Shown: in pieces, positions 1 through 64,000 of the stretch
Position numbering within the stretch: position 1 is the first letter of the stretch
How the letters are laid out: every line of letters starts with the position of its first letter
Assembly (NCBI GenBank): GCA_029858505.1
Contig: JAOUEW010000001.1
Span: forward strand, 248,001-312,000
Direction of reading: 5' to 3'
Source: Deltaproteobacteria bacterium
GTDB lineage: Bacteria > SAR324 > JACQKK01
DNA length: 64,000 nt
Notes under the pieces: model-generated
What the model saw: only the letters and a program-made list of their open reading frames with translations
Database searches by the model: none
What the model was told of the DNA's origin: nothing
Position numbers and translations under genes: made by a program

Positions 1-355
1 GATTCCAGAAAAAGTGGGGGCGGTGGCGGTGGTCCATCAGGGCAAACTGGTGGGCATTCTTTCCGAGCGGGATGTGATGTTTAAGGTGATAGCCCACGGC
101 AAAGACCCGGCCACCACCCCGGTGGAAGAGGTGATGACCAAAAAGGTGATTACGGTAACCCCCGACACCCCGGTGGAGGAGTGCATGAGGATCATGCTGG
201 AGCGGCACATCCGCCACCTGCCCATTTCTCCCGACGGCCACACGGTGACGGGCATGGTTTCGCTGCGCACGGTGTTGCAACACTTGGTGGAAGAACTGAA
301 GGATTATCTCCACCACATGGAGTCGTTCCTCAACGCCGACAGCCCCGGCGGCTGA
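1..355 (+). CDS. CBS-domain protein, 5' end outside window
   Basis: The reading frame is open from the first base and runs to TGA at 353-355, so this is the C-terminal part of a gene that begins upstream. The visible ~117 residues carry the end of one CBS motif (GKLVGILSERDVMF) and a full second one (VEEVMTKKVITVTPDTPVEECMRIM, then HLPI and GMVSLRTVL). Tandem CBS pairs usually bind adenosine nucleotides and act as a regulatory module; what this one regulates cannot be seen because the N-terminus is missing. The end fits a small stand-alone CBS-pair protein with a short C-terminal helix. A GTG at position 14 is in frame but lies inside the domain, so it is not taken as the start. Confidence 0.85.
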   Translation, partial: IPEKVGAVAVVHQGKLVGILSERDVMFKVIAHGKDPATTPVEEVMTKKVITVTPDTPVEECMRIMLERHIRHLPISPDGHTVTGMVSLRTVLQHLVEELKDYLHHMESFLNADSPGG

Positions 356-680
356 AGCGGATTCATCCCCCCAAGTCTATTCCCCCCCCCTGGCATACGC
401 CCATTCGCCCATACAATCTTCGTATCCAGCCGTGATTCGCTTGATCCATGGATTCACGTATTCATACATCCATACATCCACCATTCGGCAGCACCGGCGG
501 ATGGATAGGGCTTTGCTTGGTGGATTTACTTTAAGAATGCTGGGTGCTGAGAGGGGTGCGATGAAGGGGAATGGGGGGTGCTGGGAGTGTGAGAGATACC
601 GTGGGGGAAACTTGCGTGGAAGGTCAGCTCACTCACCCGTTATGCGAACGGGTTTGTTCGCGGTCCCTTTCGGCTTGGCG
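356..680. other. Intergenic stretch, no gene recognised
   Basis: About 325 bases between the CBS gene and the convergent ferredoxin gene. Short ORFs exist but have no recognisable protein features. There is a small run of near-repeats of the words attcg, catac and atacatcc between 400 and 485. No clear terminator, tRNA or promoter was seen. Confidence 0.5.
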
Positions 681-1052
681 TTAATGGCCTTCGGTAATCA
701 CGTTGCGGTTGACGGCGGGAATTTCCACCACCAAATCCTGGCTTCCGTCTGGAACACACTGGCAGGCCAGCCGCGAGTGGGGGGTTAACCCCGGCGCCTG
801 ATCCAGCATGTCTTCCTCGGTTTCCTCCGCCGGGGGGCACGAGGCCCCCCCCTGCCGCACAATGACATGGCAGGTGGTGCAGGCGGCAAATCCCCCGCAG
901 GCGTGGGGAATGGCGATGTCGTTTTGGTCAGCCAAATCCAGAATGGACCCTGGGCGCCCCTCGTGGTGGCCCGCTTCGGGGAACCCGCTCTCTGGGCGGT
1001 CCAACGCCAGTTTCCGGCCCGCCGGAAGAAACGTGATGGTGAATTTGGGCAT
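681..1052 (-). CDS. 2Fe-2S ferredoxin, adrenodoxin/Isc type
   Basis: 123 residues with the CX5CX2C...C cluster signature at C52, C58, C61 and C97, the spacing of Isc-type [2Fe-2S] ferredoxins that pass electrons to Fe-S assembly. Compared with E. coli Fdx it has about ten extra residues near positions 20-33 (the HH-EG-RPG stretch). It starts 10 bases after the stop of the rhodanese-Nfu fusion gene on the same strand, so the two are almost certainly co-transcribed. That pairing suggests both serve Fe-S cluster delivery. No iscS, iscU or hscA is next to them here; a cysteine desulfurase lies 39 kb away. The assignment to the family is firm; the exact partner is inferred. Confidence 0.9.
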   Translation of the reverse strand: MPKFTITFLPAGRKLALDRPESGFPEAGHHEGRPGSILDLADQNDIAIPHACGGFAACTTCHVIVRQGGASCPPAEETEEDMLDQAPGLTPHSRLACQCVPDGSQDLVVEIPAVNRNVITEGH

Positions 1053-1062
1053 GGGCGTTCGG

Positions 1063-1725
1063 TTATTCCACCGGAATGACTTCGATGGGATGATTGAGAG
1101 AAACCGATAGGGTGTTCTCGATGAACCGCAGGGTGCCCTGGGTGGAACTGCCGCAGCTGGTGCAGGCCCCTTGGTAACTCACCAGCACCCGCTCTTCCTC
1201 CACGCTTTTCACCTCCAGCCCGCCGCCGTCTTTGGCCAAGAAGGCCCGCACTTTGTCGTCCAGCACTTTTTCGATGGCGGCCACCCGCTCTGGCCCGGAA
1301 AGTTTGTTGAAGTGAATTTCGTGGGGAGAATTTTCCATGGCCTTCAGCAGGGTGTCAATTCCCTCGGCCAGGTAAAACTGCTGGTCGTAGCCGTTGTCGG
1401 CCAGCATGGCGGCGGCCTGGGCCGCTTGGCCCTCTCCCCCGTCATAAAACAAAATCGTGCCGTCGAAGGGCATTCGCCACAGGCTGTCGGCCAGGTATTC
1501 AAAGGGCAGGTTAAAGGCCCCCGGCAGGTGGCCCCCCAAAAAGCTTTCGGGGTCCCGCAAATCGAACACGTAAATCTTGGCCTCGGTGCGCCGCAGAGAC
1601 AACAACTCATCGGGGGTAACGCGTTTGCCTGGATCGGCAGACACGCCCACCGTCTGGGCGGTCTGGGGCTCTGGCTGGGTTTCACCACGAGACAATTCAA
1701 TGGCTGGGGATTTATCGGAACTCAT
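1063..1725 (-). CDS. Rhodanese-like domain fused to NifU/Nfu C-terminal domain
   Basis: 220 residues. Residues ~35-130 form a rhodanese-like fold (IYVFDLRDP, GHLPGAFNLP), and ~145-220 a NifU C-terminal/Nfu domain with the CxxC pair C188 and C191 (GACTSCGSS) that holds a 4Fe-4S cluster between two monomers. The rhodanese active-site loop reads ILFYDGGEGQ: the catalytic Cys is replaced by Asp at residue 95, so sulfurtransferase activity is unlikely and the domain may be a docking or regulatory part. Immediately upstream of the ferredoxin gene in the same direction. Known Nfu proteins act as cluster carriers; the fusion to an inactive rhodanese is the unusual part. Confidence 0.85.
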   Translation of the reverse strand: MSSDKSPAIELSRGETQPEPQTAQTVGVSADPGKRVTPDELLSLRRTEAKIYVFDLRDPESFLGGHLPGAFNLPFEYLADSLWRMPFDGTILFYDGGEGQAAQAAAMLADNGYDQQFYLAEGIDTLLKAMENSPHEIHFNKLSGPERVAAIEKVLDDKVRAFLAKDGGGLEVKSVEEERVLVSYQGACTSCGSSTQGTLRFIENTLSVSLNHPIEVIPVE

Positions 1726-1983
1726 GGAAACTCCTGGCTAGGAACGGGAGGAAACATCTCACCCCTCATTCTACCCCCCAGGATAAAGATTCGCAAAGAG
1801 ACAGGGGGCCTGATCGGAAATCGGCTCTGGATTCCCCTGGCATTCAACCCGCGCTGTTTCTAGCGGTCGTTATTATTTTTTCCGGATGTTTGATAGGATT
1901 GTTTGGTGGGGGGCTCAATCGTTTTACTGTTCCTTTTGGCCCCCGTTAAACCACCTGTTTCAACCTGCTTCATGGGGGTTTCC

Positions 1984-2625
1984 ATGGGCCCGCGCCATTT
2001 TGCTGTCACGCTGCTTATTTTATGGGTTGTGCTATTGCAGCCATCCGTCTCTCTTGCCGAAGGGAGGAGGGGGTTTGGTTTGCGGGCAGGGCCTTCTTTG
2101 TCAGAGGTGGTTGGATTGCAAACCGTATCGATAGATTTGGGCAACCGGTATTTGATTCTCTATAGCGGCCTTCATGCCGGGCTGGTGTGGTCCGCCAGCC
2201 CCCAATGGCAATTTTCTCTTTCCTCCATGGATATTTCCACGGCAACCCAAGACAAAACAACAAACACTCCAAATTTCGGCGTGCATGGGGCCATCCAGAG
2301 TTTTGGGGTCCGCTATTATTCGCAGGAAGGCGACTCGCCCTGGTATAGCGTGGATGTGGGAAAGGGAAAAGTGAAACCTGGCCGTCAGTTTGCGGAAACC
2401 ATGGCTGGAACCATGCAGGTGGTTACGGGGTCATTCGGTTATGAATGGGATTGGGACAGCGGTTTCTTTTTGGAGATAGGGGTTCACGGGGGGGTCGGGT
2501 CATTCCAAGGGGATGTGTTGTATCCGTTGAGAGGAACGAATGCCGTGGTGTATCCCCCCGATGCTTCGGTGAATTTGAACGTGGTAAACAATCAAACCAC
2601 CCTCAACTTGGGTTGGTATTTTTAG
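1984..2625 (+). CDS. Putative outer-membrane barrel protein, copy 1
   Basis: 213 residues from ATG 1984. It has an N-terminal signal sequence (MGPRHFAV, then a hydrophobic run ending near SLAEG) and then alternating hydrophobic/polar stretches with many Gly, Tyr and Trp residues, ending in LGWYF-stop. A C-terminal Phe is the usual signature of proteobacterial outer-membrane beta-barrels. The next gene is a diverged paralogue that shares the first 24 coding bases almost exactly as well as motifs such as GLRAG near the N-terminus and GYEW-W-GF near the C-terminus. No family name is recognised. Longer in-frame starts upstream exist but would put a non-signal stretch before the hydrophobic leader. 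Confidence 0.7.
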   Translation: MGPRHFAVTLLILWVVLLQPSVSLAEGRRGFGLRAGPSLSEVVGLQTVSIDLGNRYLILYSGLHAGLVWSASPQWQFSLSSMDISTATQDKTTNTPNFGVHGAIQSFGVRYYSQEGDSPWYSVDVGKGKVKPGRQFAETMAGTMQVVTGSFGYEWDWDSGFFLEIGVHGGVGSFQGDVLYPLRGTNAVVYPPDASVNLNVVNNQTTLNLGWYF

Positions 2626-2675
2626 GGGGGCTGTTGTTTGTTTCTTCTTTTTCTTCCTATCCACCGGAGAACCCC

Positions 2676-3323
2676 ATGGGCCCGCGCCATTTTGCTGTCC
2701 CCCGTCTCATCTTGTTTGCCCTGTGGGCGGGGGTGTTATTTCCGGCATGGTCTTTTGCCGCTGACGACGACTTTTTCCAGTTTCAGTTTGGCTTGCGGGC
2801 GGGGTCGTCCTTTTCCAATCCCCTGGGGGGCCAGGGGGTTCGCATGGAGTACGATCCGCTTAATCCGGCCCTTCCTTCTCATATCCATATTCAGGGGGGC
2901 CCCCAAGTGGGGGTTATCCTTTCGATAACCCCCTGGTGGAAGACATTTTCCACTTATCAAGACTTGTATACCAAGACTTCGGGCAGTAAATTTACGGGAT
3001 ATATGGGGACTGTGGGTTGGCGGTTTTCTTTTGAACGGGGGGATTCATGGTGGCTGGATTTGGGCATGGGGGCTGGGCATTTGAAAAATCCAGACAATTC
3101 GCTAACCGTCATTGATGTCGTTTTCACCACGGTTTCGGGCTCGCTGGGGTATGAATGGGTTTGGGACAATGGGTTCCATTGGGACGTTGGGGTGGCCGCC
3201 GGGACAGGAAAAGTTTACGCCGGGCTGATCATGCCATCTGCTGGGGTAACCAACCTGCTGAGTACCCATAACGTCAGCGTCAGCCAGGCTCAGGCTGTTT
3301 CCACCGTGGGCTGGTATTTTTAG
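2676..3323 (+). CDS. Putative outer-membrane barrel protein, copy 2
   Basis: 215 residues from ATG 2676, 50 bases after copy 1 on the same strand. It has the same start (MGPRHFAV), a signal peptide ending near SFAADDD, the shared GLRAGSS motif, a GYEWVWDNGF segment near residue 165 and the same VGWYF ending. The two proteins are clear tandem paralogues that have diverged strongly in the middle while the signal-peptide codons stayed nearly identical. Likely an 8- to 10-strand outer-membrane barrel by size; function unknown. The neighbourhood gives no further clue, since the Fe-S genes are on the other strand and the next gene is convergent. Confidence 0.7.
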   Translation: MGPRHFAVPRLILFALWAGVLFPAWSFAADDDFFQFQFGLRAGSSFSNPLGGQGVRMEYDPLNPALPSHIHIQGGPQVGVILSITPWWKTFSTYQDLYTKTSGSKFTGYMGTVGWRFSFERGDSWWLDLGMGAGHLKNPDNSLTVIDVVFTTVSGSLGYEWVWDNGFHWDVGVAAGTGKVYAGLIMPSAGVTNLLSTHNVSVSQAQAVSTVGWYF

Positions 3324-3361
3324 GGGGGCGGTTGTGTTTGTGTGGGTGCGGTGAGATTTTG

Positions 3362-3432
3362 ACGTAACCAGGGTGTTCGTCGTGAAAAGTGGGCACGGGG
3401 GCAAAGCCCCAATAAAAAAATCCTGCAATAAA
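3362..3432. repeat. Dispersed repeat family B, copy with hairpin
   Basis: Carries the sequence TCGTCGTGAAAAG followed by a GGGGGC-AAA-GCCCC hairpin and an A-rich tail. Related copies with the core TTTTTGCCGTGAA and the same kind of G/C hairpin lie near 11640, 37825, 47205 and 50697. Here it separates two convergent genes and may double as a terminator. Confidence 0.5.
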
Positions 3433-3437
3433 AATTC

Positions 3438-4310
3438 CTACAACAAAATCGTGACCCGCTCCAGGAATTCTGGGGGCAAACGGCTTTTGAGGGTGCGCAG
3501 AATAAACTTGCGGTCGTAGCGCATGGAGAAGTGCTTCAGCACGATGTGCTCGTTTTGCAGCACCCCTGGCCGCTCCCGCAGAAATTCCAGCAAGTCTAGC
3601 AGATGGGTGTGGCCCCTGGCCCGGGCGGTGTCTCGCTCGTCGTCCATCAAAAAGGTGACCTCTAGGAACAGCACCTTGGAGAGCCCCACGTGGGTTTCCC
3701 GATACAGGGTATCAATGGTGGAATCCCCAATGTAGGTCAGGCGGGGCAGCCAGATTTCCTCCTCGAAGACCGTGCCCTCTTTGCGTAGTTGGGCCAGCTC
3801 GTGGCCGGGCCGCCCGGCGAACTCATCTTTTAGTTTTTTGCGCACGTCATACAGGGTGTAGCCCAGGGAGGGCAGGGAGTGGTCCACGGCGAAGGTTTTC
3901 ACCGCCAGCTGCCGGTGCAGCCAGCGGGTTTCTCCCGGCTTCAGGGGCACGAACCGGGGGGGGTTAAAATTTTTGGGGCGCACTCGTTCTAACTGCCGCC
4001 AGGCATCGGCCAGGGCCTGAAAGCCCTGGTGGGTATCGTCGGGGATGAAATACTCCGCCGGTTCCATGCCCATCAGCCGTCGCAGAGACTCGTGGCGCAG
4101 CAGGCAGCGGGCATGGTCGCCATGGGCGTGGCTAAGAAACACCTTGTCCAGGGGCACGGCCTCCAGGGGGCACTCCCCCATGTCGAAGGCCACCCCCAGT
4201 TGGGGCAGCAGCACGTAACTGGCCAACGCCGAAATGGAAAACGCCGTGATGTCCTCCTGCCCCAGCTGCATGGTGATGGGCAGGCAGGGGTTCAGATGGC
4301 TGGAGGTCAT
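3438..4310 (-). CDS. RNase Z-like metallo-beta-lactamase-fold hydrolase
   Basis: 290 residues. The metal-binding motif HAHGDH is at residues 61-66; further ligands are seen as AVDHS near 135, TYIGDS near 195 and a C-terminal LKHFSMRY. This architecture resembles the short plant/cyanobacterial-type tRNase Z group, which would cleave tRNA 3' trailers, but related hydrolases share it. The start MTSSH could instead be the downstream MQLGQED. Its stop faces the outer-membrane-like gene pair, and rpiA lies 57 bases upstream on the same strand. Family call is firm, tRNA processing is inferred. Confidence 0.75.
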   Translation of the reverse strand: MTSSHLNPCLPITMQLGQEDITAFSISALASYVLLPQLGVAFDMGECPLEAVPLDKVFLSHAHGDHARCLLRHESLRRLMGMEPAEYFIPDDTHQGFQALADAWRQLERVRPKNFNPPRFVPLKPGETRWLHRQLAVKTFAVDHSLPSLGYTLYDVRKKLKDEFAGRPGHELAQLRKEGTVFEEEIWLPRLTYIGDSTIDTLYRETHVGLSKVLFLEVTFLMDDERDTARARGHTHLLDLLEFLRERPGVLQNEHIVLKHFSMRYDRKFILRTLKSRLPPEFLERVTILL

Positions 4311-4367
4311 GTCGGGCGGCGGGATGGATGTGAGAGAAAGACGGGTGAACCCCCAGAGAGCGGGGGT

Positions 4368-5045
4368 TTAACGGGGCTTCAGTTTGACCACGCCGTCTTT
4401 GCCGCCCAGGTAGGCCATTTTGCAAATGTGAATAAACAAACCGGTTTCCATCACCCCGGTGATGGCGCTGATTTTGTCTTCCAGGGCCGGGGGGTTTTTA
4501 ATCACCCCAAAGGAGCAGTCCAGAATATAGCCGTGGTTGTCGGACACAAACGGGTTGCCGTTGACCTCTCGCAGTTTGACCGTGGCCCCCAGGGCTTTGA
4601 TCTTCTCCGCTGCCACCTGCCAGCCAAAGGGGTTCACCTCCACCGGCAGGGGAAAGGCCCCCAGGTGCTCCACCTGTTTGGCGGCATCGGCAAACACCAC
4701 CATGCGGTCCGAGGCCCGGGCCACGATTTTCTCGCGGAACAGCGCCCCGCCGCCGCCCTTGATTAAATGCAGATCGGCGTCCAGTTCATCGGCGCCGTCC
4801 AGGGTTAAATCCAGCCGGGTCACCTGAGAAAAATCTACCAGGGGAATGCCCTGGCCCTGGGCCAGGTCATGGGTCCATTCCGAGGTGGGCACGGCCCGCA
4901 CCTTCAGGCCCTTGCGCACCATCTCCCCCAGTTTCAAAATGGCGAACTTGGCGGTGGAGCCGGTGCCCAAGCCCAGGGTCATGCCGTCTTCCACCAGTTC
5001 CAACGAGGCCTCGGCGGCCAGCTGCTTTTCTCGGTCTTTGCTCAT
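4368..5045 (-). CDS. rpiA: Ribose-5-phosphate isomerase A
   Basis: 225 residues from ATG 5045 (MSKDREKQ). It interconverts ribose 5-phosphate and ribulose 5-phosphate in the pentose phosphate pathway, in the cytoplasm. The family motifs are complete: GLGTGSTA at 25-32, DGADELD at 83-89, and KGGGGALFREK at 96-106 with the catalytic Asp and Glu. Length matches E. coli RpiA (219). An in-frame extension to 5156 exists but is proline- and leucine-rich with no conserved content, so the later start was chosen. Confidence 0.95.
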   Translation of the reverse strand: MSKDREKQLAAEASLELVEDGMTLGLGTGSTAKFAILKLGEMVRKGLKVRAVPTSEWTHDLAQGQGIPLVDFSQVTRLDLTLDGADELDADLHLIKGGGGALFREKIVARASDRMVVFADAAKQVEHLGAFPLPVEVNPFGWQVAAEKIKALGATVKLREVNGNPFVSDNHGYILDCSFGVIKNPPALEDKISAITGVMETGLFIHICKMAYLGGKDGVVKLKPR

Positions 5046-5284
5046 GCTTCGGTGCTCATGGTGTGGTTTTGTGCGTTGCCGCGATCGAATTCCCACCTTG
5101 GAGACTAACCCAACTTCCCATGGGGGGCAAGAAACCAGGGGCAAGAGAAATCCCACGGGGAAAATCCCATGAGAAAAACACAGGGAAAACGGGGATTCTC
5201 ATCAACGGGGCGGGGGAAGGCAACAACAGGACAGACAAAGAAACGGGAGACAATGAAGCGCCAGGGAAAGCAGGCCGGGGGGAA

Positions 5285-5623
5285 TCAGGTGTGCTTGATG
5301 TAGGCGGCCAACGCACCCAGCAGCGGGATGAGAATGGCAAAAAACCACAGCATTTGCTGGCGGAGTTCTCGGTGAAATTCGGCCTTTAATTCACCCCGCA
5401 TGACCTGAATTTCGGCCCGAACGCCTTGGATTTCGGCCCGAACGCCCTGGATTTCGGCCCGAACGCCTTGGATTTCGATCCGCACAAGTTCCTTGGTGGC
5501 CAGGTCTTCCCGGGCGCTGTAAGCACCGGATTCGATGACCTCGGCCAGGCTTTGAGCCTGCGCGTGATTAAAGCCGGCGGCTTCCAGCTTGCGGGCGTTT
5601 TCCAGGGTTTCCGTGATGGGCAT
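5285..5623 (-). CDS. Coiled-coil DUF1640-like membrane protein
   Basis: 112 residues: an N-terminal helix pair (FNHAQAQSLAEVI), a coiled coil, and one C-terminal TM helix at about 91-109. The coiled coil contains three exact seven-residue repeats (IQGVRAE), encoded by three 21-bp direct repeats at about 5412-5477. This layout matches the DUF1640/CCDC90-like family, related to mitochondrial MCU-regulator-type proteins but of unknown role in bacteria. Variable heptad number between strains would be expected. Lies downstream of gmk, on the same strand, with a 70-base gap. Confidence 0.7.
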   Translation of the reverse strand: MPITETLENARKLEAAGFNHAQAQSLAEVIESGAYSAREDLATKELVRIEIQGVRAEIQGVRAEIQGVRAEIQVMRGELKAEFHRELRQQMLWFFAILIPLLGALAAYIKHT

Positions 5624-5693
5624 GAGTATCTCCTTTGCGCTCTTTAACCCTAACCGAAGCTCCCTTTTGCGTCAATCTTCGCAATCTCTCCCC

Positions 5694-6446
5694 TTAGGTA
5701 AGGTTGCTTTCCAGGCTGGCGGCCACCAACCTTTCCAGGGTTTTGTCCAGGGTGCGGCCGATGTTCAGGCTGACCCGGCGGGTGAGGTGGTGAGACAGGT
5801 CCCGGCCAATGCGCTCCATTTCCTCGTGCACCTCGTCGTGTTCGGCGGCGGGGTCCACAAAGCGAAAGGGCACGTTCCGGGCAATTTCCATGTTCAAGAT
5901 GTTCAAAAACTCCAAGGCGGCGGTGTCTTTCTTGTCGTTCACCACCACGTGGTCGTACAGGTCCATGTGGGTCATTTCGTCGCGGGCTTTGTTCATGCGG
6001 CGGGAGAGGGATTCGGGGGTCTCGGTGCCGCGGTGCACCAGCCGCTGGCGCAGGGCCTCTAGGCTGGGGGGGGCCACGAAAATATAGCACCCCCCCCGAG
6101 ACAGCTCCCGCAGAGAGTGGGCCCCCTGGGTGTCAATGTCCAGCAACACCGAGTGGCCTTCTCGCAGGCGGGCGTGAATGTGGTCGCGGGAGGTGCCGTA
6201 GAGGTTGCCATACACTTCGGCCCATTCCAAAAAGCCATCCTTCTCGATCAGCCGCTGGAAGATTTCTCGGTTGACGAAAAAATAATGCACCCCGTTGGAT
6301 TCTCCGTGCCGCGGGGGGCGGGTGGTGTGGGAAATGGACATGACCAAGTCCGGGTGGTCCCGCAGGGCGGCCTGGATCAGGGTGGATTTTCCCACCCCGC
6401 TGGGGCCGGAAATCACGAATACACGGGGATGTGGTTTGTCGCTCAT
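5694..6446 (-). CDS. gmk: Guanylate kinase
   Basis: 250 residues. ATP-dependent phosphorylation of GMP to GDP in the cytoplasm. The P-loop GPSGVGKST is at 14-22, followed by the SISHTTRPPR GMP-binding segment, YFFV, FLEWAEVYGNLYGTS, and the LDIDTQGA motif. It is about 45 residues longer than E. coli Gmk because of a C-terminal tail (from about 205). Its ATG overlaps the yicC stop by four bases (ATGA), so it is the last gene of a tightly coupled operon with yicC and the WD40-like/J protein. The usual rpoZ does not follow. Confidence 0.95.
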   Translation of the reverse strand: MSDKPHPRVFVISGPSGVGKSTLIQAALRDHPDLVMSISHTTRPPRHGESNGVHYFFVNREIFQRLIEKDGFLEWAEVYGNLYGTSRDHIHARLREGHSVLLDIDTQGAHSLRELSRGGCYIFVAPPSLEALRQRLVHRGTETPESLSRRMNKARDEMTHMDLYDHVVVNDKKDTAALEFLNILNMEIARNVPFRFVDPAAEHDEVHEEMERIGRDLSHHLTRRVSLNIGRTLDKTLERLVAASLESNLT

Positions 6447-7324
6447 TCGATGTTCTGGGCCTGTTCCCGTAGTTTCTCCAGTTCCGATTTCAGTTCTACC
6501 CCCAGGCGGCTGATGTCTTGGTGCCCCCCCTTGGTGGTGAGGGTGTTGATTTCCCGGTTGAGTTCTTGAGACAGGAAGTCCATTTTTCTCCCCACGCTCC
6601 CCTGTTCTTCCATCAGTTGTTCCATGTGGTCCAAGTGGGCCATGAAGCGGGTGATTTCTTCGGTGACATCACATTTATCGGCGAATAAAGCCATTTCTAA
6701 AGCCACCCGCTCCGGGTCCACGGTTAGGCCGGGGTTCAGGCGGGCCAGGTTGTCTTTCAACCGCTGGGCGTAGAGGGCTGGCAGTTCCCGGGCCAGGGGC
6801 ACAATCTGCTCCATCAGGCCGCGCATCAGGGCCAGCCGGGCGGAAAGGTCCGCCTTCAGGGCTTGGCCCTCCACCCGCCGCATGGTGGTCAGTTGGTCCA
6901 GGGCCAAGCCCAGGGTGTCTTCGGCCAGGGCCCCCAGGGCTTCTTGGTTGTCTTCTCCCCCGCCAGGGGCGATTTCTTGAAACTCCATCATTTCACGCAG
7001 CGAAACCCGCAGGGGAATGCCCGCCTGCTCCGCTTGGCGGGCCAGTTGGGCCAGCCGGGCGAACGGGTTGGCCTGGGGCTGGCCAGCGCCATGATCGGGC
7101 GTGGCTGGCAGGTCTGGGGTGATGTGCATGGTGATTTCCACCTTGCCCCGTTCCAGCCGTTTTTTCACCACCGCCTTCAGGTCTTCTTCCAGGTGGGCCA
7201 GGGCCGGGGGCAGCCGCAAGCGGGGGTCTAAAAATCGAAAGTTGACCGAGCGGACCTCCACCCTGCACAGCCAGCCCCCGCGAGATTGTTCGGCCCGGCC
7301 AAAGCCGGTCATGGAAAGGATCAC
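6443..7324 (-). CDS. YicC family endoribonuclease
   Basis: 293 residues, starting at GTG 7324 (MILSMTGFGRAEQ), which matches the usual MIxSMTGF start of YicC proteins and overlaps the stop of the upstream gene as GTGA. The N-terminal YicC domain and the C-terminal DUF1732 domain (KCDVTEEITRFMAHLDH..., GRKMDFLSQELNREINT) are both complete. YicC in E. coli is linked to RNA degradation as an endoribonuclease. Association with gmk is widespread in proteobacteria. Both ends overlap neighbours by four bases, so translation is probably coupled. Confidence 0.9.
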   Translation of the reverse strand: MILSMTGFGRAEQSRGGWLCRVEVRSVNFRFLDPRLRLPPALAHLEEDLKAVVKKRLERGKVEITMHITPDLPATPDHGAGQPQANPFARLAQLARQAEQAGIPLRVSLREMMEFQEIAPGGGEDNQEALGALAEDTLGLALDQLTTMRRVEGQALKADLSARLALMRGLMEQIVPLARELPALYAQRLKDNLARLNPGLTVDPERVALEMALFADKCDVTEEITRFMAHLDHMEQLMEEQGSVGRKMDFLSQELNREINTLTTKGGHQDISRLGVELKSELEKLREQAQNIE

Positions 7325-9633
7325 CGGTTTTTTCTCCCTTGCTTGGCCAGTCGTTCGTCGTAGCGGGCCCGCCGCTGTTTGTCTTTCAACACTTCGTAGG
7401 CTTCTCCCAGTTTTCGGCTCATCTTTTCGGCCTCTTCTTTAATCCAGTTGAACCGGGCATGGGAGTGCATGTCGGGGTGATATTCTTTGATGCGTTTGTA
7501 ATAAGCGCTTTTCACCGCCTCGTCGCTGGCCCCAAAGGCCACCCCCAGCAGTTCATAATAAGAAGGCTCTCCCTGGGCTGGGGGGGGTTCGGCTTTGCCC
7601 GCTTGAATTTTCAGCCGGGCCAGTTGGGCCAGAATTTCCTCCAGCCGAGCGGCCATGCTGCCCAACCCGCTGGTGGCTCCCGACAACCGCCGGTGGCAGG
7701 TGCTCAGTTCCGCCTCCAGTTCCAAAAACAGCGCCGCGTGCTGGCGCTGGCTGTCGGCCTCGCGCAGCGAGCGGATTTTTCCCTCCGCCTGAAGCAGCAG
7801 CTGGTTCACCCGGGCCCGGGCGCCGGGGTCGTCGGCCCCGCGGGGTTTGGCGGGGCCGGGTTTCCCAGGGCGGGGCGGGGCCTTGGCTGGCGTGGGGCCG
7901 GTTTGGCGGGGCCGGGTAAACCGGTGGGCCCGCCAGCGTTCTTTCAGGGCCAGCAAATCCATCAACGGCTGGGCCAGAAACCGAAAGCGAATCATCAACA
8001 CCGCCATAATGCCCAGGGCCAACAAAAAGCCCAGCACCAGGGCGGCCAACTGCTGGGTATCTCCTCCCTCTTTTTCGTCAATGCGGGCTTTCAGGGCCAG
8101 GGCCCGGGAGTTGTGCTCATCCTTGCGCAGCACCTCATCGGCCATGGTGCGGGCGGCATGATACAGCCCCAGTTCGGTTTTTTCTTCGGCCTGGGCCAGG
8201 GTCAAATCCATGTTCCGCTTTTCTTCGGCCCGGCGGATCAGCTCCACCACTTCTGGATAGGCCGGGTCGGCGGGGTCCACGCTGCCGGTCAGCAGGTCCA
8301 GGGCGGCACGGTAGCGGCCTTCCTCAAAGGCTTGCCGGGCCAGGGCCAGCACCTGGGCCCCGTCGGCGGAGTGTTTTTCCGGGGCCAAAAAAGACGGAAA
8401 GCGGGGCCTGGCCTTGGCTTCGATTTCTTCCCGCATGTCTTCCATCAGGCTGGGGCTGATGCCCTCTGGGTCCAATTGGTGAAAAAAACTTTCGGCCACC
8501 GCCGTGGCTCCAGCCCCCTTCAACCGACGGATGTACTCCAGCGGAGAGCCCGGTTGGGAAAACCGATACAGCCGCAATTTTTTGCCGCTTCCCGCCAGCA
8601 GGTATTTCCCGGTGGAACTGGCGGCCAGGGCCGGGGGCACCGGCAGGTCCCACGGCGAGGCGGTTTTGCGGGTGCGGGTGTCGAGGGCCAGGGCCTTGCC
8701 CGCGGCAGCGCCGGGCAGCAGCAAATAGGGTTCGGCCAGCACCATCAGCCCGGCCTGTTCCGCCGTGTCGGGGAGTTTATCCAGGAACACCATGGATTCG
8801 GTGCGCCCCCCCAACTGCCAGGTGATGAGGTTCTTGCCCTGGTCCAGCGACAACAACCGCCCCCGCCCGGCCAGGGCCAGCCCCACCAGGGGAAAGCGGT
8901 GTCCAGTCAGGCCTGCCATTCGCCGGTGGTTGGCCAGGCTGAGCCATTGAATTTCTTTTTCGCCTTCCAGGTATAACGCCAGGCGGTTGTTGTCGGGGTC
9001 CAGGGTCATGCCTTTTACCGGGGCCCCTTCTCCGCTCCACACCGGGCCGGAAGCCGGGGGGCTTTGGGCGTGCACGGCCCGGGTAAAGACCTGGCCCCCC
9101 TGGGCCCAATACACCCGGTCGGGGTGCAGGGCAAATCCGGGGAACCCCAGGGCCCCCTTGCCCACGGCGGGCTGTTTCCACAGGCGGTGGCTGGGGTCTA
9201 GGGGTTTGCCCGCGCTCAACCGGCTGAGGGGGATGTCCCACAATTCCAGGCCGCCCTCCCCCGCCGCCACCAAGCGGTCTCCCAGGGGGGCGAAGGCCAG
9301 GGCGGTGACCCCAGTCAGGCTGGTTTCAACGACCCCCAGGGGGGCGTGGCTGCGGCGGTCGGTGAGGGTAATTTGCCCGCCTTCGGCGGAGGCCGCCGCC
9401 AGCAGCGATTCATCGGCGTTCACCGCCACGGCGGTGACGGTGAAGGGCTGGGAAATCTCGGCTTCTTGGCGCAGGGTCAGGGCTTCTGGGGCCCCCAGGG
9501 CGGTGCCCGTCAGCAGCCCGGCCAGTATGGCTGCCAGCAGCCCGGCCAACTGTAATCCTGGCCGCAGTTCCTCCCCGCCCATGGCCGTGTTTCGCAACCC
9601 AAGTATTTTTCTGGATGGGATGGCCTTGACCAT
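7321..9633 (-). CDS. Membrane protein with WD40-like propeller, TM helix and C-terminal J domain
   Basis: 770 residues from ATG 9633, preceded by GGAGTG at a good distance. Order: a hydrophobic leader near 25-45 (LAGLLAAILAGLLTG), a beta-propeller-like region to about 350 with repeats such as VTALAFAPLGDRLVAAGEGGLELWDI, a helical TPR-like segment (FEEGRYRAALDLL, GLYHAARTMADEVL), one TM helix (about 525-545, LVLGFLLALGIMAVLMI), a Pro/Ala-rich linker, a coiled coil, then a J domain (YYELLGVAFGASDEAVKSAY, HPD intact). The topology would place the propeller in the periplasm and the J domain in the cytoplasm, where it should stimulate DnaK. Stop overlaps yicC. No matching family name is known to me. 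Confidence 0.8.
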   Translation of the reverse strand: MVKAIPSRKILGLRNTAMGGEELRPGLQLAGLLAAILAGLLTGTALGAPEALTLRQEAEISQPFTVTAVAVNADESLLAAASAEGGQITLTDRRSHAPLGVVETSLTGVTALAFAPLGDRLVAAGEGGLELWDIPLSRLSAGKPLDPSHRLWKQPAVGKGALGFPGFALHPDRVYWAQGGQVFTRAVHAQSPPASGPVWSGEGAPVKGMTLDPDNNRLALYLEGEKEIQWLSLANHRRMAGLTGHRFPLVGLALAGRGRLLSLDQGKNLITWQLGGRTESMVFLDKLPDTAEQAGLMVLAEPYLLLPGAAAGKALALDTRTRKTASPWDLPVPPALAASSTGKYLLAGSGKKLRLYRFSQPGSPLEYIRRLKGAGATAVAESFFHQLDPEGISPSLMEDMREEIEAKARPRFPSFLAPEKHSADGAQVLALARQAFEEGRYRAALDLLTGSVDPADPAYPEVVELIRRAEEKRNMDLTLAQAEEKTELGLYHAARTMADEVLRKDEHNSRALALKARIDEKEGGDTQQLAALVLGFLLALGIMAVLMIRFRFLAQPLMDLLALKERWRAHRFTRPRQTGPTPAKAPPRPGKPGPAKPRGADDPGARARVNQLLLQAEGKIRSLREADSQRQHAALFLELEAELSTCHRRLSGATSGLGSMAARLEEILAQLARLKIQAGKAEPPPAQGEPSYYELLGVAFGASDEAVKSAYYKRIKEYHPDMHSHARFNWIKEEAEKMSRKLGEAYEVLKDKQRRARYDERLAKQGRKNR

Positions 9634-9717
9634 GAACAATCACACTCCGTTGGATACGAATGTTCAGCCTATTCACCCACCCGTGGATGGGGGGTGTTTT
9701 CTCCCGGGCTGCCTGGG

Positions 9718-10428
9718 TTAGTCAGGGTCAGCCTGCTGGGTTCCGGTTTTTTGCAGGGCCAGGTAAAACACGGGCTTTCCACGGGAGGCAAACATGGCCT
9801 CGAACTCGGAGCGGACCCGCCCCAGGGGAAGGGCAGACCGGTGCAAGTGGTTGGAAAACCCGTGAATCCGGCCCCAGGACACCCCGGGGAGCAACCCCAA
9901 AACATGCAAAAAATAACCCGAATGATCTGTTTTCAAGTGAAACAGACCCCCCGGTTTCAGGGCACAGCCGATGTCGTGAAGGAGCGTAGAGTTTACCATG
10001 CGGTTCCTCCACTGGGAAACCTTCACCCAGGGGTCGGGAAACAACACATAAACGTGATCCACCGTTTGGGGGGCGAAATAACGGGGAAAGGCTTCGGCGG
10101 GTTCCCGCAGCAGCCAGGCCCGCTGCCGCCCATCCCGCTCCAGTTTGCGGGCGGCCTGCACCAGCCGCTTGTAGCGCAGTTCGAAGCCCACCAGGTGGTC
10201 TTGGGGGTGCAGCCCGGCCAGTTGGGTGAGGAAATTCCCCGACCCGCTGCCCAGTTCCACGTGCAGGGCGGGGCCTTCTCCGGCCTGTTCCCTCCGCTGC
10301 TGCAATTCGGCAGGGGTGGGGTTGGCCAGCAAGCGGTCAGGGTGGTTATGCACCCAGCCAGTGTAGGGGTTCACCCAGCGGCGATGGACGGGGGGAATGG
10401 GGGGGCGGAGGGTTTCCATGGAGAACAT
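9718..10428 (-). CDS. trmB: tRNA (guanine-N7)-methyltransferase
   Basis: 236 residues with start taken at ATG 10428 (MFSMETLRPP). It forms m7G46 in tRNA variable loops using SAM. Seen: SAM-binding VELGSGSGNFL, the GFELRYKR segment, and the TrmB signature VLFPDPWVK followed by HLKTDH. No strong ribosome site precedes any candidate; 10419 or an upstream in-frame ATG near 10530 are alternatives. It lies 84 bases upstream of the WD40-like/J gene on the same strand and may be the first gene of that operon. Confidence 0.9.
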   Translation of the reverse strand: MFSMETLRPPIPPVHRRWVNPYTGWVHNHPDRLLANPTPAELQQRREQAGEGPALHVELGSGSGNFLTQLAGLHPQDHLVGFELRYKRLVQAARKLERDGRQRAWLLREPAEAFPRYFAPQTVDHVYVLFPDPWVKVSQWRNRMVNSTLLHDIGCALKPGGLFHLKTDHSGYFLHVLGLLPGVSWGRIHGFSNHLHRSALPLGRVRSEFEAMFASRGKPVFYLALQKTGTQQADPD

Positions 10429-10614
10429 GACAGCAAAAGGGTGAGGGGGAAAAACTGGGGGGTGATCGGGATATCCGCGTAGAGGGTGAAACCCCATTTC
10501 GTTCAACCTGACAAAACTTAACAATCCCAACGATTCCGTTTATCGTTTCTGTGATAGAGCGTTTCGCGTTTCCCGGCCAGGGGGTTCCCTGGCGCCCCCC
10601 CAGGACCCCCAGCC

Positions 10615-11595
10615 ATGACCGTGACGAACTTTTACAAAGTGCTTCAGGTAGACCCGGCGGCCTCGGTGGAGGTGATTAAGGGGGCCTACAAGGTGTTGTT
10701 AAAGTCGGGGCACCACCCGGACCTGGGGGGCAGCACCCAGGTGGCCTCGCTGCTGAACGAAGCCCACCAGGTGCTCACCAACCCCAAGACCCGGGCCGAG
10801 CACGACCACGCCTTGGGGCTGGGGGGCCATGGATCTGGAGGCCATGGCTCGGGGAGTCATGGCCGGGGCCGCCACCACGAGGCCTTGGCCGCGGAGACGG
10901 TGTTTATCGTGTTTTGCCCGGCCTGCCACGGCCAAAACCGGCTGGCCCACGAGGAAGAAATTCTCCACGCCAAATGCGGCCATTGCCACCGCCGGCTGCA
11001 GCCCAACCAGGATTCTCCCCTGGGGGGCGAGGACGACCGGGTGTACCGCTTGGGAATGTATTTGTTTGAGAAGGGCCTGTTCGAGCGAGCCCAGCGGGAG
11101 TTCCGCCAGGCCGTGCGGCTGAAACCCAACCATTCCACCTACCGCTATTGGCTGGCCCGCTGCCTGTACGAGCAAAAGCAGCCCGACAAAGCCCTGGTGG
11201 AAATCAAAGCCGCCATGCGGTTAAAACCCAACGCGTTTCATTTTCATTTTTGGCACGGGCAAATTTTGTATGGCATGAAAGATTTTCACCACGCCGCCGA
11301 TGCTTTTGCCCGGGCGGCGGAGCTGCGCCCCAGTCACGTGCCGTCGTTCCGGCGCCTTGGCACGTGCCACTACAACCTGCGCCAGTTTCCCCAAGCCATC
11401 GAGGCCTTTCAGCGGGCCGTTCAGGCCGACCCCAAAGACTCGCAAAGTTTTCGCTGGTTGGGGATTGCCCATTTGTCGACCAATGAATACGCCCTGGCCT
11501 TGGGGGCCTTTCAGCAGGCCGAGGCCTTGAGCCCGGAGGACGAACTGACCCGCCGCTACATTCAATTGTGCCAAGATCAAACCGCCAAAGGGTAA
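10615..11595 (+). CDS. J-domain protein with zinc ribbon and TPR repeats
   Basis: 326 residues. A J domain at 4-65 with HPD at 34-36, a Gly/His-rich linker at 69-88 (GGHGSGGHGSGSHGRG), a four-Cys zinc ribbon (C101, C104, C121, C124), then four to five TPR units from about 140 to 320 (FERAQREFRQAVRLKPN, PDKALVEIKAAMRLKPN and so on). The J domain indicates a DnaK co-chaperone; TPRs would bind a client or partner. The four-Cys ribbon is not the large DnaJ zinc-finger domain. It stands alone on the + strand, only 1 kb from the other J-domain gene. Specific job unknown. Confidence 0.8.
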   Translation: MTVTNFYKVLQVDPAASVEVIKGAYKVLLKSGHHPDLGGSTQVASLLNEAHQVLTNPKTRAEHDHALGLGGHGSGGHGSGSHGRGRHHEALAAETVFIVFCPACHGQNRLAHEEEILHAKCGHCHRRLQPNQDSPLGGEDDRVYRLGMYLFEKGLFERAQREFRQAVRLKPNHSTYRYWLARCLYEQKQPDKALVEIKAAMRLKPNAFHFHFWHGQILYGMKDFHHAADAFARAAELRPSHVPSFRRLGTCHYNLRQFPQAIEAFQRAVQADPKDSQSFRWLGIAHLSTNEYALALGAFQQAEALSPEDELTRRYIQLCQDQTAKG

Positions 11596-11629
11596 CGGTA
11601 ACAGGGTAACGGTAACAGGGAGACCTTTG

Positions 11630-11735
11630 CATCACTCCTGTGTTTGCCGTGAACCAGGGGTATGGGGGGCTATGCCCCCAATCCTATCAACCCCCTTCCC
11701 TATAAACAGGTTCCTCAGAGGGCGCAGGGGAACAG
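11630..11735. repeat. Dispersed repeat family B, copy
   Basis: Contains TTTGCCGTGAACCAGGG followed by a GGGGGGC-TAT-GCCCCC hairpin and the word CAGGTTCCTCAGAGG, all of which recur in altered form at 47205-47320 and 50697-50780. Just before it are two copies of the word GGTAACGGTAACAGGG. Lies between convergent genes. Confidence 0.5.
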
Positions 11736-11854
11736 GGTAACGGGCCGGGTAAAAAGAGGGCCGCCCAGAGACTGGATCTGTGAACCAGGATCCCTTTGAC
11801 TTGAACCTGGGGATTCGTGTCAAGAGATTCCAGCCGTGTTTTCAACCCTGGGCA

Positions 11855-12769
11855 TCAGCCCGTTAAAATTTCCACGCCCGATTCGGTGACCGCCAGGGTG
11901 TGCTCGTATTGGGCAGACAACTGCCCGTCGGCGGTGACCGCCGTCCATTCGTCGTCCAGAATCCGAATTTTCCAAGAGCCTTGGTTAATCATGGGCTCGA
12001 TGGTGAACACCATTCCCGGCACAATCTCAGCGCCCTGCCCGGCCCGGCCAAAGTGGGGCACCTGGGGTTCTTCGTGCATTTGCAGGCCCACCCCGTGCCC
12101 CACAAAGTCGCGCACCACCGAGTATCCGGCGGATTCGGCGTGGGTTTGAATGGCATGGCCAATGTCTCCCAGCCGGTGCCCGGCCCCGGCCACGGCGATG
12201 CCCCGCTCCAGGCACTCGCGGGTCACCTGCACCAGCCGCCGGGCCTCGGGGCTGACTTGCCCCACCAAATACATGCGGCTGGCATCGCCAAAAAATCCGT
12301 TGAGGTTGGTGGTGACGTCAACGTTCACAATGTCGCCCTCGTGCAGCACCCGGTCTCCGGGAATGCCATGGCACACCACTTCGTTCACCGACACGCACAC
12401 GCTTTTGGGGAACCCCTTGTAATGCAGCGGCCCCGGCACGCCGCCCCGGGCCAGGGTTTCTTGGTGCACCCAGGTGTTGATTTGCCCGGTGGTGATGCCC
12501 GGCCGAACGCGCTCTTCCAGAAAATCGAGAATTTCCCGGGTGGCCCGGCTGGCTTGACGAATGCCCTCGATTTGCTGGGGAGACTTCAGAATGACCCCCC
12601 GCTTGGGAACCAGCCAGGGGGTGGCGGCCTGCTTGGCCGCTGGCTGGGCCGGGGTCTCCTCGGCTTGCCCCTGGTGGCACTTCTTAAACTTTTTTCCGCT
12701 GCCGCACCAGCAGGGGTCGTTGCGGCCGGGAAGCTGGGCGGGGGCGGTGTGAATCAGGGTGTGGGTCAT
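11855..12769 (-). CDS. map: Methionine aminopeptidase, type I, with N-terminal SEC-C zinc motif
   Basis: 304 residues. Removes the initiator Met from nascent proteins. The catalytic domain (about 60-304) shows the metal ligands in VDVTTNLNGFFGD, HGVGLQMHEEP, FTIEPM and QYEHT. Ahead of it is a SEC-C zinc motif NDPCWCGSGKKFKKCH (C20, C22, C31, H32), which in SecA binds zinc and is associated with ribosome contact. SEC-C fusions to MAP are known in other bacteria, so this is not a new fusion. Start ATG 12769. The gene stands alone between intergenic repeats. Confidence 0.95.
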   Translation of the reverse strand: MTHTLIHTAPAQLPGRNDPCWCGSGKKFKKCHQGQAEETPAQPAAKQAATPWLVPKRGVILKSPQQIEGIRQASRATREILDFLEERVRPGITTGQINTWVHQETLARGGVPGPLHYKGFPKSVCVSVNEVVCHGIPGDRVLHEGDIVNVDVTTNLNGFFGDASRMYLVGQVSPEARRLVQVTRECLERGIAVAGAGHRLGDIGHAIQTHAESAGYSVVRDFVGHGVGLQMHEEPQVPHFGRAGQGAEIVPGMVFTIEPMINQGSWKIRILDDEWTAVTADGQLSAQYEHTLAVTESGVEILTG

Positions 12770-12966
12770 GGACTTCCGGGGGATGAAAGGCGGGACAACT
12801 GAAAACGTCTGGGCAGTATGCTTTTTTGATCAACTATTTGAACATTTTATCAAGTGCCGGGGGCCGGGGCAAGCAAAGTGCGGATTTTCCCCCCTAGATG
12901 CAGCTCCTTAGATGCAACCCCTTAGATGCAAACGTCAAAAATAGGAACTGGGGGGCATAGCCCGTC

Positions 12967-14175
12967 TTACCCCTTCAGCACGTCTGCCACGGCGGAACAC
13001 AGGTAATCCATGTTGCCGGTGGTCATGCCAGCCACGTTGATCCGCCCGTTTTCCACCATGTAAATGCCATATTTGGCCCGCAGGGCCAGCACCTGGTCTT
13101 TGGAAATGCCGGAGAAAGAGAACATGCCCGCCTGCTTTTCCAAAAACGAGAAGTCTCGCTGCACGCCCTTGTCTTTCAGGGTCTTCACGAACAGCTTTCG
13201 CATGGACCATATACGCTCGCGCATGGCCGTCAGTTCCTCCCGCCACAGTTGGGTCAGGGCGGCGTCCATCAGGATGGTCTTTACCGCCAGGCCGCCGTGG
13301 GCGGGGGGGTTGGACCAGTTGGCCCGCACGGTGAGTTTGGCCTGGCTCATCACCCGGCCCGCCTCGGCGGCATCGGCGGCCACCAGGGTCAGGGCCCCTG
13401 TGCGCTCCCGGTACAGCCCAAAGTTTTTCGAGTACGAATTGGCCACCAGGAACCCCACCCCGGCGCCCGCGAACAGCCGCACGCTTTCGGCGTCGGCCTC
13501 TGGCTCGCCGCCAAAACCCTGATAGGCGAAATCAATAAAGGGAATCCAGCCCCCCTTGGCCGCCAGGGCCACCATGTCTTTCCACTGGGCGGTGGTGGGG
13601 TCTATGCCGGTGGGGTTGTGGCAGCAGGCATGGAACAGCACCGCGTCTCCCGCGGGAATTTTGGCCAGGGCGGCGGTCATTTCGGAAAACTTGATCTGGT
13701 TGGCCGCCGCGTCGTAGTAGGGATAGGTTTTCACGTCGAGCCCGGCGGCGTTGAACACCCCCTTGTGGTTGGGCCAGGTGGGGTCGCTGACCCACAGGGT
13801 CTTCACCCCCAGCACCCCCCGCAGGAAGTCTCCCCCCGCCCGCAGGGCCCCGGTGCCACCGGGGGTGTGCAGGGTGGCGGCCCGTTTGTCTTTCACCACC
13901 GGGTGGTCCGCCCCAAACAGCAGGTGCTGGGTCAGCCGCCCGTAATCCGGGTCGCCGTCCATCCCCAGGTAGTTCTTGGTGGTCTCTTGCTCCAGCAGCA
14001 GCTTCTCGGCCTGCTTCACCGCCTTCAGCACGGGGTTCACCCCCTGGTCGTTCAGGTAAATGCCCACCCCCAGGTTCACCTTCTTGGGGTTGGTTTCCTG
14101 GCGGAACAAATCGGCCAAAGACAAGATCGGATCGGGGGGGGCTTGTTCTACCCGGGCAAACGGAGACGAACTCAT
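12967..14175 (-). CDS. Aspartate/aromatic aminotransferase (PLP, AspC/TyrB type)
   Basis: 402 residues from ATG 14175 (MSSSPFARV). Transfers the amino group between aspartate or aromatic amino acids and 2-oxoglutarate. It matches the AspC/TyrB subfamily from end to end: NLGVGIYLND, KNYLGMDGD, HTPGGTGALRAGGDFL, FHACCHNPTGIDPT, FDFAYQGF-type segment, and SYSKNFGLYRERTGAL with the PLP-binding Lys. Length equals the family norm. aspC and tyrB cannot be told apart by eye. An earlier GTG at 14184 is possible. Confidence 0.92.
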   Translation of the reverse strand: MSSSPFARVEQAPPDPILSLADLFRQETNPKKVNLGVGIYLNDQGVNPVLKAVKQAEKLLLEQETTKNYLGMDGDPDYGRLTQHLLFGADHPVVKDKRAATLHTPGGTGALRAGGDFLRGVLGVKTLWVSDPTWPNHKGVFNAAGLDVKTYPYYDAAANQIKFSEMTAALAKIPAGDAVLFHACCHNPTGIDPTTAQWKDMVALAAKGGWIPFIDFAYQGFGGEPEADAESVRLFAGAGVGFLVANSYSKNFGLYRERTGALTLVAADAAEAGRVMSQAKLTVRANWSNPPAHGGLAVKTILMDAALTQLWREELTAMRERIWSMRKLFVKTLKDKGVQRDFSFLEKQAGMFSFSGISKDQVLALRAKYGIYMVENGRINVAGMTTGNMDYLCSAVADVLKG

Positions 14176-14304
14176 GGCGGTCACAGGTGAAGGGGGGTTA
14201 GGGGTTGGGCTGCCAGCTCAAGGCTGGGCCGAAATAAAGCATTCAACAATCCAATAGGGTCTATTCCCCAGGTTTTCTTAAATCGACGCCAGACGCAAGT
14301 GGGC

Positions 14305-14335
14305 AAAAAAAAGCCCGCGGGAGTCACCCGCGGGC
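14305..14335 (-). terminator. Rho-independent terminator of the lipoprotein gene
   Basis: On the minus strand a GCCCGCGGG stem with a short loop is followed by eight T residues. It lies about 28 bases after the stop of the large repeat lipoprotein. A terminator with the same stem core follows the small paralogue at 39073-39108. Confidence 0.85.
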
Positions 14336-14362
14336 CGTCAACAAATTGGAGGAAACTGTGGA

Positions 14363-16033
14363 TTAGGGCGTTAAGGTAAAGGACGTGCCAGTGTTGATAT
14401 TATTGTAGATCACCCGGATGAAAATCGTAGCGTTGTTGGCCGTGGTGGTCACCACACAATTGTCTGCCGTGGTTCCAACATTCGCCGTGCAGGTGCCAGT
14501 TGGCGCCGTACCCGTGGAATTGGTAAAGGTGGCGACATCGGCATCATCCAGCAGGTTGGTCAAGTTGATGGTGTAGGTTCCCGCCGTGGGATAGACCACT
14601 TTGTAAAAACTAGTGGTAAGCACTTCACCGTTGTGGGCTGTGTTCGGAGTCAACAGAAGAGGAGTAAGGAGGGCCCCCTCGTTCAAGTACTCCGGCCAGG
14701 AAAACAGGGTGAAAGTGGCTCCCAGCGTGGAAACATCGGTGATCTTAATATACACCACCGTGTTGGCCGCCGCCGATGTCACCCCCGTGCAGCTGTCCAC
14801 CAGGGTTCCGGTATTCGCCGTGCAGGTTCCAGTGGCCACGCTGAACAGATTGTTGCTGAACGTGTTGATGTTGGCGTCATTCGTTAGACCCGACATTTTA
14901 ATTTTGTAGTTTTTAGCCAAGGGGAAGGTCACCTTGTAAAAGCCTTCTTTCCGGCCATTTGCCACAGATCCGGTGGTACTGACGCCATCCGGAAGCACCT
15001 TCAGGGGATCCACCTTCATGGTAAAGTTGGTACCCACGCCCGAAATGTCGGTTACTTTGATGAACACATCGGTGTTGGCCGCAGTGGTGGTAACCAAGCA
15101 TCTGTCTCCCGCGGCGGCCGTGTTAACCGTACAGACCCCGGTGGTCAGGGTGAAGATGCTGTCGGAATAGACTGTCACGTCAGCGTTCGCGGTCATTCCG
15201 CCCAGGGAAACGACGTATTCAGAAGCGATGGGAAGGGTGACGCGGTAATAGGCGTTCCCGTTGGCCGGAACGGATCGGTTGTCGATGTTCGAATAGCCGA
15301 CAAGGGGGACATAGGTCAGCACCATGTACAAATCCGGCTGCAGGGTATATCCCGTTCCGAGGCCCGATAGGTCGGTAACCTTAAAATAAATGGTCTGTCC
15401 CGCTGTTACCTGCACGTTGCAGTAGCCGTCTGTGTTGACGATGGCCTGCATGCAACCCGCTGTGGCCGCCGTCACGTATGTATTATTAGTGAAGGCGGTA
15501 ATGTCGGCGTTGGCATTCACACCGCGCATATAGGTTAGATAGGTTCCCGCCGTGGGATAAGTGATCTGATAATAACTGATGCCGTTGGCGGCCACTTGTC
15601 CGCTGTAGGCAGTTCCCTGGGTCAACACAATAGGTCCGCCTGCGCCAGTAGCACCCTCGCTGGCCCAGGCATTGTTCACGGTGACCGTGGTGCTGCCCGT
15701 AACGCCGCTTAAACTGGCCGAAATGGTGGCGGTGCCTGCCGCCACGCCGGTCACCGTGCCCGCCGACACCGTGGCCACACCGGAAGCGCTGGTGGACCAG
15801 GTGGCGGTGGCGGTGACATCTTGGCTGGTTCCGTCCGTCATGGTGGCGGTGGCGGTCAGGGTGGTGGTTAATCCTTTCTTCACCGTGGGGGTGGCCGGAG
15901 TAAGGGCAATGGATACCGGGGGATTGCTTCCGCCTCCACCACCTCCACCTCCTCCACCTCCTCCACCGCCGCAACTTGCCAGCGGCAGGGCCAGCAACAT
16001 CATCCCCCAAAGCAATCTGTTTCCGATACGCAT
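14363..16033 (-). CDS. Lipoprotein with Big_2-like domain and four PPC-like repeats
   Basis: 556 residues from ATG 16033 (RBS GGGAGA). A lipobox LAS-C21 is followed by a run of 14 Gly, then a bacterial Ig-like (Big_2) domain at about 37-120 (TPTVKKGLTTTLTATATMTDGTSQDVT...), then four repeats of 90-105 residues. Each repeat has a Y-x-V-T-P/TAGTY start, a two-Cys loop of the form TG-CTxN...DxC and an IKVTD-SG-GT-FTL end, typical of pre-peptidase C-terminal-like beta sandwiches. The paired Cys suggest one disulfide per repeat. Likely anchored in the outer membrane and exposed. A single-repeat relative lies at 39139-39573. The Gly run is encoded by a slippage-prone CC(A/T) repeat. Confidence 0.8.
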   Translation of the reverse strand: MRIGNRLLWGMMLLALPLASCGGGGGGGGGGGGGGSNPPVSIALTPATPTVKKGLTTTLTATATMTDGTSQDVTATATWSTSASGVATVSAGTVTGVAAGTATISASLSGVTGSTTVTVNNAWASEGATGAGGPIVLTQGTAYSGQVAANGISYYQITYPTAGTYLTYMRGVNANADITAFTNNTYVTAATAGCMQAIVNTDGYCNVQVTAGQTIYFKVTDLSGLGTGYTLQPDLYMVLTYVPLVGYSNIDNRSVPANGNAYYRVTLPIASEYVVSLGGMTANADVTVYSDSIFTLTTGVCTVNTAAAGDRCLVTTTAANTDVFIKVTDISGVGTNFTMKVDPLKVLPDGVSTTGSVANGRKEGFYKVTFPLAKNYKIKMSGLTNDANINTFSNNLFSVATGTCTANTGTLVDSCTGVTSAAANTVVYIKITDVSTLGATFTLFSWPEYLNEGALLTPLLLTPNTAHNGEVLTTSFYKVVYPTAGTYTINLTNLLDDADVATFTNSTGTAPTGTCTANVGTTADNCVVTTTANNATIFIRVIYNNINTGTSFTLTP

Positions 16034-16554
16034 GATTGAAATCTCCCGAGTGAGGTTGTGTGTTGAATGGCAAGAAACAGCCAAATTCAAATCAACACGA
16101 CGACACTGGAGAGTCATTAGCCCTACGCGCAAGAAATTAGCATTTCACGCAAGGCGTTATTCAGAAAACCACCCCATACTGAAATCTGTTTGAATATATT
16201 ATGGATAGAAATCAATGAGGTAGCCAAAATGAAAAATAAAAAAGAAAAGAAATATAAAGTATGGAAATATTGTGGGGAAAAATATGGGGAAGAAATAAGA
16301 GGAAAAAAGTGAGGAGGGGATGAGCACACCCAGGGTTAGAAAAAATCGTTCCGAAGAAAGACTGTCCCCCCCACAATATGTTTCAAGGATTAGGCCAAAA
16401 TAATTCCAGGCCCCAAACAACCCCCAGGCCGAGAGCGATCCTCCATGATATAAGGATATTCGGGCGGAGGGCCCCGGACTAGGCGAACAGTGGGCTGGGA
16501 AAAAGAACCACAATCTGCCGTAGTGTTGAGGAGATTGTGCCACAAGGAAAGGCG
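16034..16554. other. AT-rich divergent intergenic region
   Basis: 520 bases between the lipoprotein gene (minus) and mobA (plus). The part from 16150 to 16330 is strikingly A-rich on the plus strand compared with the surroundings. It must hold promoters for both genes. No RNA gene or convincing small ORF was recognised. Confidence 0.5.
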
Positions 16555-17250
16555 ATGATTTTGGATGGCGGCATGAAACCCATGGCGGGGCTGGTGCTGT
16601 GCGGGGGGCGGTCTTCCCGCATGGGGGAAGACAAGGCCGCCCTGCGGCTGGGGGGCCAGACCCTGTTGGAGCGGGCCCTGGAGCAACTGGCTCCGCTGAC
16701 CCCGCTGCGGGGGGCGGTCTGGGGCCAGGGGGCCCCGCCGGGTACGGGGTTGCCCCGCCCGGTGCCGGGGCTGGTGTGGGCGGCCGATGCCCGACCCCAG
16801 GGCGGCCCCCTGGAAGGTCTGCGGGCCGGGTGGGGGGCCCTGGCCCAATCGGTGGCGGAGCGGGGACTGCCCGAACCTTGGGGCCTGCTGGTAACCGCGG
16901 TGGACATGCCGTTTCTCACCACCCCCTGGCTGGCGGCCCTGGCCCAGGGGTTGGACCACCACCCGGCGGTGTGCTGGAGCCAGGGGGGGGTGGCCAACCC
17001 CTTGGCGGCGGCCTATCGCTGGGGGCTGCGCCTCCGGCTGGAAGAACTGGCCCTGGCGGGAGAACGGGCCCCCCGAAAAATGCTAGAAGCCGCTGGGGCC
17101 GCCGTGTGGCCCGTGGAACAGGCTGAAACCCTGGGGCGGGTGAAGGACCTGCTGGCCCATGACCCCCAAGGCAGCCCCAACCCCCTGGATGATTTGGATA
17201 CCCCAGAGGATGTGCGGCGGGCCCAGCCCTGGCTGGCGAAACCAGAATGA
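16555..17250 (+). CDS. mobA: Molybdenum cofactor guanylyltransferase
   Basis: 231 residues from ATG 16555, preceded by AAGGAAAGG. Links GMP to molybdopterin to make the MGD cofactor. Motifs: VLCGGRSSRMGEDKAALRLGG (signature loop and Lys), VDMPFL in place of the CDxPF motif, and a C-terminal NPLDDLDTPEDVRR, all as in MobA. Very GC-rich. moaC, another cofactor gene, lies 25 kb away at 42581; no other moa/moe genes are next to it. The closely related CofC/IspD-type transferases are less likely because of the loop signature. Confidence 0.9.
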   Translation: MILDGGMKPMAGLVLCGGRSSRMGEDKAALRLGGQTLLERALEQLAPLTPLRGAVWGQGAPPGTGLPRPVPGLVWAADARPQGGPLEGLRAGWGALAQSVAERGLPEPWGLLVTAVDMPFLTTPWLAALAQGLDHHPAVCWSQGGVANPLAAAYRWGLRLRLEELALAGERAPRKMLEAAGAAVWPVEQAETLGRVKDLLAHDPQGSPNPLDDLDTPEDVRRAQPWLAKPE

Positions 17251-17301
17251 ATTGTGGGGGGTTTTGCCCCCCATTCCCCCTTCCTTGGATTGGGCACAAG
17301 A

Positions 17302-18309
17302 TCACTTCTCGCCGGGTGTGCTGTTCTTTGTCAGCAGTTCAAGAACCGATTTCGACCCGCCGCCCTCTCCTCCGGATTTGGAAAACCCGGTTTCTTGGGG
17401 GCTGTAAATGCACGCCGCAGCATGGGCCAAAATAATGTCCTCTGTTCCCCGCGCCTTCGCCGCTTCGGTCAGGGCCTGATACGTCAATAAAGCATTTTGT
17501 CGGTGGCGGTTCACAATTAAGTTGTGCCGACTGGCAGTGTAATTTTTGGCCGAGAAGGCAATGGCGAACGCCATGGTGGAGAACACCAAAATTTTCGTGG
17601 TGACGAACTGTACAAGCCCTTGGGTGGTATCGCTTATGGGCGAGACCCATTGGTTGTAAAACCATGCCGTAATAATAAATCCAACGGTCAAAATGGCTGT
17701 AATGCCAAGCCAAATAAACTGGCCCCAATGGTGCCGGGAGATTTCTTTTTGAAAGTGAACGGCCTCTTTGGAAACCCCGGCCTTCCCGGCAGCTTCTTGT
17801 ATGTGCACTATGGCACTATCTGCCTTGGCCACCGCATCCCTTATCTCTTGCAAATTTATATAGGCTTCTTTTGTTACGTTTTTTACATCATTAGTTACAC
17901 CTGCAATGTCTTTTTGTTGGATGACGTAAGATAGGGCATTTAAGTTTGCTAACCATAAAAAGATTTGAGTTTTAGTCGGATTATCGGATAGCAGTAGTTT
18001 TGCAATGGTTTGAATACCCATGATGACTCCCCCCTGTGTGGGAGAGGTTCTATATGAATTAATGTTATCGATGAATCTGCAAATGTCTGCCAAAAAAGGT
18101 TGGCTGGGAGGAGGTGTCAATCTAATTTTTAAATTCTCCAGTAAAACCCAATCAACATCACAAAGATTCCGAAGTGTTCTCCACGCAGTGGTTTGTTCTG
18201 TTGTTAAAGGGGACTCAAATTCCATGGCGATTTTTTCAAAATCTAAAGAACTAATTTTCTCTATGTATGTTCGCAGTTGGGTATGTTCTGGGAATATATT
18301 CTCAACCAT
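17302..18309 (-). CDS. Two-TM protein of unknown function, AT-rich
   Basis: 335 residues, ATG 18309 with an excellent RBS (GGAGGAAAA). A soluble N-terminal helical region (1-195) is followed by TM helices at about 198-218 and 238-254, then a conserved-looking cytoplasmic segment FSAKNYTASRHNLIVNRHRQ and a C-terminal part with AHAAACIYSPQETGF. The gene is clearly lower in GC than carB and mobA on either side, which suggests transfer. The two-TM plus soluble-domain plan resembles predicted membrane effectors of nucleotide-signalling defence systems (SLATT-like), but no nucleotidyltransferase or other partner is adjacent, so this stays speculative. Not otherwise recognised. Confidence 0.75.
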   Translation of the reverse strand: MVENIFPEHTQLRTYIEKISSLDFEKIAMEFESPLTTEQTTAWRTLRNLCDVDWVLLENLKIRLTPPPSQPFLADICRFIDNINSYRTSPTQGGVIMGIQTIAKLLLSDNPTKTQIFLWLANLNALSYVIQQKDIAGVTNDVKNVTKEAYINLQEIRDAVAKADSAIVHIQEAAGKAGVSKEAVHFQKEISRHHWGQFIWLGITAILTVGFIITAWFYNQWVSPISDTTQGLVQFVTTKILVFSTMAFAIAFSAKNYTASRHNLIVNRHRQNALLTYQALTEAAKARGTEDIILAHAAACIYSPQETGFSKSGGEGGGSKSVLELLTKNSTPGEK

Positions 18310-18536
18310 TTTTCCTCCGCTGGTGAATTTCTTTCGCGAATCCTCGTTTATCCCTCTGATTTTTTCAGGACACCGAAGAAGGTTTCCTCCACCCTACCGA
18401 AAGCCCCCCAGTGGGTCAAAGGTTGATCTTGGGGCTCTTTGGCCACCCCTCGCCCCAGCCGGAAATATGGGGTACCCTAACAGGCAATCCACGGCCCGTC
18501 CGGCCAATTTTCCCCTTTTCGGTGTATTGATTTCCC

Positions 18537-21500
18537 ATGCCCAAACGCACAGACATCCACACTATCCTCATCATCGGTTCTGGCCCCATCGTGATCGGCC
18601 AGGCCTGCGAGTTCGACTATTCGGGCACCCAGGCCTGCCGTGCCCTGAAGGAAGAGGGCTACCGGGTGGTGCTGGTGAATTCCAACCCGGCCACCATTAT
18701 GACCGACCCGGATTTGGTGGACGCTACGTACATTGAGCCCCTGACCACCGAGGCCCTGACCCAGGTGATTGCCCAAGAGCGCCCCCAGGCCCTGCTGCCC
18801 ACCATGGGGGGCCAGACGGCCCTGAACGCCGCCCTGGCCCTGCACCGGGAGGGCGTGCTGGAAAAGTATGGGGTGGAGCTGATTGGGGCCAACGTAGAGG
18901 CCATTCACAAGGCGGAAGACCGGGAGTTGTTCCGCCAGGCCATGAAGAAGCTGAACATTAAAACCCCCGGCAGCGTGGTGGTGAAAACGGTGGAGGAAGC
19001 CCTGGCCTTCGTGGAGGGCCACGGGCTGCCGGTGATCATCCGCCCGTCGTTTACCCTGGGGGGCACCGGGGGGGGCATTGCCCGCACCAAGGACGACCTG
19101 GAGCGCATCGTGCGCCTGGGGCTGGTGTCTAGCCCCACCCACCAAGTGCTGATTGAGGAAAGCGTGCTGGGGTGGAAGGAATACGAGATGGAAGTGGTGC
19201 GCGACAAAAAAGACAACGTGATCATCGTGTGTTCCATCGAGAACCTGGACCCCATGGGGGTGCACACGGGAGACAGCATTACGGTGGCCCCGGCCCAAAC
19301 CCTCACCGACCGAGAATACCAGCGCCTGCGCGACGACTCCATCCGGGTGATTCGCGAGATTGGGGTAGACACCGGCGGGTCCAACATTCAGTTTGCCGTG
19401 AACCCGGTGAACGGGGATGTCATCATCATCGAAATGAACCCACGGGTGTCCCGCTCCTCGGCGCTGGCCTCTAAGGCCACGGGCTACCCCATTGCCAAGG
19501 TGGCGGCCAAGCTGGCGGTGGGCTACACCCTGGATGAACTGCCCAATGACATCACCAAAAACACCCCCGCCAGTTTCGAGCCCACCATTGATTACGTGGT
19601 GACCAAAATTCCCCGGTTTAACTTTGAGAAATTTCTCACCGACGATGACCGGCTGACCACCCAGATGAAATCGGTGGGAGAAGTGATGGCCATGGGGCGG
19701 GTGTTCACCGAAAGCCTGCAAAAAGCGTTGCGCTCCATGGAAAACGGCCTGTGCGGCCTGGACCCCCTGCCCCCGGTGGATACCGCCCGGATGGAAGCGG
19801 AGTTGTCTCGCCCTGGGCCGGACCGCCTGCGCTATTTGGCCGACGCCATGCGAAGCGGCTACGACAACCCTCGTCTGCACAAGCTCACCGCCATTGACCC
19901 CTGGTTCTTGGACCAAATCCGGCGGATCGTGGACGAAGAAAACGAGATCGCCAAAGCCAAGCCCGACAACACGGGGGAGGAAACCTTCCGCCGGTGGAAA
20001 GGGATGGGCTTCTCGGACCTGCGGCTGGCCCGGCTGATGAACGCCAGCGAAGACACCGTGGCCGCCCGGCGCCGGGGCCTGGGGGTGCGCCCCGCCTTTA
20101 AGCGGGTAGACACCTGCGCCGCCGAGTTCGACGCCGCCACCCCGTATTTTTATTCTACCTACGACCCCCACAACGAAAGTCTGCCCACCCCCCGGCGCAA
20201 GGTGGTCATATTGGGTTCCGGCCCCAACCGCATTGGCCAGGGCATTGAGTTTGATTACTGCTGCGTGCACGCCGCCATGGCCCTGCGCGACGCGGGGGTG
20301 GAATCCATCATGGTCAACTGCAACCCCGAAACGGTGAGCACCGACTACGACGTTTCGGACCGGCTGTATTTCGAACCCATTACCTGGGAAGACGTTTCGG
20401 AAATTTTGCATCACGAAAAACCCCAGGGGGTCATTTTGCAGCTGGGGGGGCAAACCCCACTGAAACTGGCCGAAAAACTGGAGCAGGCTGGCTGGCCCAT
20501 TTTGGGCACCCCCTACGACAGCATTGACCGCACCGAAGACCGCAAGCGGTTTTCCGAACTGGTGGCCAAGCTCAACTTAAACCAGCCCGAAAACGGCATT
20601 GCCAAAAGCCTGGAAGAAGCCCACCACATCGCCGAGGGCATTGGCTACCCGGTGATGGTGCGGCCGTCGTACGTGCTGGGGGGGCGGGCCATGGAAACCG
20701 TGACTGGCCCGGAACACCTGGAGGAATATTTTAACTTGGCGGTGAAGGCCAGCCCAGAGCACCCCGTGCTGCTGGACCGGTTTCTGCAAGGGGCCATCGA
20801 GGTAGACGTGGACGTGCTGGGCGATGGAACCGACGCCAAGGTGGCCGCCATCATGGAACACATCGAGCTGGCGGGCATTCACTCTGGAGACAGCGCCTGT
20901 TCGCTGCCGCCCCACACCCTGTCGGCCCCCGTGCAAGATGAAATCACCCGGGCCGCCCTGGCCCTGGCCCGCGAGCTGAAAGTGAAGGGGCTGATGAACG
21001 CTCAGTTCGCCGTAACGCCCCCCTCGCCAGAATCCCTGGGCCAGCCGGTGGTGTATTTGATCGAGGTCAACCCCCGGGCCAGCCGCACCGTGCCCTTTGT
21101 GTCGAAGGCCCTGGGCGAACCCCTGGCCAAATATGCCACCCGGCTGATGCTGGGCGAGTCGCTGGAAACCCTGAACATGCGGGGGCGGCTGCTGACCCCC
21201 TACTCGGTGAAAGAAGTGGTGTTCCCCTTCTCCAAGTTCACCGGGGCCGACACCACCCTGGGGCCAGAAATGCGCTCCACCGGCGAGGTGATGGGCCGGG
21301 GCCGCACCTTTGGCGAGGCCTTTTTGAAGGCCCAAATCGCCGCGGCCAACGGGCTGGTGGCCAAGGGCTGCGTGCTGCTGGGGGTGAAAGACGCCGACAA
21401 GCAGGGGGTGGTGCCCCTGGCGGTGGTGCTGCAAAAGCTGGGGTATTCTCTGCTGGCCACCCCCGGCACCAAGCGGGTGCTGGAACAAGCGGGCGTTTCT

Positions 21501-21761
21501 GAGGTCATCGAAACGTCGCTGGATACCGGCGCGGACAATTCGGTGTTTCACCGCATGGTGGACGACTCCCTGGCCCTGGTGATCAACACCACCCAGCCCA
21601 AAAAGCAGCGCATCGACCCCACCCATCTGCGGCGGCTGGTGCTGGCCTACAACATTCCTTACTACACCACCTTAGAGGCCGCGCGGGCCTTGGTGGCGGC
21701 CCTCGACACCGTGGGCCCCAGCCGAGACTTCGAGTTCAAGCCCTTGCAGCAAGGGGTGTAG
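18537..21761 (+). CDS. carB: Carbamoyl-phosphate synthase large subunit
   Basis: 1074 residues, full length. Makes carbamoyl phosphate from bicarbonate, ATP and ammonia supplied by CarA, feeding arginine and pyrimidine synthesis. Both ATP-grasp halves are intact: [23 protein letters not shown] at the N-terminus and [23 protein letters not shown] in the middle, [12 protein letters not shown] and [43 protein letters not shown], and a C-terminal MGS-like allosteric domain. carA is not adjacent; the upstream gene is the divergent two-TM protein. Convergent with hslU across a repeat region. Confidence 0.98.
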
Positions 21762-21769
21762 CACACCCC

Positions 21770-22130
21770 TCCCGATACTCGAATCCATCGGTTATTCTAT
21801 TCATCCGTTCTGTTCGTGAAAACTGGACGGAAGAAAGCGCATCACTTTTCGGCTTTGAGCTATTTCCCCGAACAACACCCCTCCCTGGCGGCTGCGCCGC
21901 CCGTCCCTCCCCGTCGGAGAGGGACAATACGGCTTAGGCCGAAAAGTGGAGAATAGAATCTGTTTGGTGAATGAAGCCGGACGGAAACAAGCACCCAACT
22001 TTTCGGCTTTGAGCTATTTCCCCTCCACGAAGGGGAGGGGATGCCCCGTCAGGGGCAGGGGAGGGGTGTTGTTGATTCAGCCGGACGGAAGAACGCGCAT
22101 CACTTTTCGGCTTCGAGTATAGAGTGCTGT
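21770..22130. repeat. Dispersed repeat family A, composite copy
   Basis: Between convergent carB and hslU. Contains two direct copies of ACTTTTCGGCTTTGAGCTAT (near 21843 and 21999) and a third variant near 22100, several GGACGGAA words, and hairpins CCCTCCCC/GGGGAGGG (21905-21930; 22020-22070). The same words recur at 29110-29313, 32398-32770, 38519-38712 and 43127-43437. No ORF. Confidence 0.75.
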
Positions 22131-22146
22131 TGGAGGCACCATTCCG

Positions 22147-23496
22147 CTACAAAATATACCGGCTGAGGTCTTTGTCTTTCAGCACATCCCCCAGCCGGTC
22201 TTGAATGTATTTCGGGGTGACGCGGATGGTTTGACCCGACAAGCTGGGGGCCTCGAAACTCACTTCCTCTAGAATTTTCTCCAAAATGGTGTGCAGCCGC
22301 CGGGCGCCAATGTTTTCGTCGCGGCTGTTCACCATCGAGGCAATTTCGGCAATCTCCCCGATGGACTCCGGCGAGAAATCCAGTTCCACCCCCTCGGTGC
22401 GAATCAGCTCGATGTACTGCTTAATGAGGGCGTTCTGGGGCTCGGTCAATATCCGCACGAAGTCCTCCCGGGTCAGGGCCTTCAGCTCCACCCGAATGGG
22501 GAAACGCCCCTGCAATTCGGGGATGAGGTCCGAGGGCTTGGACACGTGAAAGGCCCCCGCGGCGATGAACAAAATATGGTCCGTTTTCACCGGCCCGTAT
22601 TTGGTGTTCACCGTAGAACCCTCCACGATGGGAAGAATGTCCCGCTGCACCCCCTCCCGTGACACATCCGGCCCGGAATGGTTCGAGCGCCCGGCGATTT
22701 TGTCGATCTCATCCAAAAACACGATGCCGTTGGCTTCCACGTTACGCACCGCCTCGCGGCTGACTTCGTCCATGTCAATCAGCTTGTCGGCTTCTTCCTG
22801 CCGCAGGGCTTCCAGGGCTTCGGGGATTTTCATCTTGCGGGTTTTGTAGCGCTTAGGAAGGATGGAGCTTAAAATGTCGCGCATGTTGATGTCCATGTTG
22901 TCCATGCCGCCCATGGGCATAAACTCCACCACCGGACCCTTGGCCGATTCGGCCATTTCAATTTCCACCGTTTGGTCGTCCAGCTCTCCCCGGTGCAGCT
23001 TCTCGCGGAATTTTTCGCGGGTGGGGTTTGGGGCGTCGTCGGAAGGCTGGGGGTTCACCGTGGGCACCAAAATTTCCAGCAGGCGGTCTTCGGCGTGGCG
23101 GGTGGCGGCGTCTTTCACCCGGGCCAGGCTTTCTTTGCGGCCCATCAGCACCCCGGCCTCGGTCAGGTCGCGGATGATCGACTCCACGTCGCGCCCCACG
23201 TAGCCCACCTCGGTGAATTTCGATGCCTCTACCTTCACGAAGGGGGCGTTGGTCAGCCGGGCCATGCGCCGGGCAATCTCGGTTTTCCCCACTCCGGTGG
23301 GGCCAATCATGATGATGTTCTTGGGGAGAATTTCCTCCCGCATGTCTTTGGGCACCTGCTGGCGCCGCCAGCGGTTACGCAGGGCCACTGCCACCGACCG
23401 TTTGGCTTCCTCTTGGCCGATGATGTATTGGTTCAGCTCCACCAGAACTTCGCGGGGGGTCAGGGCATGGGTGGGGGTTTCTGCCTTGGGGGTCAC
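22147..23496 (-). CDS. hslU: ATP-dependent protease ATPase subunit HslU
   Basis: 449 residues from GTG 23496, which overlaps the hslV stop (GTGA). AAA+ unfoldase that feeds substrates to HslV. Seen: [21 protein letters not shown], Walker [15 protein letters not shown], the pore motif region [24 protein letters not shown], Walker [12 protein letters not shown], and the C-terminal sensor region [18 protein letters not shown] ending in DLSRYIL, whose tail inserts into HslV. The frame stays open upstream through hslV in another frame; the overlap start is the family-typical one. Length is normal. Confidence 0.97.
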
Positions 23497-24032
23497 GTCA
23501 GTTCCTCGATGACAATGTTTTGGTTGGTGTAGATGCAAATGGAGGCGGCAATGCCCATGGCCTGCTCGGCCACTTGGCGGGGGGTCAGGCTGCCGTGGGC
23601 GGCAAGCCCCCTGGCCGCCGCCAGGGCAAACATTCCCCCGGACCCAATGGCCATCAGCCCGCCCTCCGGCTCGATGACATCGCCCTGGCCCGACAAGATG
23701 AACGAGGTGGAGCGGTCGGCCACCGCCAGCATGGCTTCCAGGTTGCGCAGCATTTTGTTGGTGCGCCATTCCTTGGCCAACTCCACGCTGGCCCGGGGCA
23801 GGTTGCCGTTAAATTCGGTCAGTTTCTGTTCAAACTTTTCAAACAGGGTAAAGGCATCGGCGGTGGAGCCGGCAAAGCCCGCCAGCACCTTGCCATTATA
23901 GGCCGTGCGCACTTTTCTGGCATTGCCTTTCATGATGGTGCCCCCCAGGGTCACCTGGCCGTCGCCGGCCATCACCACGTTTTCCCCCCGCCGCACCGAC
24001 AGGATGGTGGTTCCTTCCAGATGAATAGACAT
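23493..24032 (-). CDS. hslV: ATP-dependent protease peptidase subunit HslV
   Basis: 179 residues. N-terminal nucleophile peptidase; the catalytic Thr would be freed by processing of MSIHLEG before TTILSVRRG. The rest fits the family: [61 protein letters not shown]. The leader is a few residues longer than the single Met of E. coli, as in several alphaproteobacteria. First gene of the hslVU operon, translationally coupled to hslU by a GTGA overlap. Confidence 0.97.
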
Positions 24033-24098
24033 AAGACGGCTCTTGAAGAATTAGTGATCGATGTTCGGCCAAACCAGATCCCACGCCGTTCAAAAACT

Positions 24099-24758
24099 CT
24101 ATCCCAGACCGGCGGGAATGAAAACGCCCGGCTTTTGCCCCAGCACGCACACCGCCGGAATGGGCCGCAAATCCAGGGTTTCGGTGCGGATGCGCTGAAA
24201 GCCCTGTTGAACCATGCGGCGGGCCAGGTCTTCGGCAAACAGGCGGGTGTCTTCCGGGCGGGCCCCCCGGTGGCGGGGCATGTACGCCGTTGCCAGTTGG
24301 CCCCCCGGCTTCAACGCGTTCCAACACAGGTTCAGGGCGGCATCAGGGTCTGGGAAAAACATAAACACGTTCACCGAATACACCTGGTCAAAGGCCTCGA
24401 TCATCTCGGCCAGTTGATCCAGCCCCCCCTGTTGCAACCGCACCTTTCCGGCGGCCATTTCCCGGCGGTTGCGCCGGGCGGCCTGGCCCAGCATCACCGC
24501 AGAATGATCCAGCCCGGTCACCCGCCCGCCAGTCTGCCCCCCAGCCAGCCGTCCGGCCGCATACCCCAGGGCCAGCCCCGGCCCGCAGCCGATTTCCAAC
24601 ACCTGGTCTTCCGGCCCCAGGCCCAGCAGCTCCACGGTCCATTGGTTGCGCCGAATGTTCGAAGACCTGTGGGCCATGATCCATCCCGCCAGCCGCCCCA
24701 GCACCCCTTCCGGTTTGGCAAACTGCCGCATCAAGCCCTTCATCATCAAGCCCTGCAT
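24099..24758 (-). CDS. Class I SAM-dependent methyltransferase
   Basis: 219 residues. SAM-binding VLEIGCGPGLALGYAA (motif I) and GLDHSAVM (motif II) are followed by VNVFMFFPDPDAAL and LKPGGQLATAYMP. The N-terminal FAKPEGVLGRLAGWIMAHRSSNIRRNQW segment is common in small methyltransferases of unknown substrate found next to MarR or MerR regulators. It lies 73 bases downstream of the marR-type gene on the same strand and is probably its regulatory target. Substrate cannot be read from the sequence. Confidence 0.85.
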   Translation of the reverse strand: MQGLMMKGLMRQFAKPEGVLGRLAGWIMAHRSSNIRRNQWTVELLGLGPEDQVLEIGCGPGLALGYAAGRLAGGQTGGRVTGLDHSAVMLGQAARRNRREMAAGKVRLQQGGLDQLAEMIEAFDQVYSVNVFMFFPDPDAALNLCWNALKPGGQLATAYMPRHRGARPEDTRLFAEDLARRMVQQGFQRIRTETLDLRPIPAVCVLGQKPGVFIPAGLG

Positions 24759-24831
24759 CCGTTCAACTCCTTTTTATTTGTGTTCCTCCCCCTCATGATT
24801 CCCAGCCCCACTGAAAACACCTAGGTCCGGA

Positions 24832-25299
24832 TTATTCCTCTGCTTGCGGTGAGGGAAACTCAGACAGTATTTCTGCCAAGCGGGTTTGCAGTTCTCCCAG
24901 CACCCCCGCCGCCGCCTGAATGCGGCCAGGAGGAATGCCGTGGAACAACCGGCCCAGCCACTGGGCTTCCTTTTGGTTCATGGCCTGAAACGTCCGCACC
25001 CCCTGGGGAGTCAAAGCCACCAGGGGAGAGGTTTTATGAGCGGGATTGGGTACCAACCGCAGCAAGCGTTTTTCCAGCAGGGCATCCACCAGCCGCTGGA
25101 TGTGCTGGCGAGACACCGGGCGGGCCCGGGCCAGTTGGGAAACCGTGGCCGGTGTCTCGGCCAGAGATTCCATCACCCCCCGCATGGCGGAGGAAATGCC
25201 CAGGTCTTGGTGCAGGGTGTCTCCCAGGGCTTTCAGCAGGTGAAATGCCTGCCGGATGTCTTTCACCAACCGGGTAGAATGTTCTGAATGGGGGGTCAT
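24832..25299 (-). CDS. MarR family transcriptional regulator
   Basis: 155 residues. A winged helix at about 40-110: MESLAETPATVSQLARARPVSRQHIQRLVDALLEKRLL, a wing LVPNPAHKTSPLVALTPQG, and helical ends for dimer formation. Its start lies 17 bases from a perfect inverted repeat at 25316-25334 that overlaps its own putative -35 region, so it likely represses itself and the downstream methyltransferase. Divergent from the tetR gene. Confidence 0.9.
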   Translation of the reverse strand: MTPHSEHSTRLVKDIRQAFHLLKALGDTLHQDLGISSAMRGVMESLAETPATVSQLARARPVSRQHIQRLVDALLEKRLLRLVPNPAHKTSPLVALTPQGVRTFQAMNQKEAQWLGRLFHGIPPGRIQAAAGVLGELQTRLAEILSEFPSPQAEE

Positions 25300-25315
25300 G
25301 GGGTCATCTTATATA

Positions 25316-25334
25316 TTGACACCTAAGGTGTCAA
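25316..25334. promoter_or_regulatory. Inverted-repeat operator, likely for the MarR protein
   Basis: TTGACACCTAAGGTGTCAA: two perfect 9-base arms around one central base. On the minus strand it supplies TTGACA as a -35 with TATAAG about 15 bases on, directly ahead of the marR gene. Binding would block that promoter. Assignment to MarR is by position and style. Confidence 0.75.
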
Positions 25335-25348
25335 ATTACCCTATATAC

Positions 25349-25377
25349 TTGACAGATTCCCCCATGACCTGATAAAA
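25349..25377 (+). promoter_or_regulatory. Predicted sigma-70 promoter for tetR-fabF
   Basis: TTGACA at 25349-25354, a 17-base spacer and ATAAAA at 25372-25377. The predicted start falls in or just after the palindrome at 25379-25392. Confidence 0.55.
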
Positions 25378-25378
25378 A

Positions 25379-25392
25379 ACCAACTAGTTGGT
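25379..25392. promoter_or_regulatory. Palindromic operator, likely for the TetR protein
   Basis: ACCAACTAGTTGGT, a perfect 14-base palindrome of the kind bound by many TetR-family repressors, placed at the predicted transcription start of tetR itself. Confidence 0.75.
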
Positions 25393-25437
25393 ATATTATC
25401 ATTCTACCCTATTGACCCAATAATTTCTGGAGATACC

Positions 25438-26046
25438 ATGCGCCCAGCCGATCCCAAGGCCCACGAAACCATTGTGCGGGCAGCCCTGCAAGAAATGCTG
25501 GCGCATGGTTTTCATGGCACCAGCCTGGATCGGGTATGCCAAGCGGCAGGGGTAACCAAGGGCAAGTTCTTCCATTACTTCAAAGGAAAGGAGGATTTGG
25601 CGCAGGCTGTGTTAATGCATTTTGGAGGCGAGATGGAGGCCTTGTGGGCGCAGTCCGGGGCGTTAACCCAGGCTGACCCCATGATGGGGTTGATGGCCTA
25701 CTTGGATAAGATCATTGGCCGCTTTCAAGACCCCATTCAAGATAGCTGCATATCGGGGGTGTTTATCCAGGAAGTCTCTCAAAACCATCCCGAACTGCGC
25801 CAAATGTGTAACAAAGGGCTTTCTCACATGGCGGAGCGGGTGGAGGGGCTGCTGAAGCAAGTGTTCTTGCAACAGGGCATGGGACCGCAAGTTTCTCCCC
25901 GCGGGTTGGCAGAGCATTTCATTGTGGTATTGCAAGGGGCTTTCATTCTGGCCAAAGCAAAACAATCTCCCCGGCCCGTGGCCGATCATTTGACCCACTA
26001 TAAATATTACCTGATGGCCATGGTGGCTCGGCGGGTGGGCTCTTAA
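25438..26046 (+). CDS. TetR family transcriptional regulator
   Basis: 202 residues. The HTH at the N-terminus is classic: AHETIVRAALQEMLAHGFHGTSLDRVCQAAGVTKGKFFHYFKGKEDL. The C-terminal ligand domain is of the TetR_C family with DSCISGVFIQEVSQNHPEL. RBS TGGAGA precedes the ATG. It has a palindrome in its own promoter and sits 43 bases before the fabF-like gene, so it may control a fatty-acid or polyketide-type function together with itself. Confidence 0.92.
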   Translation: MRPADPKAHETIVRAALQEMLAHGFHGTSLDRVCQAAGVTKGKFFHYFKGKEDLAQAVLMHFGGEMEALWAQSGALTQADPMMGLMAYLDKIIGRFQDPIQDSCISGVFIQEVSQNHPELRQMCNKGLSHMAERVEGLLKQVFLQQGMGPQVSPRGLAEHFIVVLQGAFILAKAKQSPRPVADHLTHYKYYLMAMVARRVGS

Positions 26047-26089
26047 TTTGGCCCCAGCTCGCGGGCAAATCTTTTCACTTCGAGGGTGC

Positions 26090-27319
26090 ATGAAACAACG
26101 TGTCGTGGTAACGGGGATGGGTTGTGTTTCCCCATTGGGCAATGATGCGGCGTCGACCTGGGCTGGGATTTCTCAAGGACGTTCCGGCATTGGCCGGATC
26201 ACCCGGTTCGATCCCAGCGAATTGCGCAGCCAAATGGCGGGGGAAGTGAAACGCTTTGACACCACGGGAGTCATTGACCCCAAGGAATTGAAGAAAATGG
26301 ATGTGTTCATCCAGTACGCCCTGGTGGCCGCCCAGGAAGCCATAAAAGACTCCGGTCTGGAAATCAACGAAGCTCTGGCCCGGCAAGTGGGGGTGTCGGT
26401 GGGGGTGGGGTTTGGGGGCATTCAATCCTTCGAAAAATACCACGGCTTGATGCTGGCCGAAGGCCCCCGCAAGGTGTCGCCCTTTTTTGTTCCCATGATT
26501 TTGGGCAACATGGCGGCGGGTCACATTTCCATCCAGCACAATTGCCGCGGATACAACGCCAGTACGGTTTCCGCCTGTTCATCCTCCAACCATTCCATGG
26601 GCGATGCCATGCGCATCATCCAGTTGGGGCAGGCCAAAGCCATGATTGTGGGCGGAGCGGAAGCGGTGGTCAGCCCGCTCATTCAAGCGGGGTTTTCCGC
26701 CATGCGGGCGCTGTCCACCCGCAATCACGATCCGGCCACGGCATCGCGCCCCTACGACATAAACCGGGACGGGTTTGTGGTGGGGGAAGGCGCGGCCATT
26801 TTGGTGCTGGAGGAGATGGAATTCGCCAAAGCTCGAGGGGCACGAATGTATGGAGAACTGGTGGGTTACGGCTTCAGCGCCGACGCCCACCACATCACCA
26901 CCCCCACCCAGGAAGGCCCGGCCCAGGCCATGGCCATGGCCCTGGCTGATGCCAAGATGAACCCAGAGCAGGTGGATTACCTAAACACCCATGGCACCTC
27001 CACGGGCATTGGCGATTTAAACGAGTTGGCGGCCATTCAGCAGGTGTGGGGCCAGGCATCGGGCAACCTTTCGCTCAGCTCCACCAAATCCATGACCGGC
27101 CATTTGCTGGGGGCCGCGGGGGCCATTGAAGCCGTGGTGTGCCTGAAGGCCATGCAACAGGGGTTGGTTCCCCCCACCGCCCACATCGAAGAGCTAGACC
27201 CCGCTTGCACGCTGGATGTGACACCCAACCGGGCCAAAGAGCGGAAAATCCAAGTGGCGGTGTCCAATTCCTTTGGGTTTGGGGGCACCAATGCCACGGT
27301 GGTTTTCCGGGCAGTGTAG
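26090..27319 (+). CDS. fabF: 3-oxoacyl-ACP synthase II (FabF-type)
   Basis: 409 residues from ATG 26090 (MKQRVVVTGMG). Condenses malonyl-ACP with acyl-ACP in fatty acid elongation. Catalytic Cys163 in VSACSSSNHSMGDA, His in NTHGTSTGIGDLNE and His in KSMTGHLLGAAGA are present, plus the C-terminal NSFGFGGTNA. The Cys loop is ACSSSNH rather than the common ACATGTH. It is next to a tetR gene, not to acpP/fabG, so it could be a secondary, regulated KAS II rather than the housekeeping one. Confidence 0.88.
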   Translation: MKQRVVVTGMGCVSPLGNDAASTWAGISQGRSGIGRITRFDPSELRSQMAGEVKRFDTTGVIDPKELKKMDVFIQYALVAAQEAIKDSGLEINEALARQVGVSVGVGFGGIQSFEKYHGLMLAEGPRKVSPFFVPMILGNMAAGHISIQHNCRGYNASTVSACSSSNHSMGDAMRIIQLGQAKAMIVGGAEAVVSPLIQAGFSAMRALSTRNHDPATASRPYDINRDGFVVGEGAAILVLEEMEFAKARGARMYGELVGYGFSADAHHITTPTQEGPAQAMAMALADAKMNPEQVDYLNTHGTSTGIGDLNELAAIQQVWGQASGNLSLSSTKSMTGHLLGAAGAIEAVVCLKAMQQGLVPPTAHIEELDPACTLDVTPNRAKERKIQVAVSNSFGFGGTNATVVFRAV

Positions 27320-27386
27320 GGTTGCAGGGAAATAGAGACGGGTGAGAGGAGGGCAGATTGGGGCCCAAGGGTGATCGCCAGTCATG

Positions 27387-28199
27387 CTATGGGACACCCC
27401 GCGCTTTACCCGGAAGAGCTTGTTTTTTTTCCCGAGAAGATTTGGCCTTGGCGGTGGTCTTGATTTTTACTTTGGGCTGGGCCTTGGGCTTGTTTTTAGC
27501 CCCGGATTTGGATGTTTGGGGAGGTTTTGGTTGAGGGGCTGGAACGGGAATATGGTTGGAGGTCACCTTTTTGGTAAACCGATGCACCGCCCACACCACC
27601 AGCAGCACAAGCACCCCCCCAACAATCAGCTTCAGCCGGGCCTGGTGCAGGTCGGCCATGGCTTCGTCCAACTGGTCTGAAAACAAATACCCCAGGCCCA
27701 TCCACAGGGGGGCCGACACCAACAGCGCCAGCGAATCCCACAGCAGAAACAAGCGGGGCTTCATTTGGTGAATTCCCGCCAGGGCAAAAATGGGGGCTCG
27801 AATCCCCGCCACCTGCCGGGCCATGAACACCACCAACCCCCCGTACCGGTCGAATAATTTTTCCAGCTGCTGGCGGCGCTGGGGGGGCAAAAACCGGGCG
27901 ATGAAGGGATGATCCGCCGCCGTGGGACCCCAGCGCCGGGCGGTGGTAAAAATAATCATGTCACCGATCAACACCCCCGAGGCCAGCACCGCCACCAGGG
28001 GAATGGGCTCCACTACCTGGCGATGAAGAAGAATGCCCCCGGCAATCATGGCAATGTCTTCCGGCACGGGAAAGCCCACCCCTGCCGCCAGCAGATACAC
28101 AAACAGCGCCAGATAGGAGCCGTTGTCCAGCAGCCACTGTAGTTCTGCGTTCAAAATGAAACCTGAATGAGAGAAACCCCCCGCCTGTCCGGCACCCAT
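27387..28199 (-). CDS. DedA family membrane protein
   Basis: 270 residues from ATG 28199. DedA/SNARE-associated fold: LFVYLLAAGVGFPVPEDIAMIAGG, the GDMIIFTTARRWG motif, the reentrant-loop segment FMARQVAGIRAPIFALAGI with the conserved Arg, then TM helices near 165-215. DedA proteins are lipid flippases or transporters of the inner membrane. The C-terminal ~60 residues are unusually basic and Lys/Pro-rich (KSGAKNKPKAQPKVKIKTTAKAK...), an added cytoplasmic tail. A longer frame to 28379 has no conserved content. Confidence 0.85.
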   Translation of the reverse strand: MGAGQAGGFSHSGFILNAELQWLLDNGSYLALFVYLLAAGVGFPVPEDIAMIAGGILLHRQVVEPIPLVAVLASGVLIGDMIIFTTARRWGPTAADHPFIARFLPPQRRQQLEKLFDRYGGLVVFMARQVAGIRAPIFALAGIHQMKPRLFLLWDSLALLVSAPLWMGLGYLFSDQLDEAMADLHQARLKLIVGGVLVLLVVWAVHRFTKKVTSNHIPVPAPQPKPPQTSKSGAKNKPKAQPKVKIKTTAKAKSSREKKQALPGKARGVP

Positions 28200-28266
28200 A
28201 GCCGCTGACAAGCATAAACCCGACCTGATGGACTGGCAAGATCGGCGAAAACAAGCCACCCAGAGG

Positions 28267-29028
28267 TTAATCTGGCCTGCGCCAGGGAAGAATGTAGCGA
28301 AACACCCCTCGCCCCAACACCAGGGCCAGCCGGGGCAGGGTAATGGGGGCCCACACCAGCAGGCCATCGCCCTGGGCATACCCCGGATTGCGGGCCAGAA
28401 AAAACCGCACGGCGGGGTCGGGGTGGCCCTGCCAAAAGGCCCGGTCGGTGGCTTCTTCCCGGGTAATCCATCCCACCTTCACCACCAGGGGATCGGCCGG
28501 GTTCACCCGTTCCAGGTGAAAGCTTTCCGCCAGGGCGTTCATCCAGGCCAGGGTCTTGCCCCGGGGAGCCCGCCGGAAGTGAGGGGTAAACCCAGGCAGC
28601 CCCCGCACCCCATGCCGATAACTGGCCGGATGCACGGCGGTGTCGAGAAAACAGGTTTGCTCCCAAGGATGGCGCAGTTTGAAACGGAGAAATTCGTAGA
28701 AGGCAAAGGCTTGCAGAACCAGCCCCTGGCCCCGATAGGGGCGCAGCAGGCCAATCTCGCTGCGAAACACGGTGTGGCCCCGGCCCCCCACGGCGCGGCG
28801 ATAGCCATGCACGGCGTGGTAGCCCACCCAGGCCGAGCCGTCGAGGGCCACCAAAATGCGGGTGCGCTGGGCGGGGGGGCAGACCACCCGGCTGTAGAAG
28901 CGGTCTTCTCCTACCCCGTCGAAGATTTGGCGATGCACCCCGTATAACCGTTCGGTCAGGTTTTTCCGCTCCCCTTCCTCCAAAGATTGCGGATCCATGA
29001 CCAGGGTGCCGGTAATTTTGGGTGTCAT
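28267..29028 (-). CDS. GNAT-like hypothetical protein
   Basis: 253 residues, ATG 29028 with RBS GGGAGGTG. The middle carries an acetyltransferase-like signature, EIGLLRPYRGQGLVLQAFAFYEFL, resembling the acetyl-CoA loop of GNAT enzymes, preceded by strands ILVALDGSAWVGYHAVHGYRR. The C-terminal half is not recognised. It is upstream of the DedA gene on the same strand with a 67-base gap. Substrate unknown; a degenerate or non-acetyl acyltransferase is possible. Confidence 0.6.
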   Translation of the reverse strand: MTPKITGTLVMDPQSLEEGERKNLTERLYGVHRQIFDGVGEDRFYSRVVCPPAQRTRILVALDGSAWVGYHAVHGYRRAVGGRGHTVFRSEIGLLRPYRGQGLVLQAFAFYEFLRFKLRHPWEQTCFLDTAVHPASYRHGVRGLPGFTPHFRRAPRGKTLAWMNALAESFHLERVNPADPLVVKVGWITREEATDRAFWQGHPDPAVRFFLARNPGYAQGDGLLVWAPITLPRLALVLGRGVFRYILPWRRPD

Positions 29029-29109
29029 TCCACACCTCCCGCCCAGCCCAACGTTATTCCCTCCCCCCAACTTCTCCATTTATATTACCACATTTCGTTG
29101 GGCATATCC

Positions 29110-29313
29110 CGGCGGGTCTTCCTGACCTCTCCCCCCTACCCCTCTCCCCATTCAGGGAGGGGGGGGTTCGAATCCGATGAGTGATGCACTTGCTTCCTTC
29201 CGGCTGAATCATCCGAACGGCTGAATTGAATAGCCGATGGCTTCGAGGATTGCCCCTCCCTGATTGGGGAGGGGGATGCCCGCAGGGCAGGGGAGAGGTG
29301 TTGTTGGGGTGAG
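29110..29313. repeat. Dispersed repeat family A, copy
   Basis: Contains CTCCCCATTCAGGGAGGGG, then TCGAATCCGATGAGTGATGC, CTTGCTTCCTTCCGGC, GAACGGCTGAATTGAATAGC, and a CCTCCCTGATTGGGGAGG hairpin ending in GAGAGGTGTTGTTG. The first half is nearly identical to 32420-32500. Spans the gap between two minus-strand genes. Confidence 0.7.
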
Positions 29314-29339
29314 AAGTGATCTTGCGCCCCATCCACTCC

Positions 29340-30659
29340 CTACCGTTCCAGTTCCACCAAATGTTCCCACTTGCCCCGCTCACCATAGGCTTGGGCTTCC
29401 CCCGGCACATACACCGGTCGTTTGACCGAGGCCCAGGAGCCGGTCTTCCAGCCGCCCTTTTGGGCCAGTTCCATCAGGGCCTGGGCGCCGTCTACCGGCA
29501 GAGGCCCGTTGGGGCCGGGCGCCAGCCAGTCTCCCAGCACCAGCCAGGCCCGGCCCCCCGGTTTAAGCACCCTGGCCATGGCCGAGAGGCTTTGGGCCAA
29601 GTCGGTTTGCCAGCGGGGTTCGGCCAGTTGGGGCTGACCCCCGCTTTTGCCCTGGGGAAATTTCCCCGCCCCAATTTCGCCCTGTTCCAGGGGGGAGGGG
29701 TCCAGCCCCAGCCAGTCCATGCGCAACCGGTGGTGTTCCAGGTAATGGTAGGTTCCGGGGTAGGGGGGGCTGGTGAGAATCACGTGGGCTTCGCCCCATT
29801 CCAGGTGGGTGAGCAGGCGGGCGTCATCGGCCAGCAGGCGGGGGGCCGGGGGGTTTCCGGCGGCCAGGCACTGCTTGTCCAGGGCGGCCTGGGCCTGGGC
29901 CAGTTGGGCGCACTTTAGGGTAAAGAACCGGCTGACGGCCCCCTTGGGGTAGGCCACGGGGCGGTCTTCCCCCGAGGAATCGCTTTCCCGGTTAGAAAAC
30001 TTCACCGCCAGGGCGGAGAACACCGCCCGCAGGCTGTCGCGCTGGGGGCCGGGGGGTTCCAGGTCTATCAGGCGCATCCATTGGGCCAGCTCGGCGAACA
30101 GGTGGGGCACGTAATGGGGGGCCAACCGCCGAATGGCCGGGTGGTTCAGCCGAGGGGGGGATTTGTCCCGGCGCAGGGCTTCCACCTGGGCGGCCAGGTG
30201 GTGGGCATGGGCGGCCAGTTGGCGGGCCTGGGCGGGGGTGCGGCGGCGGGTGCGCTCGGCGGCCACCAGTTGGGCCACGGGGTTCAGGTCGCTGCCCAGG
30301 GCGGGCAGGCCAGCGGTCATGGCCTCCACCAGGGTGGTGCCGCCCCCCATGAAGGGGTCCAGCACGGTCTGGGGGGCTCCGCCCTGGCGTTCTTTCCACG
30401 CCGCCAGCAGAGTGCGGGGCAAGTGGGGGTGAAACCGGCCGGGGTAGGGGTGAAAGCCGTGGGTGCCCTCCAGCCCGCCATGGTCTGGGGTGTGCAGAGC
30501 GGCGGCCAAATGGGCCCCTTCTGGCCCGTGGTGCTGGGCCTCCAACACGGGCAGCGACTGCGAGCGCCGACCGGCGGTCCCAGGGCGGGTCCCTGGGGTT
30601 TTTCTGGTTTTATGTTTTTCTGACGACCTGGATGGCCGGTGATAATCTTTTGTTTTCAT
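29340..30659 (-). CDS. Orphan DNA (N4/N6) methyltransferase-like protein
   Basis: 439 residues. Has the amino-methylase catalytic motif TSPPYPGTYHYLEHH near residue 290 and the SAM-binding LDPFMGGGTTLVEAMTAGLPALGSDLNP near 95, with SAM motif after the front helices, i.e. a permuted beta-class-like order. An HGFHPYPGRFHPHLPR segment precedes. No restriction endonuclease or specificity subunit is adjacent, so it is an orphan, a house-keeping DNA modifier or an RNA methylase of similar build. The first ~45 residues are low complexity and the true start may be later. Extremely GC-rich. Confidence 0.75.
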   Translation of the reverse strand: MKTKDYHRPSRSSEKHKTRKTPGTRPGTAGRRSQSLPVLEAQHHGPEGAHLAAALHTPDHGGLEGTHGFHPYPGRFHPHLPRTLLAAWKERQGGAPQTVLDPFMGGGTTLVEAMTAGLPALGSDLNPVAQLVAAERTRRRTPAQARQLAAHAHHLAAQVEALRRDKSPPRLNHPAIRRLAPHYVPHLFAELAQWMRLIDLEPPGPQRDSLRAVFSALAVKFSNRESDSSGEDRPVAYPKGAVSRFFTLKCAQLAQAQAALDKQCLAAGNPPAPRLLADDARLLTHLEWGEAHVILTSPPYPGTYHYLEHHRLRMDWLGLDPSPLEQGEIGAGKFPQGKSGGQPQLAEPRWQTDLAQSLSAMARVLKPGGRAWLVLGDWLAPGPNGPLPVDGAQALMELAQKGGWKTGSWASVKRPVYVPGEAQAYGERGKWEHLVELER

Positions 30660-30793
30660 GCGGTATTTAAAAAAAAGGTGGCCAGCGGGTCATCCTTGCG
30701 TTGACAAACGGGCGGAAGACTTCTAGGAATACTCTTTATACACCACACGAATGGCGGGTCGTGTTTCCCCATCCTTCTAGCCTGCGGTTTTCC

Positions 30794-31189
30794 ATGAGCG
30801 CCATCAGTCGCGAAGAGTTGTTGACCATCATGTTGTTCGGTCTGCATATCGCCAAGATCGACAACAACATGGATGTATGGGAGCGAAAAATGTTGGTGCG
30901 CTTTGCCGAGGCCATTCACCTAACCGACGAAGAGCGGGTAGGCCTGTCCAAGGGGGGCGTGAGCCTGAGCGAGAAGATGAAAAACCTGAACACGATCGAG
31001 TCTCGCCAGTTGCTGGTGAAAATGCTGTGCGCGGTGTGCTTCGCCGACGGCGCCGCCAATGCCCACGAGCTGGGCTTCATTGAAAAGGTGGTGTCGAAGC
31101 TGGGCAGTGAAGTGTTTGTTCTCCCCCGAGAGGAATGGGGCCTGTACGAGGGAGAAGTGTTCAAGACCCTTCAGGCCTTGGGGGTGTAA
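30794..31189 (+). CDS. TerB-like domain protein
   Basis: 131 residues from ATG 30794. An all-helical TerB-like domain: LTIMLFGLHIAKIDNNMDVWERKMLVRFAEAIHLTDEE, a second half MLCAVCFADGAANAHELGFIEKVVSKLG repeating the same Asp-rich helix-turn pattern. TerB-type domains bind metal through acidic residues and occur in stress and surface-processing proteins; the role here is unknown. An upstream in-frame start at 30701 adds no conserved sequence. Convergent with the OsmC-like gene, 9 bases apart. Confidence 0.7.
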   Translation: MSAISREELLTIMLFGLHIAKIDNNMDVWERKMLVRFAEAIHLTDEERVGLSKGGVSLSEKMKNLNTIESRQLLVKMLCAVCFADGAANAHELGFIEKVVSKLGSEVFVLPREEWGLYEGEVFKTLQALGV

Positions 31190-31198
31190 TTCACGCCC

Positions 31199-31894
31199 TC
31201 AACCGGTGTGGCCCTCCAATACAAACCGCACCCGGTGCTCCATCCGCAGTGTGTTTTCTCTTCGTTCTCCCTTCCTGCGTTCTTCTTTTCCCCCGCTTTC
31301 TTTTTCACTCCATCCTAGCCCAAATGTTGGCGGATGTTTCGGCGATGGGTCTATTTTTTGTGCCCCATGCTGTGGGTGTTCGCCCAGGCCTCGCATCAGG
31401 GTGTCGGCCACCGGGCAGGGGCGCGAGGCCACCTCTTCCAACTGGGCCAGCCGTTCTGGGGTGGCCCCCCTGGCGGTAACCCGCCCAGACACCACCATTC
31501 GGGTGAACCCCGGCAGGGCTCCCTCGATGCCCAGGTACCCCCGCTTGTCCAACTGACCCGTCACCACCAGTTCTACCGAGGTCAACTCCACCCCCAGCAG
31601 GGCGGCATGGGTCACAATCATCACCTGTTGGCAGGCCCCCAGGGCCCCCAGCAGGACCTCCATGGGGTTCATGCCCCGTCCGGTTCCCCCCACCCCTGGG
31701 GATTCGTCTAGCACCAGCCGGTGGTGGCCCGCCTTCACTTCGGTTCGCATTCCCCCCAGCGAGCGCACCCGCACCGAGAGTTCTCCGGCGGCTTTGTCGG
31801 GGTGATGGCGGAAGTAGGCCCGCAACCGGGCCAGCCGGGGGCGGATCTTCCGCCAGCGGCCGGGGGTCATGACGGGGCGGGGCTGGTCGGCCAT
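31199..31894 (-). CDS. OsmC family protein with C-terminal extension
   Basis: 231 residues. The OsmC/Ohr fold is seen at about 35-180: VRSLGGMRTEVKAGHHRLVLDE, GMNPMEVLLGALGACQQVMI with the first redox Cys and SRPCPVADTL with the second, so a thiol peroxidase role is chemically possible. After residue ~180 there is a highly charged tail (EKESGGKEERRKGERRE) that is not part of the family and overlaps the region just after the terB stop; it may be non-homologous read-through coding. Expected length without the tail is about 180. Confidence 0.8.
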   Translation of the reverse strand: MADQPRPVMTPGRWRKIRPRLARLRAYFRHHPDKAAGELSVRVRSLGGMRTEVKAGHHRLVLDESPGVGGTGRGMNPMEVLLGALGACQQVMIVTHAALLGVELTSVELVVTGQLDKRGYLGIEGALPGFTRMVVSGRVTARGATPERLAQLEEVASRPCPVADTLMRGLGEHPQHGAQKIDPSPKHPPTFGLGWSEKESGGKEERRKGERRENTLRMEHRVRFVLEGHTG

Positions 31895-32076
31895 GGGGGA
31901 TCCTGTGGTGGTTGAACGAACTTTCCCCCCATCCCTCTTTCAACCTACCTGTCTCTGTTTGTTGGGGTCAATGCCAGGGTGAATCGCGGGGTGAATGCCG
32001 GGGGCTCAAGTTTTTCCAAAACTGGCCGATCCTGTAAGTAACCACACATCAAACCACCCCTTGCCTGGAGAATACC

Positions 32077-32319
32077 ATGATTCGCTCTGCCGCCGTTTCT
32101 GGATACGCCGCTGGGTCCCCCTGGGGCAAAAACCCCCACATTCAGGCCCGCAAAGAAACCTCCAACGATCAAAACCGCGATGCGTTTGCCCGGATGCTGG
32201 CCGAGGCGGGGGCCGTGGAAGACGTGGTGAAGTTGTCGAAACAGGAAGACACCAAAACCGTGGGCGACCGCATGGCTCAATGGGCCAAAGTGGTGAACCC
32301 CTTCATCCACAAAAACTAA
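32077..32319 (+). CDS. Small hypothetical protein
   Basis: 80 residues, ATG 32077 after GCCTGGAGAATACC (RBS GGAG). Hydrophilic, with a central helical segment FARMLAEAGAVEDVVKLSKQE and no signal peptide or TM helix. A clear terminator follows 41 bases after the stop, which supports a real single-gene unit. Not recognised. Confidence 0.6.
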   Translation: MIRSAAVSGYAAGSPWGKNPHIQARKETSNDQNRDAFARMLAEAGAVEDVVKLSKQEDTKTVGDRMAQWAKVVNPFIHKN

Positions 32320-32360
32320 CGCTCAATTCCTTGGCAGGAATTCTCCTCCCCGTTATTCTC

Positions 32361-32388
32361 AGCCCCCTGTGTAGGGGGCTTTTTTTTG
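32361..32388 (+). terminator. Rho-independent terminator
   Basis: AGCCCCCT stem, GTGT loop, AGGGGGCT stem and then seven to eight T residues, downstream of the small gene ending at 32319. Confidence 0.9.
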
Positions 32389-32397
32389 CCCAAAAAA

Positions 32398-32570
32398 GTC
32401 CTCACCCCCCTGCCCCCCTCCCCATTTAGGGAGGGGGAAATGGCTCGAATCCGATGAGTGATGCACTTGCTTCCTTCCAGCCTATATTTTTCCGAACGGC
32501 TGAAGAGAATAACCGGAGGATTCGAGTATTGTCCCTCTCCGACGGGGAGGGACAGGCGCCGTAGGCGCCA
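32398..32570. repeat. Dispersed repeat family A, copy
   Basis: Shares TCGAATCCGATGAGTGATGC and CTTGCTTCCTTCC with the copy at 29110-29313 and the CTCCGACGGGGAGGGACAG hairpin words with the other copies. It runs directly into the 50-bp tandem array. Confidence 0.7.
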
Positions 32571-32770
32571 GGGAGGGGTGCTTTAACGGATGAATAGAAT
32601 AGCCGGGGGACTCGAGTAAAGGGAGGGGTGCTTTAACGGATGAATAGAATAGCCGGGGGACTCGAGTAAAGGGAGGGGTGCTTTAACGGATGAATAGAAT
32701 AGCCGGGGGACTCGAGTAAAGGGAGGGGTGCTTTAACGGATACATAGAATAGCCGGGGGACTCGAGTTAG
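32571..32770. repeat. Tandem array, four exact-length 50-bp units
   Basis: Units start at 32571, 32621, 32671 and 32721, each beginning GGGAGGGGTGCTTTAACGG and ending CTCGAGT. The first three are identical and the fourth differs at the GATACAT and the last bases. The unit is the right-hand end of repeat family A plus its flank. The array ends one base before the otsB stop codon. Confidence 0.95.
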
Positions 32771-32771
32771 G

Positions 32772-33650
32772 TTATTGGGTGTGCTTCAGCCACGACTCAA
32801 GAAATTCGAGGACTTCTCGCGGGGGGCGGATGTGCACGTCGGCGCTGGATTCCCGGGCTTTTTCGCCCACCAGAACGCTGAGCGTGGAAATGCCCGCGTT
32901 GCGGGTGACGTCTTGCTGTGCCGCGGCGGCTTTGTCGCGGTTCAATTCCAAAAAGCCATCTTCGTCGGTCAGGTCGTCTCCCAGGTAAGCCGCGGCAATT
33001 TGAAAGGGGAAGATGTTCAACCGTTCGGCGCCTTCGCGCATTTCTTTCAGCACCGTGGCCACCGCCCGGCTTTTGTTGATGGTGGGCACCACCAGTTCCA
33101 TGCCGCCATCGAAGGATTTCACCGCCAGGCTGTGTTTTTCGCACAGGGTTTCCCAGTGGGGCCGCACTTGGTCTTCCATTTGTTGAATGGTTTCCGGCGG
33201 CATGGCGCGAAAATGCACGGCCACGCTGGCGGGTTTTTTTTCCCAATACAGGTCGGCTTGTTCGGGGGAAAAGTTGATTTCCCGAAGTTGGGCGGCGGCC
33301 ATTTCCAGCCCCCGCAGCGCCTGAGACGACATGGGGCCCATTTCGCCCAGGCCATCCGGCCACAGCCGCTCCCAGCCGTGGCAGCCCCAAATTTCGGGGG
33401 GGCGGTCCAGCCCCAGCAGCGGAGAGACTTCCTCGGCCCAGCGGCCGCTCACCATCACCAAGCGGGTGTGGGCTTGGCGCTGAATGTTGTTCAACAGGGT
33501 GCGAATGCCGGGGTAGGGAATGGCCTTGCGCCGGTCGGTTTTAAAGGGGGCCAGGGTGCCGTCGTAGTCTAAAAACAGCACGCGGGCCCGGGCTTGGCGC
33601 ACGGTGGACCAGAAGTCGTTCAGGTTCAATTCAGCGTTTAACACATTCAT
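32772..33650 (-). CDS. otsB: Trehalose-6-phosphate phosphatase
   Basis: 292 residues from ATG 33650 (RBS GGAGA). HAD-family phosphatase that makes trehalose, an osmoprotectant. DxDGT motif FLDYDGTLAPF near residue 27, SGR near 70, GCHGWERLWPDG cap, KSRAVATVLKEM and GDDLTDEDGF motif IV. No otsA is visible in the window. The stop is adjacent to a tandem repeat array, so its 3' UTR varies in length with copy number. A further upstream Met at 33704 is not preceded by a usable site. Confidence 0.92.
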   Translation of the reverse strand: MNVLNAELNLNDFWSTVRQARARVLFLDYDGTLAPFKTDRRKAIPYPGIRTLLNNIQRQAHTRLVMVSGRWAEEVSPLLGLDRPPEIWGCHGWERLWPDGLGEMGPMSSQALRGLEMAAAQLREINFSPEQADLYWEKKPASVAVHFRAMPPETIQQMEDQVRPHWETLCEKHSLAVKSFDGGMELVVPTINKSRAVATVLKEMREGAERLNIFPFQIAAAYLGDDLTDEDGFLELNRDKAAAAQQDVTRNAGISTLSVLVGEKARESSADVHIRPPREVLEFLESWLKHTQ

Positions 33651-33773
33651 GGAAAGTCTCCGCTCATTCCCCGGTTCAGCTTTACCATACAATCCTGCCG
33701 TCACGCGCAGATTTCCCCCACCCTATCCGGGTTCAGGGGAAAACCGCAACGGGTGGGGGAATTCAAGCGGCGT

Positions 33774-34529
33774 TTATGGCTCGGCCAACTGGTTGATGCG
33801 GGCGGCGGCATAACCCGCCCCAAACCCGTTGCCAATGTTCACCACCGTCACGCCGGGGGCGCAGCTGTTCAGCATGGCCAGCAGGGCGGCCAGCCCGCCA
33901 AAACTGGCGCCATAACCCACGTCGGTGGGCACGGCAATCACCGGGCAGCCCACCAGGCCCCCTACCACCGAGGGCAGGGCCCCTTCCATGCCCGCCACCG
34001 CCACCACCACCCGGGCGGCGGCCAGGGTGTGCTGATGGGCCAGCAGCCGGTGCAGCCCCGCCACCCCCACGTCGGTCAGCCGCTCCACCCGGGCCCCCAT
34101 CATGCGGGCGGTAAGTTCCGCTTCCATCGCCACCGGCAGGTCCGAGGTTCCGGCGGCGGCCACTACCACCCGCCCCTGGCCTTGGTCTTCTGGGGGCAGC
34201 CCCCAGGTAACACACCTCGCCAGGGGGTGGTGTTGCCCGCCGGGGCAGGCGGCCAGGGCCTGGGCGGCGGCAGAGGGTTCGACCCGGGTGGCCAGCAGCC
34301 GGGGGTGCACCGCCAGTTGGGCTTGGCAAATGGCTGCCAGTTGCTCCGGGGTTTTCCCCTGGCCAAACACCACTTCGGGGAATCCCAGCCGCAGGGCCCG
34401 CTGGTGGTCGGGCTTGGCAAACCCCAGGTCCTGAAAGGTGCGGGCCTCCAAACGCCGGGCGGCTTCTTCGGGGGGCAGGTCTCCCTTGGCCACTTCGGCC
34501 AGCAGTCGGGTCAGTTCGTCTCGGGTCAT
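33774..34529 (-). CDS. larB: Nickel pincer cofactor biosynthesis protein LarB
   Basis: 251 residues. PurE-like C-terminal domain: VVVAAAGTSDLPVAMEAELTARMMG, VAVAGMEGALPSVVGGLVGCPVIAVPTDVGYGASFGG, GVTVVNIGNGFGAGYAA. LarB carboxylates nicotinic acid adenine dinucleotide in synthesis of the lactate racemase cofactor. larC and larE are not in the window, so the role could be a related one. Start overlaps the stop of the ChaN-like gene (ATGA), making a three-gene coupled operon. Confidence 0.9.
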   Translation of the reverse strand: MTRDELTRLLAEVAKGDLPPEEAARRLEARTFQDLGFAKPDHQRALRLGFPEVVFGQGKTPEQLAAICQAQLAVHPRLLATRVEPSAAAQALAACPGGQHHPLARCVTWGLPPEDQGQGRVVVAAAGTSDLPVAMEAELTARMMGARVERLTDVGVAGLHRLLAHQHTLAAARVVVAVAGMEGALPSVVGGLVGCPVIAVPTDVGYGASFGGLAALLAMLNSCAPGVTVVNIGNGFGAGYAAARINQLAEP

Positions 34530-35836
34530 GGGGTTTCTCCCGGTACCTTCCAGCGCAGGGTCATGGGTTGGCCATCCCGCTCAATCTCCCAGCGGGTGTC
34601 TGTGCCGGGCAGAAGTTGCTCGTACTGCAGCCGTACCTGGGCCGGGCTAACCGTTGGGCGGCCGTTCAGCGACAGGATGACATCGCCGGGGACCAACCAA
34701 GCCAAGTGGGGGGCCCGGTGACGGATCAGCCAGCCCGTCTCTCCGCCGGAAACCTTCTCCACCCGCACCGGTGTCTGGCCAGCGGGTGCTTTCGCAGCCT
34801 TACCCGTCTCACCGCCCTTCGTTGCACCTCCTCCCGAAAATTTCACCCCAGCCAGGGATACCAGCCGGGGGGCCTGGGGGTTGGCGGGCAGCACCCGCAC
34901 CACCGGGGCCAGCCCCGCGGGTACGGGCCATTGCTTGGGCTGCCCCGAACCGCCGGGGGAGACCTCCAGGTCGGTCACGGTGAGCTGGGTGACCGGTTTG
35001 CCCGGGTGGTCCGCCAGCCAGCGGGCGGCCCGCAGGTCCATCCCCAGGCCCCATTCCAGGTGCCCGGCCCCGGCTAGCACGATGACTTGGCGGATGCCCG
35101 TTTGCCGGGCCAGCCGGGCGGCCCGGGCCCCCATGGCTTGATCCCAGGCGGTCTGCACCCGGTACAATCCCTGAAAGCGGGGGTTGTCTGGCGCCAAGCC
35201 CTGCCCGTGCCCCACTCCCCGCAGTTGGGTTAAGAACCGGGAGCGGTGGGGTTGAACGCTAAGGTCCAGGGGTCCCCATTCGGCCAGCAGGGCGGGGGAA
35301 AGCCCTTCCCCGGGGCCCCCCAGCAGCACGGCTTTGCGTTCTTCCCGGGTTAGGTTCACCCCCCGCAGGGCGGCGGCCCGGCGCAGGGCCACAAACAAGT
35401 CTCTGTACAGCGGCCAGGGATAGCCCCAGTTGTCGTACCAGCCGGATTGTTCCAGGAAGGCTTCCTCACTCAGGGCCCCTCGCCGCCATGGCTCCAGCAC
35501 GGGGTCGGCTTGGGGAGAAAACATTTCCAGGGCCACGGCCACGCCCCCCCGGCGGGCCAGTCCCTCCACCACGCGGGCTTGGAAGGCATGGCTGCGGGGG
35601 TCGGTGTGCAGTTCTCCCAGAAACACCAGCCCGGTGCCTTCCAATTTGGCCAGCAGTTGCGTTTCGGTCATGGGCCGGGCCAGCCGGGTGTCGTAGGGGG
35701 TTTCGGCGGAGACCCGATGCACGGGGGCAATGGGCCGGTCATCGGGGGTGGAGCGTGACGCCACTGGCTGGCAGGCCCCCAGGAGGGGAAACAGAGCCAT
35801 CCAAAGCAGCTTGCCGCGAAACACACGCGTCCTCAT
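34526..35836 (-). CDS. ChaN-like lipoprotein with C-terminal PDZ-like domain
   Basis: 436 residues from ATG 35836. Lipobox LLGAC (Cys about 22), then a ChaN/DUF399 haem-binding-type domain (about 60-290: GLVFLGELHTDPRSHAFQARVVEGLARRGGVAVALEMF, SGWYDNWGYPWPLYRDL). After a Gly/Lys linker, a PDZ-like domain (about 350-430: GWLIRHRAPHLAWLVPGDVILSLNGRPTVSPAQVRLQYEQ). ChaN of Campylobacter binds haem and is regulated by iron. The PDZ fusion is seen in some proteobacteria but is not the E. coli form. Overlaps ygfZ and larB by four bases at either end. Confidence 0.8.
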   Translation of the reverse strand: MRTRVFRGKLLWMALFPLLGACQPVASRSTPDDRPIAPVHRVSAETPYDTRLARPMTETQLLAKLEGTGLVFLGELHTDPRSHAFQARVVEGLARRGGVAVALEMFSPQADPVLEPWRRGALSEEAFLEQSGWYDNWGYPWPLYRDLFVALRRAAALRGVNLTREERKAVLLGGPGEGLSPALLAEWGPLDLSVQPHRSRFLTQLRGVGHGQGLAPDNPRFQGLYRVQTAWDQAMGARAARLARQTGIRQVIVLAGAGHLEWGLGMDLRAARWLADHPGKPVTQLTVTDLEVSPGGSGQPKQWPVPAGLAPVVRVLPANPQAPRLVSLAGVKFSGGGATKGGETGKAAKAPAGQTPVRVEKVSGGETGWLIRHRAPHLAWLVPGDVILSLNGRPTVSPAQVRLQYEQLLPGTDTRWEIERDGQPMTLRWKVPGETP

Positions 35837-36900
35837 GGGGCGCCTCCATCGGTGGCCAGGGGGGCCGCTACAACGTGTTCTTGGGGGGAGGTTCCAGCGG
35901 GCCCAGGAGCCAGGGGTTCCCCTCCCAGGGCCGCCACCGCGTCGGGCCAGGGCAGCCACCCCAGGGCGGCCCGTTTGCCCTCCCGCGCGAAACGGCTCAG
36001 GCTCGACAGTTGCCCGGCGGGCTGGCCGTTTCTCAGCAGCGGCGTGTCGGTGTGCCAGGGGCCTTCCGGCAAACGCAGGGCCACCAGTTTACGGTTGGGG
36101 TGGCCCCGGCGGCGCATCCGGGTGTGCACCTCTTGGCCCAGGTAGCAGCCCTTCTGGGGGTGCACCAGCCCTTCCAGCGAGGCCTCTCCGGGCAGGTCCC
36201 CCGGCTGGTAATCGCTTTTCCAGCGGGGCCACCCGGCCCAGACGCGAATCTCCTCCCAGGCTTCCTCTCCGCAGGGCAGGGCCAGGGGACCAGCAGAAAG
36301 CTCAGTGCCCGGAGATAGTGCCAGCGCCAGAGACTGGAGCGCCGGGGCCAGCAGGGTGTGGCGGGCCAGCCGCCCCACGGGGTTGGGCAGCACCAGCAGG
36401 GGCAGGTCTTGCCAGCGGGCCAGGGGCTGGGCCGGGTTCACCCCCGCCGCCGCCAGGGCGGCCGCTCCTTGGGGGCCCATCACATCCAACCGGGCCAGGT
36501 CCACCCGCCCCAGTTCCACTTCTTCCCGCACGTGGTGGCTGTCGAGATGGGCCGAGGCACTCTCAATCTCCCCTGGGGGCAGCACCAGCAAAAATTGCTC
36601 CGCCTTCGAGCGGATGATCTCCACGGGGGTGAGAATTTTTCCCCGGCCATCGCACAGCAGGGCCGGGGCCAGGGAACCCACCGCCATGCCCTTCATGGGG
36701 CGGGTCACCAGGCCATCCAAAAAGGCTTCGGCCCCGGCCCCCCGCGCCACAATCACCTCGGCCCATGGGCCTGCCCGCCAAGCCGCACCCTCCCGCAGGG
36801 CGGTCAGTTCCGCCGCCAGGCCGCTCAATACCGGGGGCAAACCAGGGCCGTTCCAACCCCAGGGAGAAAACCACGTTTTCGGGTCCGTCATGGGGGCCAT
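35833..36900 (-). CDS. ygfZ: Folate-binding YgfZ protein
   Basis: 355 residues; start taken at ATG 36900. GcvT-like fold with the family signature KGCYLGQE (HPQKGCYLGQEVHTRMRRRG), needed for repair or assembly of certain Fe-S enzymes such as MiaB using tetrahydrofolate. The N-terminal part (LVTRPMKGMAVGSLAPALLCDGRGKI) also fits. First gene of the overlapping ygfZ-chaN-like-larB operon. Alternative starts at 36891 and 36918 are possible. Confidence 0.9.
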   Translation of the reverse strand: MAPMTDPKTWFSPWGWNGPGLPPVLSGLAAELTALREGAAWRAGPWAEVIVARGAGAEAFLDGLVTRPMKGMAVGSLAPALLCDGRGKILTPVEIIRSKAEQFLLVLPPGEIESASAHLDSHHVREEVELGRVDLARLDVMGPQGAAALAAAGVNPAQPLARWQDLPLLVLPNPVGRLARHTLLAPALQSLALALSPGTELSAGPLALPCGEEAWEEIRVWAGWPRWKSDYQPGDLPGEASLEGLVHPQKGCYLGQEVHTRMRRRGHPNRKLVALRLPEGPWHTDTPLLRNGQPAGQLSSLSRFAREGKRAALGWLPWPDAVAALGGEPLAPGPAGTSPQEHVVAAPLATDGGAP

Positions 36901-37308
36901 AGCGAAAGCCTTTACCAAAAAATATCCATCGGTGAATCAGGAAAACCACTAAAACAGAGAAGACTAAGGGTACCAAGCCCAGGGGGCAAAGACACGCCCT
37001 GGGGCCAGACCTGGGGGGGCAACGGGCCAATGTGTTGTTGTCACAGGGGCTCGTCAGAAAAAGAGGGTTATGTAATATCCAATCAAAACAGCCATTTTCA
37101 TTGATTTTCACTGCATTTTTTGATATCATCGCTGTGGCTTGGGTGAATATGCTTACAGGTTTCCCAGGGAAATCCTGACCGGGGGGTCAGGGTAGAAAGC
37201 GTTCGGCAGGGGGCTTTCTGATGGATTCGCTGGGACCGCGCCGCTGGAGGGACAACCACACCTCTCTTCATCGGTGAACATTCACCCGTGAAAGAAAGAA
37301 GGTGCCGT
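36901..37308 (+). promoter_or_regulatory. Divergent intergenic region with structured 5' leader
   Basis: 408 bases between ygfZ (minus) and the small gene at 37309 (plus). The plus-strand part before the small gene folds into successive hairpins: CCTGACC/GGTCAGG at 37174-37191, AGAAAGC/GCTTTCT at 37194-37219 and GGTGAA/TTCACC at 37273-37286, just before the ribosome site. An AT-rich promoter-like stretch lies at 37080-37135. No known riboswitch class was recognised. Confidence 0.45.
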
Positions 37309-37584
37309 ATGCATTGCACCCTGCACACCAGCCAAGGGAAGTATTTTTGCGATCTGGCCGTTCCGCCCGATCACCATGGCGATGATGTTTTATCTCATGT
37401 CACCTCGCAGATGTTTCAGGTGTATACCGACCACGCCCTGAAGCAGGGGGACTCCCCCATTCTGATGATGGATGAAATTGAATATCACTTGCCGGTGAAG
37501 GTGGAGCGTTGCGAGGCGGAGGGAACCTGGTATCGGGTTCTGTTGCGCCCGGAGGGCAAACCCAGCCGTGGGTTGGTGAGTTGA
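37309..37584 (+). CDS. Small hypothetical protein
   Basis: 91 residues from ATG 37309, spaced correctly from AAGAAGG. Sequence: Cys/His-containing start (MHCTLHTSQGKYFCD), acidic middle (SPILMMDEIEYHLPVKVERCEAEGTWYRV). Looks like a small cytoplasmic beta-rich protein. A strong terminator follows directly, so it is a single-gene unit with a structured leader. Not recognised. A GTG at 37288 would add seven residues. Confidence 0.6.
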   Translation: MHCTLHTSQGKYFCDLAVPPDHHGDDVLSHVTSQMFQVYTDHALKQGDSPILMMDEIEYHLPVKVERCEAEGTWYRVLLRPEGKPSRGLVS

Positions 37585-37592
37585 AATGGGGA

Positions 37593-37618
37593 GGGGGGCT
37601 TGGCCCCCCTTTTTTTTA
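37593..37618 (+). terminator. Rho-independent terminator
   Basis: GGGGGGC-TTG-GCCCCCC stem-loop followed by eight T residues, nine bases after the stop at 37584. Confidence 0.9.
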
Positions 37619-37856
37619 TGTTTTCTTCTTTTTCTCCGATTCTTTTATTCTTCTTCTTTTATTCTTTTTTTATTCCCGGCTGATCCTGAATTCCCCCCGT
37701 CACTCCCGTATTTATTTCTAGGCCTGTGGGCTCACAAAATACCCGCGCGCGGCAAGGGCTTCGGGCGGTTTTTCCTGGATGGTGGCTTGCCGTGCGGGTC
37801 GTTCCCGTGGTTTCTTCCCCCCTCAATGTTTTTGCCGTGAAGAAATAAATACCCCA

Positions 37857-38432
37857 TTATTCGGCCTGGGCCAGGGCCATGAACTCCGCCCGCACGGTGG
37901 GGTCGGTGAGGAACACCCCCATCAGGGTGCTGGTGGTCATGACCCCCTTGTGGTTCACCCCCCGCAGCTCCATGCAAAAGTGAGAGGCCTTCACAATGAC
38001 CCCGATGCCCAGGGGGTCCAGGTTGTCTTGCAGAAAGCGGGCGATTTCATGGGTCAGGTTTTCCTGCACCTGGGGCTTGCGGGAGAAATGATCCACGATG
38101 CGGGACAACTTGGACAACCCGCACAGTTTCTTTTGGGGAATGTAGGCCACCGTGGCCTTGCCCACGAAGGGCAGCAAGTGGTGGGCGCACAGCGATTTCA
38201 CCGGGATGTCTTGCAGCACCACCATGCTGGGGTCATACCCCGCCATCAGGGGGAAGGTGCGCATCCGCAGCTCCGGTTCCTTCAGGCCCCGGCACAGTTC
38301 TTCCGTCCAGGCTTTGGCCACCCGTTGGGGGCTGTCGGCCATGTGGGGGTCGGACAGGTCCAGCCCCAGTCCCTCCATCACTAGCCGGAAGCCGGATTCA
38401 ATTTTTTTCGTGTCCATTTTTTTCGGTTCCAT
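37857..38432 (-). CDS. folE: GTP cyclohydrolase I
   Basis: 191 residues. First step of tetrahydrofolate (and queuosine precursor) synthesis from GTP. Zinc ligands Cys and His in SLCAHHLLPF and Cys in HFCMELRGV are present, with DSPQRVAKAW, VAYIPQKKLCGLSKLSRIVDHFSRKPQVQENLT and HKGVMTTSTLMG. Type IA, normal length. folD lies 8 kb away. Confidence 0.96.
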   Translation of the reverse strand: MEPKKMDTKKIESGFRLVMEGLGLDLSDPHMADSPQRVAKAWTEELCRGLKEPELRMRTFPLMAGYDPSMVVLQDIPVKSLCAHHLLPFVGKATVAYIPQKKLCGLSKLSRIVDHFSRKPQVQENLTHEIARFLQDNLDPLGIGVIVKASHFCMELRGVNHKGVMTTSTLMGVFLTDPTVRAEFMALAQAE

Positions 38433-38518
38433 GGCACGCCTTTCAGGTAAACGCGGTTAGGGTCTATCTTGACTTGAACTGTGTGCGGTTATTACAACGT
38501 AAATGCAATGGGTCATTA

Positions 38519-38712
38519 AATAAAGAGGCTGGCCTTTCCAACGGCACCCCTCCCCGTCGGAGAAGGACAATACTCGAATCTATCGGCGGAAAGATTCATC
38601 CTCGCAAATGGTGAAGCCGGAAGGAAGCAAGTACCCAACAATTCGGCTTTATGCCGTTCCCTTCTCCGATGGGGAGGGGATGCCCCCGCAGGGGGCAGGG
38701 GAGGGGTGCTGT
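38519..38712. repeat. Dispersed repeat family A, copy
   Basis: Contains CCCTCCCCGTCGGAGAAGGACAATAC, GGAAGGAAGCAAG, ATTCGGCTTTATG and the GGGGAGGGGATGCCC...CAGGGGAGGGGTGCTG end. The right end joins the antitoxin coding sequence directly (see next feature). Confidence 0.7.
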
Positions 38713-38944
38713 ACACGGCAACAGTCTGGCTCTGGGGATTGAAAAACCCGTGCTGGAATTGCTGGGGGCCGATGCCAGCACGCCCTTCGATATTTCCACC
38801 GATGGACAAGTTCTCATCCTTTCGCCAGTGAAGGATGCCGCCCGCAGGGAGGCTTTTCAAACGGCCTTGACCCAGGTGAACGCCCGCTATCCCAAAGCCC
38901 TGAAGCGCTTGGCGGAGGAGCTCATGGTGTTTCTCTCTCTATAA
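38651..38944 (+). pseudogene. MazE/AbrB-like antitoxin remnant with replaced 5' end
   Basis: From 38714 the frame encodes HGNSLALGIEKPVLELLGAD...PFDISTDGQVLILSPV..., the core of a MazE/AbrB-type swapped-hairpin antitoxin that is normally preceded by about eight more residues of the first strand (of the xxTLTKxGNS type). Here those codons are absent and the frame runs back into repeat family A, which happens to offer an ATG at 38651 and would add MPFPSPMGRGCPRRGQGRGA. The protein would therefore lack its first beta strand. No toxin gene follows; instead the duplicated cysteine desulfurase end is next. Called a remnant. Confidence 0.7.
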
Positions 38945-39057
38945 TTTCACCAGTTTTTCCATGGCCAGTTTCCAGCGTTGAAAGCAATCGTCCAGGTCGG
39001 CCAGCCGGTTGTGCAGCGAGAAGCTGAGCCGCACGGTAGACAGGGCCCGCTGGGGGG
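38939..39057 (-). pseudogene. Duplicated 3' end of the cysteine desulfurase gene
   Basis: 119 bases that match 39757-39875 with two mismatches and the same frame and stop (…DCFQRWKLAMEKLVKL). It encodes only the last ~37 residues and has no start. Together with the full gene's end it forms a direct repeat around the small lipoprotein gene. Confidence 0.95.
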
Positions 39058-39072
39058 GCATCCCCTCTCCCC

Positions 39073-39108
39073 AAAAAAAAACAGCCCGCAGTGAATAGCC
39101 GCGGGCTG
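39073..39108 (-). terminator. Rho-independent terminator of the small lipoprotein
   Basis: CAGCCCGCGG stem, mirrored by CCGCGGGCTG, followed on the minus strand by nine T residues. Confidence 0.85.
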
Positions 39109-39138
39109 AACAAGAAAACAAGAACCAGGGGAAGATCC

Positions 39139-39573
39139 CTACGGAGTGATGGTAAAATTGGCCCCAGCGCCGGACATATCTGTTACCCGAACATACACCT
39201 TGGTATTGGGGGAGGCTGTGCTCACCGTACAGCTGTCATTCACGGTACCGGCGTTTCCCGTGCATGTTCCGGTGAGGACAAGGAAGCCCGAGTCGCTGTA
39301 GGAGTTAGGATTCACATTGCCCGACATGCCGCTCACGGTAATGATGTGGTTCCCCGCCGATGGATAGGAAACTTCGTAATCACTCTTTGAAGAAGAAGCC
39401 ACCGAGCTGTTTGTGGGGACACCAGGCGTTAAAACCGTCGTGGTAAAGCCAGGGCAATAACCATTGCAAGTTTGAATCGTGGTATCACCGCAACCGGCCA
39501 GCGCCAAAATCAACACCACCGTCACAGATTGAAGACCCCCCCAGGTCCATTTCTTCAGACACGGCATATCCAT
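39139..39573 (-). CDS. Small lipoprotein with one PPC-like repeat
   Basis: 144 residues from ATG 39573 (RBS AGAGGAA). Signal peptide and lipobox LALAGC, then a single domain that matches the repeat unit of the 556-residue lipoprotein at 14363: SAGNHIITVSGMSG, TGTCTGNAG...DSC, VYVRVTDMSGAGANFTITP. It ends FTITP where the large one ends FTLTP, and both have a GCCCGCGG terminator. The gene plus terminator lies exactly between the two copies of the cysteine desulfurase 3' end, so it came in as an insert. Confidence 0.75.
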   Translation of the reverse strand: MDMPCLKKWTWGGLQSVTVVLILALAGCGDTTIQTCNGYCPGFTTTVLTPGVPTNSSVASSSKSDYEVSYPSAGNHIITVSGMSGNVNPNSYSDSGFLVLTGTCTGNAGTVNDSCTVSTASPNTKVYVRVTDMSGAGANFTITP

Positions 39574-39756
39574 TATTCCTCTTTTTGATTGGGATGATGC
39601 GTTGTGTTCCCGGATCGCAAAAAAAAGGCCTATTGGCGCGCCTGTTCTTGCAACCTCTCCAACCCATAGTCTTATGATAACACGCGAGGGCGTTCTAAAC
39701 CAATGGAGCATCCGTTTCGCTGTAAATCCGCTTCCTGTCGAATTTTGTTCAGCCCC

Positions 39757-40920
39757 CTATAGTTTCACCAGTTTTTCCATGGCCAGTTTCCAGCGCTGAA
39801 AGCAATCGTCCAGGTCGGCCAGCCGGTTGTGCAGCGAGAAGCTGAGCCGCACGGTAGACAGGGCCCGCTGGGGGGTGAACCCCGCCGCCAGCAAGGCGGG
39901 GGAGGGCTGAGGCTTGGCCGAGGAGCAGGCCGAACCGGTGGAGACGATGAGCCCCTGCTGTTCCAAGTGATGCAAAATGACCTCGGCGGGAACGCCCGGC
40001 AGGGAGACGGACACAATGTAAGGCAGGGCCGCCCCAGAGCGGAAGACCTGCAGCCGGGGGAAGCCCTCCAGAAAGTCTAACCAGCGCTGGTGATATTGGG
40101 CCCGTTCATCGGCTTGGGCGGCCAGCACGGCCTGGGTGCGGCGGGCGGCCGCGGCAAATGCGGCAATGGCAAACGGGTTTTCCGTGCCAGAGCGCAGGCC
40201 CCCCTCCTGCCCCCCGCCGGTGAGCTGGGGTTCCAGCTCGATGGGTTGAAAGCGGATCAGGGCCCCAGCCCCCTTCGCTCCGTGCACCTTGTGGGCGCTC
40301 ACCGACAGCAGCCCCACCCCCGCCTCCCGCCAGGGGATATCTACCTTGGCAAAGGCCTGCACGGCGTCGACGTGAAACACGGCTTTGGGGGCGGCGTTCC
40401 GCAGCATCCGCCCAATGGCCTCCAGGGGCTGGCGGGTGCCCAGTTCGTTGTTTACCGCCATCACGCTCACCATGCGCAGGTCTGGCCCCAGCCGGGGGGC
40501 CAGGGCCTCCAGGTCCACCACACCCTCGGGGGTGGCGGGCAGGGTTTCCACCTGTACCCCTTGGCGGGCCAGGGCGGCGGCGGTTTGTGCCACGGCGGGG
40601 TGTTCCAGGGCGCTGATTAGCAGCCGGTTGGCCTTGGGCCGGGGAAGGGCAAACACCCCCCGCAGGGCCAGGTTCACGCTTTCTGTTCCCCCGCTGGTGA
40701 ACACCACCCCCTGGGGCGGGGCCCCGGCCAGCCGGGCGATTTCTCGCCGGGCCTCCCCCAGGGCTTCCCGGGGAGGGGCGCCATATGCGTGTAAAGAAGA
40801 CGGATTTCCCCCGTCCGTCTCCAGCCAGCGGCGTGATTCTGCCAAGACTTCCGGCAGCAACGGGGTGGTGGCGGCGTTGTCTAAATACAGTCTAAAATCC
40901 ATCCCGTGGGGGGGGTTCAT
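39757..40920 (-). CDS. Cysteine desulfurase (NifS/IscS type)
   Basis: 387 residues from ATG 40920 (RBS AGGA). PLP enzyme that takes sulfur from cysteine for Fe-S and other sulfur cofactors. YLDNAATTPL, GNPSSLHAYG, FTSGGTESVNLAL, the PLP Lys in SVSAHKVHGAKGAG, RSGTENPFAI and the active-site Cys loop STGSACSSAKP are all present. The last 119 bases are duplicated 818 bases downstream with an insert between. No iscU/iscR neighbours, so it is a stand-alone NifS-like enzyme. Confidence 0.93.
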   Translation of the reverse strand: MNPPHGMDFRLYLDNAATTPLLPEVLAESRRWLETDGGNPSSLHAYGAPPREALGEARREIARLAGAPPQGVVFTSGGTESVNLALRGVFALPRPKANRLLISALEHPAVAQTAAALARQGVQVETLPATPEGVVDLEALAPRLGPDLRMVSVMAVNNELGTRQPLEAIGRMLRNAAPKAVFHVDAVQAFAKVDIPWREAGVGLLSVSAHKVHGAKGAGALIRFQPIELEPQLTGGGQEGGLRSGTENPFAIAAFAAAARRTQAVLAAQADERAQYHQRWLDFLEGFPRLQVFRSGAALPYIVSVSLPGVPAEVILHHLEQQGLIVSTGSACSSAKPQPSPALLAAGFTPQRALSTVRLSFSLHNRLADLDDCFQRWKLAMEKLVKL

Positions 40921-41360
40921 GGGGTTTATTCCTGTAATGGTTGAACAATTCAGATGTTTTCCCTAGGGCGGGAAGGGCGGGTGCGGGTTTATCTTATGCG
41001 GAATGCCCCAGGGGCCACAACCCCGGAAGTTTCCGTTTCATTGACTTATGGGGTGAATCTGGCACAATAGAAGATGACAAATCGTGTAAACGGACATGCA
41101 AAAGGACCATGGATCACCAAAGCCATATTTTTGGCTGTGGTGACTCCAGTGTTTGGATGAATGACTGGGTGGTGCGCGCCGGGTTCTGGGATTACAAACC
41201 GGGGCTCCGATGAAGACCATTCCGCTAGGTTTGCGCGCCGGGAACCGGACGCCATTCAGCCTCCTTGAAGATGTATGGTTTGCCAGAATCGTTGGTAAAG
41301 GGGGCAGTCCATCCGGAAAAACAACCGGCCTTCAACCGCCTAACGTTGAGAGAATCACCC
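40921..41360. other. Divergent intergenic region, nothing recognised
   Basis: 440 bases between the divergently oriented cysteine desulfurase and NMO-type genes. Short ORFs here show no recognisable protein. Presumably holds both promoters. No RNA gene or clear repeat was seen. Confidence 0.5.
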
Positions 41361-42539
41361 ATGGCATTCAATCCTCCTCCCCTGAAAATCCGCAATTTCA
41401 CCGTTCCCATTCCCGTTGTACAGGGTGGCATGGGGGTGGGGATTTCTTGGGATAAACTGGCCGGCGCGGTGGCCCATGCCGGCGGCATGGGAACGGTTTC
41501 CACCGTGGGAACCGGTTATTGGAACACCGAGCACATCCGCACCATCAACGGCCGGCCCCTGAAGCCCAAAAACTTTCACAACACCGAAAACTTGATGGCC
41601 ATTTTAAAAAGCGCCAAAGAGAAAGCCGGTGGAAACGGTGCCGTGGGGGTGAACATTCTTTACGCCATCACCGATTATGAGCGGATCGTCAAAGAATCCA
41701 TCGAGGGTGGGGCCCAGTACATTATTTCGGGTGCCGGGCTGCCCCTGATGCTGCCCTCCTACGCGGGCGATGCCGACGTGGCCCTGATTCCCATCGTGTC
41801 GTCTCCCCGGGTGGTCGATTTAATTTGCAAGCGGTGGAAGCGCCACGGGCGCCTGCCCGACGCCATCATTTTGGAAGGGCCCAAATCTGGCGGCCACCAG
41901 GGTTACACCTTCGAGCAATGCTCCGAGCCGGAATACCAGTTGGAAAACATGACCCCCCGTGTGCTGGAGGCCTGCAAGGCCTGGGGGAACATTCCCCTCA
42001 TCGTGGCCGGGGGTGTGTGGGACAACCGCGACATCGAACGCTTTTTCGACATGGGGGTGTCTGGCGTTCAGATGGCCACACGGTTCATTGGCACCCACGA
42101 GTGCGATGCCGACGACCACTTCAAGCAGGTCATTTTAGAATCCCGCAAAGAAGACATCCGCCTGATCAAATCTCCCGTGGGCTATCCGGCCCGGGGAATT
42201 GTGACCACCCCCTTGATTCAGCGGGTCATGGCGGGCGTGCGGCCCAAGATTACCTGCATTTCCAACTGCGTGGTGCCTTGCCACAACGGCGAGGAATCCA
42301 ACAAGGTGGGATATTGCATCGCCGACTCTCTGGCCGACGCCCAGCAGGGCAAGTTCGAAACGGGGTTGTTCTTCTCCGGCTCGAACGGTTACCGGGTGAA
42401 GCGGATGCAAAGCGTGCAGGAACTGATGGAAAAACTCTCCGGCCAGCGGGCAGATGAAGACGCCTGGCAGGGCCGGGAGGATGACCAAGACGATGCCCCC
42501 GCCTCTGGGTCGGGGGTGGCAGCCTACGCCGTGCCCTAA
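41361..42539 (+). CDS. Nitronate monooxygenase/2-nitropropane dioxygenase family flavoprotein
   Basis: 392 residues from ATG 41361. FMN-dependent TIM barrel: VQGGMGVGISWDKLAGAVAHAGGMGTV, YIISGAGLPL, EGPKSGGHQGY, PLIVAGGVWDNRDIERFFDMGVSGVQMATRFI phosphate-binding segment. The C-terminal region carries several Cys (CISNCVVPCHN) of the large NMO subgroup also related to enoyl-ACP reductase FabK. Whether the substrate is a nitroalkane or something else cannot be read from the sequence. Followed by moaC 42 bases later on the same strand. Confidence 0.88.
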   Translation: MAFNPPPLKIRNFTVPIPVVQGGMGVGISWDKLAGAVAHAGGMGTVSTVGTGYWNTEHIRTINGRPLKPKNFHNTENLMAILKSAKEKAGGNGAVGVNILYAITDYERIVKESIEGGAQYIISGAGLPLMLPSYAGDADVALIPIVSSPRVVDLICKRWKRHGRLPDAIILEGPKSGGHQGYTFEQCSEPEYQLENMTPRVLEACKAWGNIPLIVAGGVWDNRDIERFFDMGVSGVQMATRFIGTHECDADDHFKQVILESRKEDIRLIKSPVGYPARGIVTTPLIQRVMAGVRPKITCISNCVVPCHNGEESNKVGYCIADSLADAQQGKFETGLFFSGSNGYRVKRMQSVQELMEKLSGQRADEDAWQGREDDQDDAPASGSGVAAYAVP

Positions 42540-42580
42540 GGCACGGCGGTTTTGTTTCGGCCCCCTGTTTCTCCCTCCGG

Positions 42581-43087
42581 ATGTCCATGTCTCGTCCAAC
42601 CCTCAGTCATTTCGATCCCGTCTCTGGCAAGGCCGCCATGGTAGACGTGGGAGAAAAACCCGTGACCCGCCGAGAGGCGGTGGCCCGGGCCTCGGTGAAG
42701 ATTTCGGCGGGGCTGGCCCGCCTGCTGAAGGAGGGCCGGGTAGAAAAGGGAGATGCCTTCACCGTGGCCAAGACCGCCGCGGTGCTGGCGGCCAAAGACA
42801 CCGGCCGGTTGATTCCCCTGTGTCACCCCCTGCCCCTGGACGTGGTGGAGGTGGATTTGACCCTGGATGAAACGGAGCTGCGGGTGCATATCTCCGCCAC
42901 GGCTCGCACCCAGGCCCGCACTGGGGTAGAAATGGAAGCCATGGTGGCGGCCTCGGTGGCGGCCCTGACACTGTATGACATGTGCAAAGGGGCCGACAAA
43001 GAAATGGTGATTGAACAAGTGTATTTGGCCCGGAAAACCGGGGGCAAAAGTGGTCCGTTCCATCATCCGCTAGAGTCGGCCCCTTGA
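42581..43087 (+). CDS. moaC: Cyclic pyranopterin monophosphate synthase
   Basis: 168 residues. Converts the MoaA product to cPMP in molybdenum cofactor synthesis. LSHFDPVSGKAAMVDVGEKPVTRREAVA, IPLCHPLPLDVVEVDL, EMEAMVAASVAALTLYDMCKG and the C-terminal RKTGGKSG motif are complete. The start could be ATG 42581 or 42587. Together with mobA it shows that the organism makes the cofactor. Confidence 0.96.
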   Translation: MSMSRPTLSHFDPVSGKAAMVDVGEKPVTRREAVARASVKISAGLARLLKEGRVEKGDAFTVAKTAAVLAAKDTGRLIPLCHPLPLDVVEVDLTLDETELRVHISATARTQARTGVEMEAMVAASVAALTLYDMCKGADKEMVIEQVYLARKTGGKSGPFHHPLESAP

Positions 43088-43126
43088 AGTGATCTCTCAT
43101 CTTTCTTCTCTCTGCTTTCTCCCCCA

Positions 43127-43437
43127 GTAGATTCGAGCCATTCCCAACAACACCCCTCCCCAACGCCCTGCGGGCGTTTGCCCCTCCCCGTCGGAGAGGG
43201 ACAATACGGCTTAGGCTGGCGGTGATTCTATACATCCGTTCGGCTGGTGAAGACTGGACGGAAGCAATCATATCCCCCACCGGCTTCGATCTATTCCCCC
43301 TCCCTGATTGGGGAGGGGGGCAGGGGGGAGAGGTGCGTTGGGAGAGGAGAAGACTGGACGGAAGCAAGCAGCGCCCATACGCCATTGAACTCCCCCTCTC
43401 TTCGGGAGAGGGGGGCGGGGGGTGAGGTCTCATTAAA
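43127..43437. repeat. Dispersed repeat family A, composite copy
   Basis: Contains CCTCCCCGTCGGAGAGGGAC, two copies of AAGACTGGACGGAAGCAA (near 43248 and 43350), CGGCTTCGATCTATTCCCCC and two GC hairpins CCCTCCCTGATTGGGGAGGG and CCCTCTCTTCGGGAGAGGG. Fills the gap between moaC and the next gene. Confidence 0.75.
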
Positions 43438-43588
43438 GAGGGGAAGTAAGGGGGAATAGGTGTGGGGATTGGAGTTTTGTTGGGCAGTGCTGAAAAAAGC
43501 ATTGCTTTTTGAGGGTGAGATCGTCCATACCATTGAAAGGAATGGCAAGGAAGACCACCTCACCCCCGGCCGTTGGGAGCGGCCCATC

Positions 43589-44335
43589 ATGAGCGCCAGC
43601 CGCAAGGTTGAACATATCCTGGATCAACCCCCCCCCAGCCTTTCGGCCGGGGCCCCCGCGGATCTCCCCCGGACGCTCAGCCCCTACACCCAGGCCATGG
43701 CCCAATGCTTGGCGGGCCTGCAGGCTGGCCGCCCCCAGCCCCTGGACCCCGCCGTTGCCCAGCGCCTGACCAACCTGATTCAAGGCCGGATGCTTGAATT
43801 TCTGGCCGATCAAATCTGCGCCAACCACAAGGTCACGTCTCCCCGCTTGAGAGAGGGCATCATCCGGGCCCTGCTGGCCATTTTCAGCGAGGAATTCTTC
43901 GCGTTGTTTCGTTCCAAAATTCGGGCCCGGCCGGATCTGCTGGTCATCATATCCCGGCGCATTTTGCGGGTGGAGGGGCCCCAGCTGCGGAATCCCCATC
44001 CACGTTATGCCAGTCGGCTGTTCCCCGCCGTGTTCCGCAAATATTTTGAATACACCAACCTGAACCTGCTGCTGCAAATGGTGGAGTCGGACGCTTACGT
44101 GCAGCGGATGCTGCTGGAATCCTCGCTGGAGGGGTTGCCAGGAGCCAACCCGGCGGCAACCCAGGCCCTGCTGAACATTCTCGACAACGATGCCGAGGGC
44201 TTGTGCACCGGGTTGTTTTACGATCAGGTACGCAAGGGAAACCTGGCGGTTCTGCTGGAAAAAATCGCCGATGGCCGCTGGCGGGACGAGGTGGAAACCC
44301 TGCGCTTGCAATTATCGCGGCTGCGGGGTGGTTAG
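43589..44335 (+). CDS. Hypothetical helical protein
   Basis: 248 residues from ATG 43589; the frame is open back to 43460. Mostly helical, without TM or signal sequence: AVAQRLTNLIQGRMLEFLADQICANHK, REGIIRALLAIFSEEFFALFRSKIRARPDLLVIISRRI, NLLLQMVESDAYVQRMLLESSLEGLPG. The end is rich in Leu/Arg. No recognised family, but the amino-acid use and GC match the core genome. It stands alone between repeat A and the ankyrin gene (convergent). Confidence 0.6.
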   Translation: MSASRKVEHILDQPPPSLSAGAPADLPRTLSPYTQAMAQCLAGLQAGRPQPLDPAVAQRLTNLIQGRMLEFLADQICANHKVTSPRLREGIIRALLAIFSEEFFALFRSKIRARPDLLVIISRRILRVEGPQLRNPHPRYASRLFPAVFRKYFEYTNLNLLLQMVESDAYVQRMLLESSLEGLPGANPAATQALLNILDNDAEGLCTGLFYDQVRKGNLAVLLEKIADGRWRDEVETLRLQLSRLRGG

Positions 44336-44469
44336 CTGGGTTTACGGGGAGAGAACCGGCGGGCTGTTAAAAAACGCGAAGGGGTGACGTTGGCACTTTG
44401 GAGCGTGGGAAAAAAAATCCCCCTCTCCCATCCGGGGGAAAGGGGGAAAATAACCAGAGGGGGTTGTTG

Positions 44470-45687
44470 CTACTTGGCCCCTTTGCTTCTCAGGTAGTCG
44501 GCCACCGAGCTTTGGTTTCTATCGTTGGCTTGTTTCAACAAGGTTTTCCCATCCAGAGTCAGATTTATAGCGGCACCGTTTTCCACCAGCGCTTTCACGG
44601 TGGCCAGTCGCTCCTCATTGGCATCGCTGATGATGGCGAACATGAGGGCGGTCACCTTGGTGTTTTCAATCAGCACCGGATCATCTACCTTCATGCCTTT
44701 CTTCAGCAGGGCCCGTATCACGTCGGCCCCACCGTTGTAGGCGGCCAGTTGCAAGGGCCGCATGTCATCGGCGGCGGTCTTTCCGGCCTTGGGGTCTGCG
44801 CCTGACTCCAACAACGCCAGGGCGGCTTCCCACTTTTTATTGGCAATGGCAATCATCAGGGGCGCATACCCTTTGGGGTTTTGCTCATCCAGCTTGGCCC
44901 CTTTTTTGGTCAGATAACGAATGGAGTTGGCGGCGCCAGACTGGGCGCACACCATGATGGCCGTCCATCCATCGTTGGCTTTCCGCTCGTTCACGTTGGG
45001 TTTCGCCGTTTGGAAAAAATATTCCGCAGTGTCTGGGTGATTGGCGGCCAGGGCCCGCATGAAGGGGGTCATCTGAAACTGGTCCCGCCGTCCAGGTTCA
45101 ATGCCCTTGCTTACTAGCAACTTGGCGGCTTCGGTTTGGCCGTTGACCGCGGCAAACTCCAGGGCGGTCCAGCCGTCTACATCCTCTTGATCTAATTTGG
45201 CGCCTCGCTCTAGCAACAACTTTACCAGCGAAGCGTCTTTGGTGGCGGCCAGCATCAAGGCGGTGCCCCCGTCTTTATTTTTTTGGTTGATGTCGGCCTT
45301 GGCGTTGAGCAAAATTTTTACCGTTTCCGGGTGCTTGTTCGACACGGCCAGCATCAAGGCGGTCATCCCCTTGTCGTTGGCGGTGTTCACCTTGGCGCCT
45401 TTGCTCAGCAGGAATTGAATGAGGTCGTTGTTGCCAAACTGGGCGGCGTACATCAGGGCGGTAAATCCCTCGGCGTCTTGGTCGTTGGCGTCGGCGGTTT
45501 CCAACATTTTCTTGGCTTTGGCCGTTTGCCCGTTGGCAATGGGCCCCAGTACGGGCAAGTCCACCGGGCGGTTTCCGCCGCAGCCAGACAAACCCAGGGT
45601 CAACGCCAGCGCCAGCAGAATCATCCCTTTACGCGTGGCCGCAGAAAAAATGCGCCGAAAAAGAAAATGAAAATGATGAGATGTCAT
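44470..45687 (-). CDS. Ankyrin-repeat lipoprotein
   Basis: 405 residues. N-terminal basic segment, hydrophobic stretch and lipobox LSGC (Cys about 36), so an exported lipoprotein. Then nine to ten ankyrin repeats from about 50 to 395 (DAEGFTALMYAAQFGNNDLIQFLLSKGAKVN and similar). Ankyrin repeats bind proteins; partner unknown. No enzymatic domain. Its direction faces the 43589 gene. Confidence 0.85.
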   Translation of the reverse strand: MTSHHFHFLFRRIFSAATRKGMILLALALTLGLSGCGGNRPVDLPVLGPIANGQTAKAKKMLETADANDQDAEGFTALMYAAQFGNNDLIQFLLSKGAKVNTANDKGMTALMLAVSNKHPETVKILLNAKADINQKNKDGGTALMLAATKDASLVKLLLERGAKLDQEDVDGWTALEFAAVNGQTEAAKLLVSKGIEPGRRDQFQMTPFMRALAANHPDTAEYFFQTAKPNVNERKANDGWTAIMVCAQSGAANSIRYLTKKGAKLDEQNPKGYAPLMIAIANKKWEAALALLESGADPKAGKTAADDMRPLQLAAYNGGADVIRALLKKGMKVDDPVLIENTKVTALMFAIISDANEERLATVKALVENGAAINLTLDGKTLLKQANDRNQSSVADYLRSKGAK

Positions 45688-46106
45688 GGTTTTTCCTGAA
45701 AAAAATTGGGTGAAATCATAGGGTTGGAAAAAAGGATAGAAAAAATAGATGGGTCATTGAAGGCGTTTCAAGCCCCTGCTCTTTCCAAACCAAATGCTCA
45801 TCCGCCGGTTCTCCTGATCTTGCTTTGGGGAGAGGAGAGGCCAATGTGTTTGGATGGTTATTCCGCTTTATATTTGAATCAGGCTGTTCACGCAAGTATT
45901 TTTAACCAGAGTTTTTCTGTTCTTCTTCTCTTTGATGCAAAGCTCGAAGCCGAAAGGGAATGGGCTTGTTTCCTTTTGGCTTCAACTACGCCCCATTCCG
46001 ATCATTCAAGCCGCAATGTTCAGCACCGGCTTCCGTCCAGTATTTTATTTACAGTCAGAACGAATGAAAAGAAAAACCGTTGGATGCGCGTATTGCCCCT
46101 GGGGAG
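45688..46106. other. Intergenic region, no gene recognised
   Basis: About 420 bases between the ankyrin gene's start and folD's stop. More AT-rich than average. ORFs across it have no recognised features and the longest runs into folD in the opposite direction. It must hold the ankyrin gene promoter. Confidence 0.5.
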
Positions 46107-46973
46107 TTACTGCCCGGCTGCCCGCAGGGTGTTGGCCATCAGCATGGCGATGGTCATCAGGCCCACCCCTCCTGGCACCGGGGTAATGGCGGAACACTTG
46201 GGGGCCACCTGGTCGTAGTCCACGTCTCCCGCCAACCGGGTGCCCTTGGGGGCCGTGGGGTCCGCCACGCGGTTCATGCCCACGTCAATCACCACGGCGC
46301 CGTCTTTCACCATGTTGGCGGTGATGAACCGGGGCTGGCCAATGGCCGCCACCAAAATATCGGCCCGCAGGGTGTGGGCCGCCAGGTCGGGGGTGCGAGA
46401 GTGGCAGACGGTGACCGTGGCGTCCAGGCCCTTTTGGCTGAGCAGAATAGACACCGGACGGCCCACGATGTTGGATCGCCCCACCACCACCGCGTGTTTC
46501 CCCGCCGTGGCAATGTGGTTGCGCCGCAGCATTTCCACAATGCCCGCGGGGGTGCAGGGCAAAAACCGGGGAGACCCCGCCGCCAGCAGCCCCACGTTTT
46601 CCGGGTGAAAGCAGTCCACGTCTTTGTCGGGGCGGATCAGCCGCAAGATGCGGGATTCATCCAGCCCCTTGGGCAGGGGAAGCTGGCACAAGATGCCATG
46701 GATGGTGGGATCGTTGTTCAGGCGTTCCACCAGGGCTTCCAGTTCGGCCTGGCTGGCCGAGGCCGGCAGGCGGTGATCGACCGAGCGAATGCCCAACCGC
46801 CCGCAGGTTTTGATTTTGTTCCCCACGTACACCTGAGAGCCCGGATCTTCCCCCACCAGAATCACCGCCAGGGCGGGCTCGATGCCCCTGGCCTTCAGGC
46901 GGGCCACCAGGGCGGTTTGCTCGGCTTCAATGGCCGTGGCCAGTTCTTTGCCAGATAGAATCTTCACAGACAT
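46107..46973 (-). CDS. folD: Methylenetetrahydrofolate dehydrogenase/cyclohydrolase
   Basis: 288 residues. Bifunctional folate one-carbon enzyme using NADP. Catalytic Lys motif YVGNKIKTCGRLGI, the PGLRGxx-type PLPKGLDESRILRLIRPDKDVDCFHPENVG, CTPAGIVEMLRR, and the nucleotide-binding VVVGRSNIVGRPVSILLSQKG and GDVDYDQV...PVPGGVGLMTIAMLMANTL all match. The length is normal. Confidence 0.97.
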   Translation of the reverse strand: MSVKILSGKELATAIEAEQTALVARLKARGIEPALAVILVGEDPGSQVYVGNKIKTCGRLGIRSVDHRLPASASQAELEALVERLNNDPTIHGILCQLPLPKGLDESRILRLIRPDKDVDCFHPENVGLLAAGSPRFLPCTPAGIVEMLRRNHIATAGKHAVVVGRSNIVGRPVSILLSQKGLDATVTVCHSRTPDLAAHTLRADILVAAIGQPRFITANMVKDGAVVIDVGMNRVADPTAPKGTRLAGDVDYDQVAPKCSAITPVPGGVGLMTIAMLMANTLRAAGQ

Positions 46974-47354
46974 GGGGTCCTGGGGGTGAGGGTTCTGGGT
47001 GTAAGGGTTCTGGGTGTAAGGGTTCCAGTGGCGATGGGGGGTGTGTTTACGAGAGGGTTGGGTGGTCTTCCAAAACTACCCGGTCTCCCCCCTTGGCGCT
47101 ACCCCCTGGGTATTTTCTCTCCTTTGAGCGAAACCCCTTGCCCAACCCCCACCCTTTCAGCCAAGAATAGAGGGAAGGAGACATCTGTATCACCCGGGTT
47201 TTTGCCGTGAAAAGGGGGACGGGGGGCGAAGCCCCCAATATTCCCCCAGGGAAGGGGGCAGGGGGATGGGAAAAAATAAGGTATGCAGAGGTCTCATCAG
47301 GGAAAACCATAAGCCCGTTCCGATCCACCGGCTGTTTCTCTTCAGGGATGAACC
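46974..47354. repeat. Intergenic region with short tandem repeat and repeat family B copy
   Basis: 46985-47025 holds three copies of a 16-base word GGTTCTGGGTGTAAGG. From about 47195 to 47325 a family B copy: GGGTTTTTGCCGTGAAAAGGGG, a GGGGGGC-GAA-GCCCCC hairpin, CAGGGGGATGGGAAAAAA and GCAGAGGTCTCATCAGG. The last two words recur at 50720-50775. No gene apparent. Confidence 0.65.
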
Positions 47355-47615
47355 ATGTTTTTTAAAAAAGACCCCCGCACCGAGGCCCTGCTGGAAATGG
47401 CGCTGAAGCAGGTGGAAAAAATGCTGAGGGAAATGACCTCGGATGGCAAGGACCTGGCCAAATTAAAGCTGAAGAAATATCAAAAGACCCATTACACCGA
47501 CTGCTTGTGCCCCAAATGCAACATCGCCAAGAAAAAAAACAACCCCCACCTGCGGGGGCTGCTGGAAGAAGGCTTTAAGGTATATGTGGGCGAAGGCGGC
47601 GGCGAGGAAGACTGA
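47355..47615 (+). CDS. Small hypothetical protein with Cys cluster
   Basis: 86 residues. A basic, helical N-terminal half (TEALLEMALKQVEKMLREMTSDGKDLAKLKLKKYQ) is followed by CLCPKCNIAKKK, a possible Cys-metal site, and a charged end. ATG 47355 is preceded by AGGGATG. Not recognised. Convergent with yidC, 10 bases apart. Confidence 0.6.
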   Translation: MFFKKDPRTEALLEMALKQVEKMLREMTSDGKDLAKLKLKKYQKTHYTDCLCPKCNIAKKKNNPHLRGLLEEGFKVYVGEGGGEED

Positions 47616-47625
47616 TCCGGCGGAG

Positions 47626-49353
47626 TTAATCCGCCGGTTCGGCGATGTGGGCCCGGTTGATGACGTATTGCTGGGCGATGGACAGGGTGTTGCTCACCGA
47701 CCAATACAGCACCAGACCCGCCGGAAAGTTGGCCATCATGAAGGCGAACACCACCGGCAGCCATTTAAACATTTTGGCCTGCACGGGGTCGGCCGGGGGG
47801 GGAGACATGCGCTGCTGCAACACCATGGTGACCCCCATGATCACCGGCAGAATGTACAACCCGTCACGGGAGGACAAGTCCTCGATCCACCCAAAGAACG
47901 GCGCGTGACGAAGCTCGATGGAATACAACAGGGCCGTGTACAACGAGAAGAAAATGGGAAATTGCAGCAACAGCGGCAGGCACCCGCTTACCGGGTTGAC
48001 CTTGTGCTTTTTGTAAAACTCCATCATTTCCTTGCCCAGCCGTTCCCGGTCGTTCTTGTATCTCTCCTGCAAGGCTTTCATTTTGGGCTGAAATTTTTGC
48101 AGGCGCTTCATGCTCAACATGCCTTTGTAGGTCACGGGGAACAGCACAAAGCGCACCAGCAGCGTGAGCATAATAATGGCCAGCCCGTAGTTTCCAGTAA
48201 ACCCGTTGAACCAGCGCATCACCGCCAGCAGCAGGTGAGATAAAAAGTTCAACCCCAGAAAATCCGTGGAGAAATCCAGGGCGTTTTCCAGGGTGTGGCC
48301 AAACTTGCGCATTTCAAAGGTGTCTTTGGGGCCCATGTACAGCCGAAAGGGAGAAACAAACTGATGGCCTGGGGCCAGGTCCACCGGGGGCAGGGTCACC
48401 CCCTGGTATCCCACCAGTTCCACCTCGTTGTCTTTTTCGGGCCGGTGCACTGGCACGCCCCGAACGAAGGCCTGGGCCACCGGGCCTTCCGGCCGGAAGG
48501 CCGACAAGAAGTAGTTGTCGGAATAGCCCACCCAGTCGGGGTTTTGAATGAGCAGAGGTTCTTCCAGGTCCTTGGGGCGCTCATCTTTCACCTTGCCCCC
48601 GGTTTGATACACCGCCCCATACCAGCCCGACTGAAACATGGCCCCATGCTGGGCAAAGGGGCGGGGGCCTTCTCCAAAACTGATCTCCGCTTGCAGGGGC
48701 TGCTGGGCCTTGCCGTTGTTGTGCACCAGCAGGCGGAAGTCCACGATGTAGTTGTCGGGGTAGAAGGTAATGGTTTTTTGCAAAATCACCCCATCGCTGG
48801 TGCGCCCCGTCAGGGTCAGGGTGCGGGGGCTGTCTCCCACTTGCAGGGTGGTGGGGGCCGGGGCTTCGCCCGTTCGGGCGGAATACACCACCGCCGCCGC
48901 TTGAGAGGTGAGGCCAGGGTTTCCGGCGAAGGCCACTCCCAGCATGTCGGCCTGGGGCAGTTCATGCTTCACCATTTCCATGGGGGTGGAGTCTTCCGGC
49001 GGGCGGTTGCCGCTAAACAAATGGGGCCATTCCAGCACCGGGCGGCCATGGTTGTATTGAGACAATTGCAGCCCCACCAGCCGCCCCCCCTGGGTGGAGA
49101 CCTGGGCGGTGTACAGCCGGGTTTGAATGGTGATGAGCTGGGCCTTGGCGCCGCCAGCCTGGGGCGCGGCCCCAGACACGGCGCCGGTTTTGGCCCCGGT
49201 GGTCGGGGTCCCTGGGTTTACCAGGGCTGCCGAATGCCCAGGGGGTTCTTCCATTCCTGGGGGCTTGGTTGGGTTGGGGGGGGGAAGCAAAGTGTAAAAC
49301 AGGGCAAAGGCCACGAACGACCCGAACATTACCCAAAACGTGCGCTTGTCCAT
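47626..49353 (-). CDS. yidC: Membrane protein insertase YidC
   Basis: 575 residues. Inserts membrane proteins with or without SecYEG. N-terminal TM (RTFWVMFGSFVAFALFYTLL), a large periplasmic beta-domain (about 60-370) and the conserved 60KD_IMP core with TM segments (NGFTGNYGLAIIMLTLLVRFVLFPVTYKGMLSMKRLQ, FQPKMKALQERYKNDRERLGKEMMEFYKKHKVNPVSGCLPLLLQFPIFFSLYTALL). Part of the standard rpmH-rnpA-yidD-yidC run; mnmE does not follow. Confidence 0.97.
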   Translation of the reverse strand: MDKRTFWVMFGSFVAFALFYTLLPPPNPTKPPGMEEPPGHSAALVNPGTPTTGAKTGAVSGAAPQAGGAKAQLITIQTRLYTAQVSTQGGRLVGLQLSQYNHGRPVLEWPHLFSGNRPPEDSTPMEMVKHELPQADMLGVAFAGNPGLTSQAAAVVYSARTGEAPAPTTLQVGDSPRTLTLTGRTSDGVILQKTITFYPDNYIVDFRLLVHNNGKAQQPLQAEISFGEGPRPFAQHGAMFQSGWYGAVYQTGGKVKDERPKDLEEPLLIQNPDWVGYSDNYFLSAFRPEGPVAQAFVRGVPVHRPEKDNEVELVGYQGVTLPPVDLAPGHQFVSPFRLYMGPKDTFEMRKFGHTLENALDFSTDFLGLNFLSHLLLAVMRWFNGFTGNYGLAIIMLTLLVRFVLFPVTYKGMLSMKRLQKFQPKMKALQERYKNDRERLGKEMMEFYKKHKVNPVSGCLPLLLQFPIFFSLYTALLYSIELRHAPFFGWIEDLSSRDGLYILPVIMGVTMVLQQRMSPPPADPVQAKMFKWLPVVFAFMMANFPAGLVLYWSVSNTLSIAQQYVINRAHIAEPAD

Positions 49354-49415
49354 GAACAGAGATCAGGGAATGGAAGTGGAAGGGAACGATCAAACCAGCC
49401 GATCAAGAGAAACCA

Positions 49416-49673
49416 TCAGGCATTCTTTACTTGTGAACCAGGGGTGCCAGCCAACGGGCTTTTCTCCGGCACGGGGTCGAACCCGCCGGGATGAAACGGA
49501 TGGCAGCGGGCCACCCGCCGCATGGTCATCCACCCGCCCCGCAGGGCCCCGTGCACCCGAATGGCTTCCATGCCGTAATGGGAGCAGGTGGGGTGATACC
49601 GGCAAACCGGGGGCAGCAAAGGAGATACCAGCAGCTGGTAGGCGCGGATCAACCCCATCAATAAAAATTTCAT
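49416..49673 (-). CDS. yidD: Membrane protein insertion efficiency factor YidD
   Basis: 85 residues. The family signature is plain: [61 protein letters not shown]. Its start overlaps the rnpA stop (ATGA). Thought to aid YidC-dependent insertion. Confidence 0.96.
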
Positions 49674-50170
49674 TCCGGGTCTCCTACGCGGTTGGCGCGG
49701 CCTTTTTGGTTTAAATACCGAAAGCAGGCGCTGATTTCAACGGCCACCTTGTTGAAGGTAGGCAACGGCTCTGGAGCGTCTCGCACGAAGAAACAAATAT
49801 CGTAGGGCTGTTCCAGCAGCAGGCGGTTTTGCCGCAGAGCTTCCCGCATCAGCCGCTTCAGGCGGTTTCTCACCGGGGCCGAGCCCACCCTACGCCGGGC
49901 CGACACCATGAAGCGGCTTTCTGGCCCCGCGGCGGGCAAATACTTGGCGTGCAACAGTCCCAGCCTGCGGTAGGCTCCGGCCTCGAACACGCGGGTGATT
50001 TCTTTGCGAGAAGACAACCGGATTCGCTTTGGGTACCCCCCGCCTTTCGTTTGGGCGCTGTCTAGCGGTCGTTCCTCCCGCCTTTCGCTTGGGGCGCTGG
50101 CTAGCAGGGGCTTGCCCCTGCCTTTCGTTTGGGAGCGTGTTCCCGCTTTGCTGGGGGGCCGGGCGGTCAT
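49670..50170 (-). CDS. rnpA: Ribonuclease P protein component
   Basis: 166 residues if started at ATG 50170. The catalytic-protein core is residues ~48-166: [46 protein letters not shown] (RNR signature). The first ~45 residues are extra and are encoded by a stretch with three near-copies of CCTTTCGTTTGGG at 50043, 50081 and 50121, so this part may be untranslated repeat or a real extension; no ATG or GTG with a good RBS is seen nearer the core. Confidence 0.93.
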
Positions 50171-50228
50171 GGAGCTGCCTGGAGGATGCTTTTATGCAGG
50201 GGCTTGCCCCGAATATCCCTGGGGTAAA

Positions 50229-50363
50229 TCAGACCGACAATACGTGGCGGCCTTTGGCGCGGCGGCGGCTCAGCACACCCCGTCCACCGGGGGAGGCCAT
50301 TCGCTTGCGAAATCCGTGCTTCATTTTCCGGCGGCGGGCGTGGGGCTGGAAGGTCCGTTTCAT
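50229..50363 (-). CDS. rpmH: 50S ribosomal protein L34
   Basis: 44 residues read directly from the minus strand: [18 protein letters not shown], then [26 protein letters not shown]. This is the L34 signature over its entire length. It begins the rpmH-rnpA-yidD-yidC operon; the rnpA start is 58 bases downstream. Confidence 0.97.
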
Positions 50364-50787
50364 GGCTGGGGGTCTCGCCTTTCAAAAGGATGGAAGAATA
50401 AAACGGGGCTGAAGACCCCTTCAAACCTGAAAAAGGGGTGTCTATGCACCGGTGTTGAATCAATTATTTAAAATAGCCCCGCAAGGGGTGCCTGTCAACC
50501 GTCCATTCCGATCGTATTCCGATTCACCCCCGGTGCTTTGATATTTTGATCTAAAGCCGAACCGTGATATCATCAAACATTATCTTTTAATGATTATTGT
50601 GATTATTTAATAAACCAATGAATCAACCAAGCGCCTAGGCAAAACAGGCCCCCGGTAGGCTGAAAACCCTAGATATCAGCATCAGCGAAACCAGGGTTTT
50701 TGCCGTGAAACGGGGGGATGGGGGGCAGGGGATTGGGAAAAAAACAGGTTACGCAGAGGTTCTGCCTAGGAAAAAGAAGCCCACGAA
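50364..50787. other. Upstream region of rpmH: AT-rich stretch and repeat family B copy
   Basis: 424 bases between divergent rpmH and the hemerythrin gene. 50515-50630 is AT-rich and contains TTTAATGATTATTGTGATTATT. No canonical DnaA box is seen. A family B repeat copy covers about 50685-50785 (GGGTTTTTGCCGTGAAACGG). The rpmH promoter must lie here. Confidence 0.5.
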
Positions 50788-51252
50788 ATGCCCATAACAA
50801 TTCCGCCCGGGGTGGGGCAGAATATGACCAACTATTTCGAACTGGATGAATCCCTTCAGTGCAAGTATCCCGCGTTAAATCAGGGGCATCAAACCCTGCT
50901 GCTGCACATCAACGGCCTGCTGCGCTGGGTGATGGAAAAACAGGCGGGGCAGCCGGTTCCACCCCCTCAGGTGTTCGATTTGTTGATGGACTTGCTGCAA
51001 TACAGCCGGGAGCATTTTTGCGCGGAAGAGTCTATCATGACCCGCTTGGCCTACCCCCTGCTGGAACCCCACCGCCACCAGCACGACGCCATGTTCGAGG
51101 GGCTGGTCCGGCACACCCGAGATTTCTACCACCAACGGGTAGATGTGGTGGTGGTGACCCTGTTTTTATTGGATTGGTGGAACCTGCACATTCAAGAAGA
51201 CGACCGGTTGTTATCGCTCTTTCTGCAACGGAATCCCCCTCCTGCCCCTTGA
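50788..51252 (+). CDS. Bacteriohemerythrin
   Basis: 154 residues. Four-helix diiron oxygen-binding protein. Iron ligands are visible in order: His in NQGHQTLLLHIN, His and Glu in HFCAEESIM, His-His in PHRHQHDAMF and His/Asp in NLHIQEDDRL. A single domain without a signalling module, so likely an oxygen or iron store or sensor. Start is 50788 or the internal 50824 (MTNYFELDES). Confidence 0.9.
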   Translation: MPITIPPGVGQNMTNYFELDESLQCKYPALNQGHQTLLLHINGLLRWVMEKQAGQPVPPPQVFDLLMDLLQYSREHFCAEESIMTRLAYPLLEPHRHQHDAMFEGLVRHTRDFYHQRVDVVVVTLFLLDWWNLHIQEDDRLLSLFLQRNPPPAP

Positions 51253-51337
51253 CATTCCCCGCCCAGAACAGGATTCTAGTGAATTCCTATCTTCGTATTT
51301 GATACCACCCGCTGCCAACGCCAAGGATACCCCTGCC

Positions 51338-52114
51338 GTGAGTAAAACCATTGTAGGCAATTGGAAAATGAACGGCAGTCTGGGGCACATCGCCCAGTTT
51401 GTGCCAGCACTGCGCAAGGGCCTGCCCCAGGGGTTTGCCCAAGCTGGCGGGGTGGTGGGGTTGTGCCCGCCCTTTCCCTACTTGGCCGCCATGGCCCAGC
51501 AGCTTCAGGGGTCCGACATTCTGCTGGGGGGGCAAAACGTGTACCCTGCCGTCCAGGGGGCCTTTACCGGAGAAGTGTCTCCGGGAATGCTGAAAGAACT
51601 GGGCGCCAGCCTGTGCATCATTGGCCATTCCGAGCGGCGGGAGCTGCTGAAAGAGGACGACGCTTTTGTGCGGGCCAAGCTGCAAAGCCTGCTGGCCGAA
51701 GACATCACCCCCATTTTGTGCGTGGGAGAAACCCTGGCCCAGCGGGAAGGCGGGCGCCAGGAAGAGGTGGTGAGCCGACAGTTGAACGCCGCCCTGCAGG
51801 GGCTAGACGTGGGCCAGGCGGCCCGGTTGACCATCGCCTACGAGCCCATCTGGGCCATTGGCACGGGCAAGACCGCCTCTCCCCAGCAGGCCAACGAAAT
51901 GCACAGCCTCATCCGGTCGCTATTGGCCACCCTGTTCGGCCCGGTGGTGGCGCCCAAGATTGATATTCTGTACGGGGGCAGCGTAAACCCCGGCAACGCG
52001 GCCAGTCTGCTCAGCCAGCCAGAGGTCAACGGGGCCCTGGTGGGGGGAGCCAGCCTGAAAGCCGAAGATTTCCTGGCCATCTTGGCCGCGGCGCCCCTTA
52101 CCGGCCGCGCCTGA
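51338..52114 (+). CDS. tpiA: Triosephosphate isomerase
   Basis: 258 residues from GTG 51338. Interconverts DHAP and G3P. GNWKMNG, LGGQNVYP, IIGHSERREL with catalytic His, AYEPIWAIGTGK with catalytic Glu and ILYGGSVNPGNA, GGASL are complete. A TTG in the same frame at 51299 would give an untypical leader. Followed by secG 25 bases on, a common arrangement. Confidence 0.97.
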   Translation: MSKTIVGNWKMNGSLGHIAQFVPALRKGLPQGFAQAGGVVGLCPPFPYLAAMAQQLQGSDILLGGQNVYPAVQGAFTGEVSPGMLKELGASLCIIGHSERRELLKEDDAFVRAKLQSLLAEDITPILCVGETLAQREGGRQEEVVSRQLNAALQGLDVGQAARLTIAYEPIWAIGTGKTASPQQANEMHSLIRSLLATLFGPVVAPKIDILYGGSVNPGNAASLLSQPEVNGALVGGASLKAEDFLAILAAAPLTGRA

Positions 52115-52139
52115 ACCGCAACCCTTTGGAACACGAACC

Positions 52140-52535
52140 ATGTTCACCTCGATTCTAATTGTTCATACCCTGATTTGCCTGTTGATCATTTTTGTGGTGC
52201 TGCTGCAAACGGGTCGCGGCGCCGAGCTGGGCGCGGCCTTTGGCAGCATGGGGCAGGCCACCTTTTCACGGGGGCGGCTCACGTTTATTTCCAAGTTCAC
52301 CTGGGGTTTGGCGGTGTTGTTTGCCTGCACCTCGGTGGGGCTCACCCTCCTTTCCAGCCAGCAGCACAAAGGTTCCATTCTGTCGCCCGACGTTCAGCCG
52401 TCGGAAGCCATGCCTGTGCAGGGTTTTCCTGGTCAACCGGCGGCTCCGGGTCAGCCAGCCCCTTCCGCCCTTCCTCAAACCCAGGCTCCGGCTTCTCCGC
52501 TGGCTCCCCAGGCCGCCCCGGCCCCGGTGCAATAA
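52140..52535 (+). CDS. secG: Protein translocase subunit SecG
   Basis: 131 residues. Two TM helices (LIVHTLICLLIIFVVLLQ and FTWGLAVLFACTSVGLTLL) around the signature QTGRGAELGAAFGSMGQATFSRG; then a Pro/Ala/Gln-rich tail of about 50 residues, longer than in E. coli. Component of SecYEG. Confidence 0.95.
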   Translation: MFTSILIVHTLICLLIIFVVLLQTGRGAELGAAFGSMGQATFSRGRLTFISKFTWGLAVLFACTSVGLTLLSSQQHKGSILSPDVQPSEAMPVQGFPGQPAAPGQPAPSALPQTQAPASPLAPQAAPAPVQ

Positions 52536-52570
52536 CCGCAATAACCTTGCGCTAAGCCCATCCGCTCCCA

Positions 52571-52613
52571 AGCCCTGGCCTGCGTTCGTGTAACGCTGGC
52601 CAGGGCTGTTTTG
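52571..52613 (+). terminator. Terminator-like hairpin after secG
   Basis: AGCCCTGGCC at 52571-52580 pairs with GGCCAGGGCT at 52598-52607, followed by GTTTTG. The short T-run makes it moderate rather than strong. Confidence 0.65.
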
Positions 52614-52729
52614 TAGGAGGGTTTGAATTCTCTTTACCCCGCCCACAAAATGGCTTACTAATAAGCCATATCCAATCATCAAACATTGTTATACCTTTCC
52701 GGCTTTTCCTGGGGGAAAAGGATGGAAAC

Positions 52730-53893
52730 GTGGTTCAACATGGCGAAAAGACAGGGGTAGTGAAGATGGGGGGGGCGGTGTATTTGGCTCACCCGGTGCC
52801 GCAGGAGGTGAACCAAGTGTGGGCCGAATGGAAGGTTTCTGCCGGAGACGGGGTGCTGGTTCTGTTGGCGGAGGGATCCCAAGAGGCCGTGGCGGGGTTG
52901 CAACAGGCCGCCCGCGACGCCGGGATGGAACTGGCGGGGGGGGTGTTTCCTGAACTGGTGGTGCAGGGGGCCTTTGTGAAAACCGGCGCGGTGTTGGTGC
53001 GCTTGCCGAAACCCTTCCGCTTCCTGCTGACCGACGGCATGGCGGGCCCCCTGGCCGAATGGGAACCCAAGGCCGAAGAAGTGGCCGGGGGGTTGGAAAC
53101 CCTGGTGCGGGGCCTGCCAAACCCCACCCTGTTCTTCATGGTGGATGCCCAGGTGGTGTCGACGGCTTCTCTGTTAGACCGGATTTATTTGCGGGTGGGG
53201 CGGCAGGCCCGCTATGTGGGGGTGAGCGTGGGCAGCGAAAGTTTTACTCCCATGAACTGCCTGTTCGACCGGGAGCGGCTGCTGGGGAGCGGGCTTTTGG
53301 CCCTGGCCCTGCCGGGGCTGCCCTCGGCCCGGTTAAGCCATGGCTACCGCCCGCCCAAGGTGGTCATCCACGCCACCTCGACCTGCCAGAACCGCGTCAA
53401 TACCATCAACTGGGAACCCGCCTTTGCCGTGTATGCCCGCTTGGCCAAGGAGCAATACGGGGTAGACATTCACAAAGAAAATTTTTATCAAATGTCCGTT
53501 CACTTTCCGTTTGGATTGATGCTGATGGACGGCACCGTGCTGGTGCGCATCCCCGTTCAATTAACCGATGAAGGGCATTTGTATTGCGTGGGGGAAATTC
53601 CGGAAAACGCGCTGCTGACCCTGCTGCAGGCCCCAGAGCAAAACCTGATGGAATCGGTGGAAACCCTGGCGGGGGGCATGAACCAAGACGGATGGAAACG
53701 GGCCCTGACCTTCTATTGCGCCGGGCGGCGGATGCACCTGGGGGCCAGCCAGGCCACCGCCGAATTAAACGCCCTGGGGGGCGGCGGCCGGGAAATGGTG
53801 GGGGCCTTGACCCTGGGCGAAATTGGTCATGAACGGGAGGGGGGTTATCCCCATTTTCACAACGGGGCGGTGGTGTGCGCCCCCTGGATTTAA
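52730..53893 (+). CDS. FIST domain sensory protein
   Basis: 387 residues, GTG start 52730 after AAGGA. FIST_N (about 30-190: GVFPELVVQGAFVKTGAVLV, GLPNPTLFFMVDAQ, LLDRIYLRVGRQARYVGVSVGSES) and FIST_C (about 210-385: EPAFAVYARLAKEQYGVD, FPFGLMLMDGTVLVRIP). FIST domains bind small ligands, possibly amino acids. The stop is four bases before the start of the PAS histidine kinase, so the two form a two-gene sensor unit. Confidence 0.9.
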   Translation: MVQHGEKTGVVKMGGAVYLAHPVPQEVNQVWAEWKVSAGDGVLVLLAEGSQEAVAGLQQAARDAGMELAGGVFPELVVQGAFVKTGAVLVRLPKPFRFLLTDGMAGPLAEWEPKAEEVAGGLETLVRGLPNPTLFFMVDAQVVSTASLLDRIYLRVGRQARYVGVSVGSESFTPMNCLFDRERLLGSGLLALALPGLPSARLSHGYRPPKVVIHATSTCQNRVNTINWEPAFAVYARLAKEQYGVDIHKENFYQMSVHFPFGLMLMDGTVLVRIPVQLTDEGHLYCVGEIPENALLTLLQAPEQNLMESVETLAGGMNQDGWKRALTFYCAGRRMHLGASQATAELNALGGGGREMVGALTLGEIGHEREGGYPHFHNGAVVCAPWI

Positions 53894-53897
53894 GGGC

Positions 53898-55898
53898 ATG
53901 GATTCTCCCTACATTCTAACCGTGTTGTACGACCTAGCGCTGGTGATGGGGGGAGAAACCGGGTCCCGGCCCCTGGTGAACCGGTTTTTGCAGCGGTTGA
54001 TGTATCACACCGCCCTGCCCAGCGGCCTATTTTTTTCTTGGGAGGGAAAACCCTCCTCCCACCGGGCCAGGATGGAGACCGCCCTGGGAGACCCCCTGCT
54101 GGCGGTGCTGGCGGGCCATTCCATTTCTGTTCCGGCGGGCTTTCCCCCGGCCCAGGCTGGGGTGGTGGGCCATCCCCAGTGGCTTTCTAGCCTGCTGGGA
54201 GAGGGCCACCCCTACACGTTCTTTCTGGCCGTGCCGGTTCCCCAACAAGGTTTTTTCTTGCTTCTGTCTCCCTCCCCGCTGCCCGTGGACCCCGTGCTGG
54301 GGCCAGCCATGGCCCCTTTGCTAGGGAACTTTTCCCGAGCGCTGGAACTGTGCCGGACGCACGACGAGGCCACCCAGCGCCTATTGGCCGAGCGGGAACA
54401 CGCGCGATTTCTCTCCGCCCGCTTTGCCCAGGCCCTGGATGCCGCCCCCGACGCCATTTTTCTGTTCCAATTTCACCCCCCCCGGGTGATGGAATTTAAC
54501 GCTGCCACCGTGGATATGACTGGCTATGCACCGGAGGATTTGGCCCTGTGCCCCCCTGGAGACCTGCTGCCGGATTTGGGGGAGGATTTTTGGTTGGAGC
54601 ACCATGCATCTGTTGGGCCGGGGCAGCCGGTGAATACCCGGTTGAAGCGCAAAGATGGCGTGTTGATTCCGGTGGAGTTGACCATGACCCAGACCCTGGG
54701 AGAAGACGGCACCCGCACCGGGGTGGTGGTGGCCAGGGATATTTCCCGGCGGGACGCGGCGGAAAACCAAGCGCGGTTGTTGTCACTGGCTTTGGACCAA
54801 GCCAACGAAGCGGTGGCCATCACCGACCGGAAGGGACTGGTGCATTACGTCAACATGGCGTTTACCCGGGTGACCGGCTACTCCGCTGGAGAGGTTTCTG
54901 GCCAGCCCCTGGCCATGCTCCAGGAAAAGGAGCTGCATTCTCAGTATGAGGAAATCCGGGCGGTGTTGGAGCAGGGGATTCCCTGGCAGGGGCGGGTGCA
55001 GGTGCGGCGAAAGATGGGAGACACCTACCCGGCCAGGGTGTCTTTTGCCCCCGTGGCCGACGCCCCCACCCAGGGCGGTTTGGAATCCGCTCAGCACTTT
55101 GTGGTGATTCACGAAGACTTGAGCGAGGTGGAACGGCTGGAGGAAAGATTCCGCCAGGCCCAAAAAATGGAAGCGGTGGGCACCCTGGCCGGGGGAGTGG
55201 CCCATGACTTTAACAACATGCTCACCGGCATTAAGGGCAACCTGCAGTTGGCCATGGAGCGAACGGCGGGCAACGACGCGGCCCAAAAAAACCTAGAGCG
55301 GATCGCCCGCATTTCCGAGCGAGCGGCCCAGCTGGTGCAGCAATTGCTGGTGTTTGCCCGCAAGCGCCCCGCCCGGATGGAGCGGGTGTCTTTCCACGCC
55401 TTGGTGAATGAAACCATGGGGCTGTTTCAGGCCTCTTTACCCTCGTCCATCGGTCTGCGGTTGGATTTGCCTTCCGACGCCATGTTGATTACGGGAGATT
55501 TTTTGCAGCTGCAGCAGCTGATGGTGAACTTAATCCACAACGCCCGTGACGCCTTGGAAAACCGGGACGACCCGATCATTCATGTGCGGGCCCGGCGGCT
55601 GACCCCCCACGGGGAATTTTTCGCCCGCCACCCCAAGGCCCGCCGGGGTCCGTTGGTCTGTCTGACGGTCTCTGACAATGGGGCGGGGGTAGAGCCCCAG
55701 TTGCTGGATAAAATCTTCGACCCGTTCTTTAGCACCAAAGAAGTGGGCAGGGGCACGGGCTTGGGGCTGGCCATGGTGTATGGCGCGGTGCAGGCCCACC
55801 AGGGGGCGGTGGAGGTGGAAAGCAAGCACGGTCAGGGTACGGCTTTTCATGTGTACCTGCCCCTGTTGGAGGAAGATTCCAATCAGAACCAAGTTTGA
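53898..55898 (+). CDS. PAS-domain sensor histidine kinase
   Basis: 666 residues from ATG 53898. Residues 1-~185 are an unrecognised input region. Two PAS domains follow (about 190-310, [12 protein letters not shown]...MTGYAPEDL and about 315-430, [19 protein letters not shown]). HisKA with phospho-His in [15 protein letters not shown], then HATPase_c ([53 protein letters not shown]). No receiver domain on the protein and no response regulator adjacent, so the partner is elsewhere. Coupled with FIST gene. Confidence 0.93.
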
Positions 55899-56024
55899 CC
55901 CGGTAAGGCACAGGGAAACCTTTGTGGAACTTATTTTTTCCCATCCCCCTGCCCCCTTCCCTGGGGGAAGGGGGTTGATTTGGGGGGGGCTTCGCCCCCC
56001 CTGCCCCCTTTTCAGGGCAATCAT

Positions 56025-56136
56025 CCTGTTGACGCAATCCTGTTGACGCAATCCTGTTGACGCAATCCTGTTGACGCAATCCTGTTGACGCAATCCTGTT
56101 GACGCAATCCTGTTGCCGAAATCCTGTTGACGCAGT
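56025..56136. repeat. Tandem array, eight 14-bp units
   Basis: Unit CCTGTTGACGCAAT. Six perfect units from 56025 to 56108, one variant with three substitutions at 56109-56122 and a last one at 56123-56136 with an A-to-G change. Located in the 500-base gap after the histidine kinase gene. Not a CRISPR: no spacers. Confidence 0.95.
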
Positions 56137-56303
56137 GGTTTCTTCCTGCCCCTGCTGGGGGAAGATTCTGACCGCAGCCAGGTAGAAGACTGGACGGCCA
56201 TAGGGGATAGATGGGGGTGTGAGCTAGGGGATAGTGCGGGGACTGTGCTGGAGGATAGTGCTGGCGGGCTGTAACGGGATGGCACTGGAGACATGGGGGC
56301 AAA

Positions 56304-56337
56304 CCGGCGGCGATTCACCGCCGGTGCTTTGTTATTT
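56304..56337 (+). terminator. Possible terminator downstream of the FIST-kinase unit
   Basis: CCGGCGG at 56304-56310 pairs with CCGCCGG at 56318-56324, followed by TGCTTTGTTATTTT. It lies 400 bases after the kinase stop, so the 14-bp array would be in the 3' UTR. The preceding stretch 55899-56303 has no recognised gene. Confidence 0.55.
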
Positions 56338-56396
56338 TACTTTCTGTGTTTCTTTCCGATATTTTTCTGTGCCGCTTCTACGAAGGTTCTTCCGGG

Positions 56397-56789
56397 TTAT
56401 TCTCCCACGATGGCGTCCGCCTCGATTTCCACCAGAATGTGGGGGTCAATCATGGCCACCTGCACCAGCGAAGTGGCGGGGGGAAAGGCCCCCACGGCTT
56501 GGGCGTGGGCCCGGCCGATGTCCTCCCAGTGGTTCATGTCGGCCACGAAAATCCGGGTGCGCACAATGTCGCTCAGGTCTCCGCCCAGTTCCTTCAGGGC
56601 TTTTTGAATAATCACAAAGCAGCGCTGGGTTTGGGTAAAGGGGTCGTTCAGCCCGGCAATCTTGCCGTCGTCGCCCACCGGGGCGGTGCCAGACACGGCG
56701 ATGAAGTTTCCCTTGCGAACGGCGCGGGCGTAACCCACTTTGGGTTCCCAAGAGGAACCGGAGAAAAAACGCTTGGTGGTCATGGACAT
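56397..56789 (-). CDS. RidA/YjgF family protein lacking the catalytic arginine
   Basis: 130 residues from ATG 56789 (MSMTTKRF). Rid fold: GNFIAVSGTAPVGDDGKIAG, TQRCFVIIQKALKELGGDLSDIVRTRIFVADM, PPATSLVQVAMIDPHILVEIEADAI. In RidA the position after VxVA is Arg, needed for imine hydrolysis; here it is Met. It thus fits the Rid subfamilies without deaminase activity. Role unknown. A single gene. Confidence 0.85.
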   Translation of the reverse strand: MSMTTKRFFSGSSWEPKVGYARAVRKGNFIAVSGTAPVGDDGKIAGLNDPFTQTQRCFVIIQKALKELGGDLSDIVRTRIFVADMNHWEDIGRAHAQAVGAFPPATSLVQVAMIDPHILVEIEADAIVGE

Positions 56790-57051
56790 TCCAAGAATCA
56801 GGGTGAAAATAGCGTGAAGATGAAGGAACCTCCCGGCCTGAAAAGACCGGAAAACAGGGTAATGCCAAACGGGGAAAAAATCAAAGCGGCCCAAACTGGG
56901 CCAAACGGGTTTCAGGGGAAGGGTTGTTGAAAAGTTTTCCCTTGAGATAGGGTGGTCTGGCTATGGAAAATGATTTCGAGACGGTGACCTATCCATCGTG
57001 AGCCGGGGGGCAAGCCCCCATGAAGTCAACTTGTTTGAAGCGGAACTTTTG

Positions 57052-58068
57052 ATGAACCGATCTTCTTGCCAATGGTGCAATCTCCAGCGCTTGTTATTTT
57101 TACTGGTGCTGGTGGTTGCCTGGGGCCCTGGGCCAGCTTTTGGGCAGACCCCGACAAAGCCCTCTGCCACAGAAAAAAAACAGGCCCAGACGTCCGCTCA
57201 GAAATCCCCCCAGAAACCGGCCCCCAAGAAAAAGCCCAAACCGGTGAACAAAGAGCCGGTGTTTCTGGTGCCCCCCGGTTACAGCAAAAAGAAAAGTTAC
57301 CCCCTGCTGGTGGCCATGCCCTACACCGGGGGCACGGCCCGAAACTTTGTGGAGTATTACCTGTTCACCGAACACAACCCCAAAAAGTCTCCTCAAAAAA
57401 AATGGGAAAAAACCCTGACAGACCTGTACCCAGACCCCAAGGTGCGAAGCCAGCGGGGGTTTGTCATCATGCTGCCCTATGGCAAGGGCAGCACGGCGGA
57501 ACATTCTCCCGCTGGATTTGCCGCGGCCATCCGCCGTTACGAAAGCCGAATTTTGGGGGGAATTCAAAAGGGGAAGAAACGCATGGGGCTAAAACCCAGC
57601 AAAATCGTGCTGGCGGGGCATTCGTTGGGGGGAGACCTGACCTGGGCCATGGTGCTGCGGAACCCCAAACGTTTCACCGGAGCGTTCATCTCTGGCAGCC
57701 GCACCAGTTACTGGGAAGATCAACGGATTGAGATTTTGGCCCAGCGAAAATTCCGCATCGAATTCAACATGGGGGAACACGAAATCCCCGACCGGCTGAA
57801 CGGACTGAACGCCACCATGGAGCGGCTGACCGCCGCCGGGGTGCCCTTCCACTACAACCGGGTGCCGGGGGTGGAGCACCGCCCCCCCAGCAAGGCCGAC
57901 CTGCTCCACCAACTGGAGTACCCCTTGTTTGGCTTGGTGCCCGAACCCATGTTGAAACCAGAACCCCCGCCCACAGAAGAACCACCGGCGGATGACGCGG
58001 ATGACAGCGCCGAAGACGAAGGGGGCGAGGATGAAACCCCCCAGGGAGGGGATGGAAGTGTTCCTTAG
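57052..58068 (+). CDS. Secreted alpha/beta hydrolase (esterase or PHB-depolymerase-like)
   Basis: 338 residues from ATG 57052. A signal peptide (LLFLLVLVVAWGPGPAFG), a Lys/Pro/Gln linker to about 70, then the hydrolase domain: PLLVAMPYTGGTARNF, nucleophile elbow LAGHSLGGDLTW with Ser near 190, and a final His in GVEHRPP. The C-terminal tail is acidic (PADDADDSAEDEGGEDE). Substrate unknown; related to esterase/PHB depolymerase-type enzymes. A GTG at 56998 extends the N-terminus without benefit. Confidence 0.8.
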   Translation: MNRSSCQWCNLQRLLFLLVLVVAWGPGPAFGQTPTKPSATEKKQAQTSAQKSPQKPAPKKKPKPVNKEPVFLVPPGYSKKKSYPLLVAMPYTGGTARNFVEYYLFTEHNPKKSPQKKWEKTLTDLYPDPKVRSQRGFVIMLPYGKGSTAEHSPAGFAAAIRRYESRILGGIQKGKKRMGLKPSKIVLAGHSLGGDLTWAMVLRNPKRFTGAFISGSRTSYWEDQRIEILAQRKFRIEFNMGEHEIPDRLNGLNATMERLTAAGVPFHYNRVPGVEHRPPSKADLLHQLEYPLFGLVPEPMLKPEPPPTEEPPADDADDSAEDEGGEDETPQGGDGSVP

Positions 58069-58104
58069 GCCGGATGAACTCTCCCAAAGAGATATGCCTT
58101 CGCG

Positions 58105-58653
58105 TTAAGACAGAACTTCATAGCAATCTTGGGTGTACCCGTTGGGGTAAGCCCGGCTTTCTACCCGCTTTAGCCAAATGTCCTCCGGCACCGCCCCGAA
58201 CAATGGCCGCCCCCGCCCCAGCAGCACGGGAATGCGGGTGAGGATCATGCGGCCTACCAAGCCTGCCCACAGGAACCGCCGGATGGTCTCTCCCCCATCC
58301 ACATACACATGCTTGGCCCCTTGGCCTCCCAGGGTCGAGAGAATTTCTGCTGGGGTGCCCGCCAGGGTGAACACGCTGGAAGACAACTCCGGGGGAATGC
58401 TCACCGGCTTGGTGGCCAGCACCACCACCCGCTTGCCTTCATAGGGCCAGGGCCGAAAGTCCCGCACGGTCTCAAAGGTGAGTCGCCCCATCACCAGGGT
58501 GTCTATGGTTCGCATGAAGGCGCCGTAGCCACAGTCTTCCCCCGGCGGGTTGGCTTCGTTGGCTTGGTCCAGCCAGTCCAGGCCGCCGTCCTCTCGGGCA
58601 ATGAAGCCATCTACGCTAACGGCGATAAATACGGATGCTTTGGGCAGGGTCAT
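58105..58653 (-). CDS. RibD C-terminal/dihydrofolate reductase-family protein
   Basis: 182 residues from ATG 58653. SVDGFIAREDGGLDWL, MGRLTFETV, RVVVLATKPVS, HVYVDGGETIRRFLWAGLVGRMILTRIPVLLGRGRPLF match the YyaP/YwjB-like NADPH-dependent reductase group. Substrate unknown. Last gene in a minus-strand run with the cupin and Cdd1-like genes. Confidence 0.85.
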   Translation of the reverse strand: MTLPKASVFIAVSVDGFIAREDGGLDWLDQANEANPPGEDCGYGAFMRTIDTLVMGRLTFETVRDFRPWPYEGKRVVVLATKPVSIPPELSSSVFTLAGTPAEILSTLGGQGAKHVYVDGGETIRRFLWAGLVGRMILTRIPVLLGRGRPLFGAVPEDIWLKRVESRAYPNGYTQDCYEVLS

Positions 58654-58660
58654 GGTGTTC

Positions 58661-58942
58661 TCATCCTCGCTTGTAACCATACAGCCACCGTGATGTACCC
58701 CGCCCCCGGTTGCGCACGCTGTGGGTCACCTCCGCCGGAATGAACACTTCCTCCCCCGGCGCTGGGCGCAGCACCTGGCCGTTCATCTCCACCTCCACCT
58801 CGCCCTCCACCACCATCAGCAGTTCGTCCACCGGGTGAACGTAGCCCTCCCACACCTGCCCCGGCGGGTCCGTCCACAACCCGCAAGAAAATCCACGGGC
58901 GCGCCAATTCTCGGAGATAACGGATGGGTTTGGGGCGGGCAT
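58661..58942 (-). CDS. Single-domain cupin
   Basis: 93 residues from ATG 58942. Two cupin motifs: HPVDELLMVVEGEVEVEMNGQVLRPAPGEEVFIPAEVTHSVRN, with metal ligands partly replaced (HxxDE...H). A small regulatory or sugar-binding cupin. It sits 5 bases after the Cdd1-like stop and 7 bases before the DHFR-like start, so all three are co-transcribed. Confidence 0.8.
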   Translation of the reverse strand: MPAPNPSVISENWRARGFSCGLWTDPPGQVWEGYVHPVDELLMVVEGEVEVEMNGQVLRPAPGEEVFIPAEVTHSVRNRGRGTSRWLYGYKRG

Positions 58943-58947
58943 AGGGG

Positions 58948-59229
58948 TTATTTCGTAAGCAACATTTTCCGTTTTGAGGTGAAGGCCCACCAAGGCTTGG
59001 GCGTGCCTCCGTTCATAAAATCCACCGCCGCCATCAGGGTGTCGGCCATGCAGGGGTCGTGGCGCACGCCGGTGGCTTGATTGAGTTTTCGGTAAAGCTC
59101 CAGCCCGTCTTTCCCGATCAGTTGCTCGGGGCGAGTGATGCCCAGGGCGCGCAAGTCTTGGGCAACGGCTTTGCCGATGTTGGGAATCTGCTGAAGTTCG
59201 ACGGCTTCGGATGATTTCTTGGCTTTCAT
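58948..59229 (-). CDS. Cdd1/helix-hairpin-helix protein (pathogenicity-locus family)
   Basis: 93 residues from ATG 59229. Helix-hairpin-helix LQQIPNIGKAVAQDLRALGI, then the family pattern RPEQLIGKDGLELYRKLNQATGVRHDPCMADTLMAAVDFM and PWWAFTSKRK, all as in Cdd1. DNA-binding is likely by HhH but the function of Cdd1 is not known. First gene of a three-gene operon. Confidence 0.85.
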   Translation of the reverse strand: MKAKKSSEAVELQQIPNIGKAVAQDLRALGITRPEQLIGKDGLELYRKLNQATGVRHDPCMADTLMAAVDFMNGGTPKPWWAFTSKRKMLLTK

Positions 59230-59287
59230 AGAATTCACTTGCGGGGGTCAGGTACGGGGATAGGTTTTACCTTGTTGCCAACCTACC

Positions 59288-59324
59288 AAAACAAAACGGG
59301 TGCCGCCAGTTATGGCAGCACCCG
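59288..59324 (-). terminator. Rho-independent terminator of the HEPN-like gene
   Basis: CGGGTGCTGCC stem and its complement (59297-59324) followed on the minus strand by TTTTGTTTT. It lies 66 bases after the stop at 59390. Confidence 0.8.
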
Positions 59325-59389
59325 CGTGTGAAAGCGCGCAGGGCTTAGAAATATGGTTCAGGGAAAAAAAAATAAAATTTAGACGCACT

Positions 59390-60043
59390 CTAATACGGAT
59401 CGGGATCGTTATTTTCGAACATATAGTCCCTCGATTCATCTTGATCGATGTCTTTCAAGTTGCCAAGATATTCATTGCATCCATAAAAGTACCCATCAAC
59501 CGCCTTTATGCAATCCGCAAGTGTCGGTAGGTGTAAACGGTCATAATCGGCTGGAACAGGATTTCCCTTCGTATCAACGGGGTATCGAAAGGAAAAAGAA
59601 TTGGGGTCAATTTTTGCAAACTCAAGGATGTTCTCTTTAACTACGTGATCGCTTTCTGTTAAGTCAAACTTGTTAAGCTCCAACACTTTCATGAATTCCT
59701 TCCAAAGTGTGCCGAGGCAGTGGCTTTTCCAATTGGCTTCAATGCCGACAATAGGGCCATATTCTGCCAACAGATACTTAAGCCATAACTCCAAGAAATG
59801 GCGATAGTTGAAGATTATCGGGAAGACAAGTGAGTCTCTCATATGGTGCTCACTCACTGATTTGTCTACCATCAGGTCAGCAGCTTCCTTGTAGCCTTGG
59901 ATCATCCGTTCAAACCGAAATGCACCTGTGATGTTGGCGTTGTCGTGTGGGTCGTCGGCTACGGCAAATAGCTTATCGCCTTTTGTGGGCCATCGGATTT
60001 CAGATGCCGATAAAAGATATTCGCCCGATTTATCATTGGTCAT
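59390..60043 (-). CDS. HEPN-like hypothetical protein, AT-rich
   Basis: 217 residues, ATG 60043. A helical protein with NYRHFLELWLKYLLAEYG and a SHCLGTLWKEFMKVLE helix, patterns seen in HEPN-like nucleotide/RNA-binding toxins, followed by SFSFRYPVDTKGNPV. The gene is much lower in GC than its neighbours, suggesting transfer. No nucleotidyltransferase partner. A terminator follows. HEPN is a tentative call; the family is otherwise unknown to me. Confidence 0.55.
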   Translation of the reverse strand: MTNDKSGEYLLSASEIRWPTKGDKLFAVADDPHDNANITGAFRFERMIQGYKEAADLMVDKSVSEHHMRDSLVFPIIFNYRHFLELWLKYLLAEYGPIVGIEANWKSHCLGTLWKEFMKVLELNKFDLTESDHVVKENILEFAKIDPNSFSFRYPVDTKGNPVPADYDRLHLPTLADCIKAVDGYFYGCNEYLGNLKDIDQDESRDYMFENNDPDPY

Positions 60044-60165
60044 ATCTTTCCCCGTCTAAAAGGTTTCTTCACGTCCGTTCCTCCTCTACAAGGATCCGGA
60101 TTCTAATGGCATTCTCTCATCAGAGATTGGTGGTCTGGTACCTTCACTGTTTGTTGGCATTAGGG

Positions 60166-60405
60166 TTATTTATTCTTCCAGTAGGGGGCGAAGCCAATCA
60201 TTTTCGATAAACACCACGCCACCAGTTTGTTGTGGCCGCCGTGGACCATGCCAGCGTAGGCCTTTTTTTGAAACGCACCGAGCGTCATTCCTTCGGCCAA
60301 CAGCTTCCCGTTGACATAACAATTGCTGCAATACTTCTCCGAGCCGCTTTCTTTGGAGTCTTTTGCCAGCGGCATCATGCAGCACTCGCAGTTTTTTGCT
60401 TTCAT
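60166..60405 (-). CDS. Small zinc-ribbon protein
   Basis: 79 residues from ATG 60405 (RBS AGAGGAAAA). Cys positions CECCMMPL and YCSNCY form a zinc ribbon of the putative zinc-ribbon type (PF12674-like), followed by a helical C-terminus AYAGMVHGGHNKLVAWCLSKMIGFAPYW. Often near glyoxalase or AraC genes, and here a VOC remnant lies just upstream. Confidence 0.8.
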   Translation of the reverse strand: MKAKNCECCMMPLAKDSKESGSEKYCSNCYVNGKLLAEGMTLGAFQKKAYAGMVHGGHNKLVAWCLSKMIGFAPYWKNK

Positions 60406-60455
60406 GCTTTTCCTCTGGAGTCTAATTTTTAAGGCCAACCGTTTTCGGGTGGGGG

Positions 60456-60601
60456 TTATTTATGGCAAACCACTTCAATGTTGTGGCCGTCTGGGTCCCA
60501 CACAAAGGCCCCGTAGTAGGTGGGGTGATCATGAGGGCGGCCTGGTAAAACGGCAGGCTTTTTTTCAGGTCGCTTACGTTGATGCCGGTGTGGTCAATCA
60601 T
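60456..60601 (-). pseudogene. VOC/glyoxalase-like gene with internal deletion
   Basis: The minus strand starts with MIDHTGINVSDLKKSLPFYQAAL, the N-terminal beta-alpha unit of a vicinal-oxygen-chelate protein. The downstream part encodes HPTYYGAFVWDPDGHNIEVVCHK, the family's C-terminal end, but in another frame. About 250 bases of the middle are missing, with a frameshift at the junction near 60530. It cannot make a complete protein. It sits between ssrA and the zinc-ribbon gene. Confidence 0.85.
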
Positions 60602-60626
60602 GGGGTCTCCCGCAGGCGGGGAACAG

Positions 60627-60655
60627 AAAAAAAGGCCAACGAAAAATCGTTGGCC
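60627..60655 (-). terminator. tmRNA terminator
   Basis: GGCCAACGA stem with its complement TCGTTGGCC and then seven T residues on the minus strand, 27 bases downstream of the tmRNA 3' end. Confidence 0.9.
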
Positions 60656-60681
60656 TTGTGGAAACCTGCAACAGAAGAAAA

Positions 60682-61060
60682 TGGAGGCGGCGGGAATCGA
60701 ACCCGCGTCCTGTAAGGCGAAAACCGGGTTTTCTACAGGCGTAGCCGTTTTTTTCTATCCCGGCGCGGGGTGTTGGCTTACGGCGGCCTCACCCGCGCCC
60801 GCCCCGGTTGGTTGTTTCCGCCAAGCCCCGGGGGATCCTGTCGGATGAGCGTGAGGAGTTATGCGGCGACCCCTCTATCACGCCTCAAGGGGGCCACATC
60901 CGGCAAATTGGTCTAACTGCGATTAGGCAGCCAGAGCAACCGGAGAATAGTCGCTGTTATTGGCAGCTGACATTGTGGGCGATTTTTAACGTGGCCATTC
61001 GTCCAACCACGGCCTGCTTGCCCGATCTTCCTCTCCTTCAGTCGAAGCCTGGTCGCCCCC
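60682..61060 (-). ncRNA. ssrA: Transfer-messenger RNA
   Basis: Rescues stalled ribosomes by adding a degradation tag. The 5' end reads GGGGGCGACCAGGCTTCGAC and the 3' end has the tRNA-like T-arm GGTTCGATTCCCGCCGCC. The resume codon GCC (60962-60964) begins the tag ANNSDYSPVALAA, ending with TAA at 60923-60925. The 3' CCA is not encoded: TTT follows the discriminator A. One-piece form, about 379 nucleotides. Confidence 0.97.
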
Positions 61061-61115
61061 ATGAACAGTGAACCACCATGGGTGGGGAAGAAGACGAGAA
61101 AGTCACTACTTTGTA

Positions 61116-61145
61116 AGTATAGCAAGAATGGTGCACGGGGGGCAA
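61116..61145 (-). promoter_or_regulatory. Predicted sigma-70 promoter of ssrA
   Basis: Minus strand TTGCCC at 61145-61140, an 18-base spacer and TATACT at 61121-61116. A start near 61108 would give a ~48-base leader removed by RNase P. Confidence 0.6.
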
Positions 61146-61230
61146 ATGGAGCGCAAATGGAAGGCCTGGTGAGTGAGGGTGAGGGGCGGGTGAGGGAAGG
61201 GGGGGCGGGCGCAGGAAGGGCAAACAGGGG

Positions 61231-61860
61231 CTAGCCTGCGCCCCCGGTACCCCGGACCGTCATCAGGTGAAAGATGCCAAAGAACACCCGCCGCTGCTGA
61301 ACGCATTCCAAGCCCGCCTGGGCCAAAAGCTCCAGGGGCCGCCGGTTCCACTGGCAGCCAAAGGGTTTGGCATGGGCCTCCGCCCGGCGGTCCTGCCAGC
61401 GGCCCAGCCATTCCCGGTCGCTGCGGCCGTGCTCCAGCAACAGCAGGTGGCCCCCCGCCCGGCACACCCGGCTCATTTCCCGCAGCGCCGCCACCGGGTG
61501 AGGAAAGGTACACAAAGACAGAGACGTGACCACCGTGTCGAAGTGCCCGGAGGGGTAATCCAGTTTCTCCGCGTCCATCACCTGCAAGGACACCTCCAGC
61601 CCCAGCCGCTGGGCCCGTTGCTGGGCCACGTCCAGCATCACCGGGCTCAGGTCGCAGGCGGTCAGGGGGGTGTTGGGGGGGTAAAACCGAAAATTCTTCC
61701 CCGTTCCGGCGGCCACCTCCAGCACCCGCCCTTTCACTCGGGAGATCATTTCCCGGCGGAGCCGCCACAACCCCAGCCATTCGGGAATGGCCTCCGCCCG
61801 GTCATACCACTTGGCGGCGGCGTCATACTTTTGGCGGATGTCTTCGGCGGTGAGGGGCAT
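61231..61860 (-). CDS. Class I SAM-dependent methyltransferase (UbiE-like)
   Basis: 209 residues. GRVLEVAAGTGKNFRFYPP (motif I), ACDLSPVMLDVAQQRA, VVTSLSLCTFPHPVAALREMSRVCRAGGHLLLLEHGRS are as in UbiE/COQ5-like methyltransferases, the C-terminus with NRRPLELLAQAGLECVQQ. The substrate is not known. Its ribosome site, start and first eight codons (MPLTAEDI) are duplicated 1512 bases upstream in front of the next gene. Confidence 0.85.
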   Translation of the reverse strand: MPLTAEDIRQKYDAAAKWYDRAEAIPEWLGLWRLRREMISRVKGRVLEVAAGTGKNFRFYPPNTPLTACDLSPVMLDVAQQRAQRLGLEVSLQVMDAEKLDYPSGHFDTVVTSLSLCTFPHPVAALREMSRVCRAGGHLLLLEHGRSDREWLGRWQDRRAEAHAKPFGCQWNRRPLELLAQAGLECVQQRRVFFGIFHLMTVRGTGGAG

Positions 61861-61880
61861 GGGGGTCTCTGGTTGAAGAG
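61837..61880. repeat. Direct repeat, copy at methyltransferase start
   Basis: 44 bases matching 63349-63392 with one mismatch. Covers the RBS region, the ATG and codons 1-8. The 61881-62073 stretch beyond it holds no recognised gene. Confidence 0.95.
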
Positions 61881-62073
61881 GGTGTGATCAGGCCTTCGCA
61901 CACCCTGGCTGGGAATAAAACCAATCTCAAAAAGGGCATTGGACACATTGATGAGATGATCAGAAGGCCATCTCAGTTCGTGCTGCTTAATACTTGCGCG
62001 GCGGCAAGGGCAGCTTCTTGATATTTCTTTAACTGTTGGCACTTAATAGAACCGACACCCTGAATCCGTTACC

Positions 62074-63372
62074 TTATTGTGCTGCCTCCTGTATCTTCTG
62101 CTGCCACGCCAGCACCACGGCTTTGTTTCCCTTGGCCACCGCTTCAATGATTGTTGCCAATTCCGCTGTTTCGGCTTTGTGCGTTCCAATATAACCTGAA
62201 CGGATCAACCCGAGCATATCGGCCTCTCGGAGGTAAGTTCCGTCCAGGGCGTTGTAACTGATACGAACTCCACCCTTCGGGCCTTTGGCCTCAGGGGCGG
62301 AAAGGATATGGTTTAGATGGTCAAGAGAGACAAGAAACGATTTATGCGTGTTGCCTGAGATTTTGCGCCTCACAAATTTGAAGAAAAATGGATTACGGCT
62401 CAGCCTGTAATCGCTCAAGGAACCTTCAAAGTCAGGAATTTGCATGCGGGCTATTTCATCACGCAACTGCTGGTTAGGACGAAACAGCCAATCAGGGTTG
62501 TCACTGTCTTGCTTGTCTTCTTCAAGCATCTTGTACTGGAGCATAATGATGTTGCCCCGGGTTTCGTTGATGTAGATGAGGTCAACACCCAACAGCCTCT
62601 CCAAGGGCAGTTTGTTGGCGGTGTAAATCACTAGTTGCTCGCCGTCCTTCCGAAAAACGGCCCGCCCTGTCACATCATGGGATATCTTATCGAAGCCGGG
62701 CAGTTGTGTTGCATCATGATGCACCACGTTATCCTCATAGAGGTAAGTTCCGATAAGACCGAGGCAGGATGATGCGCCCCTCTTCAGAACAACTTGTTCC
62801 GGTGTGTCATTACCCCGAATTCTAAAAATATCCATTGCCGACCTAATGGCATCTTCTTGTGCCCAGGGGTTATCTGTAACGCGCCTCAACCCAGGTAAAA
62901 GGGAAAAAGCCATATCCAGGGCCGAATGATTTTCAGGATTTTTTGCCAGAGTTTCGACTAGGTGAGCACTAAGTTTGGGCGTGAGGTTTGTAATTCCCCC
63001 TTTATCAGGCATGCGATCAACCAGGATGCGCTTCATTTTTGCGTCAGAGATTAACGCTTCAATGGCTTGAAAGGAATCAGGGTGCAAGGCACGCAGTTCT
63101 TTAATGGTGAGGCGAGAATCGAACGTGCTCACGGTTGTTTTGCGGGAAACCGTGGCCAGGTAGCACTTGGTTCCATTGCCTTCTTGTATTTCCAGCAAAC
63201 AAAGCGTTGGTGGTTTGATCGGCTGGAGGACAGAGTGGGTCTTTACTATGGTGAGGTGTTTGAACCCCTGCCGCGAATTGTGCAAGGACTCCGAAAAATC
63301 CTCATCAAAGCGAATCAAAATCATGGGCTTCTTCTGAACCCATTTGCAGATGTCTTCGGCGGTGAAGGGCAT
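62074..63372 (-). CDS. Unrecognised 432-residue protein, AT-rich insert
   Basis: 432 residues, starting at ATG 63372 inside the direct repeat, so its first eight residues (MPFTAEDI) and its ribosome site are copies of those of the methyltransferase. An earlier Met at 63402 is not favoured. No TM helices or signal sequence. Central region: KRGASSCLGLIGTYLYEDNVVHHDATQLPGFDKISHDVTGRAVF and DLIYINETRGNIIMLQYKMLEED, the latter reminiscent of the ExK-type nuclease core (D...Q-Y-K), which would suggest a PD-(D/E)xK-like fold; this is a weak visual match. Lower GC than its neighbours. Confidence 0.7.
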   Translation of the reverse strand: MPFTAEDICKWVQKKPMILIRFDEDFSESLHNSRQGFKHLTIVKTHSVLQPIKPPTLCLLEIQEGNGTKCYLATVSRKTTVSTFDSRLTIKELRALHPDSFQAIEALISDAKMKRILVDRMPDKGGITNLTPKLSAHLVETLAKNPENHSALDMAFSLLPGLRRVTDNPWAQEDAIRSAMDIFRIRGNDTPEQVVLKRGASSCLGLIGTYLYEDNVVHHDATQLPGFDKISHDVTGRAVFRKDGEQLVIYTANKLPLERLLGVDLIYINETRGNIIMLQYKMLEEDKQDSDNPDWLFRPNQQLRDEIARMQIPDFEGSLSDYRLSRNPFFFKFVRRKISGNTHKSFLVSLDHLNHILSAPEAKGPKGGVRISYNALDGTYLREADMLGLIRSGYIGTHKAETAELATIIEAVAKGNKAVVLAWQQKIQEAAQ

Positions 63373-63392
63373 GGGGGTCTCTGGTTGAAGAG
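63349..63392. repeat. Direct repeat, copy at start of the 432-residue gene
   Basis: Partner of 61837-61880. It ends exactly at codon 8 of the downstream gene. Confidence 0.95.
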
Positions 63393-63411
63393 TGCGCTTC
63401 AATTTGAACCA

Positions 63412-63513
63412 TCACTTAAAATCCCGGAACACGAAGAACACCGCTCCCATCAGGCACAGGCCCGCCCAGGCCGAGAGCGATGCCGAGATCAAGAGGGTCA
63501 CCGGGCGCGTCAT
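63412..63513 (-). CDS. Possible 33-residue single-TM protein
   Basis: MTRPVTLLISASLSAWAGLC continues LMGAVFFVFRDFK. One TM helix spans nearly the entire peptide. No strong RBS. If real, it was originally the gene just upstream of the methyltransferase before the insertion. Tentative. Confidence 0.4.
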   Translation of the reverse strand: MTRPVTLLISASLSAWAGLCLMGAVFFVFRDFK

Positions 63514-63619
63514 GGATCAGGGGCCTGAGCGCATGAGTTCGGGTTGGTGTTTTCCCTAATTTCGGATAAAATAGGTAAGAAATCCAACTTTATTTCCAAC
63601 ATTCTTACTCAAAACCGCC

Positions 63620-63874
63620 ATGACCACCGTCCGGGTACGCCCCAAACACCAAATCACCCTACCGACCGCCATTGTCAACCAAGCGGGCCTGCACCCCAAT
63701 GACCTGCTGGAAGCCAGTTACGTCAACGGGGTCATCACCCTGGTGCCCAAGGGCAGGGGGGCGGGGGAGGAAGATTTGATGGCCTACGCGGGCATTGCGG
63801 AGGGCCTGTATGGAAAAACCCGCCAAGAAATTGACGCGAACATCCGCCAACTGCGTGACGAGTGGGAACGATGA
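63620..63874 (+). CDS. AbrB/VapB-like antitoxin
   Basis: 84 residues. AbrB swapped-hairpin start TTVRVRPKHQITLPTAIVNQAGLHPNDLLEASYVNGVITLVPKG followed by a helical toxin-binding tail. Its stop overlaps the PIN-domain gene's ATG (ATGA), the standard arrangement of toxin-antitoxin pairs. Confidence 0.9.
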   Translation: MTTVRVRPKHQITLPTAIVNQAGLHPNDLLEASYVNGVITLVPKGRGAGEEDLMAYAGIAEGLYGKTRQEIDANIRQLRDEWER

Positions 63875-64000
63875 CTACTCCCCTGGCCTCCCTGCGTGGG
63901 CACCGGGTGTATCTCGACACCAATTGCCTCATCTATTTTTTCATCCGCGACCCCGATTATTTTGAGGCGGCTTTTGATATTTTGAATGCCTGTAAACAAG
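63871..64000 (+). CDS. PIN-domain toxin (VapC-like), 3' end outside window
   Basis: The first 43 residues are visible: GHRVYLDTNCLIYFFIRDPDYFEAAFDIL, with the first catalytic Asp in the YLDTN motif. A ribonuclease toxin of the VapC type by homology and by its overlap with the antitoxin gene. Runs off the window. Confidence 0.88.
   Translation, partial: MTTPLASLRGHRVYLDTNCLIYFFIRDPDYFEAAFDILNACKQ

Follow-up and report, generated by a model that had tools for sequence, protein, structure and literature searches.

Does a bacterial J-domain protein with a WD40-like part span the inner membrane and, if so, what would it do there? The question is raised by two neighbouring genes in the window, i.e. 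the whole stretch of 64,000 nucleotides analysed here, for which a preliminary description reported two J-domain open reading frames about 1 kb apart. Both are indeed present. The first gene, hereafter called A, lies on the minus strand (7321..9633) and codes for a protein of 770 residues, and the second, B, lies on the plus strand (10615..11595) and codes for a protein of 326 residues. They are 982 bp apart, with trmB on the minus strand between them.

The A protein is composed, in this order, of a signal peptide, a WD40-type propeller, TPR-like helices, a transmembrane (TM) helix, a coiled coil and a J domain. Its length of 770 residues corresponds to a start at the ATG codon at 9633, and an alternative TTG two codons earlier would yield 772 residues. 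Residues 1-48 (9490..9633, minus strand, as are all the parts of A) form a Sec-type signal peptide region, with a hydrophobic core at residues ~29-47 and an ALG/AP site. They precede the WD40-type beta-propeller (residues ~54-362, 8548..9474), which was detected with Pfam WD40 and by profile comparison with the PDB and is predicted to lie outside the inner membrane. C-terminal to the propeller, we found a conserved helical segment (residues 363-400), TPR-like helices (residues 426-524, 8062..8358) with one repeat fewer than in other family members, and a single TM helix (residues 530-548, 7990..8046) of predicted N-out/C-in orientation. The cytoplasmic part harbours a conserved coiled-coil/helical segment (residues 601-672, 7618..7833; 40-48% identity within families) and a J domain with an HPD motif (residues ~690-759, 7357..7566; Pfam E-value 6e-17, 62 bits vs a cut-off of 27.8). 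Of these parts, the TPR-like segment between the propeller and the TM helix and the conserved coiled coil between the TM helix and the J domain are additions to the preliminary description. An Asp residue and a Glu-Ala-Glu motif are near-invariant in the coiled-coil/helical segment, which has no Pfam match and may represent an unnamed domain. The order of the domains is identical in 28 homologues from three families, and neither NCBIfam nor Pfam contains a full-length model for A.

The propeller was examined with several types of comparisons. One WD40 repeat of A scores above the Pfam cut-off. A profile made from the part preceding the J domain in 19 A homologues matched PDB chains of solved WD40 propellers, with E-values of 9e-22 for PkwA and 2e-21 for a designed WD40 protein. 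These matches cover two stretches of the profile, 43-129 and 190-355, corresponding to ~2 and ~4 blades. Propeller models also recurred in the 19 aligned members, THOC3 in 10 and EML in 8 of them (E-values up to 0.01). The AlphaFold model computed from the single A sequence, whose mean pLDDT is 47.9 with values of ~30-50 in the propeller region, does not resolve the propeller. We consider that there is good sequence evidence for the presence of this domain. With its Pfam J and WD40 matches, the PDB profile matches and the single TM helix further downstream, A thus conforms to the transmembrane WD40-like/J fusion initially proposed.

A hydrophobic segment is found at the N-terminus of every A homologue in which this end is intact. 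Cleavage sites after its core are typically of the A-x-A or A-x-G types (ALG/A, ASA/Q, AMA/Q, ALA/Q, AWA/E). In 18 of 19 homologues, the stretch that follows the TM helix has a more positive net charge than the one that precedes it, the exception having basic patches that flank the helix on both sides. Because of the N-terminal signal with its cleavage sites, the single later TM helix and the positive-inside charge distribution, the propeller and the TPR-like helices are predicted to be outside, and the coiled coil and the J domain inside, the inner membrane. By sequence, A therefore has the features of type I membrane proteins, namely a signal peptide, one stop-transfer TM helix and positive charges inside. 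The propeller would be outside even if the signal remained uncleaved. The topology suggested in the preliminary description, with an external propeller and an internal J domain, is thus also the predicted one, and the propeller region is not predicted to be cytoplasmic.

The J domain is the best conserved part of the protein. HPD, H723 and W730 are present in 28/28 homologues, and the lineage signature HPDxH....FxW is found in all of them, bar one Tyr replacing Phe. The position of DnaJ Arg22 is occupied by Lys or Arg in all 28 proteins and that of Tyr25 by Tyr or Phe, and the equivalents of Lys26 and Arg27 vary. The mean pairwise identity is 52% for the J domain, 38% for the helical segment after the propeller, 33% for the coiled coil, 32% for the TPR-like helices, 27% for the propeller, 22% for the TM helix and 18-19% for the linkers. 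The propeller is thus the most variable folded part, with greater constancy in the cytoplasmic module and in the regions next to the TM helix. We did not find the features of class A and B J proteins in A, namely the G/F region, the C-terminal substrate-binding domains and the zinc finger. The DnaJ model matched the J domain alone, with 54.9 bits vs 377.2, and Pfam gave no C-terminal-domain match. The same holds for the DjlA model PRK09430, which matched the J domain alone with 22.8 bits vs a cut-off of 162. Pfam searches of A yielded no TerB match up to an E-value of 1 and no kinase domain. Four loci from a named genome collection were discarded as counterparts, two coding for full-length DnaJ and two for other J proteins, none of them with the A architecture.

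As for Hsp70 partners, the genome of the window has a canonical dnaK gene beside dnaJ, and this pair would supply a partner for A. The same genome has another Hsp70 at C1:196903-200081, close to a weak J-domain match, and such second copies are common across the phylum. A dedicated second Hsp70 was rejected as the partner of A, since such copies are also found in a genus devoid of A and there is thus no co-occurrence signal.

Our genome and profile searches covered the phylum of the window, represented by 52 species. This small phylum is probably SAR324, a lead given by an exact match to the SAR324-1412 probe target within a 16S gene of one species of the same order, though not in the genome of the window. 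A was identified in 30 of them, in many independent assemblies, which led us to reject the idea of an assembly artefact or a local oddity and shows that the fusion extends well beyond the genome in which it was first noticed. All 10 genomes of the window's family have A, as do 10 of the 31 genomes of its sister family, in which one more genome has part of a J domain close to the end of a contig. A is missing throughout one sister-family genus (17 genomes) and from the only genome that represents a third family. Since most members of this 17-species genus retain yicC and Hsp70, A is dispensable. In a family from another order, A is present in 10/10 genomes, with one frame broken by a run of N. 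These proteins are distant from those of the window's family (without the J domain, profile E-values of ~1e-14 to 1e-21), and their order is unchanged, with a signal, the propeller region, TPR-like helices, a TM helix, a coiled coil and a J domain with HPD. A maximum-likelihood tree of 28 A proteins follows taxonomy, each family forming one clade with 99-100% bootstrap support. The conserved domain order in the 28 homologues and the congruence of the tree with taxonomy argue for long vertical retention of the fusion, which is probably ancestral to the phylum and was lost later in some lineages.

We then considered the genetic environment of A. Immediately upstream is trmB (9718..10530, minus strand), coding for a protein of the tRNA methyltransferase family, and downstream are yicC (6443..7324, minus strand), for a YicC-family endoribonuclease, and gmk (5694..6446, minus strand), for guanylate kinase, all three identified with Pfam. 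The stop codon of A and the GTG start of yicC overlap by 4 nt (GTGA, 7321..7324, minus strand), as do yicC and gmk in the window. The arrangement gmk-yicC-A-trmB with a divergent B is found in all nine relatives in the window's family, one of them being split across two contigs inside trmB and another having gmk cut by a contig end. In this family, A and yicC overlap by 4 nt in 8/10 genomes and are separated by 5 or 8 nt in the other two; in the family from the other order, the gaps are 14-118 nt. The latter family has trmB next to A in 10/10 genomes, as does the window's family, and lacks gmk and B at this locus. Both sides of the deepest split have the order trmB-A-yicC, which is found in 10/10 genomes of the window's family and 9/10 of the other-order family. 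These junctions indicate that tight coupling to yicC is a trait of the window's family and that the linkage with trmB and yicC is older. In the two sister-family neighbourhoods that were read fully, A follows a nucleotide-sugar epimerase/decarboxylase-type gene and is opposite recA and a selenouridine-synthase-like gene (names from sequence reading), and in this family yicC is apart from A. This relocation indicates that the trmB-A-yicC operon is not obligatory. The 4-nt overlaps are consistent with the translational coupling of A to yicC and gmk proposed at the outset. The link with yicC is deeply conserved, but that with gmk is limited to the window's family and the sister family has yicC elsewhere.

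Some other frames of the window deserve mention. Between gmk and rpiA, a 112-residue frame (5285-5623, minus strand), in which seven residues (EIQGVRA) are repeated in tandem and which has a hydrophobic stretch at its C-terminal end, has a likeness to small coiled-coil membrane proteins. Another frame (14363-16132, minus strand) codes for a secreted lipoprotein-like protein in which a long Gly run comes after the signal region and which also has an Ig-like stretch and several domains that are repeated. Finally, the frames at 17302-18309, 59390-60043 and 62074-63402 have third-position G+C contents of 0.47-0.56, vs ~0.7-0.84 for most genes of the window, and are possibly recent arrivals or non-genes.

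The B protein is predicted to be cytoplasmic and consists of a J domain, a linker, a four-Cys ribbon and TPRs. Its J domain (residues 5-64, 10627..10812, plus strand, as are all the parts of B) scores 38.3 bits with Pfam and has HPD in 10/10 members. The ribbon (10915..10986) is of the CxxC...CxxC type, with Cys residues 101, 104, 121 and 124 invariant in 10/10 members, and the TPR solenoid (residues 139-325, 11029..11589) was identified with Pfam and has a folded model with pLDDT values >90. This makeup agrees with the preliminary description except for the Gly/His-rich linker (10813..10899), which is an insertion in the copy of this genome only and is not conserved. B is present in 10/10 members of the window's family, divergent from trmB, with scores of 442-505 bits. 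Elsewhere in the phylum no protein reached a comparable score, the best others being at ~79 bits and matching the TPRs only. The expected co-occurrence of A and B thus holds throughout the window's family but not beyond it, as the sister family and the other order have A without B, and we rejected the notion of an obligatory pair. A search for a promoter-like site upstream of B gave matches at chance level only. B is predicted to be a soluble adaptor of the J/TPR type, distinct from A and added next to the operon in the window's family. Like B, the J-TPR co-chaperones DNAJC3 and DNAJC7 have a J domain joined to TPRs, but in B the order is reversed, with the J domain first, a four-Cys ribbon lies between the two, and the protein is restricted to one bacterial family within the phylum searched.

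What could be the function of A? Comparative sequence analyses document its architecture, conservation, predicted topology and gene order, and from there we infer docking, interaction with DnaK and a client. We favour the reading, which we hold to be fairly probable, that A belongs to the class C J proteins, is tethered to the membrane and brings DnaK to one fixed site of the envelope. The protein would be exported so that its propeller and TPR-like helices are periplasmic, with one TM helix as an anchor, and the outside part would dock on an envelope partner. The coiled coil would space or oligomerise the cytoplasmic part, and the J domain would stimulate DnaK at the membrane site, where DnaK would act on a particular client. 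It is reasonable to infer, as did the preliminary description, that A ties an outside signal or scaffold to DnaK.

Other roles can be envisaged on the basis of the same features. A might be a transmembrane sensor, with a ligand or a misfolded protein on the propeller altering the availability of the J domain and thereby raising or lowering the activity of DnaK, and perhaps that of YicC from the same operon, by a logic akin to that of PknD or of IRE1 and PERK. The predicted one-TM receptor topology, a propeller more variable than the cytoplasmic module, as might suit varied cues, and the 4-nt coupling to yicC in 8/10 genomes are consistent with such a role. However, no conserved ligand pocket was identified in A, A and yicC are less tightly coupled in the other order and not at all in the sister family, and no bacterial J protein is known to us to signal across a membrane in this manner; we thus regard a sensor as unlikely. 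The proposal of a receptor whose output is Hsp70 recruitment, in which the periplasmic propeller senses an envelope condition and gates the J domain, as an ancestral trait of the phylum that the operon would link to the YicC RNase, appears quite unlikely to us.

The outside part might alternatively contact the Sec or outer-membrane assembly machineries, with the J domain recruiting DnaK to precursors before export. BamB and YfgM are known envelope assembly factors that the propeller and TPR parts resemble, and the J domain is predicted to be on the precursor side of the membrane. Nevertheless, no sec, bam or lol genes are found beside A in the window or in the three neighbourhoods read fully (L062, L067 and L100), the others having been compared with the window's own genes only, and many close relatives that also need protein export lack A, making a role in envelope protein biogenesis improbable. 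Lastly, A might bring DnaK to YicC or RNA-protein complexes at the membrane, with trmB belonging to the same RNA-quality response. YicC forms a large clamshell hexamer, which makes it a plausible chaperone client, and its physiological role is still open (PMC10793500). The order trmB-A-yicC has survived the deepest split, but expression reasons alone can preserve operon order, A and yicC are apart in the sister family, and most members of the 17-species genus devoid of A retain yicC. We consider a functional coupling of A and YicC highly unlikely. A defence system was rejected because PADLOC gave no match for A and only a generic TPR match for B, and so were the MoxR-vWA/propeller and DnaJ-fused conflict systems (PMC7159879), whose partner genes and architectures differ.

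If A is indeed a membrane-tethered recruiter of DnaK, a large outside propeller inherited vertically throughout a phylum would allow DnaK to be positioned, or even controlled, from the periplasm. A also represents a definite gene to study in a phylum that has received little attention, and it provides YicC with a conserved neighbour. In the literature searched, which did not include the main survey of prokaryotic J-domain architectures by Barriot et al. (2020), no bacterial J protein was described as having both a TM helix and an extracytoplasmic propeller, and we provisionally consider A a novel, undescribed variant of membrane-anchored J proteins.

Class C is a heterogeneous group of J proteins that may have TM regions, and DjlB and DjlC are tail-anchored membrane J proteins of E. 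coli (PMC8215388). A shares with DjlA, DjlB and DjlC of E. coli a J domain on the cytoplasmic face, one TM anchor and membership of class C. DjlA has an N-terminal TM helix and a TerB domain and, unlike A, is devoid of an extracytoplasmic propeller; to our knowledge, little or no part of the well-known bacterial membrane J proteins lies outside the membrane. PkwA-type bacterial proteins have a WD40 propeller like that of A, PkwA being the best PDB match of the A profile, but PkwA is a Ser/Thr kinase fusion without a J domain. The overall layout of A is reminiscent of receptor kinases of the PknD type, with a propeller outside and a kinase inside, and of IRE1 and PERK, with a propeller-like sensor outside and an effector inside, all of them with one TM helix. 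In A, by contrast, the effector is a J domain rather than a kinase and the propeller is of the WD40 type.

Follow-up and report, generated by a model that had tools for sequence, protein, structure and literature searches.

The displaced end of the cysteine desulfurase gene

The window, by which we mean the whole 64,000-nucleotide stretch analysed here, carries an intact cysteine desulfurase gene of the NifS/IscS type (nifS; 39757-40920, minus strand; Pfam Aminotran_5 E 7e-63, NCBIfam NifS E 2e-85), the last 119 bp of which occur twice. When the window was compared with itself by blastn, positions 38939-39057 and 39757-39875 formed a gapless direct repeat with 98.3% identity (E ~3e-54). This pair is far beyond chance, and no other low-copy repeat pair in the 2.42 Mb of this genome that we surveyed has its length and identity, bar a tRNA-array duplication. 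Copy 2 (39757-39875, minus) is the 3' end of the intact gene up to its TAG, and copy 1 (38939-39057, minus) is a displaced nifS tail, 38 codons plus stop, lying outside any intact gene. Identity breaks off sharply at both ends of the repeat; the two mismatches (CAG/CAA and CTA/TTA) are both synonymous in the nifS frame, and both copies encode the identical 38 residues followed by a TAG stop.

The 699-bp insert between the copies (39058-39756) consists of a lipoprotein gene with its terminator, a 184-bp leader and, beside copy 1, a partial REP-like fragment. The predicted lipoprotein (39139-39573, minus; 144 aa, lipobox LAGC) belongs to a multi-copy, weakly PPC-like family of this genome; it has no Pfam or NCBIfam match above cut-off, and a search for phage relatives returned none. 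Its intrinsic terminator hairpin lies at 39082-39108 (minus), and the Rfam matches within the insert were all sub-threshold and overlapped this terminator. A previous, sequence-only reading of this DNA had described a 119-bp desulfurase 3' end present twice with two mismatches, an intact host gene and, between the copies, a complete lipoprotein gene with its own terminator; on all three points, including the exact coordinates of the repeat, our results agree with it. We regard the insertion of a cargo gene with preservation of the host gene end as well supported. Other members of the PPC-like family, with one to many domain repeats, were noted at 14366-15757 in the window and, elsewhere in the genome (contig:position), at C4:566851-569226, C9:1-7200 and C5:1-1100, several of them sitting at contig ends.

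Broken sequences adjoin copy 1 at either end. On the inner side, the partial REP-like sequence GGGGAGAGGGGATGCCCCC (39058-39076, minus; consensus GGGGAGGGGATGCCCCC, with 23 exact copies in the surveyed 2.42 Mb) meets copy 1 via a G/C run, and alignment of nifS (GCTGGGGGG) with the REP-like sequence (GGGGGCATCCCC) at this junction reveals a common G-run of 5-6 bp. On the outer side lies the relic of an AbrB/MazE-type antitoxin, the partner of a Doc toxin (38711-38941, plus; TIGR02609 doc_partner E 0.0025, below cut-off), which has no start codon and whose frame runs on into the putative first six codons of the toxin itself (MVFLSL; 38924-38944, plus) and terminates within copy 1. Judging by two relatives (L071 and L072), in which a matching antitoxin is directly followed by a Doc gene starting ..FLTV(E/D).V..H, MVFLSL is probably the start of a Doc toxin that was truncated by copy 1. 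A Deinococcus plasmid relative of the relic is likewise annotated as AbrB/MazE beside a death-on-curing toxin; a search for plasmid relatives gave none at 1e-5, and relaxing the limit to E 1 yielded four weak relatives.

At its 5' side the antitoxin relic is broken into by a REP/MITE-like element (38541-38712, unstranded), for which 129 alignments with E < 1e-3 were found in the surveyed genome (2.4 Mb), self included. Palindromic elements of this REP/MITE-like kind are abundant (in the window at 38541-38712, 21764-22127, 29126-29306 and 32400-32580, and elsewhere) and often adjoin gene ends and junctions. The window also holds tandem arrays at 32570-32767 and 56023-56134, with 50-bp units and 14-bp units (ATCCTGTTGACGCA).

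Further gene ends duplicated around small cargo

We surveyed 2.42 Mb (87%) of this 2.79-Mb, 14-contig SAR324-like genome, taken as stretches, for low-copy direct repeats with a minimum length of 35 bp, a minimum identity of 88% and a spacing below 6 kb. Four pairs, the nifS case included, proved to be duplicated gene ends around small cargo, with repeats of 119, 58, 51 and 64 bp whose copies differ by 1-3 substitutions. In the second case, the last 58 bp of an rlmI-like methyltransferase gene (C4:168788-168845 and C4:169677-169734) enclose a VapBC module, and 18 bp separate the displaced rlmI tail from a convergent gene that is intact.

The remaining two are neighbours at the end of the window. 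In the third case it is the 5' end of a methyltransferase gene (61231-61860, minus) that is duplicated: a 51-bp repeat detected by blastn self-comparison (61830-61880, minus) recurs with 94% identity as a displaced copy at 63343-63392 (minus), and the cargo is a 442-aa ORF (62074-63402, minus) whose frame starts in or beside that copy. This ORF had no match in Pfam, NCBIfam or PADLOC, and, lying beside an AbrB/PIN module, it is possibly a defence gene of no known family. In the fourth case, a displaced 64-bp 3' end of a DUF486 gene (63408-63471, minus; C4:311408-311471) is separated from the intact end (C4:312414-312477, 414 bp beyond the window end) by an AbrB antitoxin gene and a PIN/VapC toxin gene that continues past the window end (63620-64000, plus; Pfam MazE_antitoxin, PIN E 4e-16). 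The displaced ends of the third and fourth cases are 15 bp apart and preserve the old junction between the DUF486 and methyltransferase genes, which indicates that cargo was added on either side of one ancestral gap.

Contig C4 (0.98 Mb, G+C 0.60) accounts for all four cases; C5 (0.65 Mb, G+C 0.57) and the other contigs surveyed yielded none. The inserts have a G+C of 0.49-0.55 against 0.60, which is suggestive of insertion, 3-15% of same-length segments being equally low. Over the gene end the identity between copies is 94-98%, and, judged from this one genome, either copy could be that of the donor or that of the recipient. That the genome is assembled in 14 contigs lends some room to an assembly chimera, and yet the substitutions between copies, the clean junctions and the recurrence of one layout at four separate loci make such an artefact scarcely credible.

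The sequence-only reading had seen in the nifS locus the arrangement left by site-specific integrators. Phage 21 and e14 provide the classical precedent, their site-specific integration at icd restoring the gene end, and the likeness is that incoming DNA brings a substitute 3' end while the original end is displaced. A remnant or non-autonomous element of such an integrase would account for the restored gene end, for a repeat ending at the stop codon and for the synonymous differences between copies. However, the ORFs of the four inserts (0.7-1.5 kb) include neither a transposase nor an integrase, the target genes are four unrelated ones, and the inserts stay below the 1.5 kb mark. Moreover, no common word of more than 7 bp that could serve as a core site was found among the four repeats, no insert-end motif common to the four cases was detected (the search for a core or end motif gave words of 7-8 bp, at chance level), and one case of four lies at a gene 5' end. 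We thus consider an integrase origin very improbable and do not retain that part of the earlier reading.

Single gene ends in relatives, and control scans

The relatives available for comparison include SAR324 cluster genomes, the nearest of which represent other genera with nifS 55-60% identical. In seven relative loci (two of which, L020 and L029, possibly represent a single record), the nifS orthologue has a single tail and no lipoprotein. The earlier reading had proposed a comparison with relatives lacking the lipoprotein, taking two copies of the 119-bp segment in such relatives as evidence against insertion; what we find in all seven loci is one tail. The other half of its expectation, an empty site in a close relative, is only approached, as the loci come from other genera and the genes downstream differ: in most of them nifS is followed by a FabG-like dehydrogenase, and the neighbours are not those found here. 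The single tail thus agrees with a lineage-specific insertion, although these loci are not a true empty site. Similarly, the rlmI orthologue in relative genome G001 has one tail and no adjoining vapBC.

Control scans of 476 kb of other bacterial loci and of 391 kb of a SAR324-order genome, G031 (0.87 Mb together), returned some low-copy repeat pairs, none of the gene-end type; at the rate of the present genome ~1.4 pairs would be expected there, and the zero found is therefore not proof of enrichment.

A model of additive integration

In the three 3'-end cases the repeat terminates 0, 2 and 4 nt beyond the stop codon (Fisher p ~0.002, computed post hoc on three events, against a null of randomly placed staggered duplications required merely to keep the gene whole). 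Such a fit would be expected of incoming DNA that had the gene end, and not the downstream sequence, in common with the resident, and it favours homology confined to the gene over a randomly staggered cut, which does not predict it.

Our preferred explanation of the nifS locus, with a probability of about 0.5, is an additive integration that combined one homologous crossover with one illegitimate junction. In the short incoming DNA, a second nifS 3' end would have been followed by the lipoprotein gene and, last, by the REP-like sequence. On recombining with the resident nifS end, it would be joined on one side by homology inside the gene end and on the other by an illegitimate junction at the G-run that occurs both in the nifS coding sequence and at the REP-like end. 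This junction could perceivably arise in two ways. First, it may form during strand invasion, as in homology-facilitated illegitimate recombination. Second, the fragment may circularise, the circle then entering by a single crossover. In either event, the gene would remain whole, with the cargo immediately downstream of its stop codon, and the last 119 bp of the resident gene would end up beyond the cargo as a dead remnant. The repeat geometry, the sharp ends, the exclusively synonymous differences, the three sister cases, the inner junction of copy 1 and the single tails of the relatives speak for this model, within which we infer the outside origin of the cargo, the order of events and the joining in two steps. 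The genome encodes ComEC, and uptake of DNA by this organism is thus possible, this domain being found also in bacteria not known to be competent.

The model requires an earlier event to explain why the doc relic is cut exactly at the nifS stop. Conversely, both broken neighbours of copy 1, the partial REP and the doc gene cut after six codons, would be explained by a single event if the lipoprotein gene already lay behind nifS and the repair of a later break deleted the stretch from REP to doc and patched the gap with a 119-bp copy of the nifS end close by. Then, however, the exact end at the stop codon would be a coincidence, and the sister cases have unbroken neighbours, as witnessed by the intact gene next to the rlmI tail and by the preserved DUF486-methyltransferase junction. 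We therefore judge a filler of this kind to be rather improbable.

There is also the possibility of a true long target duplication, in which the target was cut with a stagger of 50-120 bp, the cargo was taken up at the break and repair synthesis copied the target. This has been proposed for restriction-modification genes in Helicobacter pylori, where the footprint is the same, with long, variable target repeats around a selfish-type module (PMC3031569, PMC3874152, PMC1643837), and the repeats of 51-119 bp seen here fall within the ~50 to several hundred bp that characterise it. Nevertheless, all three 3'-end repeats hug their stop codons, where random staggering would not place them, and neither an enzyme nor a terminal sequence is common to the inserts; we consider this origin unlikely, if worth serious consideration, and return to additive integration as the preferred reading.

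Relation to known systems

Restriction-modification genes are reported to duplicate some 100 bp of their target on insertion (PMC3874152, PMC3031569, PMC1643837), a footprint described as 'insertion with long target duplication' (Nobusato et al. 2000 and Furuta et al. 2010, cited there and in PMC4978471). The likeness to our cases lies in a small selfish-type gene set, direct target repeats of ~100 bp and the lack of a transposase or integrase. The match concerns the footprint and not membership in the restriction-modification class, the cargo here being the lipoprotein, two AbrB/VapB-PIN toxin-antitoxin modules and one ORF of no known family. Our cases differ further in that the repeats coincide with gene ends and that they are known from one genome. 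Our literature search for toxin-antitoxin modules with long target duplications found no direct description.

In E. coli, a plasmid with a lacZ-end fragment integrated mostly with duplication of the homologous gene end over 109-950 bp, for which a single crossover was invoked (PMC3240628), and a comparable model has been put forward for displaced 3' ends at T6SS loci with immunity arrays (PMC5361080). These systems share with ours a duplicated or displaced gene end and cargo added behind a conserved gene and, if our model holds, the combination of one homologous and one illegitimate junction. The difference is that we have a genomic footprint alone, with very short homologous ends (51-119 bp) as the repeats. 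Together with the ~100 bp reported for restriction-modification genes, the E. coli lengths remove the earlier objection that the nifS repeat is anomalously long for a target duplication.

The locus is thus a further example of a known footprint and not a new system, differing in its cargo and in its fit to gene ends, and the layout looks like a recurrent, partly known route by which genes are added without breaking a neighbour. This bears on the ways in which chromosomes acquire single genes and toxin-antitoxin modules with neither a transposase nor an integrase. One might go further and suppose that, within this lineage, small cargo, toxin-antitoxin modules included, spreads in units anchored to gene ends. 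Each unit would carry the final 50-120 bp of a conserved neighbouring gene, which would provide landing homology in any strain with that gene, and the old end would be left as a datable scar; the units would amount to integrase-free cassettes with gene ends for attachment sites. We hold this broader proposal to be doubtful and offer it as speculation. The four footprints of the same layout, three of them within 4 nt of a stop codon, nevertheless define a searchable signature, namely a complete gene, cargo and then a displaced copy of the gene's end. Its frequency in a large set of genomes would indicate whether insertion at gene ends is general and whether the cargo is enriched in toxin-antitoxin modules.

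Other repeat pairs in the genome

Several other pairs returned by the survey were set aside. The 37-bp pair at C4:448597/449753 is intergenic and not a gene end, those at C4:614488/615430 are internal repeats within a large ORF, those at C4:910890/912529 are tandem paralogues, and the one at C9:6764 reflects lipoprotein domain repeats. The repeats at C4:545130-547768 are Rhs-type fragments; this region presents a row of orphaned Rhs-type 3' fragments, each with a different tail ORF. The 182-bp pair at C4:774395/775274 is a duplicated tRNA-Gly segment. At this locus (L115:12383-13336; C4:774395-775455) tRNA-Gly and ~110 bp of its leader are duplicated around a 161-aa ORF, beside tRNA-Met, and one tRNA-Gly 3' end looks recombined with tRNA-Met at the T-loop. 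Finally, a 53-bp terminator hairpin is duplicated around a 184-aa membrane ORF (C4:569982-570034 and C4:570743-570795; locus L077), an arrangement that may belong with the four gene-end duplications.

Follow-up and report, generated by a model that had tools for sequence, protein, structure and literature searches.

A fragment of an anti-phage BREX operon has, very probably, been inserted near the start of a methyltransferase gene in this bacterium, with about 47 bp of the target duplicated on either side of it. The window (the whole 64,000-nucleotide stretch that was analyzed) carries, on its minus strand, a foreign gene that begins with the start codon and first codons of its neighbor. Read along that strand, the order is upstream flank, repeat copy B, foreign gene, repeat copy A, and methyltransferase. 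The features are as follows.

61231..61860, minus strand: host gene, an intact class I SAM methyltransferase of 209 aa (MPLTAEDIRQKYD...), matching Pfam Methyltransf_11 (4.8e-20) and related families
61831..61880, minus strand: repeat copy A, covering the start region and first codons that belong to the methyltransferase itself
61881..61975, minus strand: 95-bp filler between the BREX homology and copy A, with no convincing source match
61976..62077, minus strand: truncated remnant of the BREX gene that follows (DUF3644, PADLOC PDC-S19), comprising its first ~34 codons, with the ATG changed to ATA
62074..63372, minus strand: fusion open reading frame (ORF) P0001, 432 codons, with codons 1 to 8 from the methyltransferase and the remainder from an accessory gene of BREX that carries a PD-(D/E)XK-like signature
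63343..63392, minus strand: repeat copy B, the duplicate of the methyltransferase start, joined in frame to P0001, with BREX homology from 63345
63412..63513, minus strand: putative 33-codon ORF (MTRPVTLLISASLSAWAGLCLMGAVFFVFRDFK), read from the sequence, in the upstream flank of the inferred empty site

A repeat search of the window returned the 50-nt direct repeat at 61831-61880 and 63343-63392 (94% identical, spacing 1512). Its core of 44 bp (61837-61880 and 63349-63392) contains one mismatch and grows to 47 bp with two mismatches when host codon 9 is added (CGC versus TGC). This confirms the initial annotation, which had described a 44-bp repeat of the start region 1512 bases apart with one mismatch; exact direct repeats in 60001-64000 reach 26 bp, compared with a maximum of 14 bp over 200 dinucleotide shuffles. 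A search of the genome found these two copies and no third, as for a single-copy target sequence rather than a dispersed element, and the repeat search found no inverted repeat pair bounding the insert. Repeats of other kinds occur elsewhere in the window. A dispersed element, CCCCTCCCC(A/G)TCGGAGA(A/G)GG, is present in five copies (21904, 32533, 38547, 38660, and 43181; 0.01 expected in the window), and a tandem array at 56023-56134 consists of eight copies of a 14-bp unit (ATCCTGTTGACGCA) with 95% matches.

The reading frame of the methyltransferase is intact, in agreement with the earlier proposal that the host gene was kept whole. It would have stayed complete because the duplicated stretch covers its upstream region, its ATG, and its first 8 to 9 codons. 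The gene has a GC content of 67%, compared with 60% for the window, and its best orthologue among relatives is 59% identical, with an upstream region that cannot be aligned. On the far side of the insert, the putative 33-codon ORF stops 39 bp upstream of the fusion ATG. Beyond it, at 63620-64000, lie a MazE/AbrB-type antitoxin gene and then the start of a PIN-like toxin gene, both divergent from the insert.

The insert itself is 1.46 kb long, with a GC content of 47 to 49% in surroundings of 60%. Copy B includes the ATG and eight codons and continues in frame into the 432-codon ORF, as had been claimed, and the composition of that ORF (49% GC versus 60% for the window) supports a foreign, AT-richer origin. 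The gene was less easily placed by profile searches, since P0001 has no match in Pfam, NCBIfam, PADLOC, or PDB sequences. A scan of GTDB genomes identified 11 loci with relatives at 67 to 81% identity in organisms of several phyla; carriers include Desulfosarcina, Competibacteraceae, Thiosymbion, Alcanivorax, Geobacteraceae, Pseudohongiella, and Nitrospirae. Most of these relatives sit between pglX and DUF3644/PDC-S19-pglZ-brxL in type-I-like BREX operons, and at five loci (L022, L024, L028, L029, and L031) the relative lies between a pglX-like gene and DUF3644. Most overlap the end of the pglX-like gene (an ATGA overlap was seen directly) and are followed by DUF3644, pglZ-like, and brxL-like genes. 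The operon is fullest in L024 and similar at the loci of other relatives; by Pfam and PADLOC, the order there is BrxC (1195 bits), PglX (1694), PDC-S19/DUF3644 (564), PglZ (1102), and BrxL (1009).

The homology to these donor loci does not end with the gene. The insert extends ~193 bp past the stop of the ORF, and its DNA matches L024 at 85% identity between 63345 and 61999 and can be aligned with L023 as far as 61976, so that the alignment crosses both the P0001 stop and the junction of two BREX genes. The DUF3644 remnant (102 bp) is 64 to 73% identical to its orthologues at the DNA level. For the 95-bp filler, we found no convincing match in the donor loci, in the bacterium's own genome, or in plasmids, and no significant fold. 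No transposase, integrase, or other recombinase was found in the insert. Because the insert continues beyond the P0001 stop into a second BREX gene, its sequence identifies it as a fragment of a BREX operon cut inside both of its end genes, not a self-mobile cassette. Two elements of the initial annotation must accordingly be revised: the gene is not of unknown origin, being a BREX accessory gene accompanied by part of the following one, and the term "cassette," with its implication of boundaries of its own, does not fit an arbitrary operon fragment.

Knowing the type of donor operon, we could compare the 5' join with both parental sequences. Copy B reads CTCTTCAACCAGAGACCCCCATGCCCTTCACCGCCGAAGACATC TGC, and copy A is identical except for CCCCTC and CGC. 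Around the join, the host has GACATC CGC CAAAAG, the donors have AAGATC GC(A/G) AAATGG, and the joined sequence is GACATC TGC AAATGG. On the simplest reading, the ninth codon of the host would pass in frame into the ninth codon of the donor, with one later C-to-T change. The two parents are alike near this point (host ATCCGCCAAA and donors ATCGC(A/G)AAA), which suggests microhomology at the join, the likeness being too short for proof.

The consequence is a gene whose own start has been exchanged. Relatives begin MSAAVKIAKW, M-S-A/T-A-x-K-I-A-K-W, or similar (MS(A/T)A.. or MNAA..), and the protein in the window begins M-P-F-T-A-E-D-I-C-K-W, its native start having been replaced in frame by the MPFTAEDI of the methyltransferase. 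Rather than being widespread in homologues of the 432-residue protein, the MPxTAEDI start occurs in 0 of the 11 close relatives, which supports the suggestion that the newcomer uses the translation start of the host gene.

We propose that a piece of foreign BREX DNA, from codon 9 of the accessory gene through about codon 34 of DUF3644 together with ~95 bp of other sequence, would have been captured at a broken or stalled site where 47 bp were copied twice. The joining would be by illegitimate repair, whether through microhomology, template switching, or fill-in of staggered nicks, and the duplicated upstream region, ATG, and 8 to 9 codons would have given the truncated newcomer a start in frame. 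The arbitrary extent of the operon fragment argues for such repair of incoming DNA and against a dedicated element. The presence of ComEC in the genome is compatible with DNA uptake; Ku-dependent end joining was rejected, as the genome has no Ku. No targeting of gene ends would be needed. An insertion inside a gene breaks the gene unless the duplication reaches the gene end, so that duplications ending at gene termini would be favored simply because insertions elsewhere in genes were lethal or lost. Survivorship is thus the simplest, and a probable, explanation for the preservation of the host gene.

Site-specific integration, too, typically leaves direct repeats on both sides that restore the end of a gene, and the copies differ by 2 to 8% in the cases seen here. 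The repeats might then be attL and attR sites of an integrase-type or cis-mobilizable element that carries a copy of the gene terminus and is mobilized in trans. We consider this improbable, as no recombinase was found in the present insert or recognized in the other cases seen, the repeats vary in sequence and in length (37 to 127 bp) between cases, and no third repeat copy exists in the genome. In addition, the insert ends inside two different BREX genes, and it is the start of a gene, not its 3' end, that is duplicated. Marginally less probable still is single-crossover (Campbell-type) integration of a circular DNA in which the methyltransferase start had been fused to P0001 beforehand. Such an event likewise gives a direct repeat flanking the insert and would account for the diverged copy B, but it requires a pre-existing fusion in another replicon, and the fused start is seen in none of the 11 close relatives; moreover, 44 to 47 bp is near the lower length limit for homologous recombination. 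Least probable of all, and in our view very unlikely, is a tandem duplication of the methyltransferase start followed later by capture of foreign DNA between the copies, which would suit the signs of more than one historical step in the divergence of the remnant and the repeat (see below) but requires two independent events at one place and sits poorly with a join directly after the last duplicated base.

The initial annotation had linked this locus to a similar case at 39 kb as a shared mode of cassette capture and had suggested a search of the genome for further repeat pairs. We compared 864 kb of the genome, about 31% of it, with itself, and used 800 kb from four other genomes as controls. 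Clean two-copy pairs numbered four in the 864 kb, the present one included, and one in the controls. The three further pairs and the control pair are as follows.

38939-39065/39757-39883, in the window: 127 bp, 96% identical, repeating the 3' terminus of a gene for a class-V aminotransferase (cysteine desulfurase-like); insert of 691 bp with a 190-aa ORF without a Pfam match
L048 (G000:C4:160001-180000), 8788-8845/9677-9734: 58 bp, 97% identical, at the 3' terminus of a gene with a methyltransferase domain; insert with an intact vapBC-type module, read by eye as an 85-aa antitoxin and a PIN-like toxin
L053, 8597-8633/9753-9789: 37 bp, 92% identical, apparently intergenic, behind a purF-like gene; insert of 1.1 kb, 37% GC, with a 298-aa ORF without a Pfam match
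L094 (G031, control), 9454-10816: 58 bp, close to the 3' terminus of a gene for a DUF4143 ATPase; insert with two small ORFs (82 and 96 aa) of toxin-antitoxin-like look, without Pfam support

The idea of a shared mode therefore stands in part: the same architecture is seen at 39 kb and at two more sampled places (probably so for L053), while the "cassette" label falls away. The counts are too small for us to claim enrichment in this genome relative to the controls. The vapBC module of L048 would be a second selfish or defense-like gene captured in the same way. Four other matches were set aside: L068, where the repeat starts in tRNA-like sequence; L104, which consists of tandem paralogues; L054 (11010-13438), a large tandem array with units of roughly 190 bp; and L056 (9982-10795), where a 53-bp terminator-like hairpin repeat flanks a DUF2269 membrane gene and has a third copy in the sample.

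Between repeat copies A and B, 2 of 47 positions differ. The change in the DUF3644 remnant is about fivefold greater; its pN is 0.21 to 0.25, about ten times the 0.01 to 0.03 found among intact orthologues. If remnant and repeat shared one age, two or fewer repeat differences would have a P of about 0.005. Because the remnant is so much more diverged than the repeat copies, the fragment probably left a working BREX system before the present insertion, or the repeat copies may have been homogenized.

It is quite possible, if somewhat short of probable, that the duplicated start is real and P0001 nevertheless a decaying relic without function. Its 5' end has been replaced, and its dN/dS to the closest relatives is 0.17 to 0.25, compared with 0.09 to 0.14 among those relatives themselves, which indicates that constraint is partly relaxed. 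PglX has no match in the present genome, so that the P0001 copy is an orphan without BREX core genes. Yet the ORF has remained open over all 432 codons beside a decayed remnant, at whose rate about 9 stops would be expected, and its pN of 0.093 is well below the 0.22 of the remnant (Fisher p 0.002). Every candidate active-site residue has also been kept. Within the block LE.....G.DLIY.N.........QYK..E, the named letters are invariant among relatives down to 26% identity, as are the candidate active-site residues E258, D264, Q279, and K281, all of which are retained in P0001. We take this E-D-QxK pattern to resemble the signature of PD-(D/E)XK nucleases.

Structural models were less informative. 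The fold sought was the alpha-beta-beta-beta-alpha-beta core, and in models of the C-terminal part, pLDDT was mostly below 50; the AlphaFold prediction of the whole protein was usable for the N-terminal part only. Foldseek matches of that part to YTH and ASCH-type domains were nonsignificant (E values of 0.13 and 0.6) and are a hint, not a result, that it may adopt a modified-base-reading fold.

From these patterns of conservation, we infer that P0001 belongs to the accessory effectors of PD-(D/E)XK type and is at present an orphan, translated from the methyltransferase start. As the signature is kept and the ORF is open beside a decaying neighbor, this putative orphan effector may still work. 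A bolder reading, which we regard as tentative and on balance doubtful, is that P0001 is a stand-alone anti-phage nuclease that has stayed under selection after leaving BREX, with a borrowed start, and that small defense and toxin-antitoxin genes travel as naked fragments in this lineage, surviving only where the target duplication spares the neighboring gene.

Other members of the family are also found apart from a full operon. Among the 11 loci, L026 and L032 are standalone, L032 alone and L026 (Alcanivorax, 5485-8272) with DUF3644 and the last ~500 bp of pglX but no full pglX, which makes L026 another BREX fragment outside a full operon; no direct repeats were found around either. Distant relatives (26 to 33% identity) occur on Novosphingobium, Pseudomonas, and Pelagibacterium plasmids, with no BREX neighbors annotated within the stretch seen. 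No relatives were found in phage records or viral contigs, and the gene is absent from the other genomes of the phylum examined.

BrxU is a type I BREX auxiliary nuclease placed between brxX and brxZ. Most P0001 relatives similarly lie between pglX and pglZ and carry a nuclease-like signature; unlike such auxiliary nucleases, P0001 has no Pfam, NCBIfam, or PADLOC model and stands alone with a foreign start and no BREX system. The PDC-S19 gene (DUF3644; Pfam PF12358) lies directly downstream in most relatives, and its first 34 codons are in the insert; unlike the full gene, the piece here is only a start-less, decayed stub. PD-(D/E)XK-type nucleases are reported to be frequent auxiliary effectors in BREX loci (PMC12839542).

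In its sequence organization, the locus matches an already described pattern, insertion with long target duplication, known from Helicobacter (Nobusato et al. 2000, as cited in PMC3874152 and PMC1643837). Restriction-modification (RM) systems, the genes of which are reviewed in PMC3874152, insert in this way and duplicate target stretches of around 100 bp (PMC3874152, PMC1643837). Here too, a foreign defense-type gene without a transposase is flanked by long direct repeats of the target, the repeats are of variable length, and the insert is AT-richer than the host. The Helicobacter cases concern RM genes, whereas the present insert holds one BREX accessory gene and a piece of its neighbor, and here the duplication supplies the start codon. 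Transposed non-transposon genes of Arabidopsis likewise have direct flanking repeats of over 30 bp, many of them target derived (PMC2869330), but they are eukaryotic and moved within a genome.

What is new here is the identified type of BREX donor, the start borrowed in frame, and an unnamed family of BREX-associated proteins. The present locus offers a clear case of one known but poorly understood mode by which small defense genes move without a transposase. It also illustrates how a gene severed from its start could regain one in a single step, and it draws attention to the unnamed protein family associated with BREX, whose members may be able to act on their own.
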